From Ignavibacteriota bacterium (GTDB lineage: Bacteria > Bacteroidota > Ignavibacteria > Ignavibacteriales > Melioribacteraceae): DNA of 57,338 bases. A model generated the notes under the pieces. It had not been told where the DNA came from. It was given only the letters and a program-made list of their open reading frames with translations, and did no database searches. The stretch spans positions 1 through 57,338 of the forward strand of contig JABFGH010000031.1 in assembly GCA_013112585.1 (NCBI GenBank), in the 5' to 3' direction. Positions 1 through 57,338 of this stretch are shown here, one piece after another; position 1 is the stretch's first letter, and every line of letters starts with the position of its first letter. A program made the position numbers and the translations under genes.

Positions 1-54
1 CATAATCTTGAACATGAAGATATGGGAATGATGCGTAACTATTTGATTGAATAA
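1..54 (+). CDS. Multicopper oxidase, C-terminal end only (partial)
   Basis: An open frame enters from the left edge and stops with TAA at 52-54. Its 17 residues are HNLEHEDMGMMRNYLIE. The spacing H-x3-H-x4-M fits the end of the multicopper oxidase copper signature HCHxxxHxxxxM, where the first His and Cys would lie just outside the window. This is the usual C-terminus of CopA/PcoA-type periplasmic oxidases. It sits 14 bp before a copper ATPase gene, which supports the call. Only the tail is visible, so the subfamily cannot be decided. Confidence 0.7.
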   Translation, partial: HNLEHEDMGMMRNYLIE

Positions 55-68
55 ATGAAAGGAAAAAC

Positions 69-2120
69 ATGGATGACAAAATGGAACATCACGATAATAG
101 TCATAAACATGGTCACCAAAATCATAAGCATGATGACCATGAAAATCATGACCATCACGATCATCATGCACAGATGGTAGAAGATTTCAAAAAGAGATTT
201 TGGATTTCGTTAATTGTAACAATTCCAATTCTCGTTTTGTCACCTCTTATTCAAGAGTTTATCGGCGTAAAAGGTACATTCAATTTTTACGGCGATATGT
301 ACTTACTTTTTGCGCTATCAACATTTATCTATTTCTACGGCGGTTATCCATTTTTAAAAGGTTTTATCGATGAACTAAAAAATAAAGAACCGGGAATGAT
401 GACCCTGATTGCGCTTGCAATATCGGTCGCTTACTTTTATAGCGGTGCAGTAGTCTTTGGAGTTAAGGGAGATGCATTTTTCTGGGAGCTTGCAACTCTT
501 ATAGATATTATGCTTTTGGGGCATTGGATTGAAATGCGTTCAGTAATGGGTGCATCCCGTGCTTTGGAGGAATTGGCAAAACTAATGCCGGATGAAGCTC
601 ACTTAATTCAAGACGACGGTAGTACAATAGATGTGGCGGTGAGTGAATTAAATCATGAAGATATAATTCTGATTAAACCGGGAGAAAAAGTTCCGGCTGA
701 TGGAAGAATTATTGAAGGCACAACTTCTATTAACGAAGCAATGATGACAGGGGAATCGAAACCCGTATCGAAAGGTGAAGGGGATGAAGTAATCGGCGGG
801 TCAATTAATGGTGAAGGCTCGTTAAAAATAGTTGTAGAAAAAACCGGTGATGAGACTTTTCTTTCTCAAGTTGTTAAGATGGTAAGGGAAGCGCAGGAGA
901 GTAAATCGAAAACCCAGAACCTTGCTAACAAAGCTGCCTTCTGGTTAACAATTGCGGCAATATCAGCCGGAGCGATTACAATGTTTGCATGGTTAACGTT
1001 TACCGGACAGAGTTTTAATTTTGCATTAACAAGAACTGTTACCGTTATGGTTATTACATGTCCTCATGCACTGGGTTTGGCAATACCGCTTGTGGTTGCA
1101 GTTTCAACGGCGCTTTCAGCCAAGCATGGCTTGCTGATTAGAAATAGAACTGCATTTGAAAACGCAAGAAATATTCAAGCAATTGTTTTTGATAAAACCG
1201 GAACGCTTACCAAAGGTGAATTCGGCATAACCGACACAATTATTTTTGATGATACAGTTGATAAGAATGAAGCCTTAAAATTAACCGCAACTGTTGAATC
1301 GGAATCCGAACATCCTATTGCCGCTGGAATTGTTAAATCATTTTCTGAAGAAACTGACGGTAAAAAGTATGAATTGAAAGATTTCAATTCTATGCCCGGA
1401 AAGGGAATAGAAGGAAATGTGAACGGAAAAAATATAAAGGTTGTAAGTCCGGGATACCTTTCAGAAAATAATATTACGATTTCTGAAAATGAAAAAATTG
1501 ATAAACTTTCAGGTGAAGGTAAAACAGTTGTATTTCTTTTAGTAGATGAAAAACTTACTGCGGCATTTGCACTGGCAGATATTATCCGCGAGGATTCGAA
1601 AGAAGCAATAAAACAATTGAAAAAGCTTGGAATAAAACCAATGATGCTCACCGGAGATAATAAGAAAGTAGCTAAATGGGTCGCAGAGGAACTTGGACTT
1701 GATGATTATTTTGCGGAAGTGCTGCCCGATAAAAAAGCTGAAAAAATTAAAGTGGTACAAAGCCGCGGAATGGTAGTTGCTATGACAGGTGACGGAGTAA
1801 ATGACGCCCCTGCCCTTGCGCAGGCGGATGTTGGCATTGCTATCGGTGCGGGAACTGATGTGGCAGTTGAAACAGCAGATATAATTTTAGTTAAAAGTAA
1901 TCCTAAAGATGTTGTTTCACTTATAAAGTTTGCGAAAGCCACTTACAAAAAAATGATTCAAAATTTAATTTGGGCAACCGGTTATAATGTGATTGCAATT
2001 CCCCTTGCGGCAGGTGTTTTATTTACTTACGGTATAGCTTTAAGTCCCGCAATTGGAGCTGTTTTAATGTCAGCCAGTACGGTGATAGTTGCAATAAATG
2101 CAAAATTATTAAAGGTATAA
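69..2120 (+). CDS. copB: CopB-type copper-translocating P1B ATPase
   Basis: This 683-residue inner-membrane pump should export copper using ATP. The N-terminus (residues 6-34) is very rich in His, Asp and Asn and has no CxxC metal-binding domain. The ion-binding motif in the transmembrane core is CPH at about 331-333, which marks the CopB branch rather than the CPC of CopA. Other P-type landmarks are TGES (about 227), DKTGT with the phosphorylated Asp (about 375), SEHP (about 412) and GDGVNDAP (about 573). About eight membrane segments are visible. A weak AAAGGAAA ribosome site precedes ATG 69. It lies between a multicopper oxidase tail and a Cys-rich periplasmic protein, so the unit is a copper-resistance operon. 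Cu(I), Cu(II) or Ag specificity cannot be settled from sequence. Confidence 0.93.
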   Translation: MDDKMEHHDNSHKHGHQNHKHDDHENHDHHDHHAQMVEDFKKRFWISLIVTIPILVLSPLIQEFIGVKGTFNFYGDMYLLFALSTFIYFYGGYPFLKGFIDELKNKEPGMMTLIALAISVAYFYSGAVVFGVKGDAFFWELATLIDIMLLGHWIEMRSVMGASRALEELAKLMPDEAHLIQDDGSTIDVAVSELNHEDIILIKPGEKVPADGRIIEGTTSINEAMMTGESKPVSKGEGDEVIGGSINGEGSLKIVVEKTGDETFLSQVVKMVREAQESKSKTQNLANKAAFWLTIAAISAGAITMFAWLTFTGQSFNFALTRTVTVMVITCPHALGLAIPLVVAVSTALSAKHGLLIRNRTAFENARNIQAIVFDKTGTLTKGEFGITDTIIFDDTVDKNEALKLTATVESESEHPIAAGIVKSFSEETDGKKYELKDFNSMPGKGIEGNVNGKNIKVVSPGYLSENNITISENEKIDKLSGEGKTVVFLLVDEKLTAAFALADIIREDSKEAIKQLKKLGIKPMMLTGDNKKVAKWVAEELGLDDYFAEVLPDKKAEKIKVVQSRGMVVAMTGDGVNDAPALAQADVGIAIGAGTDVAVETADIILVKSNPKDVVSLIKFAKATYKKMIQNLIWATGYNVIAIPLAAGVLFTYGIALSPAIGAVLMSASTVIVAINAKLLKV

Positions 2121-2148
2121 TTTTTTCTAAATAATAAGGAGTAGTATC

Positions 2149-2508
2149 ATGAATAAATTTATTTCATCAAAAATGTTTCTAGCACTGTTAGTTCTATTGT
2201 TTGCCGCTATCACGATAAATGCACAAGACAAACCCAAGACAGGCAAGCAGGAGATAAAAAAAGAATGTGCAGGCAGCTGCTGCGGTGCAGAAAAGGTAAA
2301 AACCGGTGAAGCAAAAATCTGGAATAAATTCTGCCCGGTTAAAGGCGGCGAGATAGATACAGAAACTGCCACAGTTGAATATGAAGGTAAAGCAATCGGT
2401 TTCTGCTGCCCCGGCTGTGATGATAAGTTCAGTAAAAATCCCGAAAAGTATTTGAAGAATTTATCGGAAGATGGACAGGAGTTTATTAAAGGAGTTAAGA
2501 AGTCGTAG
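2149..2508 (+). CDS. Secreted YHS/TRASH-like heavy-metal-binding protein
   Basis: The 119-residue product has a signal peptide (residues 1-26, ending in NAQ) followed by a small Cys-rich domain. Cys residues are at 40, 44, 45, 62, 86, 87 and 90, arranged as a CAGSCC cluster, a CPVKGG turn and an FCCPGC knuckle followed by the FxxNPxKY helix typical of YHS/TRASH metal domains. It probably binds copper or a related metal in the periplasm as the third product of the copper operon. AAGGAG lies 9 bp before ATG 2149, one of the clearest Shine-Dalgarno sites in the window. A strong terminator follows directly, closing the operon. The exact metal and role are inferred. Confidence 0.75.
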   Translation: MNKFISSKMFLALLVLLFAAITINAQDKPKTGKQEIKKECAGSCCGAEKVKTGEAKIWNKFCPVKGGEIDTETATVEYEGKAIGFCCPGCDDKFSKNPEKYLKNLSEDGQEFIKGVKKS

Positions 2509-2514
2509 TTATTT

Positions 2515-2540
2515 AGTCCCGGCAATGCCGGGGCTTTTTT
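2515..2540 (+). terminator. Rho-independent terminator of the copper operon
   Basis: Stem CCCGGC (2518-2523), loop AAT, GCCGGG (2527-2532), extendable by AG/CT and a G-T pair on the outside, followed by six T (2535-2540). It begins 7 bp after the stop of the Cys-rich protein gene. Confidence 0.9.
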
Positions 2541-2569
2541 ATGGCAAGCCTTATTTAAATCCATTTTAA

Positions 2570-2600
2570 TTGAAGTGAGTTTGAATTATTTGTAACTTTG
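2570..2600 (+). promoter_or_regulatory. Bacteroidetes-type housekeeping promoter for the sigma-54 activator gene
   Basis: TTG at 2570-2572, 20 bp, then TAACTTTG at 2593-2600, an exact match to the -7 consensus TAnnTTTG of this phylum. Transcription would start near 2607, leaving about 50 nt of leader before ATG 2658. Confidence 0.45.
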
Positions 2601-2657
2601 AGTAATCATTTAATGCATAAATGTAAATGATATTTTTAACATCGAGTATTTGTAAAA

Positions 2658-3968
2658 ATGATTGCAGAATTAACCGCCAGTAATTTAGATATTTTGAACT
2701 CATTAACTGAAAGCCTTTTCACTGTTGATAAAGAGTTTAGAATATTGTTTATGAATTCCGCTGCCGAAAAACTTACCGGTTTTAACCTTAAAGATGTAAA
2801 AGGAAAAATTTGCAAACGCGTATTTGAATGTGATTTATGTTTAAATGATTGTGCAATTGTTAAGGCATTAGAAAGCCGAACAGCCGTAAGTAATTTAAGA
2901 TCCGTGATCAGTAAAAATGATGGGACAAAAATTGAAATTAAACTAAATGCTTCAATACTAAATAATGATTTGGGAGAACCCATTGGAGGCGTAGTAACTT
3001 TTAATGAATATGATACTAAAAATAGAGTTGAGCCGATAGAATCATTTTTTGGTATAGTTGGCTTTACAAATTCGATGCTCGATATTTATAATTTAATTAA
3101 TGAAATCTCACTTTCAAATGCTGCAGTTCTAATTGAGGGAGAAACCGGAACAGGAAAGGAATTAGTAGCAAACGCAATTCAAGCAAATAGTTTGAGACGC
3201 GAAAATTGTTACCTAAAAGTTAATTGTTCCTCTTTTTCACAAGAACTTTTAGCAAGCGAATTATTTGGGCATGTTAAAGGAGCTTTTACAGATGCCAAGG
3301 AAGATAGAATCGGCAGGTTCGAACTCGCAGATTCGGGAACTATTTTTCTTGATGAAATAGCCGAGATGCCCCACTCGATGCAAATTCAATTACTGAGGGT
3401 TTTGCAAGAAGGTACCTTTGAAAGAGTTGGTGAAGCCATTACTAGAAAAGTTGATGTTAGAATTATTGCTGCTACAAATAGAAATTTGACTGATGCAATA
3501 CGCGAAGGAAGATTTAGACAAGATTTGTACTACCGGTTAAATGTAATTCCATTTCATGTACCGCCGCTTAGAGAAAGATTAAATGATATACCTCCGCTAA
3601 CAAAACATTTTATTCAAAAGTTTAACCTCCAGTACAATAAAAATATTATCGATATTGATGATGATGCGATGGAAATTTTAATGAATCATGATTTTCCGGG
3701 AAATGTAAGAGAGCTAGAAAATATTATTGAATATACTTTTGTTCGAACAAAAAAAGATCATTCAATTTGCAGATGCAGTTTGCCTTGTTTCTTAAAGCAA
3801 GATATTAACTGTGGCAAAAGAAAAATGAAAGTCGAAAAAAAGATAACAGCAGATATACTGTTAACAATGTTAAAAGAAAATAAATGGAATAAGAAGAAGG
3901 TCGCTGAATCTTTAAATGTTAATAGATCAACTTTATGGAGGTACCTAAAAGAATTTAACATAGAATAA
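2658..3968 (+). CDS. Sigma-54-dependent activator with Cys-containing PAS domain
   Basis: This 436-residue enhancer-binding protein has three parts. A PAS sensor domain (about 9-120) contains Cys52, Cys58, Cys61 and Cys65 in one short helix-turn region. An AAA+ domain (about 132-365) has Walker A GETGTGKE (161-168), the sigma-54 contact loop as GAFTDA (208-213, in place of GAFTGA), Walker B IFLDEI (229-234) and the R-finger region. A Fis-type helix-turn-helix (about 394-436) binds DNA. A second Cys cluster (371, 373, 377, 385) links the AAA+ and DNA-binding domains. There is no receiver domain, so control is by direct sensing; the Cys groups suggest a redox, metal or Fe-S signal, which is inference. 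Its likely target is the next operon: dyads and a -24/-12 promoter lie directly downstream. Confidence 0.92.
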   Translation: MIAELTASNLDILNSLTESLFTVDKEFRILFMNSAAEKLTGFNLKDVKGKICKRVFECDLCLNDCAIVKALESRTAVSNLRSVISKNDGTKIEIKLNASILNNDLGEPIGGVVTFNEYDTKNRVEPIESFFGIVGFTNSMLDIYNLINEISLSNAAVLIEGETGTGKELVANAIQANSLRRENCYLKVNCSSFSQELLASELFGHVKGAFTDAKEDRIGRFELADSGTIFLDEIAEMPHSMQIQLLRVLQEGTFERVGEAITRKVDVRIIAATNRNLTDAIREGRFRQDLYYRLNVIPFHVPPLRERLNDIPPLTKHFIQKFNLQYNKNIIDIDDDAMEILMNHDFPGNVRELENIIEYTFVRTKKDHSICRCSLPCFLKQDINCGKRKMKVEKKITADILLTMLKENKWNKKKVAESLNVNRSTLWRYLKEFNIE

Positions 3969-3984
3969 TGTTGCAAATGCAACA
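3969..3984 (+). promoter_or_regulatory. Perfect 7-bp-arm dyad, probable activator site 1
   Basis: TGTTGCAAATGCAACA is TGTTGCA, two bases, TGCAACA. It begins at the first base after the activator stop codon and lies about 145 bp upstream of the predicted start of transcription, a usual distance for an upstream activating sequence. Confidence 0.6.
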
Positions 3985-4033
3985 GACCGTTTCACACGCC
4001 TAAAACCTTTCCCCAAAATAACTTACAGAAAAG

Positions 4034-4053
4034 TGTTTCATTTAATTGAAACA
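4034..4053 (+). promoter_or_regulatory. Perfect 7-bp-arm dyad, probable activator site 2
   Basis: TGTTTCATTTAATTGAAACA is TGTTTCA, six bases, TGAAACA. It shares the TGTT(G/T)CA half-site with the dyad at 3969 and lies about 75-95 bp upstream of the predicted start of transcription. A lone TTTCA half-site also occurs near 3990. Confidence 0.6.
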
Positions 4054-4102
4054 GTGAAATACAAATTGTTTTAGTAATTGCTCAAAATCATATTTTTTAT
4101 TT

Positions 4103-4119
4103 TTGGTAAGGAATTTGCC
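4103..4119 (+). promoter_or_regulatory. Sigma-54 (-24/-12) promoter
   Basis: TTGG (4103-4106) and TTGC (4115-4118), with exactly 10 bp between GG and GC (4107-4116), the invariant spacing of sigma-54 promoters. It is in the only place expected if the upstream activator gene controls the downstream operon. Transcription would start about 12 bp after the GC, near 4129-4131. Confidence 0.72.
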
Positions 4120-4129
4120 TAATTAATGT

Positions 4130-4558
4130 ATGAGCGAAATGTTGGCAAATTATCATTTTATAAATAGAAAATATTGTAATGCCATACCCGAGTTAGAGGT
4201 TGAGTTATTTAAAAATCCATCCAATAATATTAATAAGAAAAAATTAATCATTTGTTATACTCAATCGGATAATCTTCAAAAAGCAATTGATCTTTTTATT
4301 GATCTCCTGCTGCAAGACATTGATCTAATTATAGATACTGATGTTGAATATGAAGACTGTCCCTGCCCTGATTTAATTGCCATGCTGGAAAATAAAACAA
4401 TTAAGAGAGAAAGTGAGCTTAATTTATTTATTGAGTTAGGAATACTTTGGCTCTACTGCGATAGAAATGAATCTGTTAAATATTTTTTACATGCCCGAAA
4501 ATTAGAACCATCAAATAAATCACTAAACACAATTCTTAATTTATTACAACAAAGTTAA
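4130..4558 (+). CDS. Small TPR-like protein of unknown function
   Basis: This 142-residue protein is not one I recognise. It is cytoplasmic by appearance (no signal peptide or membrane segment) and mostly helical. Two weak tetratricopeptide-like helix pairs can be seen (about residues 15-60 and 100-140, with the A-x-x-L-x-P-x-N/S spacing near the end). A CPCPD group sits at about 78-82. The start is ATG 4130 or ATG 4139; no other in-frame Met occurs before about residue 86. The sigma-54 promoter predicts transcription starting at about 4130, so the message would be almost leaderless. The gene ends 11 bp before the split-Soret-like cytochrome gene, so it is probably co-transcribed and may assist its maturation or regulation. 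Confidence 0.6.
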   Translation: MSEMLANYHFINRKYCNAIPELEVELFKNPSNNINKKKLIICYTQSDNLQKAIDLFIDLLLQDIDLIIDTDVEYEDCPCPDLIAMLENKTIKRESELNLFIELGILWLYCDRNESVKYFLHARKLEPSNKSLNTILNLLQQS

Positions 4559-4569
4559 CCGGAGTAAAA

Positions 4570-5691
4570 ATGGAAAAGAAACAGAGTAGAAAAGATTTTT
4601 TAACCAATTCGTCAAAATTAGCTGTCGGCGCAATGGTAGGTGTAGCGGGAGTAAATATGCTATCCAACGGTAAAATTATGGCTAAAAGCAGCTCTTCAGC
4701 CTGGCCTTATCCTTATGCCCAGTTAGATCCCGAAGAGGCTCGTATTCATGCTCATACACTATATTATAGCGGCAAAGACTGCTGCTCAGGTGTATTCGGC
4801 GGTTTAGTTGAATGCCTTAAAACTGCAGTGGGTGATCCTTGGAATGACTTTCCGATTGAAATAATGTTGTTTGGTCGCGGTGGTGGTGTCGGCTGGGGAT
4901 CAATATGCGGGGCATTAAACGGAGCCGCTGCATTAATTAGTCTTGTAACAGATAAAGCACCTTCAGGCGCATTAATTAATGAAGTTTGGGGCTGGTCAAC
5001 AACAGAAAATTTACCGACTGATGCCGCAAACGCAGCTACTTACACAATTCAAAATTATACCGGAACATTACCTCAGAATATTTCCGGAAGTCCGTTGTGT
5101 CACTCTTCCGTCAGTCAATGGTGCATGATTGCAAATAAAAAAGTATCTGACATTGAAAGAAAAGAAAGATGTGCAAGATTAGCAGGCGACCTTGCAGCTA
5201 AAACTGCTGAAGTATTAAACGCTCATTTTGCAAGTACTTTTGTAGGTACTTTTACAGATCCTGAAAGCAATGCGGTTTGTATGTCATGCCATGGCGGTGC
5301 GGCTGCGTTTAATGTTATGACTCATATGGAATGCGCTTCATGTCATACTAATGAACCGGTTCACGGAGGAATTTACACTTCAGTTGCTCCTTTAACAACA
5401 CCAATGCCGAAAAAATATTCATTAGAAAATGCATATCCAAATCCTTTCAATCCGTCAACTAAAATTAAATTTTCAATTCCAAAAGAGGAAAAAGTGAGAT
5501 TGGAAATTTATGATATGCGTGGAAGATTAGTTAATTCATTGATCGATTCCGACATGATGTCAGCCGGAACATACGAAGCAACATGGAACGGAACCAACAA
5601 TCTTGGTGAAAAAGTTGCGAGCGGAGTTTATCTTGCTCGAATGACAACAGGCAATATTATGAAAACAACTAAGATGAATTTGGTAAAATAG
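4570..5691 (+). CDS. Split-Soret-like dihaem c cytochrome with T9SS sorting domain
   Basis: This 373-residue exported protein resembles the split-Soret cytochrome / C_GCAxxG_C_C family. A Tat-like leader (SRKDFL at 6-11, then a weakly hydrophobic stretch to about 36) has RK where RR is normal. The body carries Cys71, 72, 82, 113, 177, 185 and 201, including the family-like G-x-x-CGALNG segment at about 110-118. Two haem c sites follow: CMSCH (237-241) and CASCH (255-259). Residues 283-373 form a separate T9SS type A sorting domain (YPNPFNPSTKIKF core at about 289). The protein may therefore be folded with cofactor, exported, and then moved to the outer surface. CGGAG precedes ATG 4570. It is the last gene of the sigma-54 operon. 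The redox partner is not identifiable here. Confidence 0.8.
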   Translation: MEKKQSRKDFLTNSSKLAVGAMVGVAGVNMLSNGKIMAKSSSSAWPYPYAQLDPEEARIHAHTLYYSGKDCCSGVFGGLVECLKTAVGDPWNDFPIEIMLFGRGGGVGWGSICGALNGAAALISLVTDKAPSGALINEVWGWSTTENLPTDAANAATYTIQNYTGTLPQNISGSPLCHSSVSQWCMIANKKVSDIERKERCARLAGDLAAKTAEVLNAHFASTFVGTFTDPESNAVCMSCHGGAAAFNVMTHMECASCHTNEPVHGGIYTSVAPLTTPMPKKYSLENAYPNPFNPSTKIKFSIPKEEKVRLEIYDMRGRLVNSLIDSDMMSAGTYEATWNGTNNLGEKVASGVYLARMTTGNIMKTTKMNLVK

Positions 5692-5750
5692 TTTTCAGAA
5701 TCCGGAAGCCAGAATTCAGATGTAAGAATACTAAGTACTAAGGAAAAACT

Positions 5751-5790
5751 AAAAGCCGCTTTTCATTGTTATATGATTAGCGGTTTTTTT
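5751..5790 (+). terminator. Terminator of the split-Soret operon
   Basis: Left arm AAAgCCGCT (within 5751-5760), a long 18-nt loop, AGCGG (5779-5783), then seven T (5784-5790). The T/A flanks extend the stem through a G-T pair. It could also act on the other strand. Confidence 0.65.
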
Positions 5791-6077
5791 ATTTATTAAT
5801 TTTTACTCTTTGGAATAAAGTATAAACGAAACGTCGTTCATTTCCTTAAGGCTGAATTAATGTGTAGTTGAAATATTTAAGAAGGTAAAATTCATCGCCT
5901 AAAAAATCAGCTGTCAATTTGTGATCATAATTTTTAATATCATCTATATTTAGCTAACATTTTTATAAACTCCTAACGAATCTTCCGGATTGCCCTAAAG
6001 GAACCAAGCTGAGAAATTTCATTCGATGAATAAACATTGTTCCAGTAATCTTTATAATTAAAAATATTTCCACTCAT
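5789..6077 (-). pseudogene. Remnant of a class I SAM-dependent methyltransferase
   Basis: Reading the minus strand from ATG 6077 gives residues NYKDYWNNVYSSNEISQLG, resembling the start of small methyltransferases (YWxxxYxxxxxxxLGWF). A one-base frame change then gives WF, a stop, and NPEDSLGVYKNVS, which continues that family's xNPExSLxLI start. After further breaks, another frame gives LGDEFYLLKYFNYTLIQP, a stop, GNERRFVYTLFQRVK, which resembles the family's C-terminus (FxYTxxxPxGxxRxxxYTLFxR). The SAM-binding middle, normally well over 100 residues, is missing. This looks like an internally deleted and frameshifted gene. The family match is from memory of its sequence pattern, not a search. 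Confidence 0.5.
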
Positions 6078-6080
6078 AGT

Positions 6081-7310
6081 TTATTTTACCGCAACCTGCT
6101 CAACATTTGTAAAAACCCTCATCAAATTTCCGCCCCAAATTTTTTCAATTTCCTTATCGGAATACCCGCGTTTAACTAATTCATGTGTTACATTCCCGAT
6201 GGCTGTAACATCATAGCAGTCTTCAAGTTCTCCGCCGCCGTCAAAGTCGGAACCTAAACCAACATGATCAATTCCAACAAGGTTTGCTACATGATCAATG
6301 TGATCAACCAATTCACTAACGGTTGCTAAATCTTTCTGATAAATTCTATCAATTTCTATCCACTCATTACTGGCAGCAGCATGCTCTTCATCTGAAAGAT
6401 CTTTAAAGTTATTATATTTATCACGGAGTGCCTGCCTTGCGGAATCACGCTGCGGATTTGGTTTTGTTTTTTTTATATAATCTGAATAAAAAGCAATTTG
6501 AATCACTCCCCCATTCTTGGCTAAGGTTTTTATCATTTCATCCGTCATATTCCTGGGATGATCGCGCAATGCACGTGTGCATGAATGCGAAGCAATTACG
6601 GGTGCTTCAGTCAATTCAATTACATCATAGAAAGATTTATCCGATACGTGTGAAATGTCAATCATCATTCCTAATCTATTCATCTCTTTAACAACTTCTT
6701 TTCCAAATTCCGATAAGCCATTGTGCTCTGCGCCGTCAGGGTCATCCGATGAATCGCAGATATCATTATTTTTTGTGTGGCAGAGAGTGATGTATAGAAT
6801 CCCTTTGTCATAAAAAGTTTTCACAAGCGACAGATCAGAACCAACCGGGTAACCGTTTTCCATTCCAAAGAGAATTGCACGTTTACCATTTGAGACAATA
6901 TTTTTTAGCTGAAGCACATTGCCGGCAAACTCTGCATCATCTTTATTTAATTCTAACTGTACATTTATCGAATCGATAATAGCAAATGCACGTTTTTTAA
7001 TTTTTTCGTTTGCTTCAGGTGTGCGTTCGCCCTGACCAACAAACACGGCAAAAAATGCTGCATCAAGATTTCCCTGCACCATGCGCGGAAAATCGAGTTT
7101 GCCTCCTCCCTGATGTGAGTCGTGCATTTCGCCTAAGTTAAACCCGCTTCTATAAAGTCTGAGTGGAGTATCAACATGTGTATCTATTGTAATTATTTTT
7201 TCATGAAGTTCGGCAGTATGCATAATTAATTGATTCTCCTTACTTATTTCTTTTTCGCATCCAAAAAATGTAAATAGGGCAATTGATAGAAATGATATTA
7301 ATTTATTCAT
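6081..7310 (-). CDS. Membrane dipeptidase (peptidase M19, renal dipeptidase family)
   Basis: This 409-residue exported zinc dipeptidase would cleave dipeptides in the cell envelope. A short hydrophobic leader ends at FFGC (Cys18), suggesting a lipoprotein although the lipobox is atypical. Zinc ligands of the family are present: H45 and D47 in IDTHVD, E151 in GMENG, H221 in ISHVSD and H242 in SHS; GSDFDGG lies at 354-360. Length matches the family. The start follows the ytxJ stop by only 4 bp, so the two are co-transcribed. The methyltransferase remnant lies immediately downstream on the same strand and may once have been the third gene. Confidence 0.9.
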   Translation of the reverse strand: MNKLISFLSIALFTFFGCEKEISKENQLIMHTAELHEKIITIDTHVDTPLRLYRSGFNLGEMHDSHQGGGKLDFPRMVQGNLDAAFFAVFVGQGERTPEANEKIKKRAFAIIDSINVQLELNKDDAEFAGNVLQLKNIVSNGKRAILFGMENGYPVGSDLSLVKTFYDKGILYITLCHTKNNDICDSSDDPDGAEHNGLSEFGKEVVKEMNRLGMMIDISHVSDKSFYDVIELTEAPVIASHSCTRALRDHPRNMTDEMIKTLAKNGGVIQIAFYSDYIKKTKPNPQRDSARQALRDKYNNFKDLSDEEHAAASNEWIEIDRIYQKDLATVSELVDHIDHVANLVGIDHVGLGSDFDGGGELEDCYDVTAIGNVTHELVKRGYSDKEIEKIWGGNLMRVFTNVEQVAVK

Positions 7311-7314
7311 AGGT

Positions 7315-7665
7315 TTATTTTCTCAAATTAGAATTTAGTTCATCTTCTGTTATATCGTAATGACTGGCATGCCATTTCACTCTGCCTTCTTCATCAAGCC
7401 AAATTAATTGCGGCGATTCATGCTGAATATTTAGTTCATCGGCAATTTCCCTGCTTAGCGCCCTAGATGTTATAACATTTAACCGGGCAAAGTTTAAGTT
7501 TTCATTTTCGGATATTTCATCAAGCCATTTATTAAATTTTCTTTCAACACTATAACTGACTCCGCACATAGGGCTGAACTTAAATATCAATGTTTTTCTA
7601 TCTATACTATTTTTTAATAGCTGCCAATCTTCAGCGCTTTTTATTTTATGTTTCGTTACCATCAT
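7315..7665 (-). CDS. ytxJ: YtxJ, bacillithiol-system thioredoxin-fold protein
   Basis: This 116-residue protein has the thioredoxin-like fold of the YtxJ (DUF2847) family, proposed to remove bacillithiol from mixed disulfides. A single putative active Cys is at 34 (SPMCGVSYS). The family signatures NVITSRALSREIADEL and HESPQLIWLDEEG, and the WHASHYDIT stretch near the C-terminus, are all visible. Two adjacent ATGs (7665 and 7662) could start it; a purine tract precedes both. It implies the host makes bacillithiol, as is common in this phylum. It is the first gene of a two-gene unit with the dipeptidase. Confidence 0.85.
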   Translation of the reverse strand: MMVTKHKIKSAEDWQLLKNSIDRKTLIFKFSPMCGVSYSVERKFNKWLDEISENENLNFARLNVITSRALSREIADELNIQHESPQLIWLDEEGRVKWHASHYDITEDELNSNLRK

Positions 7666-7754
7666 TACTCTTTTTTTTTGAACTAATATAATAGTAATTT
7701 TACAATCATAATAAATATTGGTAAATATTAAAACAATTCTTTGGGAAAATTTTG

Positions 7755-8003
7755 ATGGAGCCTAAACTTCATACAATTACAATCAGTGTTTCTAATCGTG
7801 AGGACGCTTACGATAAAGTAGGTATGCTTCTCCATCAATATGCTGATAAAATAAAATTGCGTGTTGGTTATCCCATTGAGCAAAAAGGTGTATCGATAAT
7901 TTTTATAATTATTGAAATAACTAATGATGAACTTGGAGCATTGAGCGGGAAACTTGGACAAATCAATTCTGTAAAAGTTAAATCCATGACTCTTAAATTT
8001 TAA
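7755..8003 (+). CDS. TM1266-family putative iron-only hydrogenase system regulator
   Basis: This 82-residue ACT/CopG-like protein follows the TM1266 pattern closely: an opening strand with ITISVSNREDAYDKV, then LRVGYPIEQKGVSIIF and GALSGKLGQINSVKVKSM. The family is usually encoded beside [FeFe]-hydrogenase maturation genes and is presumed regulatory. Start is ATG 7755, not the in-frame TTG at 7752. No hydrogenase or maturase is in this window. The next gene, a DMT permease, starts 30 bp downstream on the same strand, so they may be co-transcribed. Confidence 0.8.
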   Translation: MEPKLHTITISVSNREDAYDKVGMLLHQYADKIKLRVGYPIEQKGVSIIFIIIEITNDELGALSGKLGQINSVKVKSMTLKF

Positions 8004-8032
8004 CAATTCCTTAAAAGATTTTAATAGATAAT

Positions 8033-8911
8033 ATGATTTGGTTTCTTCTAGCTCTCAGCTCGGCATTACTTTCTGCATTCGCTGCAATTACACAGAAAAA
8101 AGTATTGTTTAATTTACCTGCACTCGAGTTTTCATTTGTACTCTCCATATTTAATATGCTGCTTTCACTACCCTTGCTTACAGATGTTGATTTTTCAACG
8201 ATCTCCACAATTGGTTTAATAGTATTATACGGTAAAACGATATTAGGCACACTTGCATTTTGGTGTGTAATGCTTGCAATAAAAAATATGCAGTTAAGCG
8301 GATCTTTACCATTATTAGCTTTAACTCCCGGTACGGTTGCACTATTTGCATTTTTACTGATTGGTGAAAAGTTAAATATATATGAAGTTGCCGGTATGTT
8401 ATTTATGCTGAGCGGCACTTACATAATAGATATAAGAAAAAATAAAAACATACTTGAACCATTTAAAATATTCTACAAATCGGAAAATCATAGATACATA
8501 TTATTTGCTCTAATACTTTTTACCGCCAGCAGCATTTTAGATAAAGTTATACTAATCGAATTTAAGATTTCACCCTATAACTTTATTGGTTTTCAACATT
8601 TATTTTTAGCATTCAATTTTTTGATTTTAATTTTAATCTTTAGAAAAAACCCTGTGGTAGTTTTCAAAAATGTTAATTTTAACCTATGGAAATGGATACT
8701 ACTAATATCTATAGTAACGTTGGGTTATAGATACACCCAAATTGAAGCAGTTAAAATAGCTCCGGTTGCCTTAGTGCTGACCATAAAAAGATTTTCGGTA
8801 TTATTTGCCGCCGTAATAGGGGGCAATATATTTAATGAGCATAATCTAATTAGAAAGAGTATCGCCGCAATAATCATTCTTTGGGGTGCCGCACTGATAA
8901 TTCTAAAATAA
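8033..8911 (+). CDS. EamA/DMT-family permease
   Basis: This 292-residue integral membrane protein has about ten hydrophobic segments in two repeats of five, with the DMT hallmark at the end of the first half (LPLLALTPGTVALFAFLLIGEKL) and its counterpart APVALVLTIKRFSVLFAAVIGG in the second. Members export small metabolites or drugs; the substrate cannot be read from sequence. No clear ribosome site precedes ATG 8033. It follows the TM1266-type gene by 30 bp. A second, more distant family member lies at 23366. Confidence 0.85.
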   Translation: MIWFLLALSSALLSAFAAITQKKVLFNLPALEFSFVLSIFNMLLSLPLLTDVDFSTISTIGLIVLYGKTILGTLAFWCVMLAIKNMQLSGSLPLLALTPGTVALFAFLLIGEKLNIYEVAGMLFMLSGTYIIDIRKNKNILEPFKIFYKSENHRYILFALILFTASSILDKVILIEFKISPYNFIGFQHLFLAFNFLILILIFRKNPVVVFKNVNFNLWKWILLISIVTLGYRYTQIEAVKIAPVALVLTIKRFSVLFAAVIGGNIFNEHNLIRKSIAAIIILWGAALIILK

Positions 8912-9147
8912 AAGGAATATTTTAAGAGTATTTTACCTTATTTTATTGCTCCTTATATTCCCTTTAGCTAAGTTTGATATATAAAGTTATAAACTTTTGC
9001 AGAGCTTTTGTTTATTGCCTTGTTTGTTCTAATATTTATATAAATAAGTTTTTTAATAAAGAAAAACAGTTTCGTAAAATAGAAGCATTCCAATAAGCTA
9101 AAAGCTCGTTTAGTTAAATTCAATAATAATTTTTTTTTGAGGTAATT

Positions 9148-10434
9148 ATGAGTTCAGGTGATTTCAATGCATTTGAAATGGCTCAAGCGCAGTTTGACAA
9201 AGTTGCCGAATTATTAAATTTAGATAATGGCACGCGCGAAGTTTTAAGAATTCCGTTAAGAGAATATCATTTCAGTATTCCGGTTCACATGGATGATGGG
9301 ACTACAGAAGTATTCCGAGGATTTAGAGTTCAGCATAACGATGCTAAAGGTCCTTGTAAGGGCGGCATCCGCTTTCACCCGCAGGAAACAGTTGACACAG
9401 TTCGTGCACTATCGATGTGGATGACATGGAAGTGTGCTGTGGTAAATATTCCTTTAGGCGGCGGTAAAGGCGGTGTAATTTGCGATCCTCATAACCTAAG
9501 CATGAACGAGCAGCAGCAAATCTGCCGCGGATATGTTCGTCAGATGGCTAAAAATGTTGGTCCGATTAACGATGTACCTGCACCCGATGTTATGACAAGT
9601 GCACAGCATATGCTTTGGATGCTTGATGAATATGAAGTAATCCACGGTTCAAAAAATCCCGGCTTTATAACCGGAAAGCCTGTCGGTATGGGCGGTTCAT
9701 TAGGAAGAAAAGAAGCTACCGGTTACGGTGTAATATATACTGTACGCGAAGCTTTAAAAGAATTAAAAATTGATCCTAAAGATACAACGGCAAGCTTTCA
9801 AGGCTTTGGTAATGTTGCTCAGCACGCTATTGAACTTTATACTCAATTGGGCGGCAAAGTTATTTGTGTTTCTTCATGGGATCAGGAAGATCAAACTTCT
9901 TATTCGTTTAAAAGAGAAACCGGCGTTGACTTACCGGAATTGCTTACAATTACCAATAAGTTCGGCGGTATCGACAAAGCTAAGGCAAAAGAACTTGGAT
10001 ACGAAATACTACCGGGCGATGAATGGCTGGTACAGGAAGTTGATATTTTAGTTCCCGCAGCTTTAGAAAATCAAATTCGCGGCGATAATGCAGAAAAAAT
10101 CAGCCCCAAAGTAAAACTAATTGCCGAAGGAGCAAATGGACCTACTGCTCCGGAAGCTGATGCAATTATTGAAAAGAAAGGTATTTTTTTAGTGCCCGAC
10201 TTTTTAGCTAACGCCGGCGGTGTTACCTGCAGTTATTTTGAGCAAGTACAAAGTAACATGAATTACTTCTGGGAAAAAGATGATGTTCTTAATAGACTTG
10301 ATCTTAAAATGACATCTGCATTTTTAGCTGTAAGTGAACTTGCTAAAAAGAAAAACCTTTACATGAGAGATGCTGCTTATGTAATTGCTATTCAAAGAGT
10401 TGCACAAGCCTGTAAGGATAGAGGCTGGGTGTAA
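9148..10434 (+). CDS. Glu/Leu/Phe/Val dehydrogenase family glutamate dehydrogenase
   Basis: This 428-residue enzyme interconverts glutamate with 2-oxoglutarate and ammonium. Substrate-binding and catalytic residues are visible: K71 in GPCKGGIRFHP, K107 in PLGGGKGGV, and D147 in DVPAPDVM. The nucleotide fold has GFGNVA at 219-224. Its length and DVPAPDV motif put it in the clostridial/archaeal-type hexameric group, often NAD-linked, unlike the GdhA-type enzyme at 43023. GAGG lies 6 bp before ATG 9148. A strong terminator follows, and 110 bp further on come two PPDK_N-domain genes in the same direction. The same order, glutamate dehydrogenase then PPDK_N protein, recurs at 44384-39666. Confidence 0.93.
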   Translation: MSSGDFNAFEMAQAQFDKVAELLNLDNGTREVLRIPLREYHFSIPVHMDDGTTEVFRGFRVQHNDAKGPCKGGIRFHPQETVDTVRALSMWMTWKCAVVNIPLGGGKGGVICDPHNLSMNEQQQICRGYVRQMAKNVGPINDVPAPDVMTSAQHMLWMLDEYEVIHGSKNPGFITGKPVGMGGSLGRKEATGYGVIYTVREALKELKIDPKDTTASFQGFGNVAQHAIELYTQLGGKVICVSSWDQEDQTSYSFKRETGVDLPELLTITNKFGGIDKAKAKELGYEILPGDEWLVQEVDILVPAALENQIRGDNAEKISPKVKLIAEGANGPTAPEADAIIEKKGIFLVPDFLANAGGVTCSYFEQVQSNMNYFWEKDDVLNRLDLKMTSAFLAVSELAKKKNLYMRDAAYVIAIQRVAQACKDRGWV

Positions 10435-10448
10435 CACTATTTTTTTTA

Positions 10449-10488
10449 AAGACGCAAAAACTCAATCGTTTTTGCGTCTTATTTTTTT
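10449..10488 (+). terminator. Terminator after glutamate dehydrogenase
   Basis: Perfect 12-bp stem AAGACGCAAAAA (10449-10460) with TTTTTGCGTCTT (10469-10480), 8-nt loop, then A and a run of seven T. Confidence 0.9.
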
Positions 10489-10541
10489 ATATATTACATT
10501 TCTTACAATTAGGTTCTCACTCCTAACAATTTACTTCTAAG

Positions 10542-12284
10542 ATGGATAAATCATATATGTCAAATAACACTTTTAATAAATTTGATAGTACATTAGTTGA
10601 ATCAAGTGAAGACTTTATCGTAATTGGTGAAGGTTCAATGGGTGGTAAAGCCGAAGGATTAGCTTTTTATAAAAACATAATTGATAAGCAAATTGATAAA
10701 ACAAAATATCCCGAAATTGATATTTCCATTCCAAAATTAATTGTATTAAAAACCGGGGTATTTGAAAAGTTTATGGAACTCAATAAACTTTATTTGCTTG
10801 CTAATTCCGATGAATCTGATGAAAAAATTGCGGCGGAATTTCAGAAGGCAGCATTGCCCGAAGATATTCTTGATAAACTAAAAGACCACATCGTAAAAAT
10901 GCACACTCCCCTTGCAATCCGTTCTTCGAGCATGCGCGAAGGAGCAAAATTTGCACCTTTTGCTGGAGTGTATGCAACTAAGATGATTCCCAACAATCAA
11001 AACTCTGCCGAAGACCGGTTGAATAGTTTAACTTCTGCAATAAAATTTGTTTATGCCTCAACTTTTTTTAAAGCAGCAAAGGATTATTTGACGGTTACAA
11101 AATCCCCCACAGAACATGAGAAGATGGCAGTAATTATTCAAGAGGTGATGGGAAGTAAATACCAAAATAGATTCTACCCGAAATTTTCCGGCGTTGCACG
11201 TTCTTATAATTACTACCCTGTAAATGAAACCAAGCCGGAAGAAGGAGTTGTAAATTTAGCTCTGGGATTAGGGAAACAGATTGTTGATGGAGGGCTAACG
11301 TGGGTTTACTCTCCAACACGTCCAAAAGCTGCACCGCCATTTTCAAATAACGATGATCTTAGAGATAATACACAGCGTAAATTTTGGTCTATTGGAATGG
11401 AGCATAAAAACAGCAATAATCCAACAGATGAAGATGAACATCTTATTGAATCGGAGATAGACATTGCTGAAACTGACGGCTCCTTAGAACTGATTGCTTC
11501 AACTTATTCAAATGAATCGAACAGGCTGGTATTGGGAATTAACGCAGAAGGACCTCGAGTGTTAAACTTTGGAATGCTGCTGCAGTTTAGTGAGTTTAAT
11601 TTTAATAATTTAATTTTGGACCTTCTTAAAGTTTCTGAACAGGCTTTTGAAAGTCCTGTAGAAATTGAATTTGCAGTTACTCCTGCTGAAGATAAAAAAA
11701 TAGAATTTGGTTTTCTTCAGGTACACCCAATGGTTGTTACATCCGAAGAGGTAAGTATAAACGAGGATGAACTAACTTCAGATTCAGCAATTGTATCATC
11801 AAACAAAGTTTTGGGCAACGGAACAAGAAATGATATTTACGACATTGTATTTTTAAAACCGGAAAATTTTCATAAAGCATATACCAGAAGAATTGCGTTA
11901 GAACTGGAGGGTCTTAATCATAGACTGATATTGGATGAAATTCCTTACGTTCTAATCGGATTCGGAAGATGGGGCAGCTCTGACCCATGGCTGGGTATAC
12001 CCGCAAAGTGGAATCAAATTTCGGGTGCGCGGGTAATTGTTGAATCAACCTTACCCGATATGAATGTTGAACTTAGTCAAGGCTCTCATTTTTTTCATAA
12101 TCTTACTAGTTTTAACGTAAGTTATTTTTCTGTTCATCACCAATTAAATAGTAAAATAAATTGGGAATGGTTAAACGATCAGAAACTGATTAAAGAAACA
12201 AATTTTATAAAGCATGTTAGAATTGATAAACCTTTAAACATAAAGGTCGACGGTAAAACTAGCCAAGGAGTAATTTTAAAATGA
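10542..12284 (+). CDS. Stand-alone PPDK_N (ATP-grasp) protein with GRWGS/HFF C-terminal region
   Basis: This 580-residue protein keeps the nucleotide-binding ATP-grasp part of pyruvate phosphate dikinase and PEP synthase but no phosphohistidine swivel domain and no PEP/pyruvate barrel. Visible dikinase landmarks: glycine loop GSMGGKAEGL (31-40), PLAIRSSSMREG (123-134), AVIIQEVMG (about 195) and the metal/nucleotide strand VEIEFAV. The closing LQxR motif reads LQVHP, with His for Arg. The last 140 residues instead carry GFGRWGSSDPWLGIP (about 472) and SQGSHFFHNLTS (about 512), shared with the proteins at 12281 and 39666. Its stop overlaps the next start by 4 bp (ATGA), so the pair is translationally coupled. 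Reaction unknown; a phosphotransfer or ATP-dependent ligation is plausible. ATG 10557 is a possible later start. Confidence 0.82.
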   Translation: MDKSYMSNNTFNKFDSTLVESSEDFIVIGEGSMGGKAEGLAFYKNIIDKQIDKTKYPEIDISIPKLIVLKTGVFEKFMELNKLYLLANSDESDEKIAAEFQKAALPEDILDKLKDHIVKMHTPLAIRSSSMREGAKFAPFAGVYATKMIPNNQNSAEDRLNSLTSAIKFVYASTFFKAAKDYLTVTKSPTEHEKMAVIIQEVMGSKYQNRFYPKFSGVARSYNYYPVNETKPEEGVVNLALGLGKQIVDGGLTWVYSPTRPKAAPPFSNNDDLRDNTQRKFWSIGMEHKNSNNPTDEDEHLIESEIDIAETDGSLELIASTYSNESNRLVLGINAEGPRVLNFGMLLQFSEFNFNNLILDLLKVSEQAFESPVEIEFAVTPAEDKKIEFGFLQVHPMVVTSEEVSINEDELTSDSAIVSSNKVLGNGTRNDIYDIVFLKPENFHKAYTRRIALELEGLNHRLILDEIPYVLIGFGRWGSSDPWLGIPAKWNQISGARVIVESTLPDMNVELSQGSHFFHNLTSFNVSYFSVHHQLNSKINWEWLNDQKLIKETNFIKHVRIDKPLNIKVDGKTSQGVILK

Positions 12285-15200
12285 CCACAGATAATAGATC
12301 AATAAACCTTTTAGTTTATGAACTTCAGGAACGTGCTAAAGAACTTACTTGTATATATAAAATTGAAGAACTATTAACCAATCAGGACAAACCGATTGAA
12401 GATGTTTTTAGTAAAGTTATTGAAGCAATTCCTCCCGGCTGGCAGTTCCCAGAAATTACCGAAGCTAAATTAACCTACAATGAAAAAACATACCGCACGA
12501 AAAAATTTATGAACACCCCTTGGTTATTAGAGGAAAACATAAAAGTGCAGGATAAGATTGTCGGCAAGGTTTCAGTTTGCTATGTAACTGAAAAACCCTA
12601 TATAGATTTTGGACCCTTTCTAAAAGAAGAGCAAAAATTACTGCGTACAATTGCTGATAGATTAGCGCATTATATTCTTCATAGAAATCTGCAGACAATA
12701 TTTAAAAAGATACACAACGGAGAAGATAAAGGTGCTGATTTTATTGGTGATTGGCGAATTGTTTTAGATATGGTTAGAAAAACAGACCCGAATTTATTTA
12801 TGAGTCTGCTGCGTAAACTCCATAATGTGCTCTGCTGGAAAGGTATTGAAGAAGCTGAAGATTTAATGAAAAGTTCAAGCATACTTGAAATGAATTTGGA
12901 AAGCGGAAATGAACCGGATGAAAATAAGCCGCTTAAAAAAGCAAAAATAATTAACTATGATGATTACATAAATACCATAATTAGATTAACAAATAAATTT
13001 TTAAGCTACGATGAAGTTTTAGCAAAAATTCAAAAGTGGATGCAGGAAGATAAATCCAGCGAGTTGGTAAAAGTTGTAGAAACACAAGGAACTTCTCTAA
13101 GTGAAATTGCCGAAGCTATTAGAAAATACTTTCATATTGCGCCGGAAAAATTTGAGTTAACACTGCAGACTGCAAAAGGCTTAAGAGTTTCACTCCTCCG
13201 AAGATTTTTCTCCGATGACCTTACCTTTATTAGTGTTGCAAAGGAATATGTTAAATTAACAGACTTCTATAATCTAATCGATAGAATGATTTTCCCCCCT
13301 TCAAGTCATGGTAAATTAGGGGGCAAAAGTTCGGGAATGTTTTTAGCATCGAACATTTTAAGGAAAGATGAACAAAATGCCGAATTGTTCAAAGATATTA
13401 AAATTCCAAAAACATGGTATATGACCTCGGACGGTATTTTAGCCTTCATGCATTATAATAATCTGGAAGAAGCACTTGAGCAAAAATATAAATCACTTGC
13501 AGAAGTAAAATTAGAATATCCCCACATTGTTCAATCATTTAAAAATTCCCAGCTACCGCCGGAGTTATCAAAAGGGCTTTCAGTTGCGCTTGATGATTTA
13601 GGAGACGGTCCTTTGATTGTACGAAGCTCAAGTTTACTGGAAGACCAGATGGGTGCTGCATTTTCCGGCAAATACAAAAGTTTGTTCCTTGCAAATCAAG
13701 GTTCAAAGCAGGAACGGCTAAATGCATTATCGGATGCAGTAACTGAAGTTTTTGCATCAACTTTTGGACCCGACCCAATTGAATACAGAGCCGAACGCGG
13801 ACTGCTTGATTACCATGAAGAGATGGGAATAATGATTCAGGAAGTTGTAGGAAGACAAATCGGTAAATATTTTCTGCCGGCTTATGCAGGCGTTGCATTT
13901 AGTAATAATGAATTCCGCTGGTCGCCGAGAATAAAACGAGACGATGGTTTGGTGAGAATGGTAGCCGGGCTTGGAACAAGAGCCGTTGACAGAGTTAGTG
14001 ATGATTACCCGATACTTATTGCACCCGGGCAGGCAAATCTCAGGGTTAATGTTACCATTGATGAAACTGTTCGATACTCGCAGAAAAAAATTGATGTAAT
14101 TGACTTGGAAACGAATGAATTTAAAACGATTGATTTTGAAAAAATTATTAAAAAGTACGGTCACCTTTATAAAGGATTAAATAACATTGTATCGACAGTT
14201 GAAGGAAGTATGCTGAGACCGGTAGGATTTGATACAGAATTTGAAGATGAAGACTTTTATATAACATTTGAAGGATTACTTAATAATACAAATTTTGTTA
14301 AGAAACTCCGTACGATGCTTATTACGCTCGAAGATAAAATGAAATGCCCCGTTGATATTGAATTTGCCAGTGATGGCGAATCATTATACCTGCTTCAGTG
14401 CCGCCCGCAATCTCACAGTGAACATCACGAACCGGATATAATTCCGAAAAACCTGCCTAAAGACCAAGTGCTTTTTAGTGCAAATAAATATATATCAAAC
14501 GGACAAGTGCCTAAGCTTTCGCACATTGTGTATGTTGATCCAGATAAATATGCATCATTGCCCGATAAGAAAACAATGCAGGATGTTGGAACAGCAATAG
14601 GCAAACTGAATAAACTTCTACCGAGAAGAAAATTTGTTTTAATGGGACCGGGAAGATGGGGCAGCCGCGGAGATATTAAACTTGGTGTAAGTATTACATA
14701 CTCCGATATTAATAATACTGCTATGCTGATAGAAATTGCAAGAAAGAAAGGAAAATATGTACCTGATCTTTCATTCGGGACTCACTTTTTTCAGGATTTG
14801 GTTGAGTCTTCTATCAGATACTTACCGCTTTACCCCGATGATGAAGGAGTTGTTTTTAATGAAAGATTCTTCCAGATATCCGATAATATATTTCAATACT
14901 TACTTCCGGAATATGCAAACCTGGCAGATACAATTAAAGTTATTGATGTTCCTCAGTCAACCGCAGGCTTGTTTGTTAAAATATTAACTAATGCAGAATT
15001 AGATGAAGCAATTGCAATATTAACAAGCAATGAAAAATTTGATGCAGATGAAAGTCAAAGAATCGGCTACGGGAGCAGCTCTTCCAGTCACCAATGGAAG
15101 TGGCGTATGGATATGGCAAAGAAAATTGCATTTGAAATTGATGCGAAAAAATACGGCATAAAAGGAATGTATATTTTCGGAAGTACTAAGGAACGCACTG

Positions 15201-15457
15201 CCGGACAAGGAAGCGATATTGACTTATTAATACATGATGATGGTGTTTTGGAACAAAGGCAGCAAGCAGAATTATGGCTGGATGGCTGGAGTAAATGTTT
15301 AGCTGAAATGCTATATCTAAATACCGGTTATTCATCCGATGGATTATTGGACTTACATTTTATTACTGATGAGGATATTAAAAATAAAACAAGCTGGGCA
15401 ATTAAAATTAATTCAATGGATAACCAGGCAGAAAAGCTAGATCTAAAAATTAATTAA
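12281..15457 (+). CDS. GAF-like / PPDK_N / nucleotidyltransferase fusion protein
   Basis: This 1058-residue protein has four visible parts. Residues 1-140 look like a coiled lead-in plus GAF-type sensor (IPPGWQFPEI pattern known from GAF kinases). Residues about 340-720 are a PPDK_N ATP-grasp unit with GKLGGKSSG, PLIVRSSSLLED, GIMIQEVVG, VDIEFA and LQCRP, all closer to canonical dikinases than its neighbour. Next comes the shared region with GPGRWGSRGD (about 790) and SFGTHFFQDL (about 830). The C-terminus (about 945-1058) is a Pol-beta-type nucleotidyltransferase: GS(x9)SDIDLLI (about 965-983) and a third acidic site in LDLHF. No phosphohistidine or barrel domain is present. It is coupled to the previous gene by a 4-bp overlap. 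The product may sense a ligand and modify a protein or nucleotide; this is inference. Confidence 0.8.
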   Translation: MTTDNRSINLLVYELQERAKELTCIYKIEELLTNQDKPIEDVFSKVIEAIPPGWQFPEITEAKLTYNEKTYRTKKFMNTPWLLEENIKVQDKIVGKVSVCYVTEKPYIDFGPFLKEEQKLLRTIADRLAHYILHRNLQTIFKKIHNGEDKGADFIGDWRIVLDMVRKTDPNLFMSLLRKLHNVLCWKGIEEAEDLMKSSSILEMNLESGNEPDENKPLKKAKIINYDDYINTIIRLTNKFLSYDEVLAKIQKWMQEDKSSELVKVVETQGTSLSEIAEAIRKYFHIAPEKFELTLQTAKGLRVSLLRRFFSDDLTFISVAKEYVKLTDFYNLIDRMIFPPSSHGKLGGKSSGMFLASNILRKDEQNAELFKDIKIPKTWYMTSDGILAFMHYNNLEEALEQKYKSLAEVKLEYPHIVQSFKNSQLPPELSKGLSVALDDLGDGPLIVRSSSLLEDQMGAAFSGKYKSLFLANQGSKQERLNALSDAVTEVFASTFGPDPIEYRAERGLLDYHEEMGIMIQEVVGRQIGKYFLPAYAGVAFSNNEFRWSPRIKRDDGLVRMVAGLGTRAVDRVSDDYPILIAPGQANLRVNVTIDETVRYSQKKIDVIDLETNEFKTIDFEKIIKKYGHLYKGLNNIVSTVEGSMLRPVGFDTEFEDEDFYITFEGLLNNTNFVKKLRTMLITLEDKMKCPVDIEFASDGESLYLLQCRPQSHSEHHEPDIIPKNLPKDQVLFSANKYISNGQVPKLSHIVYVDPDKYASLPDKKTMQDVGTAIGKLNKLLPRRKFVLMGPGRWGSRGDIKLGVSITYSDINNTAMLIEIARKKGKYVPDLSFGTHFFQDLVESSIRYLPLYPDDEGVVFNERFFQISDNIFQYLLPEYANLADTIKVIDVPQSTAGLFVKILTNAELDEAIAILTSNEKFDADESQRIGYGSSSSSHQWKWRMDMAKKIAFEIDAKKYGIKGMYIFGSTKERTAGQGSDIDLLIHDDGVLEQRQQAELWLDGWSKCLAEMLYLNTGYSSDGLLDLHFITDEDIKNKTSWAIKINSMDNQAEKLDLKIN

Positions 15458-15720
15458 ATATTGCTAAGTTCCATTAATCACAGTAAAAATAAATTTCTAC
15501 TTGAACTACTTTGTAATTCATTCCCGCAGTGTTAACTTTTTCCGGGGATTTTATCCGCGGTAATTAAACTTTAACTCCTTCGGGGTAATTTTGTACGGCT
15601 GCAAATTAGTCAAATATAAATAGCCATATATGAATCCTATGGAATAAAGGAAACAGCATATCAGCATCGGAGAGGGGTTGAAGAATAATTGCTGTTACAA
15701 TTAGAACTCAGTCTTAATTA

Positions 15721-16584
15721 TTAAATCACTATTCGTTCTGCATGTTCAATAGAATTGAGATTAAATTTTATTATTGACAATTTGCTGCCGAGAATTGCAG
15801 CATTAAAACAAATTGTTTTTCCAATTTTATCCTGCCAGCATCCCGTAAGTGCCGATGATTCATGAATATGCCCATGCAGTGTCAGCATCGGCTGTCTCTT
15901 TTCAATAAATCTTCTAATTGCAATACTTCCCACATTCACATCCACAGAAACATGATCGATAGTTTTTCCATCTAAGGCAGCACGGTCTAATTTTGTTTTA
16001 TGCGGGGGCGAATGAAAAAGAAATATTGATTTATCTAAAGTGTGTCCGTCATACAATTTTTTAAGGTCATCTTTAATTGTTGAAAACTTAATTTCTGATT
16101 TATCGACCGCAACTGTTCTCTTTCCTGCCTCCGGTGAAATACAGCCTGTATCAACATAGCGGCTAACATCATATTTTTCCCAATCTTTTAATTGGAATGG
16201 TGTGGGGGGAACAAAATTATAACCATAAATTTTAAATTCTTCAATTTGAACAGATTTCTGATTTATATAATTCCAAAGTCCTATTTCTTCTCCATCTAAA
16301 ATATGTTGTTCATTAATTCTTGCATCATCGTTACCCAATATTAAAATTACTCTCGGGTAATTTTCTGCCAATTCATTTTTTAATTTTGAAAATTGCTTAA
16401 CAAAATATTCTGTTAAAAAATTTTGCCGTTTATTAATGCTGCCGTTATAATAACCACTTCCGGCAGATAGCAGGTCACCGCCTAAAAATAAAACATCCGG
16501 TTTATGATTTTTGATATAAGTGAATAACTTTTCGTAACGGGAAACACTGCCGTGCAAATCTGAAATAAAAATAGAGTTCAACAT
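15721..16584 (-). CDS. Calcineurin-like metallophosphoesterase
   Basis: This 287-residue cytoplasmic protein has the five metallophosphatase blocks: SDLHGS (8-13), GGDLL (about 35), LGNDD (about 82, GNDD in place of GNHD), FHSPPHKTK (about 192) and LHGHIHES (about 237). These bind two metal ions and cleave phosphoesters. The substrate is not evident. It is divergent from the HisH-like gene (starts 145 bp apart) and its 3' end faces the nucleotidyltransferase fusion gene. The 263 bp between those two stops contain only an imperfect hairpin near 15541-15561 and no gene. Confidence 0.88.
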   Translation of the reverse strand: MLNSIFISDLHGSVSRYEKLFTYIKNHKPDVLFLGGDLLSAGSGYYNGSINKRQNFLTEYFVKQFSKLKNELAENYPRVILILGNDDARINEQHILDGEEIGLWNYINQKSVQIEEFKIYGYNFVPPTPFQLKDWEKYDVSRYVDTGCISPEAGKRTVAVDKSEIKFSTIKDDLKKLYDGHTLDKSIFLFHSPPHKTKLDRAALDGKTIDHVSVDVNVGSIAIRRFIEKRQPMLTLHGHIHESSALTGCWQDKIGKTICFNAAILGSKLSIIKFNLNSIEHAERIVI

Positions 16585-16663
16585 TAATACTCTGCTTTAT
16601 TCTTGTTATTGAATTTGAATTTACAAAATAATATTTACATCATTTTAGATTATTAATAATTAC

Positions 16664-16695
16664 TTTGTAAAAGTTGTATGTTAGAACTAAGTTTG
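16664..16695 (+). promoter_or_regulatory. Bacteroidetes-type promoter for the HisH-like gene
   Basis: TTTG at 16664-16667, 20 bp, then TAAGTTTG at 16688-16695, matching both elements of the phylum consensus. Transcription would start near 16702, giving a leader of about 28 nt. Confidence 0.5.
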
Positions 16696-16729
16696 AAGAT
16701 TAGAATTATAAAAAGTTTTAGATTTTGAT

Positions 16730-17320
16730 ATGATCGCAGTAATAAATTATGATAGAGGAAAAAGCATTGCACTGGGCAGTATTTTAGAAAAACTCGGCTG
16801 CGAATATTTACTTACGAAAAATGAACAAGAAATTTGCCGAGCTGATAAAATTATTTTACCCGATAGTACTAACATCGATTCCACTGTAAAGAAACTTCAA
16901 TTATTAAACTTGGCAAGTGTGTTAAGAGTAATAAACAAACCGATACTAGGGATAAATATGGGTTTTGCAGTTTTATGCAAAAATATAGTTGGGCATGGCA
17001 TCGAAGGTTTAGGCTTGTTAAACAATAATGTTGATTTTTTTCTGTCGCATGATGAATTTATAAAAGAAGAGCATACTGAAACTGTTGAACTTATTGGTGA
17101 ATCTATTTTACTTAACGAGATTAGCAATTTCTCCAGGTTTAACTTTTCAGGTAATTTATTTATACCAATAGCAGAAAACACAAAAGCAAAAACAACAATT
17201 ACCGGCATTGATGTTTCGGCAGCAGTAGAAACGAAACGTGTTTATGGTATTCAATTTAACCCCGAAAGATCCGGCAGCAATGGTAAGAAAGTATTAAGTA
17301 ATTTTGTTAGCAACGCTTAA
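16730..17320 (+). CDS. HisH-like class I glutamine amidotransferase homologue lacking catalytic Cys and His
   Basis: This 196-residue protein has the length and order of motifs of HisH, the glutaminase subunit of imidazole glycerol phosphate synthase, but the active site is altered. The nucleophile elbow G-I-C-L-G-M-Q reads GINMGFA, so Cys is Asn. The Q-F-H-P-E block reads QFNPERSG, so the catalytic His is Asn, while Glu stays. The opening GMGN reads DRGK and the oxyanion PGVG reads PDST. It is unlikely to hydrolyse glutamine. No hisF or other histidine gene is near. The frame is intact for its full length, so it seems maintained. It may be a binding or regulatory pseudoenzyme. It converges with the PLP-enzyme gene, with stops 10 bp apart. 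Confidence 0.7.
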   Translation: MIAVINYDRGKSIALGSILEKLGCEYLLTKNEQEICRADKIILPDSTNIDSTVKKLQLLNLASVLRVINKPILGINMGFAVLCKNIVGHGIEGLGLLNNNVDFFLSHDEFIKEEHTETVELIGESILLNEISNFSRFNFSGNLFIPIAENTKAKTTITGIDVSAAVETKRVYGIQFNPERSGSNGKKVLSNFVSNA

Positions 17321-17329
17321 TTCCAGCCG

Positions 17330-18796
17330 CTATAATTCAAACCATTGGTTAATCATTTTTTTCTGTTCACCATTTTCCAACTTATGGTAAAACTCATTTG
17401 TACGTGATGAATAATTGTAATCCTCTATCCATTTACCGGCATTAGCAACGGTTTCCTTAATCCCATTTAGAATAAAAAGTAATTCTTCATTTGTCATTGT
17501 CGGGTGAACCGACATCCTTACCCACCCCGGTTTTTCTGAAAGATCGCCTTGACTAATTTTTTCGGTTATCCTCCCCGATCTTGTAGGATCAACGTGTAAA
17601 AGATAATGCCCGTAAGTGCCGGCGCAAGAGCACCCGCCTCTTACTTGAATTCCGTAACGGTCATTTAGAATTCTAACAATTAAATTATAATGTATGTCTT
17701 CAACATAAAAAGAGATAATTCCTAATCTATCTTCAACTTCAGCAGCAAGCACATGCAAAGTTGGAATTTTATTTAGTTCTTCGAAAACAATTTCAGTCAA
17801 TTCTTCTTCGCGTTTAAGAATATTTTTAACACCCATTTGTTCTTTTAGGTTAATTGCCAACGCAGTTTTAATTGCTTGCAAAAATCCGGGTGTACCGCCG
17901 TCTTCCCGTGCTTCAATATCATTAACATATTTGTGTGCGCCCCAGGGATTCGTCCAGTCAACCGTTCCGCCTCCCGGATGATCGGGTATATTACGGTTGT
18001 ACAAAGCCGAATCAAAAATTAAAACTCCCGATGTTCCGGGTCCGCCGAGAAATTTATGCGGTGAAAAAAATATTGCATCCAGCTTTTCTAAAGGGTCATC
18101 CGGGTGCATGTCAATTTCTACATAAGGTGCAGATGCCGCATAATCGATAAAACATAGTCCCCCGTTTTCATGCATCATTCTTGCCATTTTATGAACAGGA
18201 TTAATTATACCCGTTACATTTGAGCATGCAGAAAAAGAGCCAATCTTTATTTTTCTATCAGAATATTTATCTAATATTTTTTCAAAATTGTTAAAATCAA
18301 TTAATCCCTTTTCATCGGGTTCAATAACAACTACATCGCAAATAGTTTCTAACCATGAGGTTTGGTTTGAATGATGTTCCATGTGGGTTACAAATACAAC
18401 GGGAATATTTTCCTTAGGTATATTTGTAAATGGTTTTAATTGTTCGCAAAGTTTGATTCCCAAAATTCTCTGAAATTTATTTACCACCGTTGTCATTCCA
18501 AAACCTGCTGTTATAATAATATCATCCTTAGCAGCATTCACATGTTTTTTAATTACATGGTGTGCTTGATGATATGCGTGAGTCATTGAGGTTCCCGTTA
18601 TACTTGCCTCGGAATGAGTATTGCCTACAAATGGACCGAATGTTTCGGCTAGTTTATTTTCAATGGGGTTGTACAATCTTCCGCTGGCTACCCAATCGGC
18701 ATAAACAATTTTTTGAGGTCCAAATGGTGAATCAAATTTTTGGTCTATACCGATGATGCTCTTTCTATATGGTTCAAAGTATTTTTCTAAATTCAT
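17330..18796 (-). CDS. Class V aminotransferase-fold PLP enzyme (cysteine desulfurase-like)
   Basis: This 488-residue enzyme has the class V fold: VGNTHSEASITGTSMT (about 57-72), the Asp of FIDYAASAPY that contacts PLP (about 217), and the Schiff-base Lys in FFSPHKFLGGPG (about 245-256). A Cys pair in VRGGCSCAGTYGH (about 397) occupies the position of the catalytic Cys in SufS/IscS-type desulfurases. It is longer than those (about 400 residues) and matches uncharacterised desulfurase-like proteins of this group. No iron-sulfur assembly genes are adjacent, so sulfur transfer is only a possibility. No clear ribosome site precedes ATG 18796. Confidence 0.85.
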   Translation of the reverse strand: MNLEKYFEPYRKSIIGIDQKFDSPFGPQKIVYADWVASGRLYNPIENKLAETFGPFVGNTHSEASITGTSMTHAYHQAHHVIKKHVNAAKDDIIITAGFGMTTVVNKFQRILGIKLCEQLKPFTNIPKENIPVVFVTHMEHHSNQTSWLETICDVVVIEPDEKGLIDFNNFEKILDKYSDRKIKIGSFSACSNVTGIINPVHKMARMMHENGGLCFIDYAASAPYVEIDMHPDDPLEKLDAIFFSPHKFLGGPGTSGVLIFDSALYNRNIPDHPGGGTVDWTNPWGAHKYVNDIEAREDGGTPGFLQAIKTALAINLKEQMGVKNILKREEELTEIVFEELNKIPTLHVLAAEVEDRLGIISFYVEDIHYNLIVRILNDRYGIQVRGGCSCAGTYGHYLLHVDPTRSGRITEKISQGDLSEKPGWVRMSVHPTMTNEELLFILNGIKETVANAGKWIEDYNYSSRTNEFYHKLENGEQKKMINQWFEL

Positions 18797-18962
18797 TGCT
18801 CTTAACTTTTTATTTTATCAATAATAAAAAATAATAATTTTAAAGCAAAAAAGACTTAAAAATCTTAAACGAGTTTTGCACCAAAAGTTATTATTAATTG
18901 AACAAGAATTAAAATTTTGATATATAAAAATTTCGAATCAGCTTGGAGTGAAATTAGGAGGG

Positions 18963-18995
18963 ATAAAAAAAAGCCGGTTAAAAATTAACCGGCTT
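18963..18995 (-). terminator. Terminator of the thioredoxin gene
   Basis: Perfect 11-bp stem (AAGCCGGTTAA at 18971-18981 and its complement at 18985-18995) with a 3-nt loop; on the minus strand it ends in a run of eight T. It lies 25 bp after the thioredoxin stop. Confidence 0.92.
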
Positions 18996-19020
18996 AGTTG
19001 AGAGAGAATTTGACATAAAG

Positions 19021-19389
19021 TTAATTTGCATTCTGATTTGTTAGAAGAACATTATTTATTGCTTCTTCTAATGCTTCTTTTGGTAAAGCACCCTGTGCCA
19101 TCTGCGGTTGTCCTTCACTCGGAATGAACAATAATGATGGTATGCTTCTGATTCCAAAAGCCGCAGCAAGTTCCTGTTCTTTTTCAGTATCAACTTTGTA
19201 AATATTTAATTTACCTTCATACTCAGTTGAAAGTTCTTCTAAAACCGGAGCAACCATTTTACATGGTCCGCACCAATCAGCATAAAAATCTATAATTGCA
19301 GGAAGTTCACCTTCGTACTTCCATTCTTTATTTGTCTCGTAATTAAAAACTTTTTCTAAAAAATCACTTTTAGTTAATTGTTGTGTCAT
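19021..19389 (-). CDS. trxA: Thioredoxin
   Basis: This 122-residue protein has the classic DFYADWCGPCKMVAP active site and the cis-Pro loop IRSIPSLLF. It reduces disulfides in the cytoplasm. The frame is open further upstream to 19563, but those 58 codons are translated from the TGCATG-type repeats and are not part of the family. ATG 19389 is chosen because AAAGGTGAT lies just before it and the protein then has normal thioredoxin ends. Compared with E. coli TrxA it has about ten extra residues before the fold. Confidence 0.95.
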   Translation of the reverse strand: MTQQLTKSDFLEKVFNYETNKEWKYEGELPAIIDFYADWCGPCKMVAPVLEELSTEYEGKLNIYKVDTEKEQELAAAFGIRSIPSLLFIPSEGQPQMAQGALPKEALEEAINNVLLTNQNAN

Positions 19390-19460
19390 GTTTATCACCT
19401 TTATTATTAATTCAATTGAAGGTTTGATGCGGAATATTTGTAAAGGATTCAGATTAAAAA

Positions 19461-19570
19461 GCATGACTGCATGGGGCTGCATGATTGAATGAATGCATGA
19501 CTGCATTGGGTTGCATGATTGAATGAATGCATGGCTGTATGATTGCATGGACGCATGGTGCATGAATGTA
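19461..19570. repeat. Tandem repeat with 34-nt unit rich in GCATG
   Basis: Two adjacent 34-nt copies (19461-19494 and 19495-19528) differ at two positions; each reads as a chain of GCATG, CTGCATG and ATTGAATGAAT words. A third degenerate copy with GCATGG steps runs to about 19570. It lies upstream of the thioredoxin gene. Confidence 0.85.
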
Positions 19571-19628
19571 TAATAGTATGTAAGCCTACCTCCAGTGCTA
19601 AGGGCATGCCTTTGGGATAGTCAAACCC

Positions 19629-19672
19629 TCAATCCTTCAATCTTGTAATCTTGTAATCTTTCAATCTTTCAA
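19629..19672. repeat. Degenerate tandem repeat of TCAATCTT / GTAATCTT words
   Basis: About five units of 8-10 nt (CAATCCTT, CAATCTTG, TAATCTTG, TAATCTTT, CAATCTTT) fill the space up to the stop of the biotin-carrier gene. Confidence 0.7.
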
Positions 19673-19990
19673 CTATTCCAATTCAATTAGCAGGAAACCT
19701 TTTGGTACAGACTCGCCCTGAGAAACATTTACGGTTTTTATTTTTCCATTTAGCGGAGAGGTTATTGAATTTTTCATTTTCATTGCTTCTAAAACTAAAA
19801 GTTTATCCCCGTCTTTTACCGATTGCCCCTCTTTAACAAATACATCTAATATTAATCCCGGTATAACTGAAAAAACCTTTTTAGGATTTTTGGGAATATA
19901 TTTTTTTCTATTGATGTAACTTGATGTAAGATTAGTTTCATACAAAGTATCATCAATAAGAATTTTATTTAATTCATTTTTTTCTTCCAT
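19673..19990 (-). CDS. Biotinyl-domain carrier protein (acyl-CoA carboxylase/decarboxylase subunit)
   Basis: This 105-residue protein ends in a complete biotinyl domain: the lysine in EAMKMKN is the biotinylation site, followed by SPLNGKI and GESVPKG. The first 35 residues are a linker. It would carry CO2 on biotin between enzyme subunits. Start is ATG 19990; the frame also contains TTG at 19996, which overlaps the upstream stop region. It begins 7 bp after the carboxyltransferase stop, so the two form an operon. The biotin carboxylase that would load it is not in the window. Confidence 0.9.
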   Translation of the reverse strand: MEEKNELNKILIDDTLYETNLTSSYINRKKYIPKNPKKVFSVIPGLILDVFVKEGQSVKDGDKLLVLEAMKMKNSITSPLNGKIKTVNVSQGESVPKGFLLIELE

Positions 19991-19996
19991 AGTCAA

Positions 19997-21541
19997 TTAA
20001 CATGGGGCAATTCCATGCTTCCTATCAATATGTTTTTCATTTTTATTTTCTGATACATGAAGCGAATGAATTAAAGTTTTTCTAGTTTCACCCGGTTCAA
20101 TAACAGCATCAACATGCCCATTAGCTGCGGCTACGTATGGGTTAGCAAACTTAGCTGTGTACTCTGCTACCTTTTCCTGTCTAACTGCATCGGGGTCTTC
20201 GGCAGTTGTAATTTCTTTTCTGAAAATAATATTAGCGGCACCCTCGGGTCCCATAACTGCAATTTCAGCAGTTGGCCAAGCGAAAACAAAGTCGGCACCG
20301 AGATGCCTTGAACACATAGCAATATAGCCCCCGCCGTAAGCCTTACGCATAATAATAGTTATTTTCGGAACTGTTGCTTCACTGTAGGCATAGAGCACTT
20401 TTGCACCATGCCTAATTACTCCGGCATGCTCTTGATCAACACCGGGTAGATAACCGGGTAAATCAACGAGAGTAACTAAAGGAATGTTGAAAGAATCGCA
20501 GAACCTTATAAAACGTGCTGCTTTATCGGAAGAATCGACATCAAGCACGCCGGCTAAAGCTAATGGCTGATTTGCAACAATTCCAATTGTTTTACCTTCA
20601 ACGCGAGCAAAACCAATTACAATATTTGCAGCCCATTTTTCTTGAATTTCAAAAAAATCTGAATCATCACAGAATGCACGAATTATATCCCTTACATCAT
20701 AAGGCATTCTAGAATCAGTTGGAATTATATTTTCAATATCAAATTTTTGATTCGGGGGTTTAGAATCAAATGTATCTGCTTTCTTTTTGTTATTCCATGG
20801 AATATAAGTTATAAGTTTAATGATCTGTTTAAAACACTCAAGTTCCGATTTTGCGTAAAAATGTGCATTACCCGTAACCTCGGTTTGAACTTTTGCACCA
20901 CCAAGATCTTCCATTGAAATATCTTCATTTAAAACAGTTTTAATAACTTCTGGACCCGTTATGAACATTTTAGAAATGTTATCTACAACAAATACAAAAT
21001 CAGTTAAGGCAGGAGAATAAACTGCACCCCCTGCACATGGACCAAGAATAACAGAGATTTGCGGAATTACACCGGAAGCCAATGTATTGCGGTAAAATAT
21101 TTCGCCATAACCGGCTAATGAATTCACGCCTTCCTGAATTCTTGCACCGCCGGAATCATTAATGCCTATAAGAGGCATGCCCATTTTAATTGCGTGATCC
21201 ATAATTTTTGTAATTTTACGTGCATGGGCTAATCCAAGTGAACCGCCTGCAACGGTAAAATCCTGGGCATAAATACTAACAGGCCTTCCCCAAATTGTAC
21301 CTGTACCGGTAACAACGCCATCAGCGGGAAGCTGTTTTTTCTCCATACCAAAATCTTTGCCTTTGTGTTCTACAAACAAGTCATATTCATGAAAGGAGCC
21401 TGAATCTAGCAATGCATTAATTCGGTCTCTTGCCGTCATTTTGCCCATTGCTTTCTGCTTTTCAACAGCTTTTTCACTGCCGCCAATTTGTACTTTTGAT
21501 TTTAGGGAGAAGAATTCTAATATTTTATCTTTGAGGGACAT
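19997..21541 (-). CDS. Acyl-CoA carboxylase carboxyltransferase (propionyl-CoA carboxylase beta / MmdA family)
   Basis: This 514-residue enzyme moves a carboxyl group between biotin and an acyl-CoA, typically propionyl-CoA/methylmalonyl-CoA. Both crotonase-like halves are present: DFTVAGGSLGLAHARKI and GINDSGGARIQEGVNSLAGYG with GPCAGGAVYSPALTDF in the first, and VDLPGYLPGVDQEHAG with RKAYGGGYIAMCSRHLGAD in the second. Length is standard. With the biotin carrier immediately downstream it could be either propionyl-CoA carboxylase or part of a Na+-pumping methylmalonyl-CoA decarboxylase; no membrane beta subunit is nearby to decide. Confidence 0.93.
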   Translation of the reverse strand: MSLKDKILEFFSLKSKVQIGGSEKAVEKQKAMGKMTARDRINALLDSGSFHEYDLFVEHKGKDFGMEKKQLPADGVVTGTGTIWGRPVSIYAQDFTVAGGSLGLAHARKITKIMDHAIKMGMPLIGINDSGGARIQEGVNSLAGYGEIFYRNTLASGVIPQISVILGPCAGGAVYSPALTDFVFVVDNISKMFITGPEVIKTVLNEDISMEDLGGAKVQTEVTGNAHFYAKSELECFKQIIKLITYIPWNNKKKADTFDSKPPNQKFDIENIIPTDSRMPYDVRDIIRAFCDDSDFFEIQEKWAANIVIGFARVEGKTIGIVANQPLALAGVLDVDSSDKAARFIRFCDSFNIPLVTLVDLPGYLPGVDQEHAGVIRHGAKVLYAYSEATVPKITIIMRKAYGGGYIAMCSRHLGADFVFAWPTAEIAVMGPEGAANIIFRKEITTAEDPDAVRQEKVAEYTAKFANPYVAAANGHVDAVIEPGETRKTLIHSLHVSENKNEKHIDRKHGIAPC

Positions 21542-21630
21542 AGCGTTTCTATCGATTGTTCATAGGTGTTTTTTAATTGTATATAACTGAAAAAATAGAG
21601 ATTAAAAGTAAGTATTTTGAAAATCATTAC

Positions 21631-23154
21631 CTACAATTTATCTGCCGGCTTTCTTTTATCAACTATCAAATCATCCGATATATATGGGAACTCTGCAATA
21701 AATTCTAAAACCTTATCTGTAATCAATTCTGTATCTCGTGATGTTTTTAAATGTCCGTTTATTAAAAATGAGAACACAACATCTTCACCCGTGCTGGTTT
21801 TTACATATCCCGATAAGCCGCGAACATTAGAAATAGTACCTGTTTTAGCATGCACATTACCTTCTGCCTTTGTTCCTTTCATTCTCCTCTTAAGCGTTCC
21901 GTCCACACCAGCCACCGGCTGAATGTCATACCAGATTTCCTTGTATTCACCGTTCCACATTCCGGTTAAAATTTTTATAATTTGTTTGGGACTAACAAAA
22001 TTATACCGCGATAAACCGGAGCCATCCATAAAAGCATATCCGCCCGGTTCAACACCAAACCGGCTTAAAGTTTCTTCGACAATTTTCTTACCGTTTTTGA
22101 AGCTGCCCAATCCTTCATACTTATAGCCGAGAGTTCTCACCATAGTTTCAGCATACATATTTTGGCTTCTCTTCATCAACAATTTTAAAATCTCATTAAG
22201 CGGCGGCGATTTATGAACAAGTATTGTTTTTGTTTTCAATGAATCAAAATTATAATTTTCGATATTATCGCAATCCAAAGGGGTACCTGTTATATCAAGC
22301 CCATTCTGTTTAAATGTTTCCTTAAGCACAGTTACATAAAACATTGTTGGATTTGTAATCGAGGGTGTTCGTTCAAATGGTTCTTCTCCAACGACTATTT
22401 TACCGCTTACAATAATTTTATTTTCACCAAATGGTCTGTCTATTCTAATTCTTGATCTTCCCGTATCAACTACTTCAACATTGTTTTCAATGGAATAATA
22501 ATCACTTACTAAGTTTGGAATTATTATTAAAGTATCACTTGCTGTAAGCGGCGGATAAAATTTCAGATCGAGATAATTTTCATTTAGCTGGAGTGCCCCT
22601 ACTTCCGCCGAATACCATGCATCTAATCCGTCAAACGCCCATCCATAGCCTAAATGGTTATCATCAAATGCATTATCATCACCTATAATATTTCCATTAA
22701 TCTGCTTAATGCCAAGCTGCAGAAGTGTATCAGCCCAATGCTTAAACAGAGTGGTTGGTTCATCGTAAAACTTATTATATAGCGTAGGGTCGCCGTCGCC
22801 AACAATAATTAAATCTCCATTAAGCACAGAATCGATAATCTCACCCGTGTAATTTAATGTAGTGGTAAATTTAAATTGAGGACCCAGTTTTAATAATGCC
22901 GCGGCAGATGTTAAAATTTTTTCATTAGAAGCAGGCATAAACATTTTTTCTTCATTACGCTTATACCAAACATCGCCGGAGTTTAATGATTGGATCAATA
23001 CGCCCCAGTGGGCATGCGCAAAAAGTGTATCGCTGAACTGTTCATCAATCTTTTCCTGAAGGTCTTCAAGATCATAATAGGTAGTGCCTAAGGGTGCTGC
23101 CGAACATCCGGCGAGAATTACTACAATTACAGATAACAAAATTATTTTTTTCAT
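21631..23154 (-). CDS. dacB: D-alanyl-D-alanine carboxypeptidase/endopeptidase, PBP4 (peptidase S13)
   Basis: This 507-residue lipoprotein-like enzyme (lipobox LAGC, Cys17) trims or opens peptidoglycan cross-links in the periplasm. The three penicilloyl serine transferase motifs are present: SNEK (Ser76, Lys79), SQN (about 331) and KTG (about 432). The large insert between the first two motifs is the mark of the PBP4/DacB class. Length and order match the family. It is a single gene, divergent from the DMT permease at 23366, whose start is 211 bp away. Confidence 0.93.
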   Translation of the reverse strand: MKKIILLSVIVVILAGCSAAPLGTTYYDLEDLQEKIDEQFSDTLFAHAHWGVLIQSLNSGDVWYKRNEEKMFMPASNEKILTSAAALLKLGPQFKFTTTLNYTGEIIDSVLNGDLIIVGDGDPTLYNKFYDEPTTLFKHWADTLLQLGIKQINGNIIGDDNAFDDNHLGYGWAFDGLDAWYSAEVGALQLNENYLDLKFYPPLTASDTLIIIPNLVSDYYSIENNVEVVDTGRSRIRIDRPFGENKIIVSGKIVVGEEPFERTPSITNPTMFYVTVLKETFKQNGLDITGTPLDCDNIENYNFDSLKTKTILVHKSPPLNEILKLLMKRSQNMYAETMVRTLGYKYEGLGSFKNGKKIVEETLSRFGVEPGGYAFMDGSGLSRYNFVSPKQIIKILTGMWNGEYKEIWYDIQPVAGVDGTLKRRMKGTKAEGNVHAKTGTISNVRGLSGYVKTSTGEDVVFSFLINGHLKTSRDTELITDKVLEFIAEFPYISDDLIVDKRKPADKL

Positions 23155-23365
23155 ATTTCTTCATTAGTTATTGATATTTCAATTTACATGTATTCTAATT
23201 TTATTAACAGATTTTTTTTATTACTATTAAAATTAATTGTTACTTTTAATTGTCATTTCATCTTGTGCCGCTCTTTCAGATAATTATTCAAAATATGTTT
23301 CTACTTTTACTTAAATTCATTTTTAATTTTTATAAATATTTTTTTTGAAAAGGATATAGATTTTA

Positions 23366-24277
23366 ATGTATAGATTTGCTCCTCTATTTGTTGTGTTTGC
23401 CGCTATGCTTTGGGGTATAGATGGTATTGTTTTACGTCCCGCATTATATACACTCCCTGTGCCCTTGGTTGTTTTTGTTGAGAGCGCCTTAGTTACTATT
23501 TTGCTGACACCATTCTTTTATAAAAAATTTAAGTTAGCAAAACAACTGAACAAAAAAGATTGGCTTGCATTTTTGGGAGTAGCTTTATTCGGCGGTGCAA
23601 TAGGTACAATGGCAATTACTAAAGCTTTATTTTATGTGGATTTTGTTAATCTCAGCATTGTTATTCTAATACAAAAACTTCAACCTTTGTTTGCATTATT
23701 TTTAGCCGCTGTATTGCTAAAAGAAAAATTACCAAAAGTATTTTTTATTTGGGCAGGTATTGCAATAGCCGGTGCATATCTTATGACTTTCGGATTTAGT
23801 ATTCCCGAAATAAATGCTGACGATAAAACTCCATTGGCGGCATTGTTTGCTCTTATTGCGGCTGCAAGTTTTGCGGCATCAACAGTATTCTCTAAGCGGG
23901 CATTAAGGAATGTAGGATTTGAGATGGGCACATATTTGCGATTTTTAGTTTCAAGTATCATTATGATTTTTATTGCCTCATCTCTCGGCTATACTTCAGA
24001 ATTATCAAATATTACCAGCCACCAGTTTTTAATTTTCTTAATAATAGCATTTACAACAGGCGGGTTAGCAATCTTTCTCTACTATTACGGATTAAAAAAT
24101 ATCACTGCATCGGTGGCAACTATTTGTGAATTGGCTTTTCCGTTAACAGCTATAGTATTAGAGTTTGTTTTGAGAGATAATATATTGAGTATATCGCAGT
24201 GGGTAGGAGTGATTGTTTTAGTATTCTCGATTATAAAAGTTACATCAATGAATAGAGATATAAAAAAAGCCGCCTAA
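23366..24277 (+). CDS. EamA/DMT-family permease
   Basis: This 303-residue membrane protein has about ten hydrophobic helices in two EamA repeats. The first repeat ends with VNLSIVILIQKLQPLFALF and LLKEKLP, the second with KNITASVATICELAFPLTAIVLEF. Such proteins export metabolites; the substrate is unknown. A purine stretch (GAAAAGGATA) lies about 12 bp before ATG 23366. Its stop codon is inside a terminator hairpin. Confidence 0.87.
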   Translation: MYRFAPLFVVFAAMLWGIDGIVLRPALYTLPVPLVVFVESALVTILLTPFFYKKFKLAKQLNKKDWLAFLGVALFGGAIGTMAITKALFYVDFVNLSIVILIQKLQPLFALFLAAVLLKEKLPKVFFIWAGIAIAGAYLMTFGFSIPEINADDKTPLAALFALIAAASFAASTVFSKRALRNVGFEMGTYLRFLVSSIIMIFIASSLGYTSELSNITSHQFLIFLIIAFTTGGLAIFLYYYGLKNITASVATICELAFPLTAIVLEFVLRDNILSISQWVGVIVLVFSIIKVTSMNRDIKKAA

Positions 24278-24290
24278 TGAGGCGGCTTTT
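24265..24290. terminator. Bidirectional terminator between convergent genes
   Basis: An 11-bp stem, AAAAGCCGCCT (24265-24275) and AGGCGGCTTTT (24280-24290), with a 4-nt loop. It includes the permease stop codon (24275-24277) and can also end the operon read from the other strand, whose last stop is at 24311. Confidence 0.9.
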
Positions 24291-24310
24291 AATTTAACTG
24301 CTTTGTACTT

Positions 24311-25342
24311 TTAGAAACCTATTCCAACCTGGAATATATGGTTTGCATCAAAATATTCAACATCTCTGTAAGCGTAATCAATTTTAAGATCAAGACCACT
24401 TACAGGATAACTGATACCTGCACCCGCTGTGAATCCATAAATAAAGTTTTCATCATCAGCTTGTGGAGCAAATACATAACCGCCTCTTACAAAAAAGCGA
24501 TTGTTATACCCGTATTCAGCACCAACCTTATATTCATCAGATGAGAAGTTATTATTTATATAATTACCAGCCAACACAACTTCATTGTATTCATCAAATG
24601 TAGGAACATATGAAAATCCAATTTCAAATCGTGAAGGAAGCTCAAAAGGAGCAGCTTCTGCGCGGTACAATCCTGGAGGACGGTTGAGGTTATCTGAATC
24701 TAATTGGTAAACCAAACCGGAACCTTCAAATTGCATTTGGGGTCCGAGGTTTTTAATTGCAACACCAAAAGATAGCCCATTTACACTAGCAAGGTTATTA
24801 TAAAGTACACCAATGTCCAAGGCAAAACCACTTGCACTTACATCACCCAAAGTTTCACTTACTAAATTACCAGTAACACCAATAGCAATATTGTCTGTTA
24901 AAGCTTTTGAAAATGAAATTCCGGCGGTTATAAAAGAAGGCTTATAAGTTGCACCTGTACCATCAGGGTTTTGTGTTGTTGTTATCGCAATTTCATCAAC
25001 CGAAATTGATTTAATACTTAAAGAAAAAACTCCTAATCCTTCCAGCTTAGCACTAATTGCACCATATTCAACACCAATATCGGCAATATAATTCATGTGC
25101 GAAAACATAGCATCAAATGAGGAATTCATTCTAGCGACGCCAGCGGGGTTCCAGTATAAAGCATCGACACCGGAAATAGCCGCAATGTTAGAGCCGCCCA
25201 TTGCAATACCGCGTGCGCCAACAGGAATTAACAATTGAGCAGCACCACCGGTACCAGTTCTATTACCGCCTGATGCAAAGACTTCTGTAATTGCAAATAG
25301 CAGCATGAACATAATAATTAATAATTTATTTATTCTTTTCAT
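24311..25342 (-). CDS. PorV/PorQ-family outer-membrane protein
   Basis: This 343-residue beta-barrel protein has a signal peptide (to about 22, ending VFASG) and the PorV/UPF0164 opening GTGGAAQLLIPVGARGIAMG followed by DALYWNPAGVARM. Alternating hydrophobic strands fill the rest and it ends in an aromatic (VGIGF). PorV takes part in T9SS cargo release and attachment; several paralogues are common in these organisms. The start is ATG 25342, 10 residues inside the longest frame, because AAGGAG lies 8 bp before it and the signal peptide begins there. It is the last gene of an operon with the T9SS cargo and TonB-receptor genes upstream. Confidence 0.85.
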   Translation of the reverse strand: MKRINKLLIIMFMLLFAITEVFASGGNRTGTGGAAQLLIPVGARGIAMGGSNIAAISGVDALYWNPAGVARMNSSFDAMFSHMNYIADIGVEYGAISAKLEGLGVFSLSIKSISVDEIAITTTQNPDGTGATYKPSFITAGISFSKALTDNIAIGVTGNLVSETLGDVSASGFALDIGVLYNNLASVNGLSFGVAIKNLGPQMQFEGSGLVYQLDSDNLNRPPGLYRAEAAPFELPSRFEIGFSYVPTFDEYNEVVLAGNYINNNFSSDEYKVGAEYGYNNRFFVRGGYVFAPQADDENFIYGFTAGAGISYPVSGLDLKIDYAYRDVEYFDANHIFQVGIGF

Positions 25343-25375
25343 TTTTACTCCTTGAGATTTTAAGTATAACATTTA

Positions 25376-28300
25376 TTAAAATCTATCCAATATTTGCTGT
25401 TCTTGAATTACAGAAAATTTAAGGATTTTAGTTTCACCAACGTCGGGCATCTCTATGTAAGCGATGTACAATCCGCTTGCAACAGGCAGCCCGCTTGTAT
25501 TAGCCAGATCCCACCTCTCAAATTGAGAAGTATTCTCCTTGTTGATTGTTTTAACATGAATTCCAGCTAAATTGAAGATTCTAATAGTCGCCTTTTCAGG
25601 TAGATGATTAAACGTTACGAATCTATTATACTTATTAATCTCTTCAGAATTTACTGCGTAATATGGATTTGGAAATACGTTTATTTTTTTAACATCTTCT
25701 GCGGCATCTTCTTTACTATATGAAGATTCTTGAGTTGTAAATTGAAATTTATCCAAACCAATTTGAATTGGATTTGCATAATTGACCTCAATTACATCAT
25801 CTTTAGTAAAGTCAGTCTGATATAACACCCAATTCCATGTCGCATTTTCAGCTACTGAAGTTGAAGTCTCATCCAGTACATCTGGCGCATAAGGCGTATT
25901 TACAGCCCAGAAGTATACCCTGTTACTTTCATTCCATGCATAAAAAGTGTCAACAGCAATATCACCTGCTCTATCCCACATTACAACATTGATCTGCTGG
26001 TTAGTAGTAGTATTCCATACCTCAAAAGGAATTGGCATTGCAAATCGTTGTTCAGTACCAAAATTAGGGTTCAAAGGATGATCTGCTAGAGAATAACCGC
26101 TTGCACCAAATATTGTTGCCATCGATCCACCGGAAGTTGTAACTACGACGTCTTTTCCATTTTCATTCTTAACTTCAGTTGTTCCTGTAAAGCGGAGTTC
26201 ATAATCCTGCTGCAGCATTTCAAGTGAAGTTGTGCCTCCGGCACCGCCATATAATGGAAGTGTTGTAGCTGCAGTTGCGTCTGCATAACCGAAAAGTGTA
26301 AAATCAACAAAGTTGTATTTTTCGGCGCCGCTGTTCCAGCTTAACGGATCTCCATTCAATTGTAGGTAGTTAACTGTTGTTGGTGCTTCAAAACTGCCAT
26401 CAACGGCAACTTGCATTCCTTCTGTTGCAGGAACAGCATCATCTCCGGCATTTCTACCAAGATTTTTAGCTGATCCCCCAGGACCATATACACCGGGAGC
26501 AATTAACCAAATGTTATTTGCCGGGTCTTCGGTATAAACATCAATACCTCCGAAAATTGATTGCTCAACCAATAAATCTTGACCGGTACTAGTATTTTTT
26601 AAGTTCCAATATTGATGAGTAGTTTCTACAGTTCCGATTGCGTTAACAGCAACGCTGCCGGAAACATCAACTTGAGCACCCTCGTAGCCATCATCTTTAA
26701 GTAAATAATTAATAGAGATGGGAGGACTGAAACCCTGAACAATTACCGTCCAATCTTCACCACCGTGAAAAATTCCATTCTGGGTAAATTCATCGTTGAT
26801 TAAGCCCATGTTAATTACCTGACCTTGAACATCAGGGGTAACTGTTCCGCCCCCAGCTTCAAAAGCAGGAGCATCTACTATGGTTACACCAGCAGGTATG
26901 GTTAGAATTACTCCATCAATCCATGCACCATTTGGTGATTCATTATTAAGATGGAAATTTAACTCAATTGTTCCGGATGCGACACCGTAAACTCCGGTTG
27001 CATCAATTGTAGAACCGGTTAAATCACCAACTTTATTTATACCTGTGGAAGCTCTTTGCCAAACTGCATTAGGATCACGGAAATATGATACTTCCGAAAA
27101 ATATACTTCGTATGAGTCACCGGTAAGAGCTATTGGATCAACAACTTTAAATGTTATCGTTGCATCTGCAAGACCTGAACCCTGTGTAGCTTCTTCAACA
27201 TCACCATAATCGGTAGGCACAGTTACGCCAGGATTCTCATCATTTGGTACAACAGTAAATACAGAAAGCGGATTCTCAAGATTATTTGGAACAGCCGTTA
27301 GAGAAGTATTAAAAGAGTAAGCTGTTACTGCAAAATAATAACGAATACCGTTTATTAGTGGCGTTCCACCATTAAACACATCATCCTTCACACTAATGAA
27401 TCTTTTGATTCCACTATCATTACCAAATTGAACAGGTTTCTTAATAACTGAGCCTGTCTGTGTGTCAAATACGTCATCAATAATTTTACCCGTTCCATCA
27501 TTAAGGTCATAAGTCGCAATACGTCTTGCCTGTGTAATATCTGCAGTTCTCGAAGGTAATTGATAAACATTATAACCCTGAAATTGATGCTGTTTAAAAT
27601 CAAATGTTTCCGTTTTAGTTACAGCGTCCATATTTTTAGACCAATCCAGAATAATCTCTCCATCAGCTTCAATAACTGTTACTTCAGGAGCAGGAGGAGG
27701 TATTGGAAGATCAAAGAAGTTATCATAGGCAACCTGCGCTGCTTTATCATAAAACTTTAACAAACCAATTGCAGAAAGTCTGTCAACACCAGGAATAGCA
27801 CCGGCTGCAATCTGTGCAACAACAACTTCTTGAGTATCACCAACTGCCATTGTAAATGGACCTGAAGCTTGACCGATCCTTCTATCACCGGCAGGCAGCA
27901 CCTGTCCATCATACCACCCCGTCTTTGCAACAGGATCACCAGACAGTACATATTTAGTTGGTATACCAGTGTTGGGGTCTACAAAAGGATTACCGGTTTT
28001 ACCGACTCTACCCTGAAAAAAGTTATAGAATTGAGTTGAACCTTCAGGATCGCCCTGTGTTGGATCATCAACTGATGCATCACCTCGAGCAAAATAGTAA
28101 AATGCAGTCATTGGAAGATTAACCTTTCCGTAAACCGAATCCCCTTCGAAAATTGCAAATTCGGTTGGATCACCATCATCAACACCGTTTCTATTTAAGT
28201 CTTGACCGATAACTGCGTCAACCGCAGGTCCTTGAAAAAAGTCAAAACCAACCGCGGGTGGGGGCAATGGACTATAGGTAGCGTCCGTTGCATTTCCATT

Positions 28301-29185
28301 ATAACAATACCCTAAACTCAATAAAGTATCGCAGCCAGCAAAGTCGTCACTTGAATTACCAAGGTCAACATCAGACCACATTGAAACGATCATATCTTTA
28401 AATTCATTTTCTGATTTGTTAATAATCTTATATCCCCTAAAATACATGTTTCCAAGGGCACCAGTTTGAGCATAAGCCCAATATGTAGCTTGCATTTCGA
28501 TACCAAGTGGCTGTGCACCATAAAGGAATGTTGTAATAGTTGGATCAAGATCATTTGCTACAAACCATACAGTTTGATCTGCACCCGGAACACCGGGTAT
28601 ATCCACTGTCGGGTTATATGTACCATCATTATCCACATCGTCATAAGGGGCTCCGTCCGTCGCCGGCCACTCAGTCCAATCTAATTCATATTGATCTCTT
28701 ATTGAGGTAACTGAACTTCCCTCATCAATTGCATCATTTGCTAAATCTACAAATGGTCCGCCGGGAAATACATCAGGCCGAACTCTATAGATTCTGTTTT
28801 TAGGTAAATTAGGATCTTCGGGAGAACCATCGGGTAAAATTTTACCCGGCTGAATACCATGTCGATATGCAGAACCGCCTACTCGAACCTGCGGGTCATC
28901 ACCAATAAAAGCTCCCCATAAAAATCCTGATTCAAATACTGCAGCTTTACCGCTACCCTTAGGAAATATAAATCCTGAGTTGCCGTCAGCCTTAAGGTCA
29001 GAATCACCATCGTTGACCATTTGTGTTGAGATATTATTAATATTTAAAAAGGTACGGGAGGGTGAGCCGTTTACCTTATTAAAATTACTATTCCCATCCT
29101 TAACTTTTTCTTCGGCGCTTACCGTTGCGGTAAGTGAAATACCGAGGATAATAAGGAAAAAGAAATTAATTATTTTTGAATTCAT
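25376..29185 (-). CDS. Large secreted T9SS cargo protein of unknown function
   Basis: This 1269-residue protein has a signal peptide (about 1-24, ending SAEE) and a C-terminal sorting region (from about 1180, with VFPNPYYAVNSEE in place of YPNPFNP, and SGLYIAYIEM near the end). The middle is beta-rich with acidic Ca-binding-like stretches (DLDPTITTF, DLNRNGVDDGDP) and a FnIII-like segment at about 490-640. I cannot assign an activity. Such proteins occur beside TonB receptors and PorV in Ignavibacteria and are exported to the surface. Gene spacing of 33 bp to porV and 46 bp from the receptor gene indicates one transcript. GGAG lies upstream of ATG 29185. Confidence 0.8.
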   Translation of the reverse strand: MNSKIINFFFLIILGISLTATVSAEEKVKDGNSNFNKVNGSPSRTFLNINNISTQMVNDGDSDLKADGNSGFIFPKGSGKAAVFESGFLWGAFIGDDPQVRVGGSAYRHGIQPGKILPDGSPEDPNLPKNRIYRVRPDVFPGGPFVDLANDAIDEGSSVTSIRDQYELDWTEWPATDGAPYDDVDNDGTYNPTVDIPGVPGADQTVWFVANDLDPTITTFLYGAQPLGIEMQATYWAYAQTGALGNMYFRGYKIINKSENEFKDMIVSMWSDVDLGNSSDDFAGCDTLLSLGYCYNGNATDATYSPLPPPAVGFDFFQGPAVDAVIGQDLNRNGVDDGDPTEFAIFEGDSVYGKVNLPMTAFYYFARGDASVDDPTQGDPEGSTQFYNFFQGRVGKTGNPFVDPNTGIPTKYVLSGDPVAKTGWYDGQVLPAGDRRIGQASGPFTMAVGDTQEVVVAQIAAGAIPGVDRLSAIGLLKFYDKAAQVAYDNFFDLPIPPPAPEVTVIEADGEIILDWSKNMDAVTKTETFDFKQHQFQGYNVYQLPSRTADITQARRIATYDLNDGTGKIIDDVFDTQTGSVIKKPVQFGNDSGIKRFISVKDDVFNGGTPLINGIRYYFAVTAYSFNTSLTAVPNNLENPLSVFTVVPNDENPGVTVPTDYGDVEEATQGSGLADATITFKVVDPIALTGDSYEVYFSEVSYFRDPNAVWQRASTGINKVGDLTGSTIDATGVYGVASGTIELNFHLNNESPNGAWIDGVILTIPAGVTIVDAPAFEAGGGTVTPDVQGQVINMGLINDEFTQNGIFHGGEDWTVIVQGFSPPISINYLLKDDGYEGAQVDVSGSVAVNAIGTVETTHQYWNLKNTSTGQDLLVEQSIFGGIDVYTEDPANNIWLIAPGVYGPGGSAKNLGRNAGDDAVPATEGMQVAVDGSFEAPTTVNYLQLNGDPLSWNSGAEKYNFVDFTLFGYADATAATTLPLYGGAGGTTSLEMLQQDYELRFTGTTEVKNENGKDVVVTTSGGSMATIFGASGYSLADHPLNPNFGTEQRFAMPIPFEVWNTTTNQQINVVMWDRAGDIAVDTFYAWNESNRVYFWAVNTPYAPDVLDETSTSVAENATWNWVLYQTDFTKDDVIEVNYANPIQIGLDKFQFTTQESSYSKEDAAEDVKKINVFPNPYYAVNSEEINKYNRFVTFNHLPEKATIRIFNLAGIHVKTINKENTSQFERWDLANTSGLPVASGLYIAYIEMPDVGETKILKFSVIQEQQILDRF

Positions 29186-29231
29186 ATATTGTTAAACTCC
29201 TATTCTATTTGAAATCGTCAGATTAAAAAAA

Positions 29232-32200
29232 TTAGTATTCTAATCTTATACCAAGTCTAATTTGTCTTGGAGGTCCATAGAAAAATGGTCTTGTTGTATA
29301 TGGAGCGCCAGTTACAGCGTTCTGATATTGTTCATAATAGTCAATATTCACAGCTTGATAAACTTGTTCATATACAGGTCCGTAAGTTTCAATTAATTGA
29401 CCGCCGAGAGCAGGGTCACTTAAGTAACCGTCATCACGAGTTGAACCTGTTCTTAGGAATACATTCTGGATGTTTTCTGCATCAAATAGATTTATTACAT
29501 AAACATAAATGTTTAGATCAATTACATCTGCGATGTTGAAAGTTTTGTCTACCCTTAAATCAATTTGAAAAGTTGAAGGGGTAGATGATGAATTTAGAGG
29601 CTCGGTTGGTTGTCTGTCCCTCGCATCACCTTCCAAGTTAGCACCGCCAATACCGGTTGTATATGGGTGACCACTTGTAAAGTTAACAAGAGCAGAAACA
29701 CCGAATCTTTCCAAAACACTAGGACCATCATTAATACCAAAACGGTAATCCAAATTAACGCTGCCAGCAATATCATTGTTGTATTCTAATGGTGCAACAT
29801 ACTGTGGTTTAAATACTGTTAAACCATCAACAGGAGCTCCGACAATACCTCTGGCTGAGTTTGGGAATGAACCTGTTCCTCGAGCATCCTGGAATGTAAT
29901 ATTCGCATTAGCTTGAAAACGGGAAACTCTTCTCATATTAAATGATAACTCAACACCTTTGGTTGTTGCAAAGTCGCCATTGATAAGTGTGTTATAATCT
30001 GAATAAGTAGAGTTAGCATCAACTTTAACTTTGTCAAATACTATTTGATCCTGGATATCTTTGTAATACCCGGTTATATCAAAGGAAGCAAAATCACCTA
30101 TTTGAGTTGTAAAACCAATTTCATACTGTGTAGTTCTTGTGGGACGAATGTTAAATCCAACAGGGGCGGTAATTTCAAATCCGCCTTTTAAGTTTGCACC
30201 AGTTGCATAAATCCCTTGGTAAGCATCTCTAAGTCTACTCTGCTGAACAAATTTACCATACTGAGCATGGAAAACAGTTTCATCGGTAACAGCAAAAGAG
30301 ATACCAAGACGCGGGCTTATTGCACTGAATGTAGGGACATCAATTAGTCCACTTTCCAAAATTTCACCACTTGATTTAACTATGGTTAATTCAGGTTTAG
30401 TGGCATCAAGTAGTTGCTGATTATCAATATCTATATAATCATATCTTAATCCTGCATTAACAATAAGGTCATTCCACTCTATTTTATCCTGAATGTAGAA
30501 GGCGCCAAAAACCGGTTTATGCGGAGCAATTGTTCCTGCTTTGTAATCGGTTGCACCATCATATTTGTTGCCATAAAGATCATAACCGTAGTTGTTAACA
30601 CCACGCCCGATGATAACTAATTCATCGCTAAGCTTTAAATTATCACCATCCGGCAATTGATCATTATTATACCTCAGCTGCGGTAATGCCATAAGTCCTT
30701 CATTTCCCCAGCTATAGTTGCTTATTTCAAATAACTGTAACTCTCCACCAACTTTTAGCGAGTGGAAATCACCTAATTCAGCAGATAATGCTGCGTTTAT
30801 ATTCCAACGATCTCTGTTATTAATTCCATACCCAGACATAACATCACCGGGAGCATTAAAAGAGAAATCGAAGAGTGTAAGTCGTTGCGGTCTTTGAAAT
30901 CTACCAAAATTATCGTTTGGTCCACGCTGCCATACTACACCTGCAGCAGCATTTGCAATACTATCACCGTAATTAAAGAAGTCATCTTTCATGATAGGAT
31001 CAAATGTTTCTGACTGTGAGAATGAAAAGCCTGCACTAACTTCAGCAAAAACTGTTGGGCTTGCAATCCAGGTTAATTTACCACTGAATGCACCGTCATA
31101 TCTTTCATTTTCTGAAACACGACCTGTATTCAGCAAGTTAGAAATGGTACCCGCAACTCTTGAACTACTAAAGTTATTAAACTGATCTGTTCTTGTCCAT
31201 GTACCAACAAGTCGTAAAATGATCGGATTAAAATCAAAAGTTAAAGTTCCGGTGGTATTAATAACATCTTCTGAATTTCCTTGAACAGCACCGGGAGCGT
31301 ATGTTAAGTCAACAACATCACCAGTTGTTGGATCAGTAACTTCGCCAATATTAATCCCTGGATATGGCTGAGGGTCTTCATCAGCAGCATATCTATAATT
31401 TAATAGTCCAAAAAATTTAATTTGATCTCCAAAGACTGGTCCGCTTAAACTTGCAACGGTTTCACTATACCCATACCAGTAAGCTCCCAAAGTTTTTTCA
31501 CCATTAAATCTATCACTTCTGCTCTTAAATCCAATATTATCTGTAATGTATTCAAAGGCAGCTTTCCATGAGGAACTACCAGATTTAATTTGAGTTTGAA
31601 TAATACCGGCGTTAGCCCCGCCAAACTCGGCAGAATAGCCTCCGGATTGAACTTTGATTTCTTCAATTGCATCTTGTACAATATTGACTGATCTTCCGCC
31701 AACAACTGGATCAGTTATTGAAGCTCCTTCAAGATAATAGCCTACTTCATCTTGACGTCCGCCTCTAATAAAAATTGTATTGTCCTGTAAAGTTACACCA
31801 GGTGTTAAAGATAAAATTGCATTAACGCCTCTCACCGGTAAAGCTTCAATATCTTCACCAGTTGTAATTCTATTGGCATTAGTTGCACTTTTATTAACTA
31901 GGGGTCTATCGGCAACCACTGATATTTCTTCAACTGTAAATCCTTCACCTACTAGTTGAAAATCTAATGATGTTGTTAAACCAGTAAAAGCTCTAACATT
32001 AGTTATAGTTTTCGATTGGTAGCCGACATAGGAAGCTCGAACTTCATAAACACCGGCTTCCAAATTGGTAATTGTATAACTACCATTAACATCAGTTGCC
32101 GCACCAAATGATGTCCCAATAATAAGAACGTTTGCACCAATTAGCGGCTCACCCGTAGCCTGGTCTGATATTACACCTTTAATTTTACCTGTTTGAGCAA

Positions 32201-32255
32201 GTAAAAATGATGGTAATAACAGAATAAACGTAAGGATGGTTAATTTTCGGATCAT
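29232..32255 (-). CDS. TonB-dependent receptor with carboxypeptidase-regulatory-like N-domain
   Basis: This 1007-residue outer-membrane protein has a signal peptide (1-20), a carboxypeptidase regulatory-like beta domain (about 24-105: GKIKGVISDQATGEPLIGAN), a plausible TonB-box region (EEISVVADRP, about 109), a plug domain (about 120-225, with TPGVTLQDNTIFIRGGRQ) and a 22-strand barrel ending ...QIRLGIRLEY. It should import a bulky nutrient or help surface assembly, energised by TonB. TAGGAGAG lies 6 bp before ATG 32255. It is the first gene of the three-gene unit with the 1269-residue cargo and PorV. The ligand is not identifiable. Confidence 0.9.
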   Translation of the reverse strand: MIRKLTILTFILLLPSFLLAQTGKIKGVISDQATGEPLIGANVLIIGTSFGAATDVNGSYTITNLEAGVYEVRASYVGYQSKTITNVRAFTGLTTSLDFQLVGEGFTVEEISVVADRPLVNKSATNANRITTGEDIEALPVRGVNAILSLTPGVTLQDNTIFIRGGRQDEVGYYLEGASITDPVVGGRSVNIVQDAIEEIKVQSGGYSAEFGGANAGIIQTQIKSGSSSWKAAFEYITDNIGFKSRSDRFNGEKTLGAYWYGYSETVASLSGPVFGDQIKFFGLLNYRYAADEDPQPYPGINIGEVTDPTTGDVVDLTYAPGAVQGNSEDVINTTGTLTFDFNPIILRLVGTWTRTDQFNNFSSSRVAGTISNLLNTGRVSENERYDGAFSGKLTWIASPTVFAEVSAGFSFSQSETFDPIMKDDFFNYGDSIANAAAGVVWQRGPNDNFGRFQRPQRLTLFDFSFNAPGDVMSGYGINNRDRWNINAALSAELGDFHSLKVGGELQLFEISNYSWGNEGLMALPQLRYNNDQLPDGDNLKLSDELVIIGRGVNNYGYDLYGNKYDGATDYKAGTIAPHKPVFGAFYIQDKIEWNDLIVNAGLRYDYIDIDNQQLLDATKPELTIVKSSGEILESGLIDVPTFSAISPRLGISFAVTDETVFHAQYGKFVQQSRLRDAYQGIYATGANLKGGFEITAPVGFNIRPTRTTQYEIGFTTQIGDFASFDITGYYKDIQDQIVFDKVKVDANSTYSDYNTLINGDFATTKGVELSFNMRRVSRFQANANITFQDARGTGSFPNSARGIVGAPVDGLTVFKPQYVAPLEYNNDIAGSVNLDYRFGINDGPSVLERFGVSALVNFTSGHPYTTGIGGANLEGDARDRQPTEPLNSSSTPSTFQIDLRVDKTFNIADVIDLNIYVYVINLFDAENIQNVFLRTGSTRDDGYLSDPALGGQLIETYGPVYEQVYQAVNIDYYEQYQNAVTGAPYTTRPFFYGPPRQIRLGIRLEY

Positions 32256-32915
32256 ATTTCTCTCCTACTTTGATTGATTGAATATTCAAATGAACCGTGA
32301 TTTGAATCCACATGAATTGTGGATTTTATAAATATTGTAAATACTTTTTTGAACTCGAACCTCCTTAATTAGTTTTTGTTTATTTTTTTTATCAAAAATA
32401 TTTATGAAACTTTTTTCCGATTTATTTGTTTACGGTTATAGAAAAATAGGGGTAGTATTTGTGGTAATGCTTTTTGCATTTATTTAAAACTGATATAAAA
32501 TCAATAAGTGTTTGCGATAAAAAATAGACTTACTAACAAACAATTAAATCCCCCAATTCTTTTTCAGTTTATCAATTATTAAACTAAGAATATTAATAAG
32601 TTTTTGCAATATTCTTAAAAACTATATTATTAAATGATTCAAATTGTTTTAACTATTAACCAAACAAAACTTATACTAATCTAAATAATAAAACAATGCA
32701 CTCAACAATCAGTTAATAATAATTACACAGTAACGAAATAAATATAATAGCTGATATCTTTTAATCAAACTATAAAAATTAATATATATAGTTACATTAT
32801 GAAATGCAATCCACACAATGAAGACTTTTTAAGATCAATTTACTGTCAAATCTTATAAATTATTTGCAATTCATTTTTTACAAAAAATATTAGTTCTTGT
32901 ATAACATTTGTCGAT
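32256..32915. other. 660-bp gene-free region upstream of the TonB-receptor operon
   Basis: AT-rich, no convincing gene on either strand. It contains a perfect dyad ATCCACA-5-TGTGGAT at 32306-32324 (in the receptor leader), an isolated exact AAGGAGG on the minus strand at 32360-32366 with no start codon at a useful distance, and TATTTTTG on the minus strand at 32393-32400, a match to the -7 consensus without a visible -33 partner. Confidence 0.5.
32306..32324. promoter_or_regulatory. Dyad in the leader of the TonB-receptor operon
   Basis: ATCCACA, five bases, TGTGGAT; perfect 7-bp arms. It lies about 50-70 bp before the receptor start codon and could be an operator or an RNA hairpin. Confidence 0.4.
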
Positions 32916-34334
32916 TTAATCATATTTCACATCTAAGTGATAATCCCATTTATCAAAGTATAGATTGCCTCCCCGCCATTCCACCTCTCCCCTCTGGAAA
33001 TCAACAGTTTCACTTCTGGGGAAAATTTTGGATGGGAACAATGGCTTAGAAAACCCATCATTTACAATCCAACGGTAAGCATCAATACCGCCTAGATAAA
33101 AATATTTAACTTTATCGTTATCAGATTCAGTTAGTCCAAAGTCGGGGTCGACAGGGACCCAGCCAACACCTTCAAAATAAATCTCTGTCCAGTCATGCAA
33201 ATTTAATCTTGTGGGATAAAGCATCCACCCGCTCTGCCATTTAGCCGGTATTCCGTTGTATCGGCAAAGGGTAATAAATGTAAGTGCTTTAATACCGCAG
33301 TCTCCGTATCCATTTGTTAAACAGTAATCTGATATACTGCTGATTGTGGAATACTCACGTGCACCAGCCCAAGGAACATTCTTACTGATCCATTCAAAAA
33401 TAATTTTTGCTTTTTTGTAAGGATTAGTTTCATCGCCAATTATTTTTTTGGATAGGTTTTTAACTTTTTCCGTAAATGCGATATGCGGAAGTCTTTCTGC
33501 AGTATAGTTTTTATAAATTTTTCCGGCTTTATCGTACTGACCAATTTTCGATGGATGAAGTTCAGCAATCTCGTTATAATTTTTTATCGATACTTCAAAA
33601 TTGAAAATAGTAGGTTCACCTTTTTTACTTTCCTTTTCCATATAAATAGTTCGCTGCAAATTATTATTATCCGCAATTATATATTCATCAACATTTGCTG
33701 AGATAAATTTAATATCAGTCTGCCTCGAATGTCCTTCGCGGGGAAAAGGCAGCCAGCATCTAATGATCTCACCCTCAGGCACCGCATCTTTATTAACTGT
33801 AACCTTGTAGTTGAGATTCATTTTAACAGGCTTCACCAAATTTTTTTTACCCGCACCGGCAGTTTCAACAACATCCGGAATGTGTTTAAACAAAAATGCT
33901 GTAGGCTCCCCAATTTCTTTTCCGTCAATTTCATTTTTTTTATTTCGTGCTTCTGTGTTTACTCTAAATAAATTAGCATGACTACGATTAAAATATCTTA
34001 CATCACCATCAATAACTTTATATTCTAATGTGCCGTCATCACGCCAAAGTTTAAGTTCTTTATCACCTGCATTTGGGTAATATCGTTTGATATACTTAAG
34101 TACATCTTTTTCAGTTATTTTAAAATCTTTTGAAATTCTTTCCATTCGCTCAATCTGAAATCTTAAATCATAAATCTCAATTTCGGATAACTCTTCACTA
34201 TTTAGTTTGTCTGCAATTATTTTTTTTGCTTCTGAAAAATTCCCCTCATTAATTTTTTTGTTAATTTCAGGGTAGCTGGTTTGTGCCATCGTAATAGTTC
34301 CAAAAATTAAAATTGAAAGAAAAATAAATTTCAT
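32916..34334 (-). CDS. Secreted transglutaminase-like (papain-fold) protein
   Basis: This 472-residue protein has a signal peptide (1-17, ending TMAQ) and a transglutaminase-core domain in its second half. The probable triad is Cys346 (GYGDCGIKA), His380 (RLNLHDWTEIYF) and Asp396 (WVPVDPDFG). The N-terminal 250 residues are mixed helix and beta with no family I recognise; a conserved-looking WLPFPREG occurs at 194-201. Bacterial members are mostly peptidases or amidases rather than cross-linking enzymes. AGAGG precedes ATG 34334. It lies 24 bp after the GH18 gene on the same strand, so the two may be co-transcribed. Confidence 0.83.
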   Translation of the reverse strand: MKFIFLSILIFGTITMAQTSYPEINKKINEGNFSEAKKIIADKLNSEELSEIEIYDLRFQIERMERISKDFKITEKDVLKYIKRYYPNAGDKELKLWRDDGTLEYKVIDGDVRYFNRSHANLFRVNTEARNKKNEIDGKEIGEPTAFLFKHIPDVVETAGAGKKNLVKPVKMNLNYKVTVNKDAVPEGEIIRCWLPFPREGHSRQTDIKFISANVDEYIIADNNNLQRTIYMEKESKKGEPTIFNFEVSIKNYNEIAELHPSKIGQYDKAGKIYKNYTAERLPHIAFTEKVKNLSKKIIGDETNPYKKAKIIFEWISKNVPWAGAREYSTISSISDYCLTNGYGDCGIKALTFITLCRYNGIPAKWQSGWMLYPTRLNLHDWTEIYFEGVGWVPVDPDFGLTESDNDKVKYFYLGGIDAYRWIVNDGFSKPLFPSKIFPRSETVDFQRGEVEWRGGNLYFDKWDYHLDVKYD

Positions 34335-34358
34335 TATAACCTCTTTTTCAAACGAAAA

Positions 34359-36857
34359 TTATTTAAGTAAAATCATTTTGCGGTTCAAGTTAAATTTTCT
34401 ATTATCCACGCCGTTAAATTCAATTGAATAAACATAAATTCCTGTACTCAATTTTTCACCTTTCGAATTTTCTGCGTTCCAAAGGAGTGAATGCTCACCT
34501 GCTGAAATATTTGTAAAATTAACCTGGTTGATTAATTCACCAAGTGTATTATAGATTTTTATTACCGCATTACCGGGAACAGGAATGCTAAATTTTATAG
34601 TTGTAGCTGGATTAAACGGATTTGGATAATTCTGATATAGGGTAAAATCCTCTGGTAAATTGTTGAATTCTTCAATGCTCACCAGTTGGTTGAAAAAGTT
34701 CATCGACTCTGCTATTATCTCAGTTCTTTTTTCCAAAGGATAAATTGTTTCGAATGGAATTGTAATATAAATTAGTTTTCCGGCGGTGCTGCCATTAGGA
34801 AAATTTCCGTTGAAAGAAACCCCCGCGGATGCTGTTCTACCGGCAATACCACTGAATTTTAAAATGTTTGAACTGCCATTAATTGCCGAGATTTCATCAG
34901 GGTAATCAACATCAAAAGTTCCATGAGTGCCGTCATCAAAATTAAAAGCACCAATGCCGCTAAATATTGAATTGCTCAAGCCTTCAGCAGTATAATAAAT
35001 TCCGGGTGAGCCGTTTGGTGCATCACTTTTATATTCTGCCTTCAAATAATTTTCATAAAAATAAATATCGTTGCTGCTGGAAAAATTTGCTCTGCCTAAA
35101 TCCCAGCCAACTTCTGATCCGCTAATAAAAAGTTTACCGCCGTTATCTAAATATCCTTTAATATAATTCTGTTCAAAAGTATTAAAGCTTTCATCAGATG
35201 TGCTTTCATCACCCAGCATCCAATAAACAATATCAGCATTTTGCAAAGGTATTTTACCTTTAAATATTGCTTCATTATCGGCTGATGAAAATGAATATCC
35301 ATTTTGAATAAAAGGCTGAGAATATTTACGAATAAAATCCCGCGTATTGTTAGTACCCGAAGTTCTATCATAACCATTAACAATTAAAACTCTTAACTCA
35401 TTGTTAGAAGGTATTGCCGCAAGCACTTCCGTTAAATCCGATTCACTATTTTGGTTTGTTGACTTTAGTTTATAATAGTAAACTGAGTCTTCCTCTAAAC
35501 CGGTGAACAGAACATCATTGGAGGAAACGTGGAATGAATCTGTAAAATCAACTCCGTTAAAACTTTGATAAATTTTAAATCCCGTAGCTCTTAAAGGGTA
35601 ATCATAAATCAGTCTTATTGATGAATCATTTTCTGCGAGTACGGCAAAATGATAAGGTTTTTCAGGCGAAGGCATTTCACCGCTGCCGAATTTCCAATCA
35701 ATTAAATCCCAAAGTTCATTACGCCCCTTGTCATAACCAAGCGCCCACATACCAACACCGCGCAAATTTTTTAATTGTGCTAAATCATATTTTAATCCTA
35801 AACTAGAATCATCGTCGTGCCATACCTGATGCCATTGTCCATCATTCCAGGTAAAATATGGTGTTCGCCTAGTTGACCATATATTACCGTAAACAAAAGA
35901 TTGCGGCTTAGTTGAGTTAAATCTTGTAGAACCCATGAACTGAAGCGTGTCATTAATGACCAAGACAGGCGAGCCGGATTCAGGTCCTATAGTTATCCAA
36001 TGATGACCATAGTAAGGAATTCCAAGAATTATTTTGTCAGGATTTGATGCAGTTATTTCACCATATTCTTCTGTAATAGTCTTTGTAATATTTATTGATC
36101 CGCCGACTAATGGAGAATTTGCACCGCTAACAGTACTCCATTTGCCTGCGAATGAATACCCCATTATAAAAATATAATCACAACTTGCTGCAAGCCCGGT
36201 TAGGTCCCAATAGTCGCCCCAATTAACCGCAGGTCCCGCAAATGAAACCTCTTTTCCGGGTAGTTCGGAATGAATGAAAGATGTAAGTTCGCTCATAAAG
36301 TTTACAATTAAGCTACCCTTATCAGCGTTGTATAAACTTTCAAAATCTATATTTACGCCATCCATGCTGTATGTTAAAATTAAATTTTTCACCTCGTTGA
36401 AAAAATTATTTTTAGCTGTTTCGCTTGTGATGATCGCTCTAATTTCATCCCTGTCGAAATTAACTGCCGTCAAAATTACTTTAGTTCCATTTTGATGGGC
36501 TGCATTTATAACATCTGTCCAGGGCCATGCCGAGGGTAGTGAAACTGACCCATCGGGAGCAACAACAAAATCAAAGCACGCTACATGGGTTAACAAATCA
36601 TAACGCATAAATTGATGCGCGCCATTATTATATTCCCAATCAGGCAGGTAACCGAATACCGCCATACTTATATTTTTAATTTTGTTTTTATCTAATGGAA
36701 TAATCCCTTTGCCTGAATGATCAAACCTGCTGGGCAGATTTTCATTTGTTCCAAACTCTGCTCTATGAAGTTTATGAATGCTTGTACTTTGCTGACTAAA
36801 TAAAATACCGGCTGAAATAATGAGTAAAGTAACGGTAGCGATAATTTTATTTTTCAT
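34359..36857 (-). CDS. Glycoside hydrolase family 18 protein with T9SS sorting domain
   Basis: This 832-residue secreted enzyme has a signal peptide (1-22), a GH18 barrel (about 62-395) with the catalytic signature DGVNIDFE at 166-173 (Glu173 the acid), a FnIII-like module (about 400-490), a GATase-like/ThuA-type segment (about 490-735: LRVLIVNGYDRTSGTNN and YWMLGDEST) and a T9SS type A domain (about 750-832, YQNYPNPFNPATTIKF). GH18 enzymes cleave chitin, peptidoglycan or N-glycan GlcNAc links. Surface delivery through T9SS is expected. Substrate is unknown. TAGGAC precedes ATG 36857. Confidence 0.88.
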   Translation of the reverse strand: MKNKIIATVTLLIISAGILFSQQSTSIHKLHRAEFGTNENLPSRFDHSGKGIIPLDKNKIKNISMAVFGYLPDWEYNNGAHQFMRYDLLTHVACFDFVVAPDGSVSLPSAWPWTDVINAAHQNGTKVILTAVNFDRDEIRAIITSETAKNNFFNEVKNLILTYSMDGVNIDFESLYNADKGSLIVNFMSELTSFIHSELPGKEVSFAGPAVNWGDYWDLTGLAASCDYIFIMGYSFAGKWSTVSGANSPLVGGSINITKTITEEYGEITASNPDKIILGIPYYGHHWITIGPESGSPVLVINDTLQFMGSTRFNSTKPQSFVYGNIWSTRRTPYFTWNDGQWHQVWHDDDSSLGLKYDLAQLKNLRGVGMWALGYDKGRNELWDLIDWKFGSGEMPSPEKPYHFAVLAENDSSIRLIYDYPLRATGFKIYQSFNGVDFTDSFHVSSNDVLFTGLEEDSVYYYKLKSTNQNSESDLTEVLAAIPSNNELRVLIVNGYDRTSGTNNTRDFIRKYSQPFIQNGYSFSSADNEAIFKGKIPLQNADIVYWMLGDESTSDESFNTFEQNYIKGYLDNGGKLFISGSEVGWDLGRANFSSSNDIYFYENYLKAEYKSDAPNGSPGIYYTAEGLSNSIFSGIGAFNFDDGTHGTFDVDYPDEISAINGSSNILKFSGIAGRTASAGVSFNGNFPNGSTAGKLIYITIPFETIYPLEKRTEIIAESMNFFNQLVSIEEFNNLPEDFTLYQNYPNPFNPATTIKFSIPVPGNAVIKIYNTLGELINQVNFTNISAGEHSLLWNAENSKGEKLSTGIYVYSIEFNGVDNRKFNLNRKMILLK

Positions 36858-37004
36858 AATTAGTCCTAGAAAATCAAGCGATAGTTTTGTAAAAAAATAT
36901 TTTAATAACTCACTAAAAAATAGTTTATTAGTAACTTAATTGAAAATTATTTAATAGGTTAATTGAATTAGCAGCTTACCAAAAAAATTAAGAGAAAAAA
37001 AATA

Positions 37005-38612
37005 ATGACGACTACTGAACGTACTGCATTTATCAACGGAAAGATTTACACCGTTGACCCGAATAATGCATGGGCAGATACAATTATTGTTGATAAAAAT
37101 AAAATTTCATTTGTAGGTAAATATCCCGATGCCGAAAAACTAATAAATGGTAACTGCAGTGTAGTTGATCTTAAAGGGAAGTTAGTTCTCCCTGGTTTTA
37201 TTGATAGTCATGCCCATATTGTTATCGGAGGTAATTACCTGTTGGGAGTAAATTTAGAAGACTGTAAAAGCAAACAAGAATTTATTGACAGGTTAAAAGT
37301 CCATGTTCAAAATAATCCTGTTGGCTGGGTAAAAGGGGGAAATTGGAATCATCAAAATTGGGAGAAGATTGAACTTCCAAATAAAAATTGGATTGATGAT
37401 TTTTCGGAAGAGACACCGATTTTAGTACATAGACTTGATTATCATATGGCTATTGCAAACAGCGCTGCATTAAAATTGGCAAACATTACAAAAGATACAC
37501 CCGATCCAAACGGCGGTAAAATTGAACGCGACATAAAAACAGGTGAGCCGACGGGAATTTTGAAAGATAAAGCAATTACGCTCGTTAGCGGTGTTATGCC
37601 AAAACAGACGAATGAGCAAATTGATACTGCATGTTTAACGGCATTGCGAGAGGCAGCAAAATACGGTATAACATCAATTCAGGATATTACTCTTGAGGAG
37701 GATTTATTAGCTTTAAAAAGAATTCATGCTGCAGGAAAATTAAACTGTAGAATTTATGCCCGACTCCCAATTGATTTAGGTAAGGGAAAAATAAAAGATT
37801 TCATTAATGATCTTTCCGGTAATGAAAAAATAAAGTTAAAATCTGTTAAAGCTTTTGCCGATGGCTCGCTCGGTTCCTCCACTGCATTATTTTTTGAATG
37901 CTATAATGACGACCCTGAAAACTTTGGGTTAGCAATGGATTATGTGATTAGCGGTGAGTTAGAAAAACTTGCCAATTATTTTGATAATGAGAAACTCCAG
38001 CTATCAATACATGCAATTGGTGATAAAGCTGTTTCTGATATAATTGACATGTTTGAAAAAATTGAAAATGAAAATCCCAAATGGGATAGGAGATTTAGAA
38101 TAGAACATGCTCAGCATATTAATAAAAAAGATATAAGGCGCGTAGCTGAAATGGGGATAATTGTTTCAGCGCAGCCTTATCATCTTTATTATGATGGTGT
38201 TTGGGCTGAGAAAAAAATTGGCAGTAAAAGGTTGGATGATTTTCTGCCATTTAATTCACTCCAAGAAAATGATGTAAAACTTTGTTTCGGCAGTGATTAT
38301 CCGGTTGTAACATTAAACCCGTTAAAAGGCATTTATGCAGCCGTAACTAGGGATACTGAAAATAAAAACCATTCAAACGGATTAGTGCCCGAAGAAAAAA
38401 TTACTGTTGAAGATGCAGTGCAAGCATATACTATTGATGCAGCTTATTCAGCATACGAAGAAAATGAAAAAGGAAGTTTAAAAGTTGGAAAGTTTGCTGA
38501 TTTTATAGTACTCGAAAAAAATATTTTTGAAATACCAGCCGAAGAGATTGCAGATGTAAAAGTTGAAAAAACAATATTTGACGGCAGAGTTATTTATAGG
38601 AATGAGAAATAA
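37005..38612 (+). CDS. Amidohydrolase family protein (YtcJ-like)
   Basis: This 535-residue metal-dependent hydrolase has the amidohydrolase start LVLPGFIDSHAHIVIGG (His69 and His71 as metal ligands), a central Lys/His region (KAFADGSLGSSTA about 283, LSIHAIGDKAV about 335, RIEHAQHI about 363) and the final Asp in LCFGSDYPV (about 427). This arrangement is typical of the YtcJ/amidohydrolase-3 group, cytoplasmic or exported, with unknown substrates. No signal peptide is seen. The gene stands alone; the 147-bp upstream gap is AT-rich without a clear promoter match. Confidence 0.88.
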   Translation: MTTTERTAFINGKIYTVDPNNAWADTIIVDKNKISFVGKYPDAEKLINGNCSVVDLKGKLVLPGFIDSHAHIVIGGNYLLGVNLEDCKSKQEFIDRLKVHVQNNPVGWVKGGNWNHQNWEKIELPNKNWIDDFSEETPILVHRLDYHMAIANSAALKLANITKDTPDPNGGKIERDIKTGEPTGILKDKAITLVSGVMPKQTNEQIDTACLTALREAAKYGITSIQDITLEEDLLALKRIHAAGKLNCRIYARLPIDLGKGKIKDFINDLSGNEKIKLKSVKAFADGSLGSSTALFFECYNDDPENFGLAMDYVISGELEKLANYFDNEKLQLSIHAIGDKAVSDIIDMFEKIENENPKWDRRFRIEHAQHINKKDIRRVAEMGIIVSAQPYHLYYDGVWAEKKIGSKRLDDFLPFNSLQENDVKLCFGSDYPVVTLNPLKGIYAAVTRDTENKNHSNGLVPEEKITVEDAVQAYTIDAAYSAYEENEKGSLKVGKFADFIVLEKNIFEIPAEEIADVKVEKTIFDGRVIYRNEK

Positions 38613-38649
38613 TAAAAGGATCAAATAATAATTAGCCGAACTTAGATTA

Positions 38650-39573
38650 TCACTTAACTATTTTCTGATATTCCTGCGCCTCCTCTAAACTATTGAAATA
38701 CCCAACTCTTACTCTGTACCAAGTACCCCTCCTGGGTATCTCTGCCTTAACATAAAAAGCAGCATAACCTTTTTTCTTTAACCTTTGGGTTTCCTGTTTA
38801 GCAATTTTTTCTCTTTTCCATGAAGAAACTTGAAAACAGAATAATGAACCGTCAGTATAAACCAATCCTTTTAAGGCTCTTTCATTTTCAGTATTATATT
38901 TTTTCACCAAAGGTTTTTCTTCAACTTTTTTCTTTGCCGACTTTTCATCTACCTTTGGCGGTATAGGTATTTTGGGTTTAGGTACTTCAACTTTGGCTGT
39001 AACCTTTGGCTCTTGCGGTTTTTCAATCTTTGATATTTCAGTCACACTCTTTTTTTCTTTTTGAACTGAATCAACTTCTGCTATAATTCTTTTGGAATTT
39101 TGAACAAGGTAATCGCTTGGTTGCGGTGTAATTCTATTAGTTGTTAAATATTCCATTGCCTTGTTTTTAATAACATCATAAACTGAACCTACCTGAATTT
39201 TAAGTGAATAATTTGCAGCCCCGCTTGTTACAGCAACATCATTCGATTCTCCGATAATCTCACCTTTTACATCATAAAAAATTGCACCTATTACCGAATA
39301 AGTGTTCTGCTCTGTGTTAAATAATAAATGCGATTTTGATTTCTTTACATTCTGCTGCAGTGTATGCATAAAGACCGGCTGTCTGTACATAATAATGTTT
39401 CTCACAAATAATTGACCATCGGTAAGCTCAATATTCGACGTATCAACATAAACTACTTTATCATGCAAATCCTGAACAATAAACCAGCTTCTTTTTGAAT
39501 CCTGACTTTGAATAACTGACATTGTTAAAAATAAGAGGGGTAATAATAACTTCATTCTTTTTATAAAATTCAT
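38650..39573 (-). CDS. SPOR-domain protein, exported
   Basis: The protein of 307 residues starts with a hydrophobic leader (MKLLLPLLFLTMSVIQSQD) and ends in a SPOR domain (last 75 residues, CFQVSSWKREKIAKQETQ and WYRVRVGYF), which binds denuded septal peptidoglycan. The middle (about 175-225) is a Pro/Lys/Glu-rich linker. The N-terminal periplasmic part is beta-rich and unknown. ATG 39573 is used; ATG 39555 is equally possible, and the longer upstream frame adds residues before the signal peptide. It lies 54 bp downstream of the PPDK_N gene on the same strand. Confidence 0.82.
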   Translation of the reverse strand: MNFIKRMKLLLPLLFLTMSVIQSQDSKRSWFIVQDLHDKVVYVDTSNIELTDGQLFVRNIIMYRQPVFMHTLQQNVKKSKSHLLFNTEQNTYSVIGAIFYDVKGEIIGESNDVAVTSGAANYSLKIQVGSVYDVIKNKAMEYLTTNRITPQPSDYLVQNSKRIIAEVDSVQKEKKSVTEISKIEKPQEPKVTAKVEVPKPKIPIPPKVDEKSAKKKVEEKPLVKKYNTENERALKGLVYTDGSLFCFQVSSWKREKIAKQETQRLKKKGYAAFYVKAEIPRRGTWYRVRVGYFNSLEEAQEYQKIVK

Positions 39574-39665
39574 AATTATACCGGTTAAGGATAAAATTGT
39601 TTTTAGTAACAACGAAAATACAAATTTATTATTCCAAGTTGAACTTCAAAATAATAAGGCTATTT

Positions 39666-42662
39666 TTAATTATTCACTGATGGTTTAATAATTACACCAA
39701 TGCCTTCACTGCCGTTTATTTTAATTATCAAATTTGAATTTAGCATAATATGTTTTGAATACTTTTTGCTTTCTATAATTTTCTGTTTTTTCAGCCAGGC
39801 CCAATCGATAAACCCTTTATCCAAAAAGTTATTAACCGTAAAATAACCAACATTCAACGAGGTTAAATTTTGAAAAAAATGAGTTCCCTGCGAAGGTGTT
39901 ACAATAAAATCTTTAAAGTTCGATTCAACAATAGCTTTTGCCCCTGAAATTTGTTCCCATGTTACAGGTATGCCAAGCCATGGATCGAGCGTACCCCATC
40001 GCCCAACACCAATAAGCAGATATGGCCTTTTACTATTTATCAGTTTAGAATTTAATTGCGATATTTCCGCGGCAACATCCCTGCTTTTTGATCTATCAAA
40101 TTTATCCTTATCAACAAAAATAATATCCTTAATGTCTTCAACAATTCCATTACCTAAAACCTGTTCGCTCGAACAAATCAAATCTCTTTTTTTATGTCGC
40201 GAAATATCCAATCCTTCAAGTTCCTTATTTACAACTAAAGGGCGTATTTGTAAAAGTCCGAATTCTTTAGGCGAGCCTTTGGGAACAGATAGATTTACAG
40301 CAAATTCAATTTCCACCGGAGAGCCCATGCCCCAGCTACCCATCTCGAGTAAAAGTTCTAAAATTTCGGGCAGCGGAAATACATGATACTTTAATATTGA
40401 AGCCATCGTTACAATTCTAACTCCTTGCCGTGATATACCGTCATAAATGATATCATTTTCTTGAGAGTAAGTTGAACCGGTATAATAAAGTGTACCATCC
40501 TTTTCAGATACTGAAAGATCATACTTCTTCAGAAGTTTGTTCACATTAAAGTCTGTATCAAAATCCGATTCTTCTAAATCTAATGCAAAAAATTCTTGCT
40601 GGCTGTAGCGCAGTGTATCATCAATAGTTGCAAATTGTAATAGATGATGAGGATATTTTGGACAAAACCTAACCGCATTACCGCCTTCCACAATTGTTTT
40701 TCCAAAACCTAAAGCTGCCGAAACAATACCATCATTAGCTTTTAGCGGTGCAGTGGGATAAAAATTAAATGACTTTGCTACCCCTGAAAGTTCGGGATAA
40801 AATCTTGTTGCGTGTTTTGCACCTATAGTCTTCTGAATTACCACCGCCATTTTTTCTTCTTCCAATCGGTACGTGGTAACCTTAATATAATCCTTTGCCT
40901 TTTGCCTGAATGTTGAAGCATAGACTGCCTTTATCATGTGTAATAGCTGTTTAAGCCTCTGCTCAATCTCTTCATGGTTGTTGGGTATCATATAAGTATC
41001 ATAAACACCGGCAAAGGGCTGCCCTTGCGAGTCTTCCAATAAACTGGAAGAACGTACGGCAAGAGGTGATTTAATAATCGACAGAAAAACTCTTAGATCA
41101 TCAATTACTCCCTGCGGAAATTTATCAGCATAGATAAATCTATGAAACAGTTCATCATCGTTTTCACTTGTAAGAGCAAAATCTCTTAAATAATTATCAT
41201 CTAAAAATTTATCAAATATATCAGTACCAATAACAATTGTCGGCGGTACAGATATTTCTACACCTTCAAATTTACCTCGAATATCAAAATTACTAAGCAG
41301 GTTATTTACAAACCCTAATCCCCTTGCTTTACCGCCAAGTGAACCGCCGCCTATTCGGGCAAATGTACTGGATGAGTCGAATGATTCTCGATTAAAATCT
41401 AATATTACACCGCGCTTTCTAGAAGTTCTAAACTCACGAATTTCATTTATAATACTATCTCTTAATTCTTTAGTTGAGTCGAAATCATCTACTTTAACCG
41501 GTTTCAGTTTATGAGCAAGCCAAAATTCGGTACGTGCCTTAAGCCAATTAGAGAAATGGTTACGCTCTGCATGATAAATTATACTTCTATCGGGTACTGC
41601 CTTTAATTGTACCTCCAATTGTTTCAAGGTTGATGCTCTTCCCAATTCATCACCTTCAATATCTCTGAATACAAAATCCCCGAAGCTGAAATTGTGCACC
41701 ATAAAATTTCTTAGTTCCTGAAGTAAAGTAGGTGAACCTTTAAGAATAAATGAAGCATCAACAGAATAGGCAGCTTCTTTATTTTTTTCTACTGAAGATT
41801 GTAATAATATCGGAATATCGGGATGTTCCTTTTTAATATTCTGCGCAAGTAATATTCCTGCTTGAGGATTCTGCTCGCCATACATAGAAAAATCTACATC
41901 GCTTATTATTCCAAGAATATAGTTTTCATATTTTTTGTAGTAATCCCATGCTTCTTCGTAAGTAGAGCAAAGAAGTATTTTCGGTCGCGCTCTCATTCTT
42001 AAAAATTTATGAGAGAGATTTATTCCTTCGGAAATTAGGTGCTGGGATTGTTTTAATAATTCCGTATAAATAATTGGAAGATATGAAGAATAAAACCTGA
42101 TGCTGTCTTCAACTAAAATGAGCGACTGCACACCAACGTTCTTTGTATCCGATTCAACATTTATTTTGTCTTCTAAAAATTTTATTATCCCTAATATTAT
42201 TCTGTAGTCGCCTGCCCAGATAAAAATTTTATCAAAAATTGAAATCTCCGGGTGCACCAGCATATCCCCCAGTTCTCTATTATCAAATCCTAATAGAACA
42301 ATAGGAATATCTAACCCCGCCTGCCTTACTTTTTTAGCGAAAGTTAGAGCATGCATATCATCTATATGCTGGGTAGTAATTATTAAATTAAAACTATTTT
42401 CCCTTTCAACTAATTCAAGGGCTTCCTCTCCGCTGCTGCACTGCATTAGTTCGGGCGAGTGACTTAAATTTAATCCCTGGTATTCTCTTCTTATCAATTC
42501 ATATAGCCGCCCGTCTTCTTCAAATATATAGGAATCATATAAACTAGAAACCAAAAGTATATCCTGGATTCTGTAACGCATCAAACTATGGAAGTCTTGA
42601 AATTTTGAGTAGCTGCTCTCTTTAATAACTTCTCGACTGAATTTTAGTTCGTTTGCTCGCAT
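39666..42662 (-). CDS. Dual-receiver / PPDK_N (ATP-grasp) fusion protein
   Basis: This 998-residue protein starts with two receiver-like domains. The first (about 33-165) has Thr where the phospho-Asp should be. The second (about 178-335) has the acidic pair Glu185-Asp186, a phosphorylatable Asp255 in ISDVDF and Lys308, so it could be phosphorylated, though with a long insert. From about 430 comes a PPDK_N ATP-grasp unit: GGGSLGGKARGLG, PLAVRSSSLLED, AVVIQKTIG, VEIEFAV and LQIRP. The last 150 residues carry GVGRWGTLDPWLGIP and SQGTHFFQNLTS, as in the proteins at 10542 and 12281. No swivel or barrel domain follows. It lies downstream of glutamate dehydrogenase gdhA, repeating the order seen at 9148-15457. 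Confidence 0.82.
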   Translation of the reverse strand: MRANELKFSREVIKESSYSKFQDFHSLMRYRIQDILLVSSLYDSYIFEEDGRLYELIRREYQGLNLSHSPELMQCSSGEEALELVERENSFNLIITTQHIDDMHALTFAKKVRQAGLDIPIVLLGFDNRELGDMLVHPEISIFDKIFIWAGDYRIILGIIKFLEDKINVESDTKNVGVQSLILVEDSIRFYSSYLPIIYTELLKQSQHLISEGINLSHKFLRMRARPKILLCSTYEEAWDYYKKYENYILGIISDVDFSMYGEQNPQAGILLAQNIKKEHPDIPILLQSSVEKNKEAAYSVDASFILKGSPTLLQELRNFMVHNFSFGDFVFRDIEGDELGRASTLKQLEVQLKAVPDRSIIYHAERNHFSNWLKARTEFWLAHKLKPVKVDDFDSTKELRDSIINEIREFRTSRKRGVILDFNRESFDSSSTFARIGGGSLGGKARGLGFVNNLLSNFDIRGKFEGVEISVPPTIVIGTDIFDKFLDDNYLRDFALTSENDDELFHRFIYADKFPQGVIDDLRVFLSIIKSPLAVRSSSLLEDSQGQPFAGVYDTYMIPNNHEEIEQRLKQLLHMIKAVYASTFRQKAKDYIKVTTYRLEEEKMAVVIQKTIGAKHATRFYPELSGVAKSFNFYPTAPLKANDGIVSAALGFGKTIVEGGNAVRFCPKYPHHLLQFATIDDTLRYSQQEFFALDLEESDFDTDFNVNKLLKKYDLSVSEKDGTLYYTGSTYSQENDIIYDGISRQGVRIVTMASILKYHVFPLPEILELLLEMGSWGMGSPVEIEFAVNLSVPKGSPKEFGLLQIRPLVVNKELEGLDISRHKKRDLICSSEQVLGNGIVEDIKDIIFVDKDKFDRSKSRDVAAEISQLNSKLINSKRPYLLIGVGRWGTLDPWLGIPVTWEQISGAKAIVESNFKDFIVTPSQGTHFFQNLTSLNVGYFTVNNFLDKGFIDWAWLKKQKIIESKKYSKHIMLNSNLIIKINGSEGIGVIIKPSVNN

Positions 42663-42769
42663 ATACTGAAAGTAATTATATGATTTATGAGGAATAAATT
42701 GTTTTTCAAAATAAATTAAAGGAATTAAAAATGCATTAAAAAAGAGCGGCGGATTATTCCCTAGTTTTT

Positions 42770-42965
42770 AAAAGTCAAATTCCAAAAGACAAAAATCAAA
42801 TTTCAAAAACCAAATCACAAAACCCAAATCACAAATTTCAAATCACAAATTCCAAAAGACAAATTCCAGAATTCAGATTCCAAAAACCAAATTCCAAAAA
42901 CCAAATTCCAAAAACCAAATTTCAAAAATCAGGTTTCAGAAATTAGATTTAAAAATTAGGTTTTT
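42770..42965. repeat. Degenerate tandem repeat, about 14-nt CAAATTCCAAAAAC units
   Basis: About fourteen imperfect units fill most of the 360-bp gap between gdhA and the PPDK_N gene. The clearest copies (CAAATTCCAAAAAC) are in 42880-42920; others vary to CAAATCACAAAAC, CAAATTTCAAAAAC and AGGTTTCAGAAATT. No T-run hairpin or gene is present in this gap. Confidence 0.8.
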
Positions 42966-43022
42966 AAAAAGCTCGGGAAAACTCAACTTGGGTAAATGGA
43001 GCAAGGGTTTGTACTTTTTTAA

Positions 43023-44384
43023 TTAAACAATACCCTGATCAATCATAGCATCGGCAACTTTAATAAAACCGCCGATGTTAGCTCCGTTAACATAGTTTCC
43101 GGGGGTTCCATATTTTTCGGCTGTATCAATGCAAGTTTTATGAATTGCTTTCATTATAATCTGAAGCCTGTTATCTACTTCATCTTTCGTCCAATTAAAA
43201 CGCATACTGTTCTGAGCCATTTCCAATCCGGATACCGCAACACCGCCTGCGTTAGCTGCTTTTCCCGGTCCGTAAAGTATTCCTTTCTCAACAAATAAAT
43301 TTACACCCTCCGGTGTAGTAGGCATGTTCGAGCCTTCTGATACAACATATACGCCATTGTTTAATAAGTTTTCGGCGTCTTTAAGGTTTATTTCATTTTG
43401 TGTAGCCGAGGGGAATGCACAATCAGCTTTATGATTCCATAGCGGATTGTATTCTAAATTAGGATCGAGCTGCGTATAAACTGCATCAGGGTATTTTCCC
43501 TGGTACTCTTTAATTCTTCCTCGACGCACATTTTTTAGGTTTATTACAAAAGCCAATTTATCACTGTCAATTCCTGCTTCATCATAAATATAACCGCTGG
43601 AATCTGAAACAGTAAGAACTTTTCCGCCAAGGTTTAATATTTTTTCCGTGGTATATTGAGCAACATTTCCGCTTCCGGAAACAAGGCATTTTTTACCTTC
43701 CAAAGATTCACCTTTTGTTGAAAGCATTTCTGCAGCAAAGTAAACTGCACCGTATCCGGTTGCTTCGGGTCTAATTAAAGAGCCGCCCCAGTTCAATCCC
43801 TTGCCGGTTAAAATTCCGGTAAATTCATTTTTAATTTTTTTATATTGACCGAACAGAAAACCTATTTCACGCCCGCCCACACCAATATCTCCGGCTGGAA
43901 TATCAGTATTTGCACCTATATGACGGTACAGCTCTCTCATAAAACTTTGACAAAAACGCATTACTTCTGAATCACTTTTACCCTTCGGGTCAAAATCGGA
44001 ACCGCCTTTACCGCCGCCCATGGGCAATGTTGTTAAGCTGTTTTTGAATACTTGTTCAAATGCTAAAAATTTTAGTATGCCAAGGTTTACAGATGGGTGA
44101 AACCTTAACCCGCCTTTGTACGGACCAATTGCACTGTTCATTTCAATTCTAAATCCGCGATTTATTTGAACCTTTCCCTGATCGTCTTCCCATGGAACTC
44201 TAAACATTATCACCCGCTCAGGCTCTATTATTCTTTCAAGAATTTTAAATGAACGATACTCCGGATGCCTCTCTAGAACAATTTCTAAGGATTCTGCTAC
44301 TTCTTGTACCGCCTGATGAAATTCCGGCTCGGTTGGATTTTTTGCAATAACATCAGCCATTAAGTTTCTTATAGACTCTGACAT
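43023..44384 (-). CDS. gdhA: NADP-type glutamate dehydrogenase
   Basis: This 453-residue enzyme has the length and motifs of E. coli GdhA: GPYKGGLRFHPSVN (Lys90), LPMGGGKGGSDFDPKGKSD (catalytic Lys126), DIPAGDIGVGGREIG (Asp166) and the nucleotide loop SGSGNVAQ (236-243). It probably assimilates ammonium using NADPH. AAAAGGGG lies about 10 bp before ATG 44384. This is the second glutamate dehydrogenase in the window; the first, at 9148, is of the other subfamily. The next gene on this strand is a PPDK_N protein, reached across a 360-bp repeat tract. Confidence 0.96.
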   Translation of the reverse strand: MSESIRNLMADVIAKNPTEPEFHQAVQEVAESLEIVLERHPEYRSFKILERIIEPERVIMFRVPWEDDQGKVQINRGFRIEMNSAIGPYKGGLRFHPSVNLGILKFLAFEQVFKNSLTTLPMGGGKGGSDFDPKGKSDSEVMRFCQSFMRELYRHIGANTDIPAGDIGVGGREIGFLFGQYKKIKNEFTGILTGKGLNWGGSLIRPEATGYGAVYFAAEMLSTKGESLEGKKCLVSGSGNVAQYTTEKILNLGGKVLTVSDSSGYIYDEAGIDSDKLAFVINLKNVRRGRIKEYQGKYPDAVYTQLDPNLEYNPLWNHKADCAFPSATQNEINLKDAENLLNNGVYVVSEGSNMPTTPEGVNLFVEKGILYGPGKAANAGGVAVSGLEMAQNSMRFNWTKDEVDNRLQIIMKAIHKTCIDTAEKYGTPGNYVNGANIGGFIKVADAMIDQGIV

Positions 44385-44584
44385 AGCAACTACCCCTTTT
44401 TATTTATTATTTATTATTGATAATTGATTATTAAAAAACAATTAAAGAAAAACTTTTTAATGATGAAACAGTTTTTATTTTTTTTCAGAGCGGTTATAAA
44501 TTAAAATATCTTTTATGGAATTTTGTGAATTTATAGAAGGGCGTGTTTTAAAATATTAAATAAAATTATAACTTTATTTATCTA

Positions 44585-46729
44585 CTATGCTATTGCACTT
44601 TCTTTACCGGAATCACGTACAAATAAACATGAAGAATTGCAGAGTTCAGGAACTTCACGCATAAACTTTAACGGTGGATTATCGGCAAGACCAAAAATAT
44701 TTATATCTGCACGCGGTGCTTTTTGTAATGCTTCAGTAAATGTACCAACAATTACATTAAACTCAGTCATTGCCGGCAGCCGGGTAAGTTCACTAAGTTT
44801 ATCTAAAAATTTATAATTTCTGCCAACATCGTTTTTGTTATCGGCAACTGTAACTAAATTAATTTTACCGCCCCAGTTTAACTGAAGCTGCAATGTAACC
44901 AATACTGCCAAGTGCCAATTAGGACTCTTATCGCGCAGCCATAAGTTTATATCTTTCTGAAGCCCGAATCCGGTGCGCAGATGCTGCCTTAAAATTATTA
45001 CACCAAGTTCATGCTTCATTGAAATGTTTACCAGGTTAGTAAGTGTTTCATCTTTTTGAACATTGCTGCCGAGAGTAAGAAACAAAATGTTGGGTGTGAA
45101 TGTACCTCCTTTTAAAATTTGAATTACGAGCTTCGCACCGTGTAAAAATTCCCTATCCTCAATCACCGCAGAGTTCACAAGCAGTTTATCTTCTTTCAAT
45201 GGATATAAAAGTTTTTCGAGGTCATCCTTTGCTTCTTGTACATTTTCATCACGCACGGTAAATGCAAACAAACTGCCGGAAGGAAATGCAATATTCCGAA
45301 TGAATAATAACGAGTTTGCCCAAACCTTAGCGTTTTCTATCGGCAATAAAATATCCGGTTTCCAGGCAATTTTATGTTTAGGAAAATTTGCCGCAATTCT
45401 TGATGCCTGTTCAGCCAAAGCTAAAAATATTCCGCCTCTAAGGTCACCCCAATTTGCGTTAAGTCCTTTTCGCGTAAGCCAAATGTATAAACCAATTATA
45501 GTTACTATACCAATAATGCTGAAAAAAGGATCAATTAAAAACATAACGAACAAACAGCCCAGCGCCCCGATTAAAGGTACAAAGCGCGGAACTTTAAACG
45601 TGGGTCTAAAACTAATAACTTTCATACTTTGCTGAATAAATACTACTAAATTCAGCATTCCATAGGTGATTAAAAAAAAGAGAGTAATGAGTGAAGCGAG
45701 TGCATTTAAATTACCGAGTAATAAAGAAATTAAAATTATTATACCGGTAAAAAATATTGCATTACGGGGTTCGCTGCCGGAAACTTTTTTTGCAAAAAAC
45801 TTTGAGCATGGTACGGAATTATTTTGAGCAAGTGCTTGTAAAATTCTTGGCGCACCTACAATACTGCCCAGTGCAGATGAGAAGGTTGCAGCAAGTATAC
45901 CAATTAATACCAATGGACCAATTAAAGCCTTATCCATCATTACCATTTGATTATTTCTTAATTCTTCGGGAGTTATAAAGTGTGAAGCAGCATAAGCCAT
46001 TACAATATAAATTACAAAAGTAACCCCAATAGAACTTAACGTGCCCAGCGGAATTGCTTTACGCGGTTCTTTTAACTCACCCGATAAATTTGCGCCTGCC
46101 ATTATTCCGGTAGCAGCCGGAAAGAAAACGGCAAACACTGTCCAGAAACCTGCATCCTCAAACTTTCCGATCAGCTGTGTGGTTTTAACCGGTTCGGCTG
46201 GCGAAAATAAAAATGAGAGAATTGATACTCCGATTATAGCCAAAATTAAATATTGAGTTCTGATTGCTATTAGAGTACTGAAATATGATAATGCCATTAA
46301 TGCCATCCACGCAATGCTGCCGACAATTAATGGATTTTGATCGGGGAAAATTATTGACCAGCCTTCAGTAAAACCAATAATGTATAGTGCGGCTGATAAT
46401 GTTTGAGAAATATATAACGGAATGCCAATGCTGCCGCCGGCTTCGAGTCCAAGTGATTTTGAAATAATTGAATACGCACCGCCGGCACCAATTTTAATGT
46501 TTGTAGTGATTGAGGACATTGATAGACCGGTACAGAGAGTAATACTTTTTGCAAGTACAATAATTGCAATTGCTCCAAGCAGACCGGCATTACCAACAAC
46601 CCAGCCCAGCCTCAAATACATTATTACGCCGAGTATGGTTAGTACATCGGGAGTAAACACACCGCCGAAAGTACCAAACTTGGAAGGCTTTGAATCCAGC
46701 TTAAATTTTGATAGGATATTATTAATCAT
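44585..46729 (-). CDS. Cation-chloride cotransporter (SLC12-like) / APC-superfamily permease
   Basis: This 714-residue membrane protein begins with the cotransporter signature GTFGGVFTPDVLTILGVIMYLRLGWVVGN and has about 12 hydrophobic segments to residue 430, including GIMAGANLSGELKEPRKAIP. A cytoplasmic C-terminal domain of about 280 residues follows. Bacterial homologues of Na-K-Cl cotransporters have this layout; some transport amino acids or K+. ATG 46729 is used rather than the in-frame TTG at 46732. It lies 200 bp upstream of gdhA on the same strand; the gap has no terminator, so read-through is possible. Confidence 0.88.
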   Translation of the reverse strand: MINNILSKFKLDSKPSKFGTFGGVFTPDVLTILGVIMYLRLGWVVGNAGLLGAIAIIVLAKSITLCTGLSMSSITTNIKIGAGGAYSIISKSLGLEAGGSIGIPLYISQTLSAALYIIGFTEGWSIIFPDQNPLIVGSIAWMALMALSYFSTLIAIRTQYLILAIIGVSILSFLFSPAEPVKTTQLIGKFEDAGFWTVFAVFFPAATGIMAGANLSGELKEPRKAIPLGTLSSIGVTFVIYIVMAYAASHFITPEELRNNQMVMMDKALIGPLVLIGILAATFSSALGSIVGAPRILQALAQNNSVPCSKFFAKKVSGSEPRNAIFFTGIIILISLLLGNLNALASLITLFFLITYGMLNLVVFIQQSMKVISFRPTFKVPRFVPLIGALGCLFVMFLIDPFFSIIGIVTIIGLYIWLTRKGLNANWGDLRGGIFLALAEQASRIAANFPKHKIAWKPDILLPIENAKVWANSLLFIRNIAFPSGSLFAFTVRDENVQEAKDDLEKLLYPLKEDKLLVNSAVIEDREFLHGAKLVIQILKGGTFTPNILFLTLGSNVQKDETLTNLVNISMKHELGVIILRQHLRTGFGLQKDINLWLRDKSPNWHLAVLVTLQLQLNWGGKINLVTVADNKNDVGRNYKFLDKLSELTRLPAMTEFNVIVGTFTEALQKAPRADINIFGLADNPPLKFMREVPELCNSSCLFVRDSGKESAIA

Positions 46730-46821
46730 CAACCATAAAAGAGTTATAAAATGATGTTAATAATTACATAAAAAATCAAATCAAATCAAAATGGAAATTC
46801 TTAAAAAGATCTCGACCAATT

Positions 46822-48945
46822 TTATTTTAAAAGAATCATTTTTTTAGTATCAATAAATCCACCTGCTTGAATTCTATAAATATACATTCCCGATGATAGC
46901 ATTGATGCATCAAAGTCTACACTATAATTACCCGGCGATTTTTGCTCATCAATTAAGAGGGCGATTTCATTTCCGAGTATATCATAAATTGTAAGTTTAA
47001 CATGAGATAATCCTACTTCGCTCAATGCGACAGAAGATGGGATTGCATAATTTATTTTTGTTGTTGGGTTAAACGGGTTTGGATGATTTTGAAATAATCT
47101 AAATTTCTGCGGTGTTAGAACGACTTCTGTAATATTTGAGTACTCAAATGAGCCGTCAAAGTCTAACTGTTTAAGTCTATAAAATATTTTGTGCCCTATT
47201 AAATTCTCATCGCTAAATTTATAATTCTTTGGATTTGTGCTATTTCCTTCTCCTTTAACAAATCCTATTTTCTCCCATCCTAAATTCTTTCTCTCAATCT
47301 CAAAACCGAGGTTATTTAGTTCCGATGCAGTTTCCCATTCTAAATGAACTGAATTTTTTATTAAAGATGCGGTAAAGGAAACCAGTTCAACCGGCACAAT
47401 TCCGTCCTCGATCTCGAAGCTGCTTTCTTCAGCAAATTCAGAGCCTGCAAAATTATTATCAATTGCCTGAACGCTCCAATAGTATAAGCCGGGAGATAAT
47501 TTTTTAATTGTCCATGAATTATTCAGATTAGTATTTCCGATCTTAACAATTTTCCTAAAGCCTGTATTTCTATCAGACATTGGTGAAACTATGTCTACCG
47601 CACCGGGTTGAGAACCGATTGCGAGGTTATAACTTAATCCGTCTTGAGGAGTTTCAGCATCCGTACTTTTTCCCCATGATAAAGTGACAGCAGATGAGGA
47701 AACGTTCGCGGTTAAATTTGTTGGCACTGAAGGAAGAGTATTTGGCAAAACAGAATTGTTCCTGTAAATTTTTGTAAAACGATTATTGAAGTCATCTTCA
47801 CCAATTAGCAGTAAATCAAGATCACCATCATTATCATAATCAGCCCAGTCCCCGGAACTTTCGTCAACGGGAGTTATATAATAAAGTGAATAGTCTTCTT
47901 GAAATGTATTGTTTTGATTTTTGTAAAATTTTGAAATTCCATTCGTAGCAAGCCCTGTTAAGAAAATATCAAGATCCCCGTCATTATCGTAATCAACCCA
48001 TGTAGCAGACCCACTTGTAATCCCAATTAATATATTTGTAGTCAATTCGGTAAATGTATTGTTTCCATTGTTTGTATAAATTCTAGAAGAAGGATTTCCA
48101 AAAGTATCATTTCCTGATAGAAGGAAGTCAAGATCGCCGTCACAATCGTAGTCACCAAGTGCAGCGGATGAAAATGTAAAACCCATCAGTGAAATTGAAA
48201 CCTGTTCAGTAAAAACATCATCACCGTCATTTCTAAAAACCTTAGAAATACCAACTTGAGCTTCATCATTATTTCCGCCTGATATAATAACATCAAGATC
48301 ACCATCATTGTCATAATCACCCCAGTTGACTGAACAATGCTTAACTTGAGTAATATCAATATTTAATAATTCATTGAAACCATCTGCTTTGTCATTTCGA
48401 TATATTTTAGTTATTCTTGTAGCACTGTCACCTGATCCGCCTAAAAGTATATCAAGATCACCATCATTATCATAATCACCCCAATCAACGGAACTAGACC
48501 CAACATTTTCCAAAACAAATTCTGTCATTTCAGTAAAAGTATCATTGCCCTCGTTAGAATAAATTTTTGTAATTTTATCTGTTCCCCTTGTACCCGTCAA
48601 TAATATATCGAGGTCATTATCATTATCATAATCACCCCACTCAACACAGCCGCCTTGCACACCATATAAAAGGATATTATCCATTTCAGTGAATATGTTT
48701 TCCCCATCATTTCTATAAATTTTTGTAATTGGCTGAGCAGCTTGACCGGTAAATACGATATCTAAATCGCCGTCATTATCATAATCTCCCCAGGCGGCTG
48801 AACTGGAATAGACACCTGTCATCTGGGTTTGCATTACTTCGCTAAATAGAGGCGGGTTTTGTGCATGTGTTAAATTATGAATTGAGAAAAGGAATAAAAT
48901 AATTATTAAGAAAAATAAATTGAAAACCTTGCCTTCTCTAAACAT
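46822..48945 (-). CDS. FG-GAP/VCBS seven-bladed propeller protein with T9SS sorting domain
   Basis: The product of 707 residues has a signal peptide (ending LTHAQ) and seven repeats of the form W-G-D-Y-D-N-D-G-D-L-D with spacing of about 50 residues (about 45-400). Each has the DxDxDGxxD calcium loop, so a seven-bladed propeller is likely. A FnIII-like module follows (about 405-510), then a second beta module, then a T9SS type A domain (last 90 residues, NHPNPFNPTTKINY). No catalytic site is visible; adhesion or binding is a reasonable role. ATG 48945 is preferred over TTG 48957 because TTGGAG lies 8 bp before it. Confidence 0.87.
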   Translation of the reverse strand: MFREGKVFNLFFLIIILFLFSIHNLTHAQNPPLFSEVMQTQMTGVYSSSAAWGDYDNDGDLDIVFTGQAAQPITKIYRNDGENIFTEMDNILLYGVQGGCVEWGDYDNDNDLDILLTGTRGTDKITKIYSNEGNDTFTEMTEFVLENVGSSSVDWGDYDNDGDLDILLGGSGDSATRITKIYRNDKADGFNELLNIDITQVKHCSVNWGDYDNDGDLDVIISGGNNDEAQVGISKVFRNDGDDVFTEQVSISLMGFTFSSAALGDYDCDGDLDFLLSGNDTFGNPSSRIYTNNGNNTFTELTTNILIGITSGSATWVDYDNDGDLDIFLTGLATNGISKFYKNQNNTFQEDYSLYYITPVDESSGDWADYDNDGDLDLLLIGEDDFNNRFTKIYRNNSVLPNTLPSVPTNLTANVSSSAVTLSWGKSTDAETPQDGLSYNLAIGSQPGAVDIVSPMSDRNTGFRKIVKIGNTNLNNSWTIKKLSPGLYYWSVQAIDNNFAGSEFAEESSFEIEDGIVPVELVSFTASLIKNSVHLEWETASELNNLGFEIERKNLGWEKIGFVKGEGNSTNPKNYKFSDENLIGHKIFYRLKQLDFDGSFEYSNITEVVLTPQKFRLFQNHPNPFNPTTKINYAIPSSVALSEVGLSHVKLTIYDILGNEIALLIDEQKSPGNYSVDFDASMLSSGMYIYRIQAGGFIDTKKMILLK

Positions 48946-48957
48946 GATTAACTCCAA

Positions 48958-49354
48958 TTTTATTTCTAATCGATTTATTTAAAATTTATATAAAAGCCAA
49001 TATCTCTAAACGAAGGAATCAGTTGTTAAACTGATTTTAATATACTATCAGTATATCTTTAAAGCAATATTAGTTATATGTGCAAAGAATATGCCATGGT
49101 TAGTTACATTTTTGTTCCAATATCGCAAAAGGTATCCAGCCCCCTCATCTCAAATTGAGAAATGGGAGAAAATAAATACAGATGTAAATTTTGATCATAT
49201 ATAATAATTTTCTTTGCAGATACAATTTTCAAAACCCCTCACGTCTTTTAACATCAACAGTATTAACTTTTATATTCTTAATATTTAATTTTATATTTGT
49301 AATAAGTCTATCATATTCAATTAATTATTTGTAAACAAAACTTATCCGGTTAAC
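48958..49354. other. 397-bp divergent intergenic region with dyads
   Basis: No gene. Two adjacent perfect dyads lie at 49018-49035 (ATCAGTT-4-AACTGAT) and 49040-49056 (ATATACT-3-AGTATAT); the half-site ATCAGT recurs in the second. A short palindrome TCTCAAATTGAGA is at 49148-49160. TATATTTG at 49292-49299 matches the -7 consensus for the gene at 49355 but has no clear -33 partner. Confidence 0.5.
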
Positions 49355-52300
49355 ATGAAAAATTTTATAATCCTCTTCTCATTATTATCCTTCTTAACTT
49401 CTTTTAGTTACGCACAAGAAAAAGAAAACGCAAAATCGCCACTATCTTCTTCTACCTTTTCGGGATTAAAATTCCGAAGTATCGGTCCAGCATTTGCTTC
49501 AGGAAGAATTTCAGATTTTGCTGTAAATCCAGATAACATTAACGAATACTATGCTGCTGTTGCTTCCGGCGGGGTTTGGAAAACCACTAACGCCGGTACA
49601 ACGTGGGAGCCGATTTTTGATGATCAAGGATCGTACTCAATTGGCTGTATAACAATGGACCCGAACAACCCGCATGTTTTATGGGTTGGAAGCGGTGAAA
49701 ATAATAGTCAGCGGAGTGTTGGTTATGGTGATGGTATTTATCGATCAAGTGACGGCGGAAAGAATTGGGAAAATGTTGGTCTAAAAAATTCTGAGCATAT
49801 AGCAAAAATTATTGTTGATCCCCGAGATTCAAAAGTTATATACGCAGCTTCTCAAGGTCCGCTTTGGTCTGCGGGCGGTGAACGTGGATTGTATAAATCA
49901 ACAGACTGGGGAACTACCTGGAAACAAGTATTAAAAATAAGTGAACACACCGGAGTTACAGATATCGTAATTGATCCCCGCGATCCTGACGTTATCTATG
50001 CGGCATCATATCAAAGAAGAAGGCATGTATTTACATTAATAAACGGCGGACCCGAATCTGCAATTTATAAATCAACTGACGGCGGTGAGAATTGGAACAA
50101 ATTAAAATCCGGTTTGCCAAGTGTGGACTTAGGCAGAATTGGTCTGGCAATTTCACCGGTAAATCCCGATTACCTTTACGCAATTGTTGAAGCGGCAAAT
50201 GACAAGGGCGGATTTTTTAGATCAACAAATAGAGGAGCTACTTGGGAAAAGCGAAACAGCATGATAGCGCGAAGCCCGCAATACTACATGGAAATATATT
50301 GCGATCCGGTAAATGTCGATAAAGTTTATTCCTTAGATACATGGACGAAAATAACGAAAGACGGAGGAAAAACATTTACACGATTAGGCAACAAACACCG
50401 TCATGTTGATGATCATGCAATTTGGATAAACCCGAAAAATAATAATCATATATTGATTGGCGGTGACGGCGGAATTTACGAAACATTTGATGGCGCAAAG
50501 AATTGGCATTTCAAAAACAACTTGCCCGTAACACAATATTACAAAGTGGCAACGGATAACAGTGAGCCATTTTATTACGTTTACGGCGGAACACAAGATA
50601 ACAATACTCACGGCGGACCTTCACGAACAATTAACGCAAACGGAATTATGAACTCCGATTGGTTTGTTACTTTAGGCGGAGACGGATTTGAAACTCAGAT
50701 AGATCCGCTTGATCCTAATACGGTATATTCTCAATACCAGTACGGCGGATTGGTACGTTATGATAGAAAAAGCGGAGAAAGAATTTCAATAGTTCCTGTT
50801 GAAGGGAAAGGCGAAGAAGCATACAGATTTAATTGGGACTCCCCTCTTTTAATTAGTCCGCATAAAAATACGCGCTTATATTTTTGTGCAAACAAAGTTT
50901 TTAAAAGTGAAGATAGAGGAAACAGTTGGGAAATTATCAGCGGCGATTTAACGAGACAGCTTGACAGAAATAAAATTCCCGTAATGGGAAAATTTTGGAG
51001 CGTTGACGCGGTTTCAAAAAATGCTTCAACCTCGCAGTACGGTAACATTGTTGCATTTTCGGAATCCCCGGTAAAAGAAGGGCTGCTTTATGCCGGAACC
51101 GATGACGGTTTAATTCAAGTTAGTAAAGATGGCGGAACAAGCTGGACTAAATATGAATCATTCCCCGATGTGCCGGAGACTACTTATGTTAACATGCTGT
51201 TCGCATCTCAGTTTGTTGAGAATACTGTTTACGCAGTTTTCAATAACCATAAACGCGGTGACTTTAAACCTTATATTTTGAAAAGTGAAGATGCCGGCAA
51301 TTCGTGGAAATCAATTTCATCTAACCTGCCGGAAAGGGGCTCTGTGTATGCAATTGCCGAGGATCATATAAATCCTAAATTGTTATTTGCTGGGACTGAG
51401 TTCGGAGTTTTCTTTACTATCGATGCTGGAAAGAAATGGATACAGTTAAAAGGGGGGCTCCCGACTATTGCGGTAAGAGATATTGAAATTCAGAAAAGAG
51501 AAAATGATTTAGTACTCGCAACCTTCGGGCGGGGCTTTTATATACTTGATGATTATTCAAGTTTAAGAAATGTTTCCGAAAAGGAGTTTGATGCACAAGC
51601 AATTATTTTCCCTGTTAAGGATGCACTTATGTACATTGAGGCAAAGCCAATGGGAGGAAGTGGAAAAGCAAGCCGCGGCGAGTCATTTTATACTGCACCT
51701 AATCCTGAATTTGGAGCAACGTTCACTTACTATTTAAAGAACTCCATCAAAACGAAAGCTGACTTACGAAGACAGAAGGAGAAAGAATTAATAAAAAAAG
51801 AAAAACCGGTAACTTTTCCATCATACCAAAAACTGGACGAAGAGTTTAATGAAGAAGACCCTTATCTGTTATTTACTATTACTGATGATGCCGGTGAAGT
51901 AGTGCGAAGGTTAAGAGCTAATGCATCTAAAGGAGTAAATAGAATAACTTGGGATTTAAGATATCACACATCAAATCCGCCGGCAAAAGGAATTGATAAA
52001 TTTGATAATAAAGGAAGCGGAATGCCGACACTGCCGGGCAATTATTCGGTAAGTATGGCTAAAGTTGTTAATGGTAAAGTAACACAACTAACTGAGCCTG
52101 TTGAGTTTAGGACTGTTCTACTTAATAATTCAAAAATTCCCGACGCAGACAGAAGATCACTTTATAAATTTCATAAACAATTAGCCTCACTAAACAGAGC
52201 AGTAAAAGGCGCACAAAAATTTATTGATGAACTAGAGGATAGAGTTTCAAAAATAAGATTAGCATTAAAAAGAACACCGGAGGCAGATGAACAAATGTTT

Positions 52301-52624
52301 GCCGATGCACAAAAGATTAAAATCAAATTAAATGAAATTGATAGACAGTTAAGCGGGGATAAAACTTTAAGCAAATTAAAAGTTACTGCGCCCCCCTCAA
52401 TTGGCGGAAGAATCAGCGATATCACCTGGGGATTATGGAACACTTCTTCAGCCCCTACTCAAACTCAAATTGAATCTTATAAAATTACCGCTGAAGAGTT
52501 TAAGCCTTTACTAAATGATCTTAAAATTATTGTTGAGAATGACCTGAAAAATCTTGAATCGAAAATGGAATCAATCGGAGCACCATGGACGCCGGGAAGA
52601 ATTCCTGCATGGGATGAAAATTAA
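49355..52624 (+). CDS. Secreted sortilin/VPS10-like beta-propeller protein
   Basis: This 1089-residue protein has a signal peptide (1-20, ending SYAQ) and many Asp-box repeats (SSDGGKNW, STDWGTTW, STDGGENW, SKDGGTSW, SEDAGNSW) spread over residues about 30-730, the pattern of VPS10/BNR propellers often annotated as glycosyl hydrolases. It probably forms two propellers. The C-terminal 350 residues include a beta domain (VVRRLRANASKGVNRITWDLRY) and a helical tail (about 930-1010). No T9SS domain is present, unlike its neighbours, so it may stay periplasmic. No glycosidase catalytic motif is obvious. It lies 21 bp before a small gene on the same strand. Confidence 0.83.
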   Translation: MKNFIILFSLLSFLTSFSYAQEKENAKSPLSSSTFSGLKFRSIGPAFASGRISDFAVNPDNINEYYAAVASGGVWKTTNAGTTWEPIFDDQGSYSIGCITMDPNNPHVLWVGSGENNSQRSVGYGDGIYRSSDGGKNWENVGLKNSEHIAKIIVDPRDSKVIYAASQGPLWSAGGERGLYKSTDWGTTWKQVLKISEHTGVTDIVIDPRDPDVIYAASYQRRRHVFTLINGGPESAIYKSTDGGENWNKLKSGLPSVDLGRIGLAISPVNPDYLYAIVEAANDKGGFFRSTNRGATWEKRNSMIARSPQYYMEIYCDPVNVDKVYSLDTWTKITKDGGKTFTRLGNKHRHVDDHAIWINPKNNNHILIGGDGGIYETFDGAKNWHFKNNLPVTQYYKVATDNSEPFYYVYGGTQDNNTHGGPSRTINANGIMNSDWFVTLGGDGFETQIDPLDPNTVYSQYQYGGLVRYDRKSGERISIVPVEGKGEEAYRFNWDSPLLISPHKNTRLYFCANKVFKSEDRGNSWEIISGDLTRQLDRNKIPVMGKFWSVDAVSKNASTSQYGNIVAFSESPVKEGLLYAGTDDGLIQVSKDGGTSWTKYESFPDVPETTYVNMLFASQFVENTVYAVFNNHKRGDFKPYILKSEDAGNSWKSISSNLPERGSVYAIAEDHINPKLLFAGTEFGVFFTIDAGKKWIQLKGGLPTIAVRDIEIQKRENDLVLATFGRGFYILDDYSSLRNVSEKEFDAQAIIFPVKDALMYIEAKPMGGSGKASRGESFYTAPNPEFGATFTYYLKNSIKTKADLRRQKEKELIKKEKPVTFPSYQKLDEEFNEEDPYLLFTITDDAGEVVRRLRANASKGVNRITWDLRYHTSNPPAKGIDKFDNKGSGMPTLPGNYSVSMAKVVNGKVTQLTEPVEFRTVLLNNSKIPDADRRSLYKFHKQLASLNRAVKGAQKFIDELEDRVSKIRLALKRTPEADEQMFADAQKIKIKLNEIDRQLSGDKTLSKLKVTAPPSIGGRISDITWGLWNTSSAPTQTQIESYKITAEEFKPLLNDLKIIVENDLKNLESKMESIGAPWTPGRIPAWDEN

Positions 52625-52645
52625 TTAACAAAACGGAGCAGTAAG

Positions 52646-52909
52646 ATGAAGTATGTAGAAATTTCTATGAGTGCTAAAATTTGTTTTAAGGATGAAACAA
52701 GTGTAGAGGAAATTGAAGGAATTAAGCGCCTTGTTGTTAATGGAAATATTTATGTTCCTGAATTGGGACTAATAAAATATGATGCAGATGAGAAAAGATG
52801 GATTGCAGTTGACTTGAATAAGGAGCAATTTATAGAGCCGGGCTACCATATAATAATTAGTCATAATATAGAAGAACTTGATGAACTGCCGAATGTTATT
52901 ACTGAGTAA
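52646..52909 (+). CDS. Small conserved-looking protein of unknown function
   Basis: I do not recognise this 87-residue acidic protein. It has no signal peptide, membrane segment or Cys pair (one Cys, at 13). Predicted as mixed beta with a C-terminal helix; ISHNIEELDELPNVITE closes it. GGAG lies 9 bp before ATG 52646, and it is 21 bp after the propeller gene, so it is likely translated from the same message. Codon use looks like that of its neighbours. Confidence 0.55.
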   Translation: MKYVEISMSAKICFKDETSVEEIEGIKRLVVNGNIYVPELGLIKYDADEKRWIAVDLNKEQFIEPGYHIIISHNIEELDELPNVITE

Positions 52910-52965
52910 TTAGACTGGATGCTTGGTACTGGATAATGGTTGCTGGATTCTGGATTCTGGTTTCA

Positions 52966-53124
52966 GGATGCTGGATTCTGGAATTAGTTTTTACACTTTT
53001 TGCCGCTGGTATTTTGATATATCCCAATAAAATGTTTTGTGTTTACTCAATCACCCTACAACTAAGGTAGTTGAGTAATGCCGCTGCTTTTGCGGCATGT
53101 ATCGAAACAACCGACAAAGACCGG
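52966..53124. repeat. 160-bp intergenic element, copy 1
   Basis: Direct repeat of 53175-53334 with about 95 percent identity (a handful of substitutions and one inserted T). It holds hairpins CAACTA-3-TAGTTG (53059-53073), TACTCAA with TTGAGTA (53044-53050, 53071-53077) and TGCCGC-7-GCGGCA (53079-53097). No open frame of note. Flanking DNA repeats the word GGATTCTGG. Confidence 0.9.
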
Positions 53125-53127
53125 ATT

Positions 53128-53147
53128 CCCGCCAAAAGAACGGCGGG
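53128..53147. repeat. REP-like hairpin between the two element copies
   Basis: CCCGCC, eight bases, GGCGGG, followed by CAAGC. A related hairpin, CCTGCC-4-GGCAGG followed by CAAGC, is at 57151-57166. Neither has a T-run. Confidence 0.5.
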
Positions 53148-53174
53148 CAAGCTGGATACTAGTTGCTGGATTCT

Positions 53175-53334
53175 GGATGTTGGATTCTGGAATTAGTTTT
53201 TACACTTTTTGCCGCCGGTATTTTGATACATCCCAATAAAATGTTTTGTGTTTACTCAATCACCCTTACAACTAAGGTAGTTGAGTAGTGCCGCTGCTTT
53301 TGCGGCATATATCGAAACAACCGACAAAGACTGG
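53175..53334. repeat. 160-bp intergenic element, copy 2
   Basis: Second copy of the element at 52966-53124. All hairpin arms are unchanged; the one difference at a stem edge (A to G at the base of the third hairpin) still allows a G-T pair. Confidence 0.9.
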
Positions 53335-53463
53335 ATACTGGTTTCTGGGAACTTGTTACTTGTACGGTGACTGCTGCTATATTTCTTTTTCAATTTTTCC
53401 TTTTGCCTTTTACCTTTTCCATTTTTCCTTTTGCATTTATCTTGATTCTAACTTCTAACTTTT

Positions 53464-53505
53464 AACTCCTAACTCCTAACTCCTAACTCCTAACTCCTAA
53501 CTCCT
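53464..53505. repeat. Perfect AACTCCT heptamer array
   Basis: Six exact copies of AACTCCT in a row, preceded by degenerate copies (AACTTCT, AACTTTT) from about 53449. A pyrimidine-rich stretch of CTTTTGCC/TTTTCC words precedes it (53380-53440). It ends about 20 bp before the methyltransferase start. Confidence 0.92.
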
Positions 53506-53526
53506 TAATTGTAATTTGCCCAACGA

Positions 53527-54300
53527 ATGAATAAATTGCCAATCGAAATTTTACTTTATTTTGAACAGGAATTAATGAAAACAAAACTATACTTTATCCG
53601 AAAAACAAAAGCATTATTTGAACGATTTAAACTGCATGTATTGATAAGACCATTCGAAAGTTTTTTACTTAATCTTGTTTACCTTTCAAAACTCTCACGC
53701 TGGATAAGCAAAAATAAGTCAATTGAGTATAACGATTTTTACTGCAGCAAAGTTGATTACCCGAAGCGAACAAAAATGTATGAATGGCTTATTGCGAAAG
53801 AGGGTCTCGATAAACCAATTGACTATCTCGAATTTGGAGTAGCAGAAGGTACAGCATACAAATGGTGGGTGGAGCATAATAAAGATTCTTCAACTCGTTT
53901 TTTTGGATTTGATACTTTTACCGGACTGCCGGAAGATTTCGGCGTTCTTAAAAAAAATGATTACGATACCGGTGGTAACTTTCCCGATGTTGGAGGGGAT
54001 ACAAGATGTCAGTTCAAAGCAGGGTTATTTCAAGATTCACTGCCCGGTTTTCTCAAAGAATACAAATCTGAAAACCGAAAAGTAATTCACATGGATGCCG
54101 ATCTTTATTCATCAACAATTTTTGTACTTACACAGCTTGTACCATTTTTGAATAAAGGAGATATAATTATTTTTGATGAGTTCGGAGTTCCCATGCATGA
54201 GTTTAGGGCGTTTCAAGATTTCTTTAATTCATTTTATATGAAGTATGAACTGCTCTCTGCCACTAATAATTATCTTCAGATTGCTATTAAATTAGTGTGA
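53527..54300 (+). CDS. TylF/MycF-type SAM-dependent O-methyltransferase
   Basis: This 257-residue protein has the class I methyltransferase fold of the TylF (macrocin O-methyltransferase) family: YLEFGVAEGTAYKWW (motif I, about 99-113), FFGFDTFTGLPEDF (about 125-138), HMDADLYSSTIF (metal-binding Asp, about 189-200) and GDIIIFDEFG (about 211-220). The N-terminal 60 residues are basic and partly hydrophobic. The start may be ATG 53575 (with AGGA upstream) instead of ATG 53527. Family members methylate sugar or macrolide hydroxyls. It stands alone between two repeat-rich gaps, without glycan genes nearby. Confidence 0.85.
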   Translation: MNKLPIEILLYFEQELMKTKLYFIRKTKALFERFKLHVLIRPFESFLLNLVYLSKLSRWISKNKSIEYNDFYCSKVDYPKRTKMYEWLIAKEGLDKPIDYLEFGVAEGTAYKWWVEHNKDSSTRFFGFDTFTGLPEDFGVLKKNDYDTGGNFPDVGGDTRCQFKAGLFQDSLPGFLKEYKSENRKVIHMDADLYSSTIFVLTQLVPFLNKGDIIIFDEFGVPMHEFRAFQDFFNSFYMKYELLSATNNYLQIAIKLV

Positions 54301-54419
54301 TAATAAAACTTTATGATGACTGAGTTATACGAGACATCATGTATTATTTCCGCACTATTTAACTGACTTTTTTTTATTTATTTTTTTAATATCTTTTAGA
54401 TAGACAAAAAGAGGATAAG

Positions 54420-56984
54420 ATGAACAACAGCAAACCAATATTATTTTTGCATGTTTTCTTATTACTTGTAATTGCAAACTTTGGTCAAAGCACCCCCTTC
54501 AATTTAAACAATTACAAAGACTTCCTACAACAAAATCAAAACATGGACACAAGTGAATTACTGCAAATGTTCCCAGCCGGAACTTTCGAAAAAAATATTA
54601 ATAGTAATTGGAATTCAGCACTCTACTCCGATTCAGTTGAAATAAAATTAAACCTAACAATTGATGAACTTCAAAAGATTAATGAGAATGGATTTGTAGT
54701 AACAGAACGTATTTCAAAAAATTCATTCGGTGAACAGTTTTTAGATATCTATCATCATGATCTGCCGGTATTTATTTCAACTGATGCTATTCTGCATGCA
54801 CTCCATATGTCCTATGATAATATTCTTCTTGAAACCGAGTTAGGTACACTATTAAATAAAGTTGAGACTATTCTAAATTCAATGCATGCTCAAATGCCTA
54901 TTTTGGCAGCAAGATATTCCGGCAGCCCGGAAATGGCACAAATGCTGAAGGATGTTGATGTTTATCTATCAGTTCCGCTTAAATTACTTGATGAAAATCA
55001 TTCACCCTATTATATTCAAAATGAAAGTTACATAAACACACTTCTAAATTATATCAATTCAGAACAAATGATTGAGATCCCTTTTCTATCAAGTTCAAAT
55101 CGTAAAATTGATTTTAGCCAATTCAAACCGCGCGGGCATTATGATAGCTATGATTTCCCAATGCTGAAACCATACTTTAAAGCAATGATTTGGCTTGGGC
55201 GAATGGAAATTTATCTTATCGCTCCTACTAGTTTTAATCAAGTTCCATTTGAAGATATTCAAAGACAAATCGTTGTTGCAGTATTAATGAATGAGTTGAT
55301 CGAATTGGCAAATGCTGAAGATCAGTATGAGCAGATCGAGGAAATACTGACGTTTTATGTTGGTGAGCAAGATAATGTAAAACCGGAAAATTTAGATGGG
55401 TTATTGAATGATCTTTCCATCACTTACGCTGACGAACTATTAGATGAAAATACTTGCACTACTTTTCAGGATAGTCTTGCAGAAAAGTCATTTGCATTCC
55501 AAAGAATTCTATCACAAGTTCTTGTTTCGCCGATGACTCCGGACAGCATTGTTGCCGCATCTGCTTATTTGCTGTTTGGACAAAGATTTGTGATCGATTC
55601 TTATGTAACAGGAAGTGTAGTTTTTGATAGGATCAAATATCTTGGTCAAAAAATTAAGAGAATGCTTCCTTCAAGTTTGGATATACTATTTGCATTAGGC
55701 AATGATGCTTCTGCTCAATTACTCCAAAATGAGTTGGATGAATATCATTATTCAACCAACCTTGCCGCCTTAAGATATTTAGTCGACAGTTACGATGATC
55801 AATTTTGGAATTCTTCAATTTATAATTTATGGCTGAACTCAATTAGAGAACTAAACCCGCCGAATGATAGAAGCAATCTACCTACATTTATGCAGACAGC
55901 AGCCTGGTGGCAGCAGAAAATGAATACTCAGTTATCATCATGGATTCAGCTTAGGCATGATAATTTGCTTTATGCAAAGCAGAGTTATAGCGGAGGTGTT
56001 ATTTGCTCATACCCATATGGTTACGTGGAACCTATCCCGGAATTTTATGCAGCAATCAAAACACTTGCTGAAGAATGTAAAATTAGATTTAATGATTTTG
56101 ATTTTTCAGAACCACATTTAAAGGTTGGAATAATAAATTATTTTGAAAAACTATCAGCTATTAGTGATACACTCCATTCCATAGCCCAAAAAGAGCTTTT
56201 AAATGTTCCATTCGGCAATGCTGAAATTTCATTTCTGAAGCGGATAATTTTTGAGGCAGGCAGTGGCGGGTGCGGAAGCTCAGCCTACGACGGTTGGTAT
56301 CCAAAATTATTCTATCCTAACTCGGGAGAAGATAATGTAATTGATAAGGATTTTATGACAGCTGATTATCATACAGCGCCAACTGATGAATTTGGCAGCC
56401 CAGTAGGATGGATAAAACATGGAGGAACCGGTAAAATAAATTTAGCCATTTTCTCAGCCGAATTGCCGGGCGGTCAAAATACTGCCTTTGTTGGACCGGT
56501 TAATAGTTTCCATGAATATACCTCAACTAACTTTTACAGAATTAATGATCAGGAGTGGGAAGCACAATATCTAAGTATGTCCACACGTCCAGAATGGGCA
56601 AATATTTTTCTTGTCGATAGCAATGGTATTGCTTACAATGATGGTCCTTCATTGCTAACCGGAATTAAAGATGATCAAACCGAAACAGAATTACCGGTAA
56701 CTCATATAGTTGCGCAGAATTATCCGAACCCATTTAACGCAACGACATTAATTAATTTTAAAATCCCGCTTAGTTTAACAAACTCTCTAACTGAAATTAC
56801 TATTTACGATATAAACGGCGAGAAGGTTAAAACTCTTCTCAACGAAACACTTCCTTCGGGTAATTATTTAACAAGGTGGGATGGCACAAATAACCATAAC
56901 AGCAGTGCTGCAAGCGGAGTTTATTTTTATCATATATCTGTCGGCGCACAAAAGTTTGTAGGCAAAATGAGTCTGCTGAAGTGA
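54420..56984 (+). CDS. DUF3160 protein with T9SS sorting domain
   Basis: This 854-residue secreted protein has a signal peptide (to about 23), a DUF3160 domain (about 60-690; DLPVFISTDAILHALHMSYD and FGQRFVIDSYVTGSVVF are typical) and a T9SS type A sorting domain (about 765-854; NYPNPFNATTLINF, then SGNYLTRWDGTN). The function of DUF3160 is not known. GAGGAT lies 4 bp before ATG 54420. Three Cys in the middle (at about 534, 557 and 619) could form disulfides. It is a single gene. Confidence 0.88.
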   Translation: MNNSKPILFLHVFLLLVIANFGQSTPFNLNNYKDFLQQNQNMDTSELLQMFPAGTFEKNINSNWNSALYSDSVEIKLNLTIDELQKINENGFVVTERISKNSFGEQFLDIYHHDLPVFISTDAILHALHMSYDNILLETELGTLLNKVETILNSMHAQMPILAARYSGSPEMAQMLKDVDVYLSVPLKLLDENHSPYYIQNESYINTLLNYINSEQMIEIPFLSSSNRKIDFSQFKPRGHYDSYDFPMLKPYFKAMIWLGRMEIYLIAPTSFNQVPFEDIQRQIVVAVLMNELIELANAEDQYEQIEEILTFYVGEQDNVKPENLDGLLNDLSITYADELLDENTCTTFQDSLAEKSFAFQRILSQVLVSPMTPDSIVAASAYLLFGQRFVIDSYVTGSVVFDRIKYLGQKIKRMLPSSLDILFALGNDASAQLLQNELDEYHYSTNLAALRYLVDSYDDQFWNSSIYNLWLNSIRELNPPNDRSNLPTFMQTAAWWQQKMNTQLSSWIQLRHDNLLYAKQSYSGGVICSYPYGYVEPIPEFYAAIKTLAEECKIRFNDFDFSEPHLKVGIINYFEKLSAISDTLHSIAQKELLNVPFGNAEISFLKRIIFEAGSGGCGSSAYDGWYPKLFYPNSGEDNVIDKDFMTADYHTAPTDEFGSPVGWIKHGGTGKINLAIFSAELPGGQNTAFVGPVNSFHEYTSTNFYRINDQEWEAQYLSMSTRPEWANIFLVDSNGIAYNDGPSLLTGIKDDQTETELPVTHIVAQNYPNPFNATTLINFKIPLSLTNSLTEITIYDINGEKVKTLLNETLPSGNYLTRWDGTNNHNSSAASGVYFYHISVGAQKFVGKMSLLK

Positions 56985-57220
56985 GTTTTTAATTTCTTCT
57001 AATTTTTGTTATGTATGCTTTGTTGTTTACAGCAGCTGCACTTATGTCTTAAAATAATTTTAGATATTCTCTTTCTCGAATAATTAATCATTGAGACTGT
57101 TTCGTCACTCCATTCCTCGAAAAGACATTTTTTTGTCTTGTCTTCTGAATCCTGCCTGTCGGCAGGCAAGCCTGAATTCTAACTACTGGCTTCTAACTCC
57201 TAGCTCCTTATTTATAGTTA

Positions 57221-57234
57221 GTATCATATGATAC
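57221..57234. promoter_or_regulatory. Perfect 14-bp palindrome GTATCATATGATAC
   Basis: Fully self-complementary, 50 bp before the start of the right-edge gene. GTATC appears again at 57275-57279. An operator is likely; the regulator is unknown. Confidence 0.5.
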
Positions 57235-57240
57235 CCAAAG

Positions 57241-57269
57241 GAAGTTTTATTAAATTTAATAAAAACTTC
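57241..57269. promoter_or_regulatory. Near-perfect 29-bp AT-rich dyad
   Basis: GAAGTTTTATTAAA (57241-57254) is followed by its complement TTTAATAAAACTTC with one extra A (57255-57269). It ends 14 bp before the next start codon and could be an operator or a leader hairpin. Confidence 0.5.
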
Positions 57270-57283
57270 TAAGAGGTATCAAA

Positions 57284-57338
57284 ATGAAAACAGTTAATAA
57301 CTTTAGTGATAGACTTAAATCTAAAACTGTTAAAAACT
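57284..57338 (+). CDS. First 18 codons of a gene cut by the window edge
   Basis: ATG 57284 is preceded by AAGAGG at 8 bp. The visible residues are MKTVNNFSDRLKSKTVKN, a basic N-terminus without a signal peptide. Function cannot be told. Confidence 0.5.
   Translation, partial: MKTVNNFSDRLKSKTVKN

Follow-up and report, generated by a model that had tools for sequence, protein, structure and literature searches.

A glutamate dehydrogenase-linked family of dikinase-like proteins with an invariant histidine in a predicted, very divergent swivelling domain

Background

Three related proteins, designated A, B and C, are encoded in the window analysed here (the whole stretch of 57,338 nucleotides of contig JABFGH010000031.1 from an Ignavibacteriota bacterium), and our preferred interpretation, to which we assign a probability of about 55%, is that they are two-domain dikinases turned regulators of glutamate dehydrogenase (GDH), autophosphorylating on an invariant histidine. 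They belong to a large, unnamed bacterial family that looks like a stripped-down dikinase. The ATP-grasp domain, the conservation of the C-terminal region, the linkage to GDH and the pairing of family types with GDH types are computational observations; the swivelling fold of the C-terminal region is supported, not proved, by structure prediction. GDH is one of the main points at which nitrogen enters and leaves cell metabolism. The dikinases characterised so far mostly have small-molecule or starch substrates, and rifampin phosphotransferase (RPH) is reportedly a dikinase of the small-molecule kind.

Results

Organization of the window and the ATP-grasp domain

On the forward strand, the gene for GDH1, a glutamate dehydrogenase of the subfamily that pairs with the A and B types (9148..10434; Pfam ELFV_dehydrog), precedes the genes for protein A (580 amino acids, 10542..12284), composed solely of an ATP-grasp and a C-terminal swivel-like domain, and protein B (1058 amino acids, 12281..15457), whose start codon overlaps the stop codon of A in the sequence ATGA (12281-12284). 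The gap between GDH1 and A contains a terminator-like hairpin, a pattern match with a 13-pair stem running into a T run (10449..10480, forward strand), which counts against the preferred interpretation. Protein C (998 amino acids, 39666..42662, reverse strand) comprises two receiver-like domains, an ATP-grasp domain and a C-terminal swivel-like domain; 360 bp upstream on the same strand lies the gene for GDH2, an NADP-type glutamate dehydrogenase (43023..44384; NCBIfam PRK09414, 752.7 bits, above the cut-off). An Rfam scan of the window gave no match at gathering scores.

The initial annotation had recognized three proteins that combine motifs of the PPDK nucleotide domain with a shared GRWG/HFF region, and the motifs are found where it had placed them, with C lying outside the interval 10542-15457: GGK at 10641, RSSS at 10920, LQVHP at 11715, GRWG at 11964 and HFF at 12087 in A; GGK at 13319, RSSS at 13622, LQCRP at 14393, GRWG at 14651 and HFF at 14783 in B; and, on the reverse strand, GGK at 41336, RSSS at 41054, GRWG at 40004 and HFF at 39881 in C. 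Chance sharing of these motifs was rejected, as the three proteins can be aligned with one another across the entire length of the ATP-grasp and C-terminal parts. The possibility that they are truncated ordinary PEP synthases was also rejected: no protein of the window matches the phosphohistidine domain family PF00391, and the genome has its own complete dikinase (935 amino acids, contig C3), which together with a PTS-type protein accounts for the two PF00391 matches of the genome, both outside the window.

The ATP-grasp domain is intact in A (10635..11759, forward strand), B (13313..14458, forward) and C (40209..41342, reverse), all of which match Pfam PPDK_N above the cut-off (E 7e-34, 2.4e-61 and 1.5e-37, respectively). 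Residues K36, R127, E376 and Q393 of A are kept without change in every one of 76 members and in five aligned canonical PEP synthase/PPDK sequences; the LQVHP motif of A carries a histidine (H395) at an ATP-site position occupied by arginine in 71 of the 76. The nearest fold to the A-type model is that of RPH (Z 26.3 over 283 residues), and the closest solved relatives of this domain are the RPH and HpeHI entries 5hv1 and 9goj. NCBIfam matches (E 0.01) are confined to the ATP-grasp part or the part upstream of it. Since PPDK_N is the only profile by which the family genes can be recognized, they may be misread as PEP synthases.

Additional modules of the B and C types

Among the C-type proteins 21 of 22 match Response_reg at E 0.01 or better; in C of the window this match falls just below the Pfam cut-off and covers the first receiver-like domain (residues 68-125). 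The second one (approximately 41673..42140, reverse strand) was assigned by eye from VEDS and SDVDF, and its D255 and K308, corresponding to the phosphoacceptor aspartate and the lysine of receiver domains, are invariant in the 22 C-type members. Protein B ends in a nucleotidyltransferase (pol-beta) domain (15083..15304, forward strand) with GSTKERTAGQGSDID, matching Pfam Polbeta (3.1e-6) and NTP_transf_2 (1.7e-5), both above the cut-off. This module is not constant in the B type: the GS...SDxD motif is present in 7 of 26 proteins, and the tail is long enough in 11 of 26. Receiver-like domains and, in some members, a nucleotidyltransferase are typical of signalling proteins.

The C-terminal region

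The shared C-terminal region of about 175 residues corresponds to 11763..12281 in A (GRWG and SQGSHFF), to 14459..15025 in B (GPGRWGS and SFGTHFF; end approximate), both on the forward strand, and to 39669..40205 on the reverse strand in C (GVGRWGT and SQGTHFF). Its histidine, the proposed phosphohistidine, is residue 516 in A (codon 12087..12089), 835 in B (codon at 14783) and 928 in C (codon starting at 39881). It had been proposed to be invariant, and it is kept in all 171 aligned members of a wide alignment, 74 of which had been found through the profile alone; an arginine, a glutamate and a serine of the region are likewise invariant in 171 of 171.

Neither Pfam nor NCBIfam has a match extending over the region in A, B or C. 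A Pfam search with that of a window member returned no family; when 54 members were searched with E as high as 10, five families appeared in one member each and the phosphohistidine domain PEP-utilizers (PF00391) in none. By hhalign the region was aligned to PPDK and PEP synthase swivels with a probability of 0.2%, so that a recognizable PPDK His domain was found by neither local nor global comparison; the best local path, itself insignificant, sets the SH of HFF onto the SH of the dikinase motif. A profile search of the PDB yielded nothing relevant. Register is a further uncertainty, with one MAFFT alignment placing GRWG, and not HFF, opposite GG-x-T-S-H.

Folded alone, the region was modelled with pLDDT 95.1, and in VIA-align its nine top rows are all swivel domains, with Z of 5.6-6.8, below the caution line of 8 set for that tool: five chains of PPDK (the best at 381..508, Z 6.8, 117 residues, 3.7 A), two of RPH (755..865, Z 6.6 and 6.5) and two of the extra domain of pyruvate kinase (Z 6.6 and 6.5). 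Aconitase X, in the tenth row with Z 5.4, ties with the last of these nine; further down the list come aconitase and chaperonin apical domains, which we take to be of the same general swivelling type. Foldseek with this domain alone gave no match below E 0.001. When the full model was used, PEP synthase and several PPDK entries aligned through residue 580 over 347-353 residues, as against only about 230 residues for the PPDK rows ending near residue 400. The histidine starts the helix that follows strand 93-99, and the ATP-grasp domain leads straight into the region, which is the place of the swivel in PPDK and PEP synthase.

The C-terminal region is thus probably a very divergent swivelling beta/beta/alpha domain: not a standard phosphohistidine domain by sequence, yet probably not a new kind of domain either. 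The initial annotation had described the proteins as lacking a swivel, which the predicted fold, matched best by the swivels of PPDK, RPH and pyruvate kinase, does not support; as to the standard phosphohistidine domain that it had named as a refutation, the region is unlike one in sequence and probably resembles one in general fold (Z 5.6-6.8). Of the two roles it offered for the histidine, phosphate acceptor is the one for which this residue is the best candidate, and metal ligand is less likely given the swivel-like fold. Its other observation, the absence of a PEP/pyruvate barrel, was confirmed, as no barrel family is among the Pfam matches, including those of 22 C-type and 19 B-type proteins (E 0.01). 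A- and C-type proteins end about 70-98 residues past the start of the S-x-G-x-HFF motif, and A itself, ending 62 residues beyond HFF, has no acceptor-binding third domain such as the PEP barrel or the rifampin domain.

Distribution of the family

A BLAST search with A as query recovered relatives from 25 of 148 genomes belonging to the phylum of the window, and profile searches placed the family in 103 of 119 genomes of Bacteroidales (the order of a Parabacteroides record) and in 37 of 80 genomes from the phylum that includes an Acidobacteria record. When named genomes were scanned with a pattern, at least 577 relatives were confirmed. Typing of 172 domain ORFs, six of which were excluded for want of a usable core, yielded 9 of A type, 26 of B type and 131 of C type.

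Linkage to glutamate dehydrogenase

GDH, detected by BLAST with the two GDHs of the window only, lies within 500 bp of the family gene at 45/80, 30/40 and 9/20 loci of three sets, the last being Bacteroidales, where the link is weaker. Within 8 kb flanks the respective counts are 50/80, 31/40 and 11/20, compared with 0/20 for canonical PF00391 (dikinase/PTS) loci. This control of 20 canonical places was added because an earlier one (GDH at 0/30) was weak, its short stretches being largely contained within the canonical gene. A locus truncated by a contig end was scored as a miss. The 40 Acidobacteriota stretches were hand-picked among 60 listed places and come from 34 genomes; the 20 Bacteroidales stretches were likewise hand-picked from their list, and the loci L053 and L054, which seem to be close relatives (they agree in arrangement and lengths, and their proteins differ), were both retained. 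GDH forms the commonest neighbour cluster (67/140 loci); the next ones reach at most 10/140 each, leaving aside a cluster of apparent antisense ORFs.

Types were found mostly to pair with different GDHs, with identity lines of 60% (GDH1) and 52% (GDH2) set by us: 7 of 9 A genes and 12 of 26 B genes adjoin a GDH1-type gene, and 71 of 131 C genes a GDH2-type gene. Crossed pairings within 500 bp are few (GDH2-type only for 3/26 B, GDH1-type only for 4/131 C), and 43 of the 131 C-type genes had no GDH in the fetched stretch.

Co-inheritance was followed in 80 Acidobacteriota genomes with identity lines of 66% (GDH1) and 58% (GDH2), from hand-copied genome numbers and with one GDH2 (G359) being a partial match; it is reported as counts, as shared ancestry inflates Fisher p-values. 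GDH1-type genes (66-76% identical) occur in 18 genomes, all of them family-positive, i.e. in 18/37 family-positive versus 0/43 family-negative genomes. Either GDH type is present in 36/37 versus 12/43; one family-positive genome has neither, and the 12 family-negative ones have GDH2. A hand-listed control set of more distant GDH1 relatives, with identities of about 35-55% and E values no worse than 3e-81, comprised 40 genomes. Neighbourhood and co-inheritance establish a functional link, not phosphorylation.

Discussion

The swivel-like predicted fold and its position after the ATP-grasp domain point to what is probably the ordinary first half-reaction of dikinases on a very divergent swivel. 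What looks new in this family is GDH as the partner, more than the reaction. In the mechanism that we propose, the ATP-grasp domain would phosphorylate the invariant histidine of the swivel domain and, the third domain for a small-molecule acceptor being absent, the phosphohistidine form would act on the partner encoded next door, presumably GDH1 for A and B and GDH2 for C. GDH activity might be set by phosphate transfer or by phosphorylation-dependent binding, in either direction. The kinase may be gated by sensor parts, i.e. the two receiver-like domains in C and the N-terminal region in B, and the nucleotidyltransferase of B may modify the same target. As the family both adjoins GDH genes and is co-inherited with them, it is probably a switch controlling nitrogen capture or release.

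The closest counterpart is VadK (Rv1127c), a two-domain PPDK-derived kinase of mycobacteria and related actinomycetes, which reportedly consists of an ATP-grasp and a His domain with no barrel, autophosphorylates on His422 and co-precipitates with the methylcitrate enzymes PrpC and PrpD (PMC12636432). Both systems have the ATP-grasp domain and lack the PEP/pyruvate barrel (the His domain of our family being assigned by fold similarity), and both are linked to enzymes of central metabolism, PrpC/PrpD for VadK and, by genomic linkage, GDH here. The His domain of VadK is described as that of PPDK, whereas the present swivel is unrecognizable by sequence and bears GRWG and G[ST]HFF; the family is also set apart by its partner, by a mostly different range of phyla and by its extra modules, which are receiver-like, N-terminal or, in some members, a nucleotidyltransferase. 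The VadK study also has an EMBO Rep version (PMC13400623). With PPDK and PEP synthase the family shares the K, R, E and Q of the ATP-grasp domain and, by predicted fold, a swivel-type domain straight after it, but neither the barrel nor the GGxT[SC]HAA signature. HpeHI is a split dikinase, reportedly with a small-molecule substrate (PMC12167813). With RPH and HpeHI, the closest solved ATP-grasp relatives, the family would share the swivel-histidine mechanism; it lacks a drug- or aromatic-binding domain and is linked to GDH, and RPH carries its swivel at the extreme C-terminal end (chain residues 755..865). No published link between GDH and a dikinase was recognized in the open-licence PMC literature, judged mostly by title or start of abstract.

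PPDK, PEP synthase, RPH and HpeHI all act on small molecules, and it is conceivable, at rather long odds, that the family does so too, phosphorylating some 2-oxo acid, amino acid or other metabolite close to GDH in a pocket formed by the divergent swivel itself, where invariant R, E and S accompany the histidine; GDH, being an enzyme, could then be a pathway partner and not the target. Against this, no acceptor domain follows the swivel, the extra modules are those of signalling proteins, and two GDH types pair with two subfamilies, yet no other pathway gene recurs. Somewhat less probable still is a sensor which binds ATP, phosphorylates its own histidine purely as a conformational signal of the energy state, and acts on GDH by forming a complex with it, in the manner of PII. 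Receiver-like modules would suit such an allosteric device, and VadK is reported to autophosphorylate and to co-precipitate with PrpC and PrpD, with no reported transfer to either (PMC12636432); it is in effect the preferred mechanism stripped of phosphotransfer, and the present data do not separate the two. The least probable reading denies the swivel altogether: the region would have a novel fold or bind a metal or a nucleotide, G[ST]HFF would hold the metal or play a structural part, and the ATP-grasp domain would work as a ligase or as a direct kinase. It draws on the lack of sequence and Foldseek matches, on the VIA-align Z below 8 with ties in lower rows, and on the alignment of GRWG instead of HFF with GGxTSH, but it has to contend with nine best rows that are all swivel domains, further rows presumably of the swivelling type, and a placement after the ATP-grasp domain and an order of helices and strands that match a swivel.

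Returning to the two-domain regulators of GDH, we tentatively suggest, at slightly less than even odds, that bacteria of many phyla, most Bacteroidales among them, possess a post-translational system dedicated to the control of GDH. Its two-domain dikinases would contain a phosphohistidine swivel of a new type and come in separate forms for the two GDH subfamilies, with a nucleotidyltransferase sometimes added in one of the forms. If true, this would be the GDH counterpart of the control of glutamine synthetase by adenylylation. In Bacteroides thetaiotaomicron, one or more trans-acting genes located downstream of gdhA reportedly affect GDH activity (Baggio and Morrison 1996). They may resemble the family, which is common in Bacteroidales, in lying near gdhA and acting on GDH, and the proposed control could account for them. 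Covalent control of GDH built from dikinase parts would be a new level of regulation in Bacteroidales of the gut and in bacteria of soil and sediment. It would also suggest that regulatory kinases derived from dikinases form a general class, with VadK as one case and the present, far more divergent family as a second.

Results

Three proteins of the window combine a PPDK_N ATP-grasp domain, known from pyruvate phosphate dikinase (PPDK), with a common C-terminal region of about 175 residues containing the motifs G-x-GRWG[ST] and S-x-G-[ST]-HFF: A (580 aa, 10542-12284, + strand), B (1058 aa, 12281-15457, + strand) and C (998 aa, 39666-42662, minus strand). A represents the minimal form, the ATP-grasp domain followed by the shared region. 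B has an N-terminal part of 340 residues, GAF-like by eye, for which no Pfam model supports GAF, and, after the shared region, a nucleotidyltransferase domain (Pfam: Polbeta 3.1e-6, NTP_transf_2 1.7e-5). The latter occurs in only part of the B clade: the GS...SDxD motif is present in 7/26 proteins, the tail is long enough in 11/26 and NTP_transf_2 matched 8 of the 19 proteins scanned. The N-terminus of C consists of two receiver-like domains, with a Response_reg match in 21/22 C-type proteins; in the second domain 22 members all keep Asp 255 and Lys 308, the residues that a receiver should have. In 15/22 C-type proteins the stretch linking the receiver-like domains to the ATP-grasp (approximately 342-410 in C of the window) matches DUF5752 weakly. 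A second form of about 1160 residues, in which the receiver-like pair of C follows a B-like N-terminus (by eye), was seen at loci L191, L197, L201 and L204 of Bacteroidales and at L099 and L109, each time directly before a C type of about 1000 residues.

The ATP-grasp residues K36, R127, E376 and Q393 (A numbering) are identical in 76/76 members and shared by five canonical sequences of PEP synthase/PPDK. At ATP-site position 395, 71/76 members of this alignment have Arg and 4/76 Lys; His occurs only in A of the window. A may be a weaker kinase than B. In the C-terminal region R79, E104, S115, H119 and F120 (profile numbering) are kept in all 171 aligned members, 97 found by patterns and 74 by the profile alone. 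HFF or GRWG formed part of the search patterns, and the His is therefore tested fairly only by the 74 members found through the profile; the 76-member alignment was collected with the HFF pattern and its His count is therefore no test. The His is kept in 74/74 profile-found members and the GRWG/HFF region is present in A, B and C. The initial annotation was right in the features it noted and in the His it had chosen.

Its description of the proteins as lacking a swivel domain probably has to be revised. Confident AlphaFold2 models of A (mean pLDDT 89.9, pTM 0.89) and of the C-terminal region alone (mean pLDDT 95.1, pTM 0.91) were compared with known structures. The whole A model matched rifampin phosphotransferase (RPH; 5hv1) with a Foldseek E of 5.8e-13 and a VIA-align Z of 26.3 over 283 residues at 2.7 A; for PEP synthase 2ols Z was 25.7 (353 residues, 4.2 A). 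Alignments to PEP synthase and PPDK (1dik, 2dik, 1kbl, 1ggo) extend over 347-353 residues to model residue 580, reaching chain residue 465 in PEP synthase and about 505 in PPDK; the PPDK alignments that stop near model residue 400 cover about 230 residues. For the isolated region Foldseek gave no significant match (best E 0.086). The nine best VIA-align matches, all below the caution line of Z 8, were five to PPDK (four chains at 379/381..507/508 and T. brucei PPDK at 406..530; Z 5.6-6.8, 116-118 residues), two to RPH (755..865; Z 6.6 and 6.5) and two (Z 6.6 and 6.5) to the additional domain at the C-terminus of bacterial pyruvate kinase, a swivel relative. The tenth, aconitase X (Z 5.4), was tied with the ninth, and later matches included aconitase and chaperonin apical domains, which are other swivelling-type domains, as well as unrelated enzymes. 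Because of these Z values the assignment is based not on score but on rank, coverage, position after the ATP-grasp and order of elements: in the model strand 93-99 is followed by helix 112-120, opened by the His, and strand 124-128, and the PPDK phosphohistidine opens the corresponding helix. Sequence methods (Pfam scan, profile comparison, PDB profile search) gave no link to swivel domains, and one MAFFT alignment set the GGxTSH motif opposite GRWG, not HFF, so that the register is not proved. A divergent swivel fold is supported but not proved.

The family is widespread and has no name. BLAST found relatives of A in 25/148 genomes drawn from the phylum of the window; the C-terminal-region profile was positive in 103/119 genomes from the order to which a Parabacteroides record belongs (taken as Bacteroidales) and in 37/80 from the phylum that includes an Acidobacteria record. 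Scanning named genomes confirmed at least 577 relatives. The 80 kept (names as deposited, mostly metagenome-assembled genomes) include Ignavibacteria, Bacteroidota, KSB1, Calditrichaceae, Acidobacteria, Thermoleophilia, Planctomycetota, Bdellovibrionales, Eisenbacteria, Krumholzibacteriia, Gemmatimonadales, Desulfobacteraceae and other records.

In the window A begins 107 bp behind a glutamate dehydrogenase (GDH) gene, GDH1 (9148-10434), and the start codon of B overlaps the stop codon of A. A second GDH gene, GDH2 of the NADP type, precedes C by 360 bp. A terminator-like hairpin (13 pairs and a T run, 10449-10480) separates GDH1 from A, and partial read-through may hold A/B below the level of GDH. 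The A/B-linked GDH1 subfamily is marked by an insertion (W244 in 24/24, D245 in 23/24; a gap in 15/15 other GDH1-like sequences) and by His154 (24/24), which also distinguishes it from the other GDH1-like sequences; both are possible interaction or modification sites.

Beyond the window a GDH gene lies within 500 bp at 45/80 genome-contig, 30/40 Acidobacteriota and 9/20 Bacteroidales loci. When all neighbours within 6 kb were clustered, GDH was the commonest (67/140 loci); antisense reading frames of these same genes seem to make up the second cluster (33 loci), and no other cluster exceeds 10/140 loci. With 8 kb flanks GDH was found at 50/80, 31/40 and 11/20 family loci versus 0/20 loci of canonical PF00391 proteins (ordinary dikinase/PTS proteins). 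An earlier comparison on short stretches (0/30 canonical versus 16/29 and 7/34 family loci) is a weak control, because these stretches lay mostly inside the canonical gene. In one Bacteroidales genome (L193, 6339-15924) a C-type gene is flanked by two GDH genes and is convergent with the first.

Family types and GDH types are paired. In the midpoint-rooted core tree the B clade (26) stands apart from A and C (140). A GDH1-type gene is located directly upstream on the same strand in 7/9 A types. Within 500 bp of B types GDH1-type genes occur in 12/26 and only GDH2-type in 3/26, while C types have GDH2-type in 71/131, only GDH1-type in 4/131 and no GDH in the fetched stretch in 43/131. The family is also co-inherited with GDH: among 80 Acidobacteriota, counted as raw genomes uncorrected for kinship, the close type of GDH1 occurs in 18/37 family-positive versus 0/43 family-negative genomes, GDH2 in 30/37 versus 12/43 and either type in 36/37 versus 12/43. 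As a control, more distant relatives of GDH1 showed no enrichment (14/37 versus 26/43).

Discussion

By the reaction established for the dikinases PPDK, PEP synthase and RPH, ATP would charge the His of the swivel domain. The usual third domain, which takes up the phosphate, is absent, and GDH is the only partner that recurs. Control of GDH would depend on the phosphorylated His, both the action on GDH and the direction of the control being putative, and would be gated by the receivers in C and by N-terminal sensors in B; the nucleotidyltransferase, if it has any role, could contribute only in part of the B clade. According to its title, an article of 1996 in J. Bacteriol. deals with trans-acting gene(s) downstream of gdhA that affect GDH activity in B. 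thetaiotaomicron.

The nearest precedent is VadK, which likewise consists of an ATP-grasp and a His domain without a third domain. According to the passages considered here, VadK autophosphorylates on His422 in an ATP- and Mg-dependent manner, an activity lost in H422A, leaves transcription of the methylcitrate genes unaffected, and co-precipitates with PrpC and PrpD, with no phosphate transfer to either protein shown in them (PMC12636432). Given the missing third domain, GDH as the sole recurrent partner and the VadK precedent, the most likely mechanism is that the phospho-His form controls GDH, with receivers in C or N-terminal sensors in B gating this control. The GDH link, absent from the initial annotation, is the reason to pursue this family.
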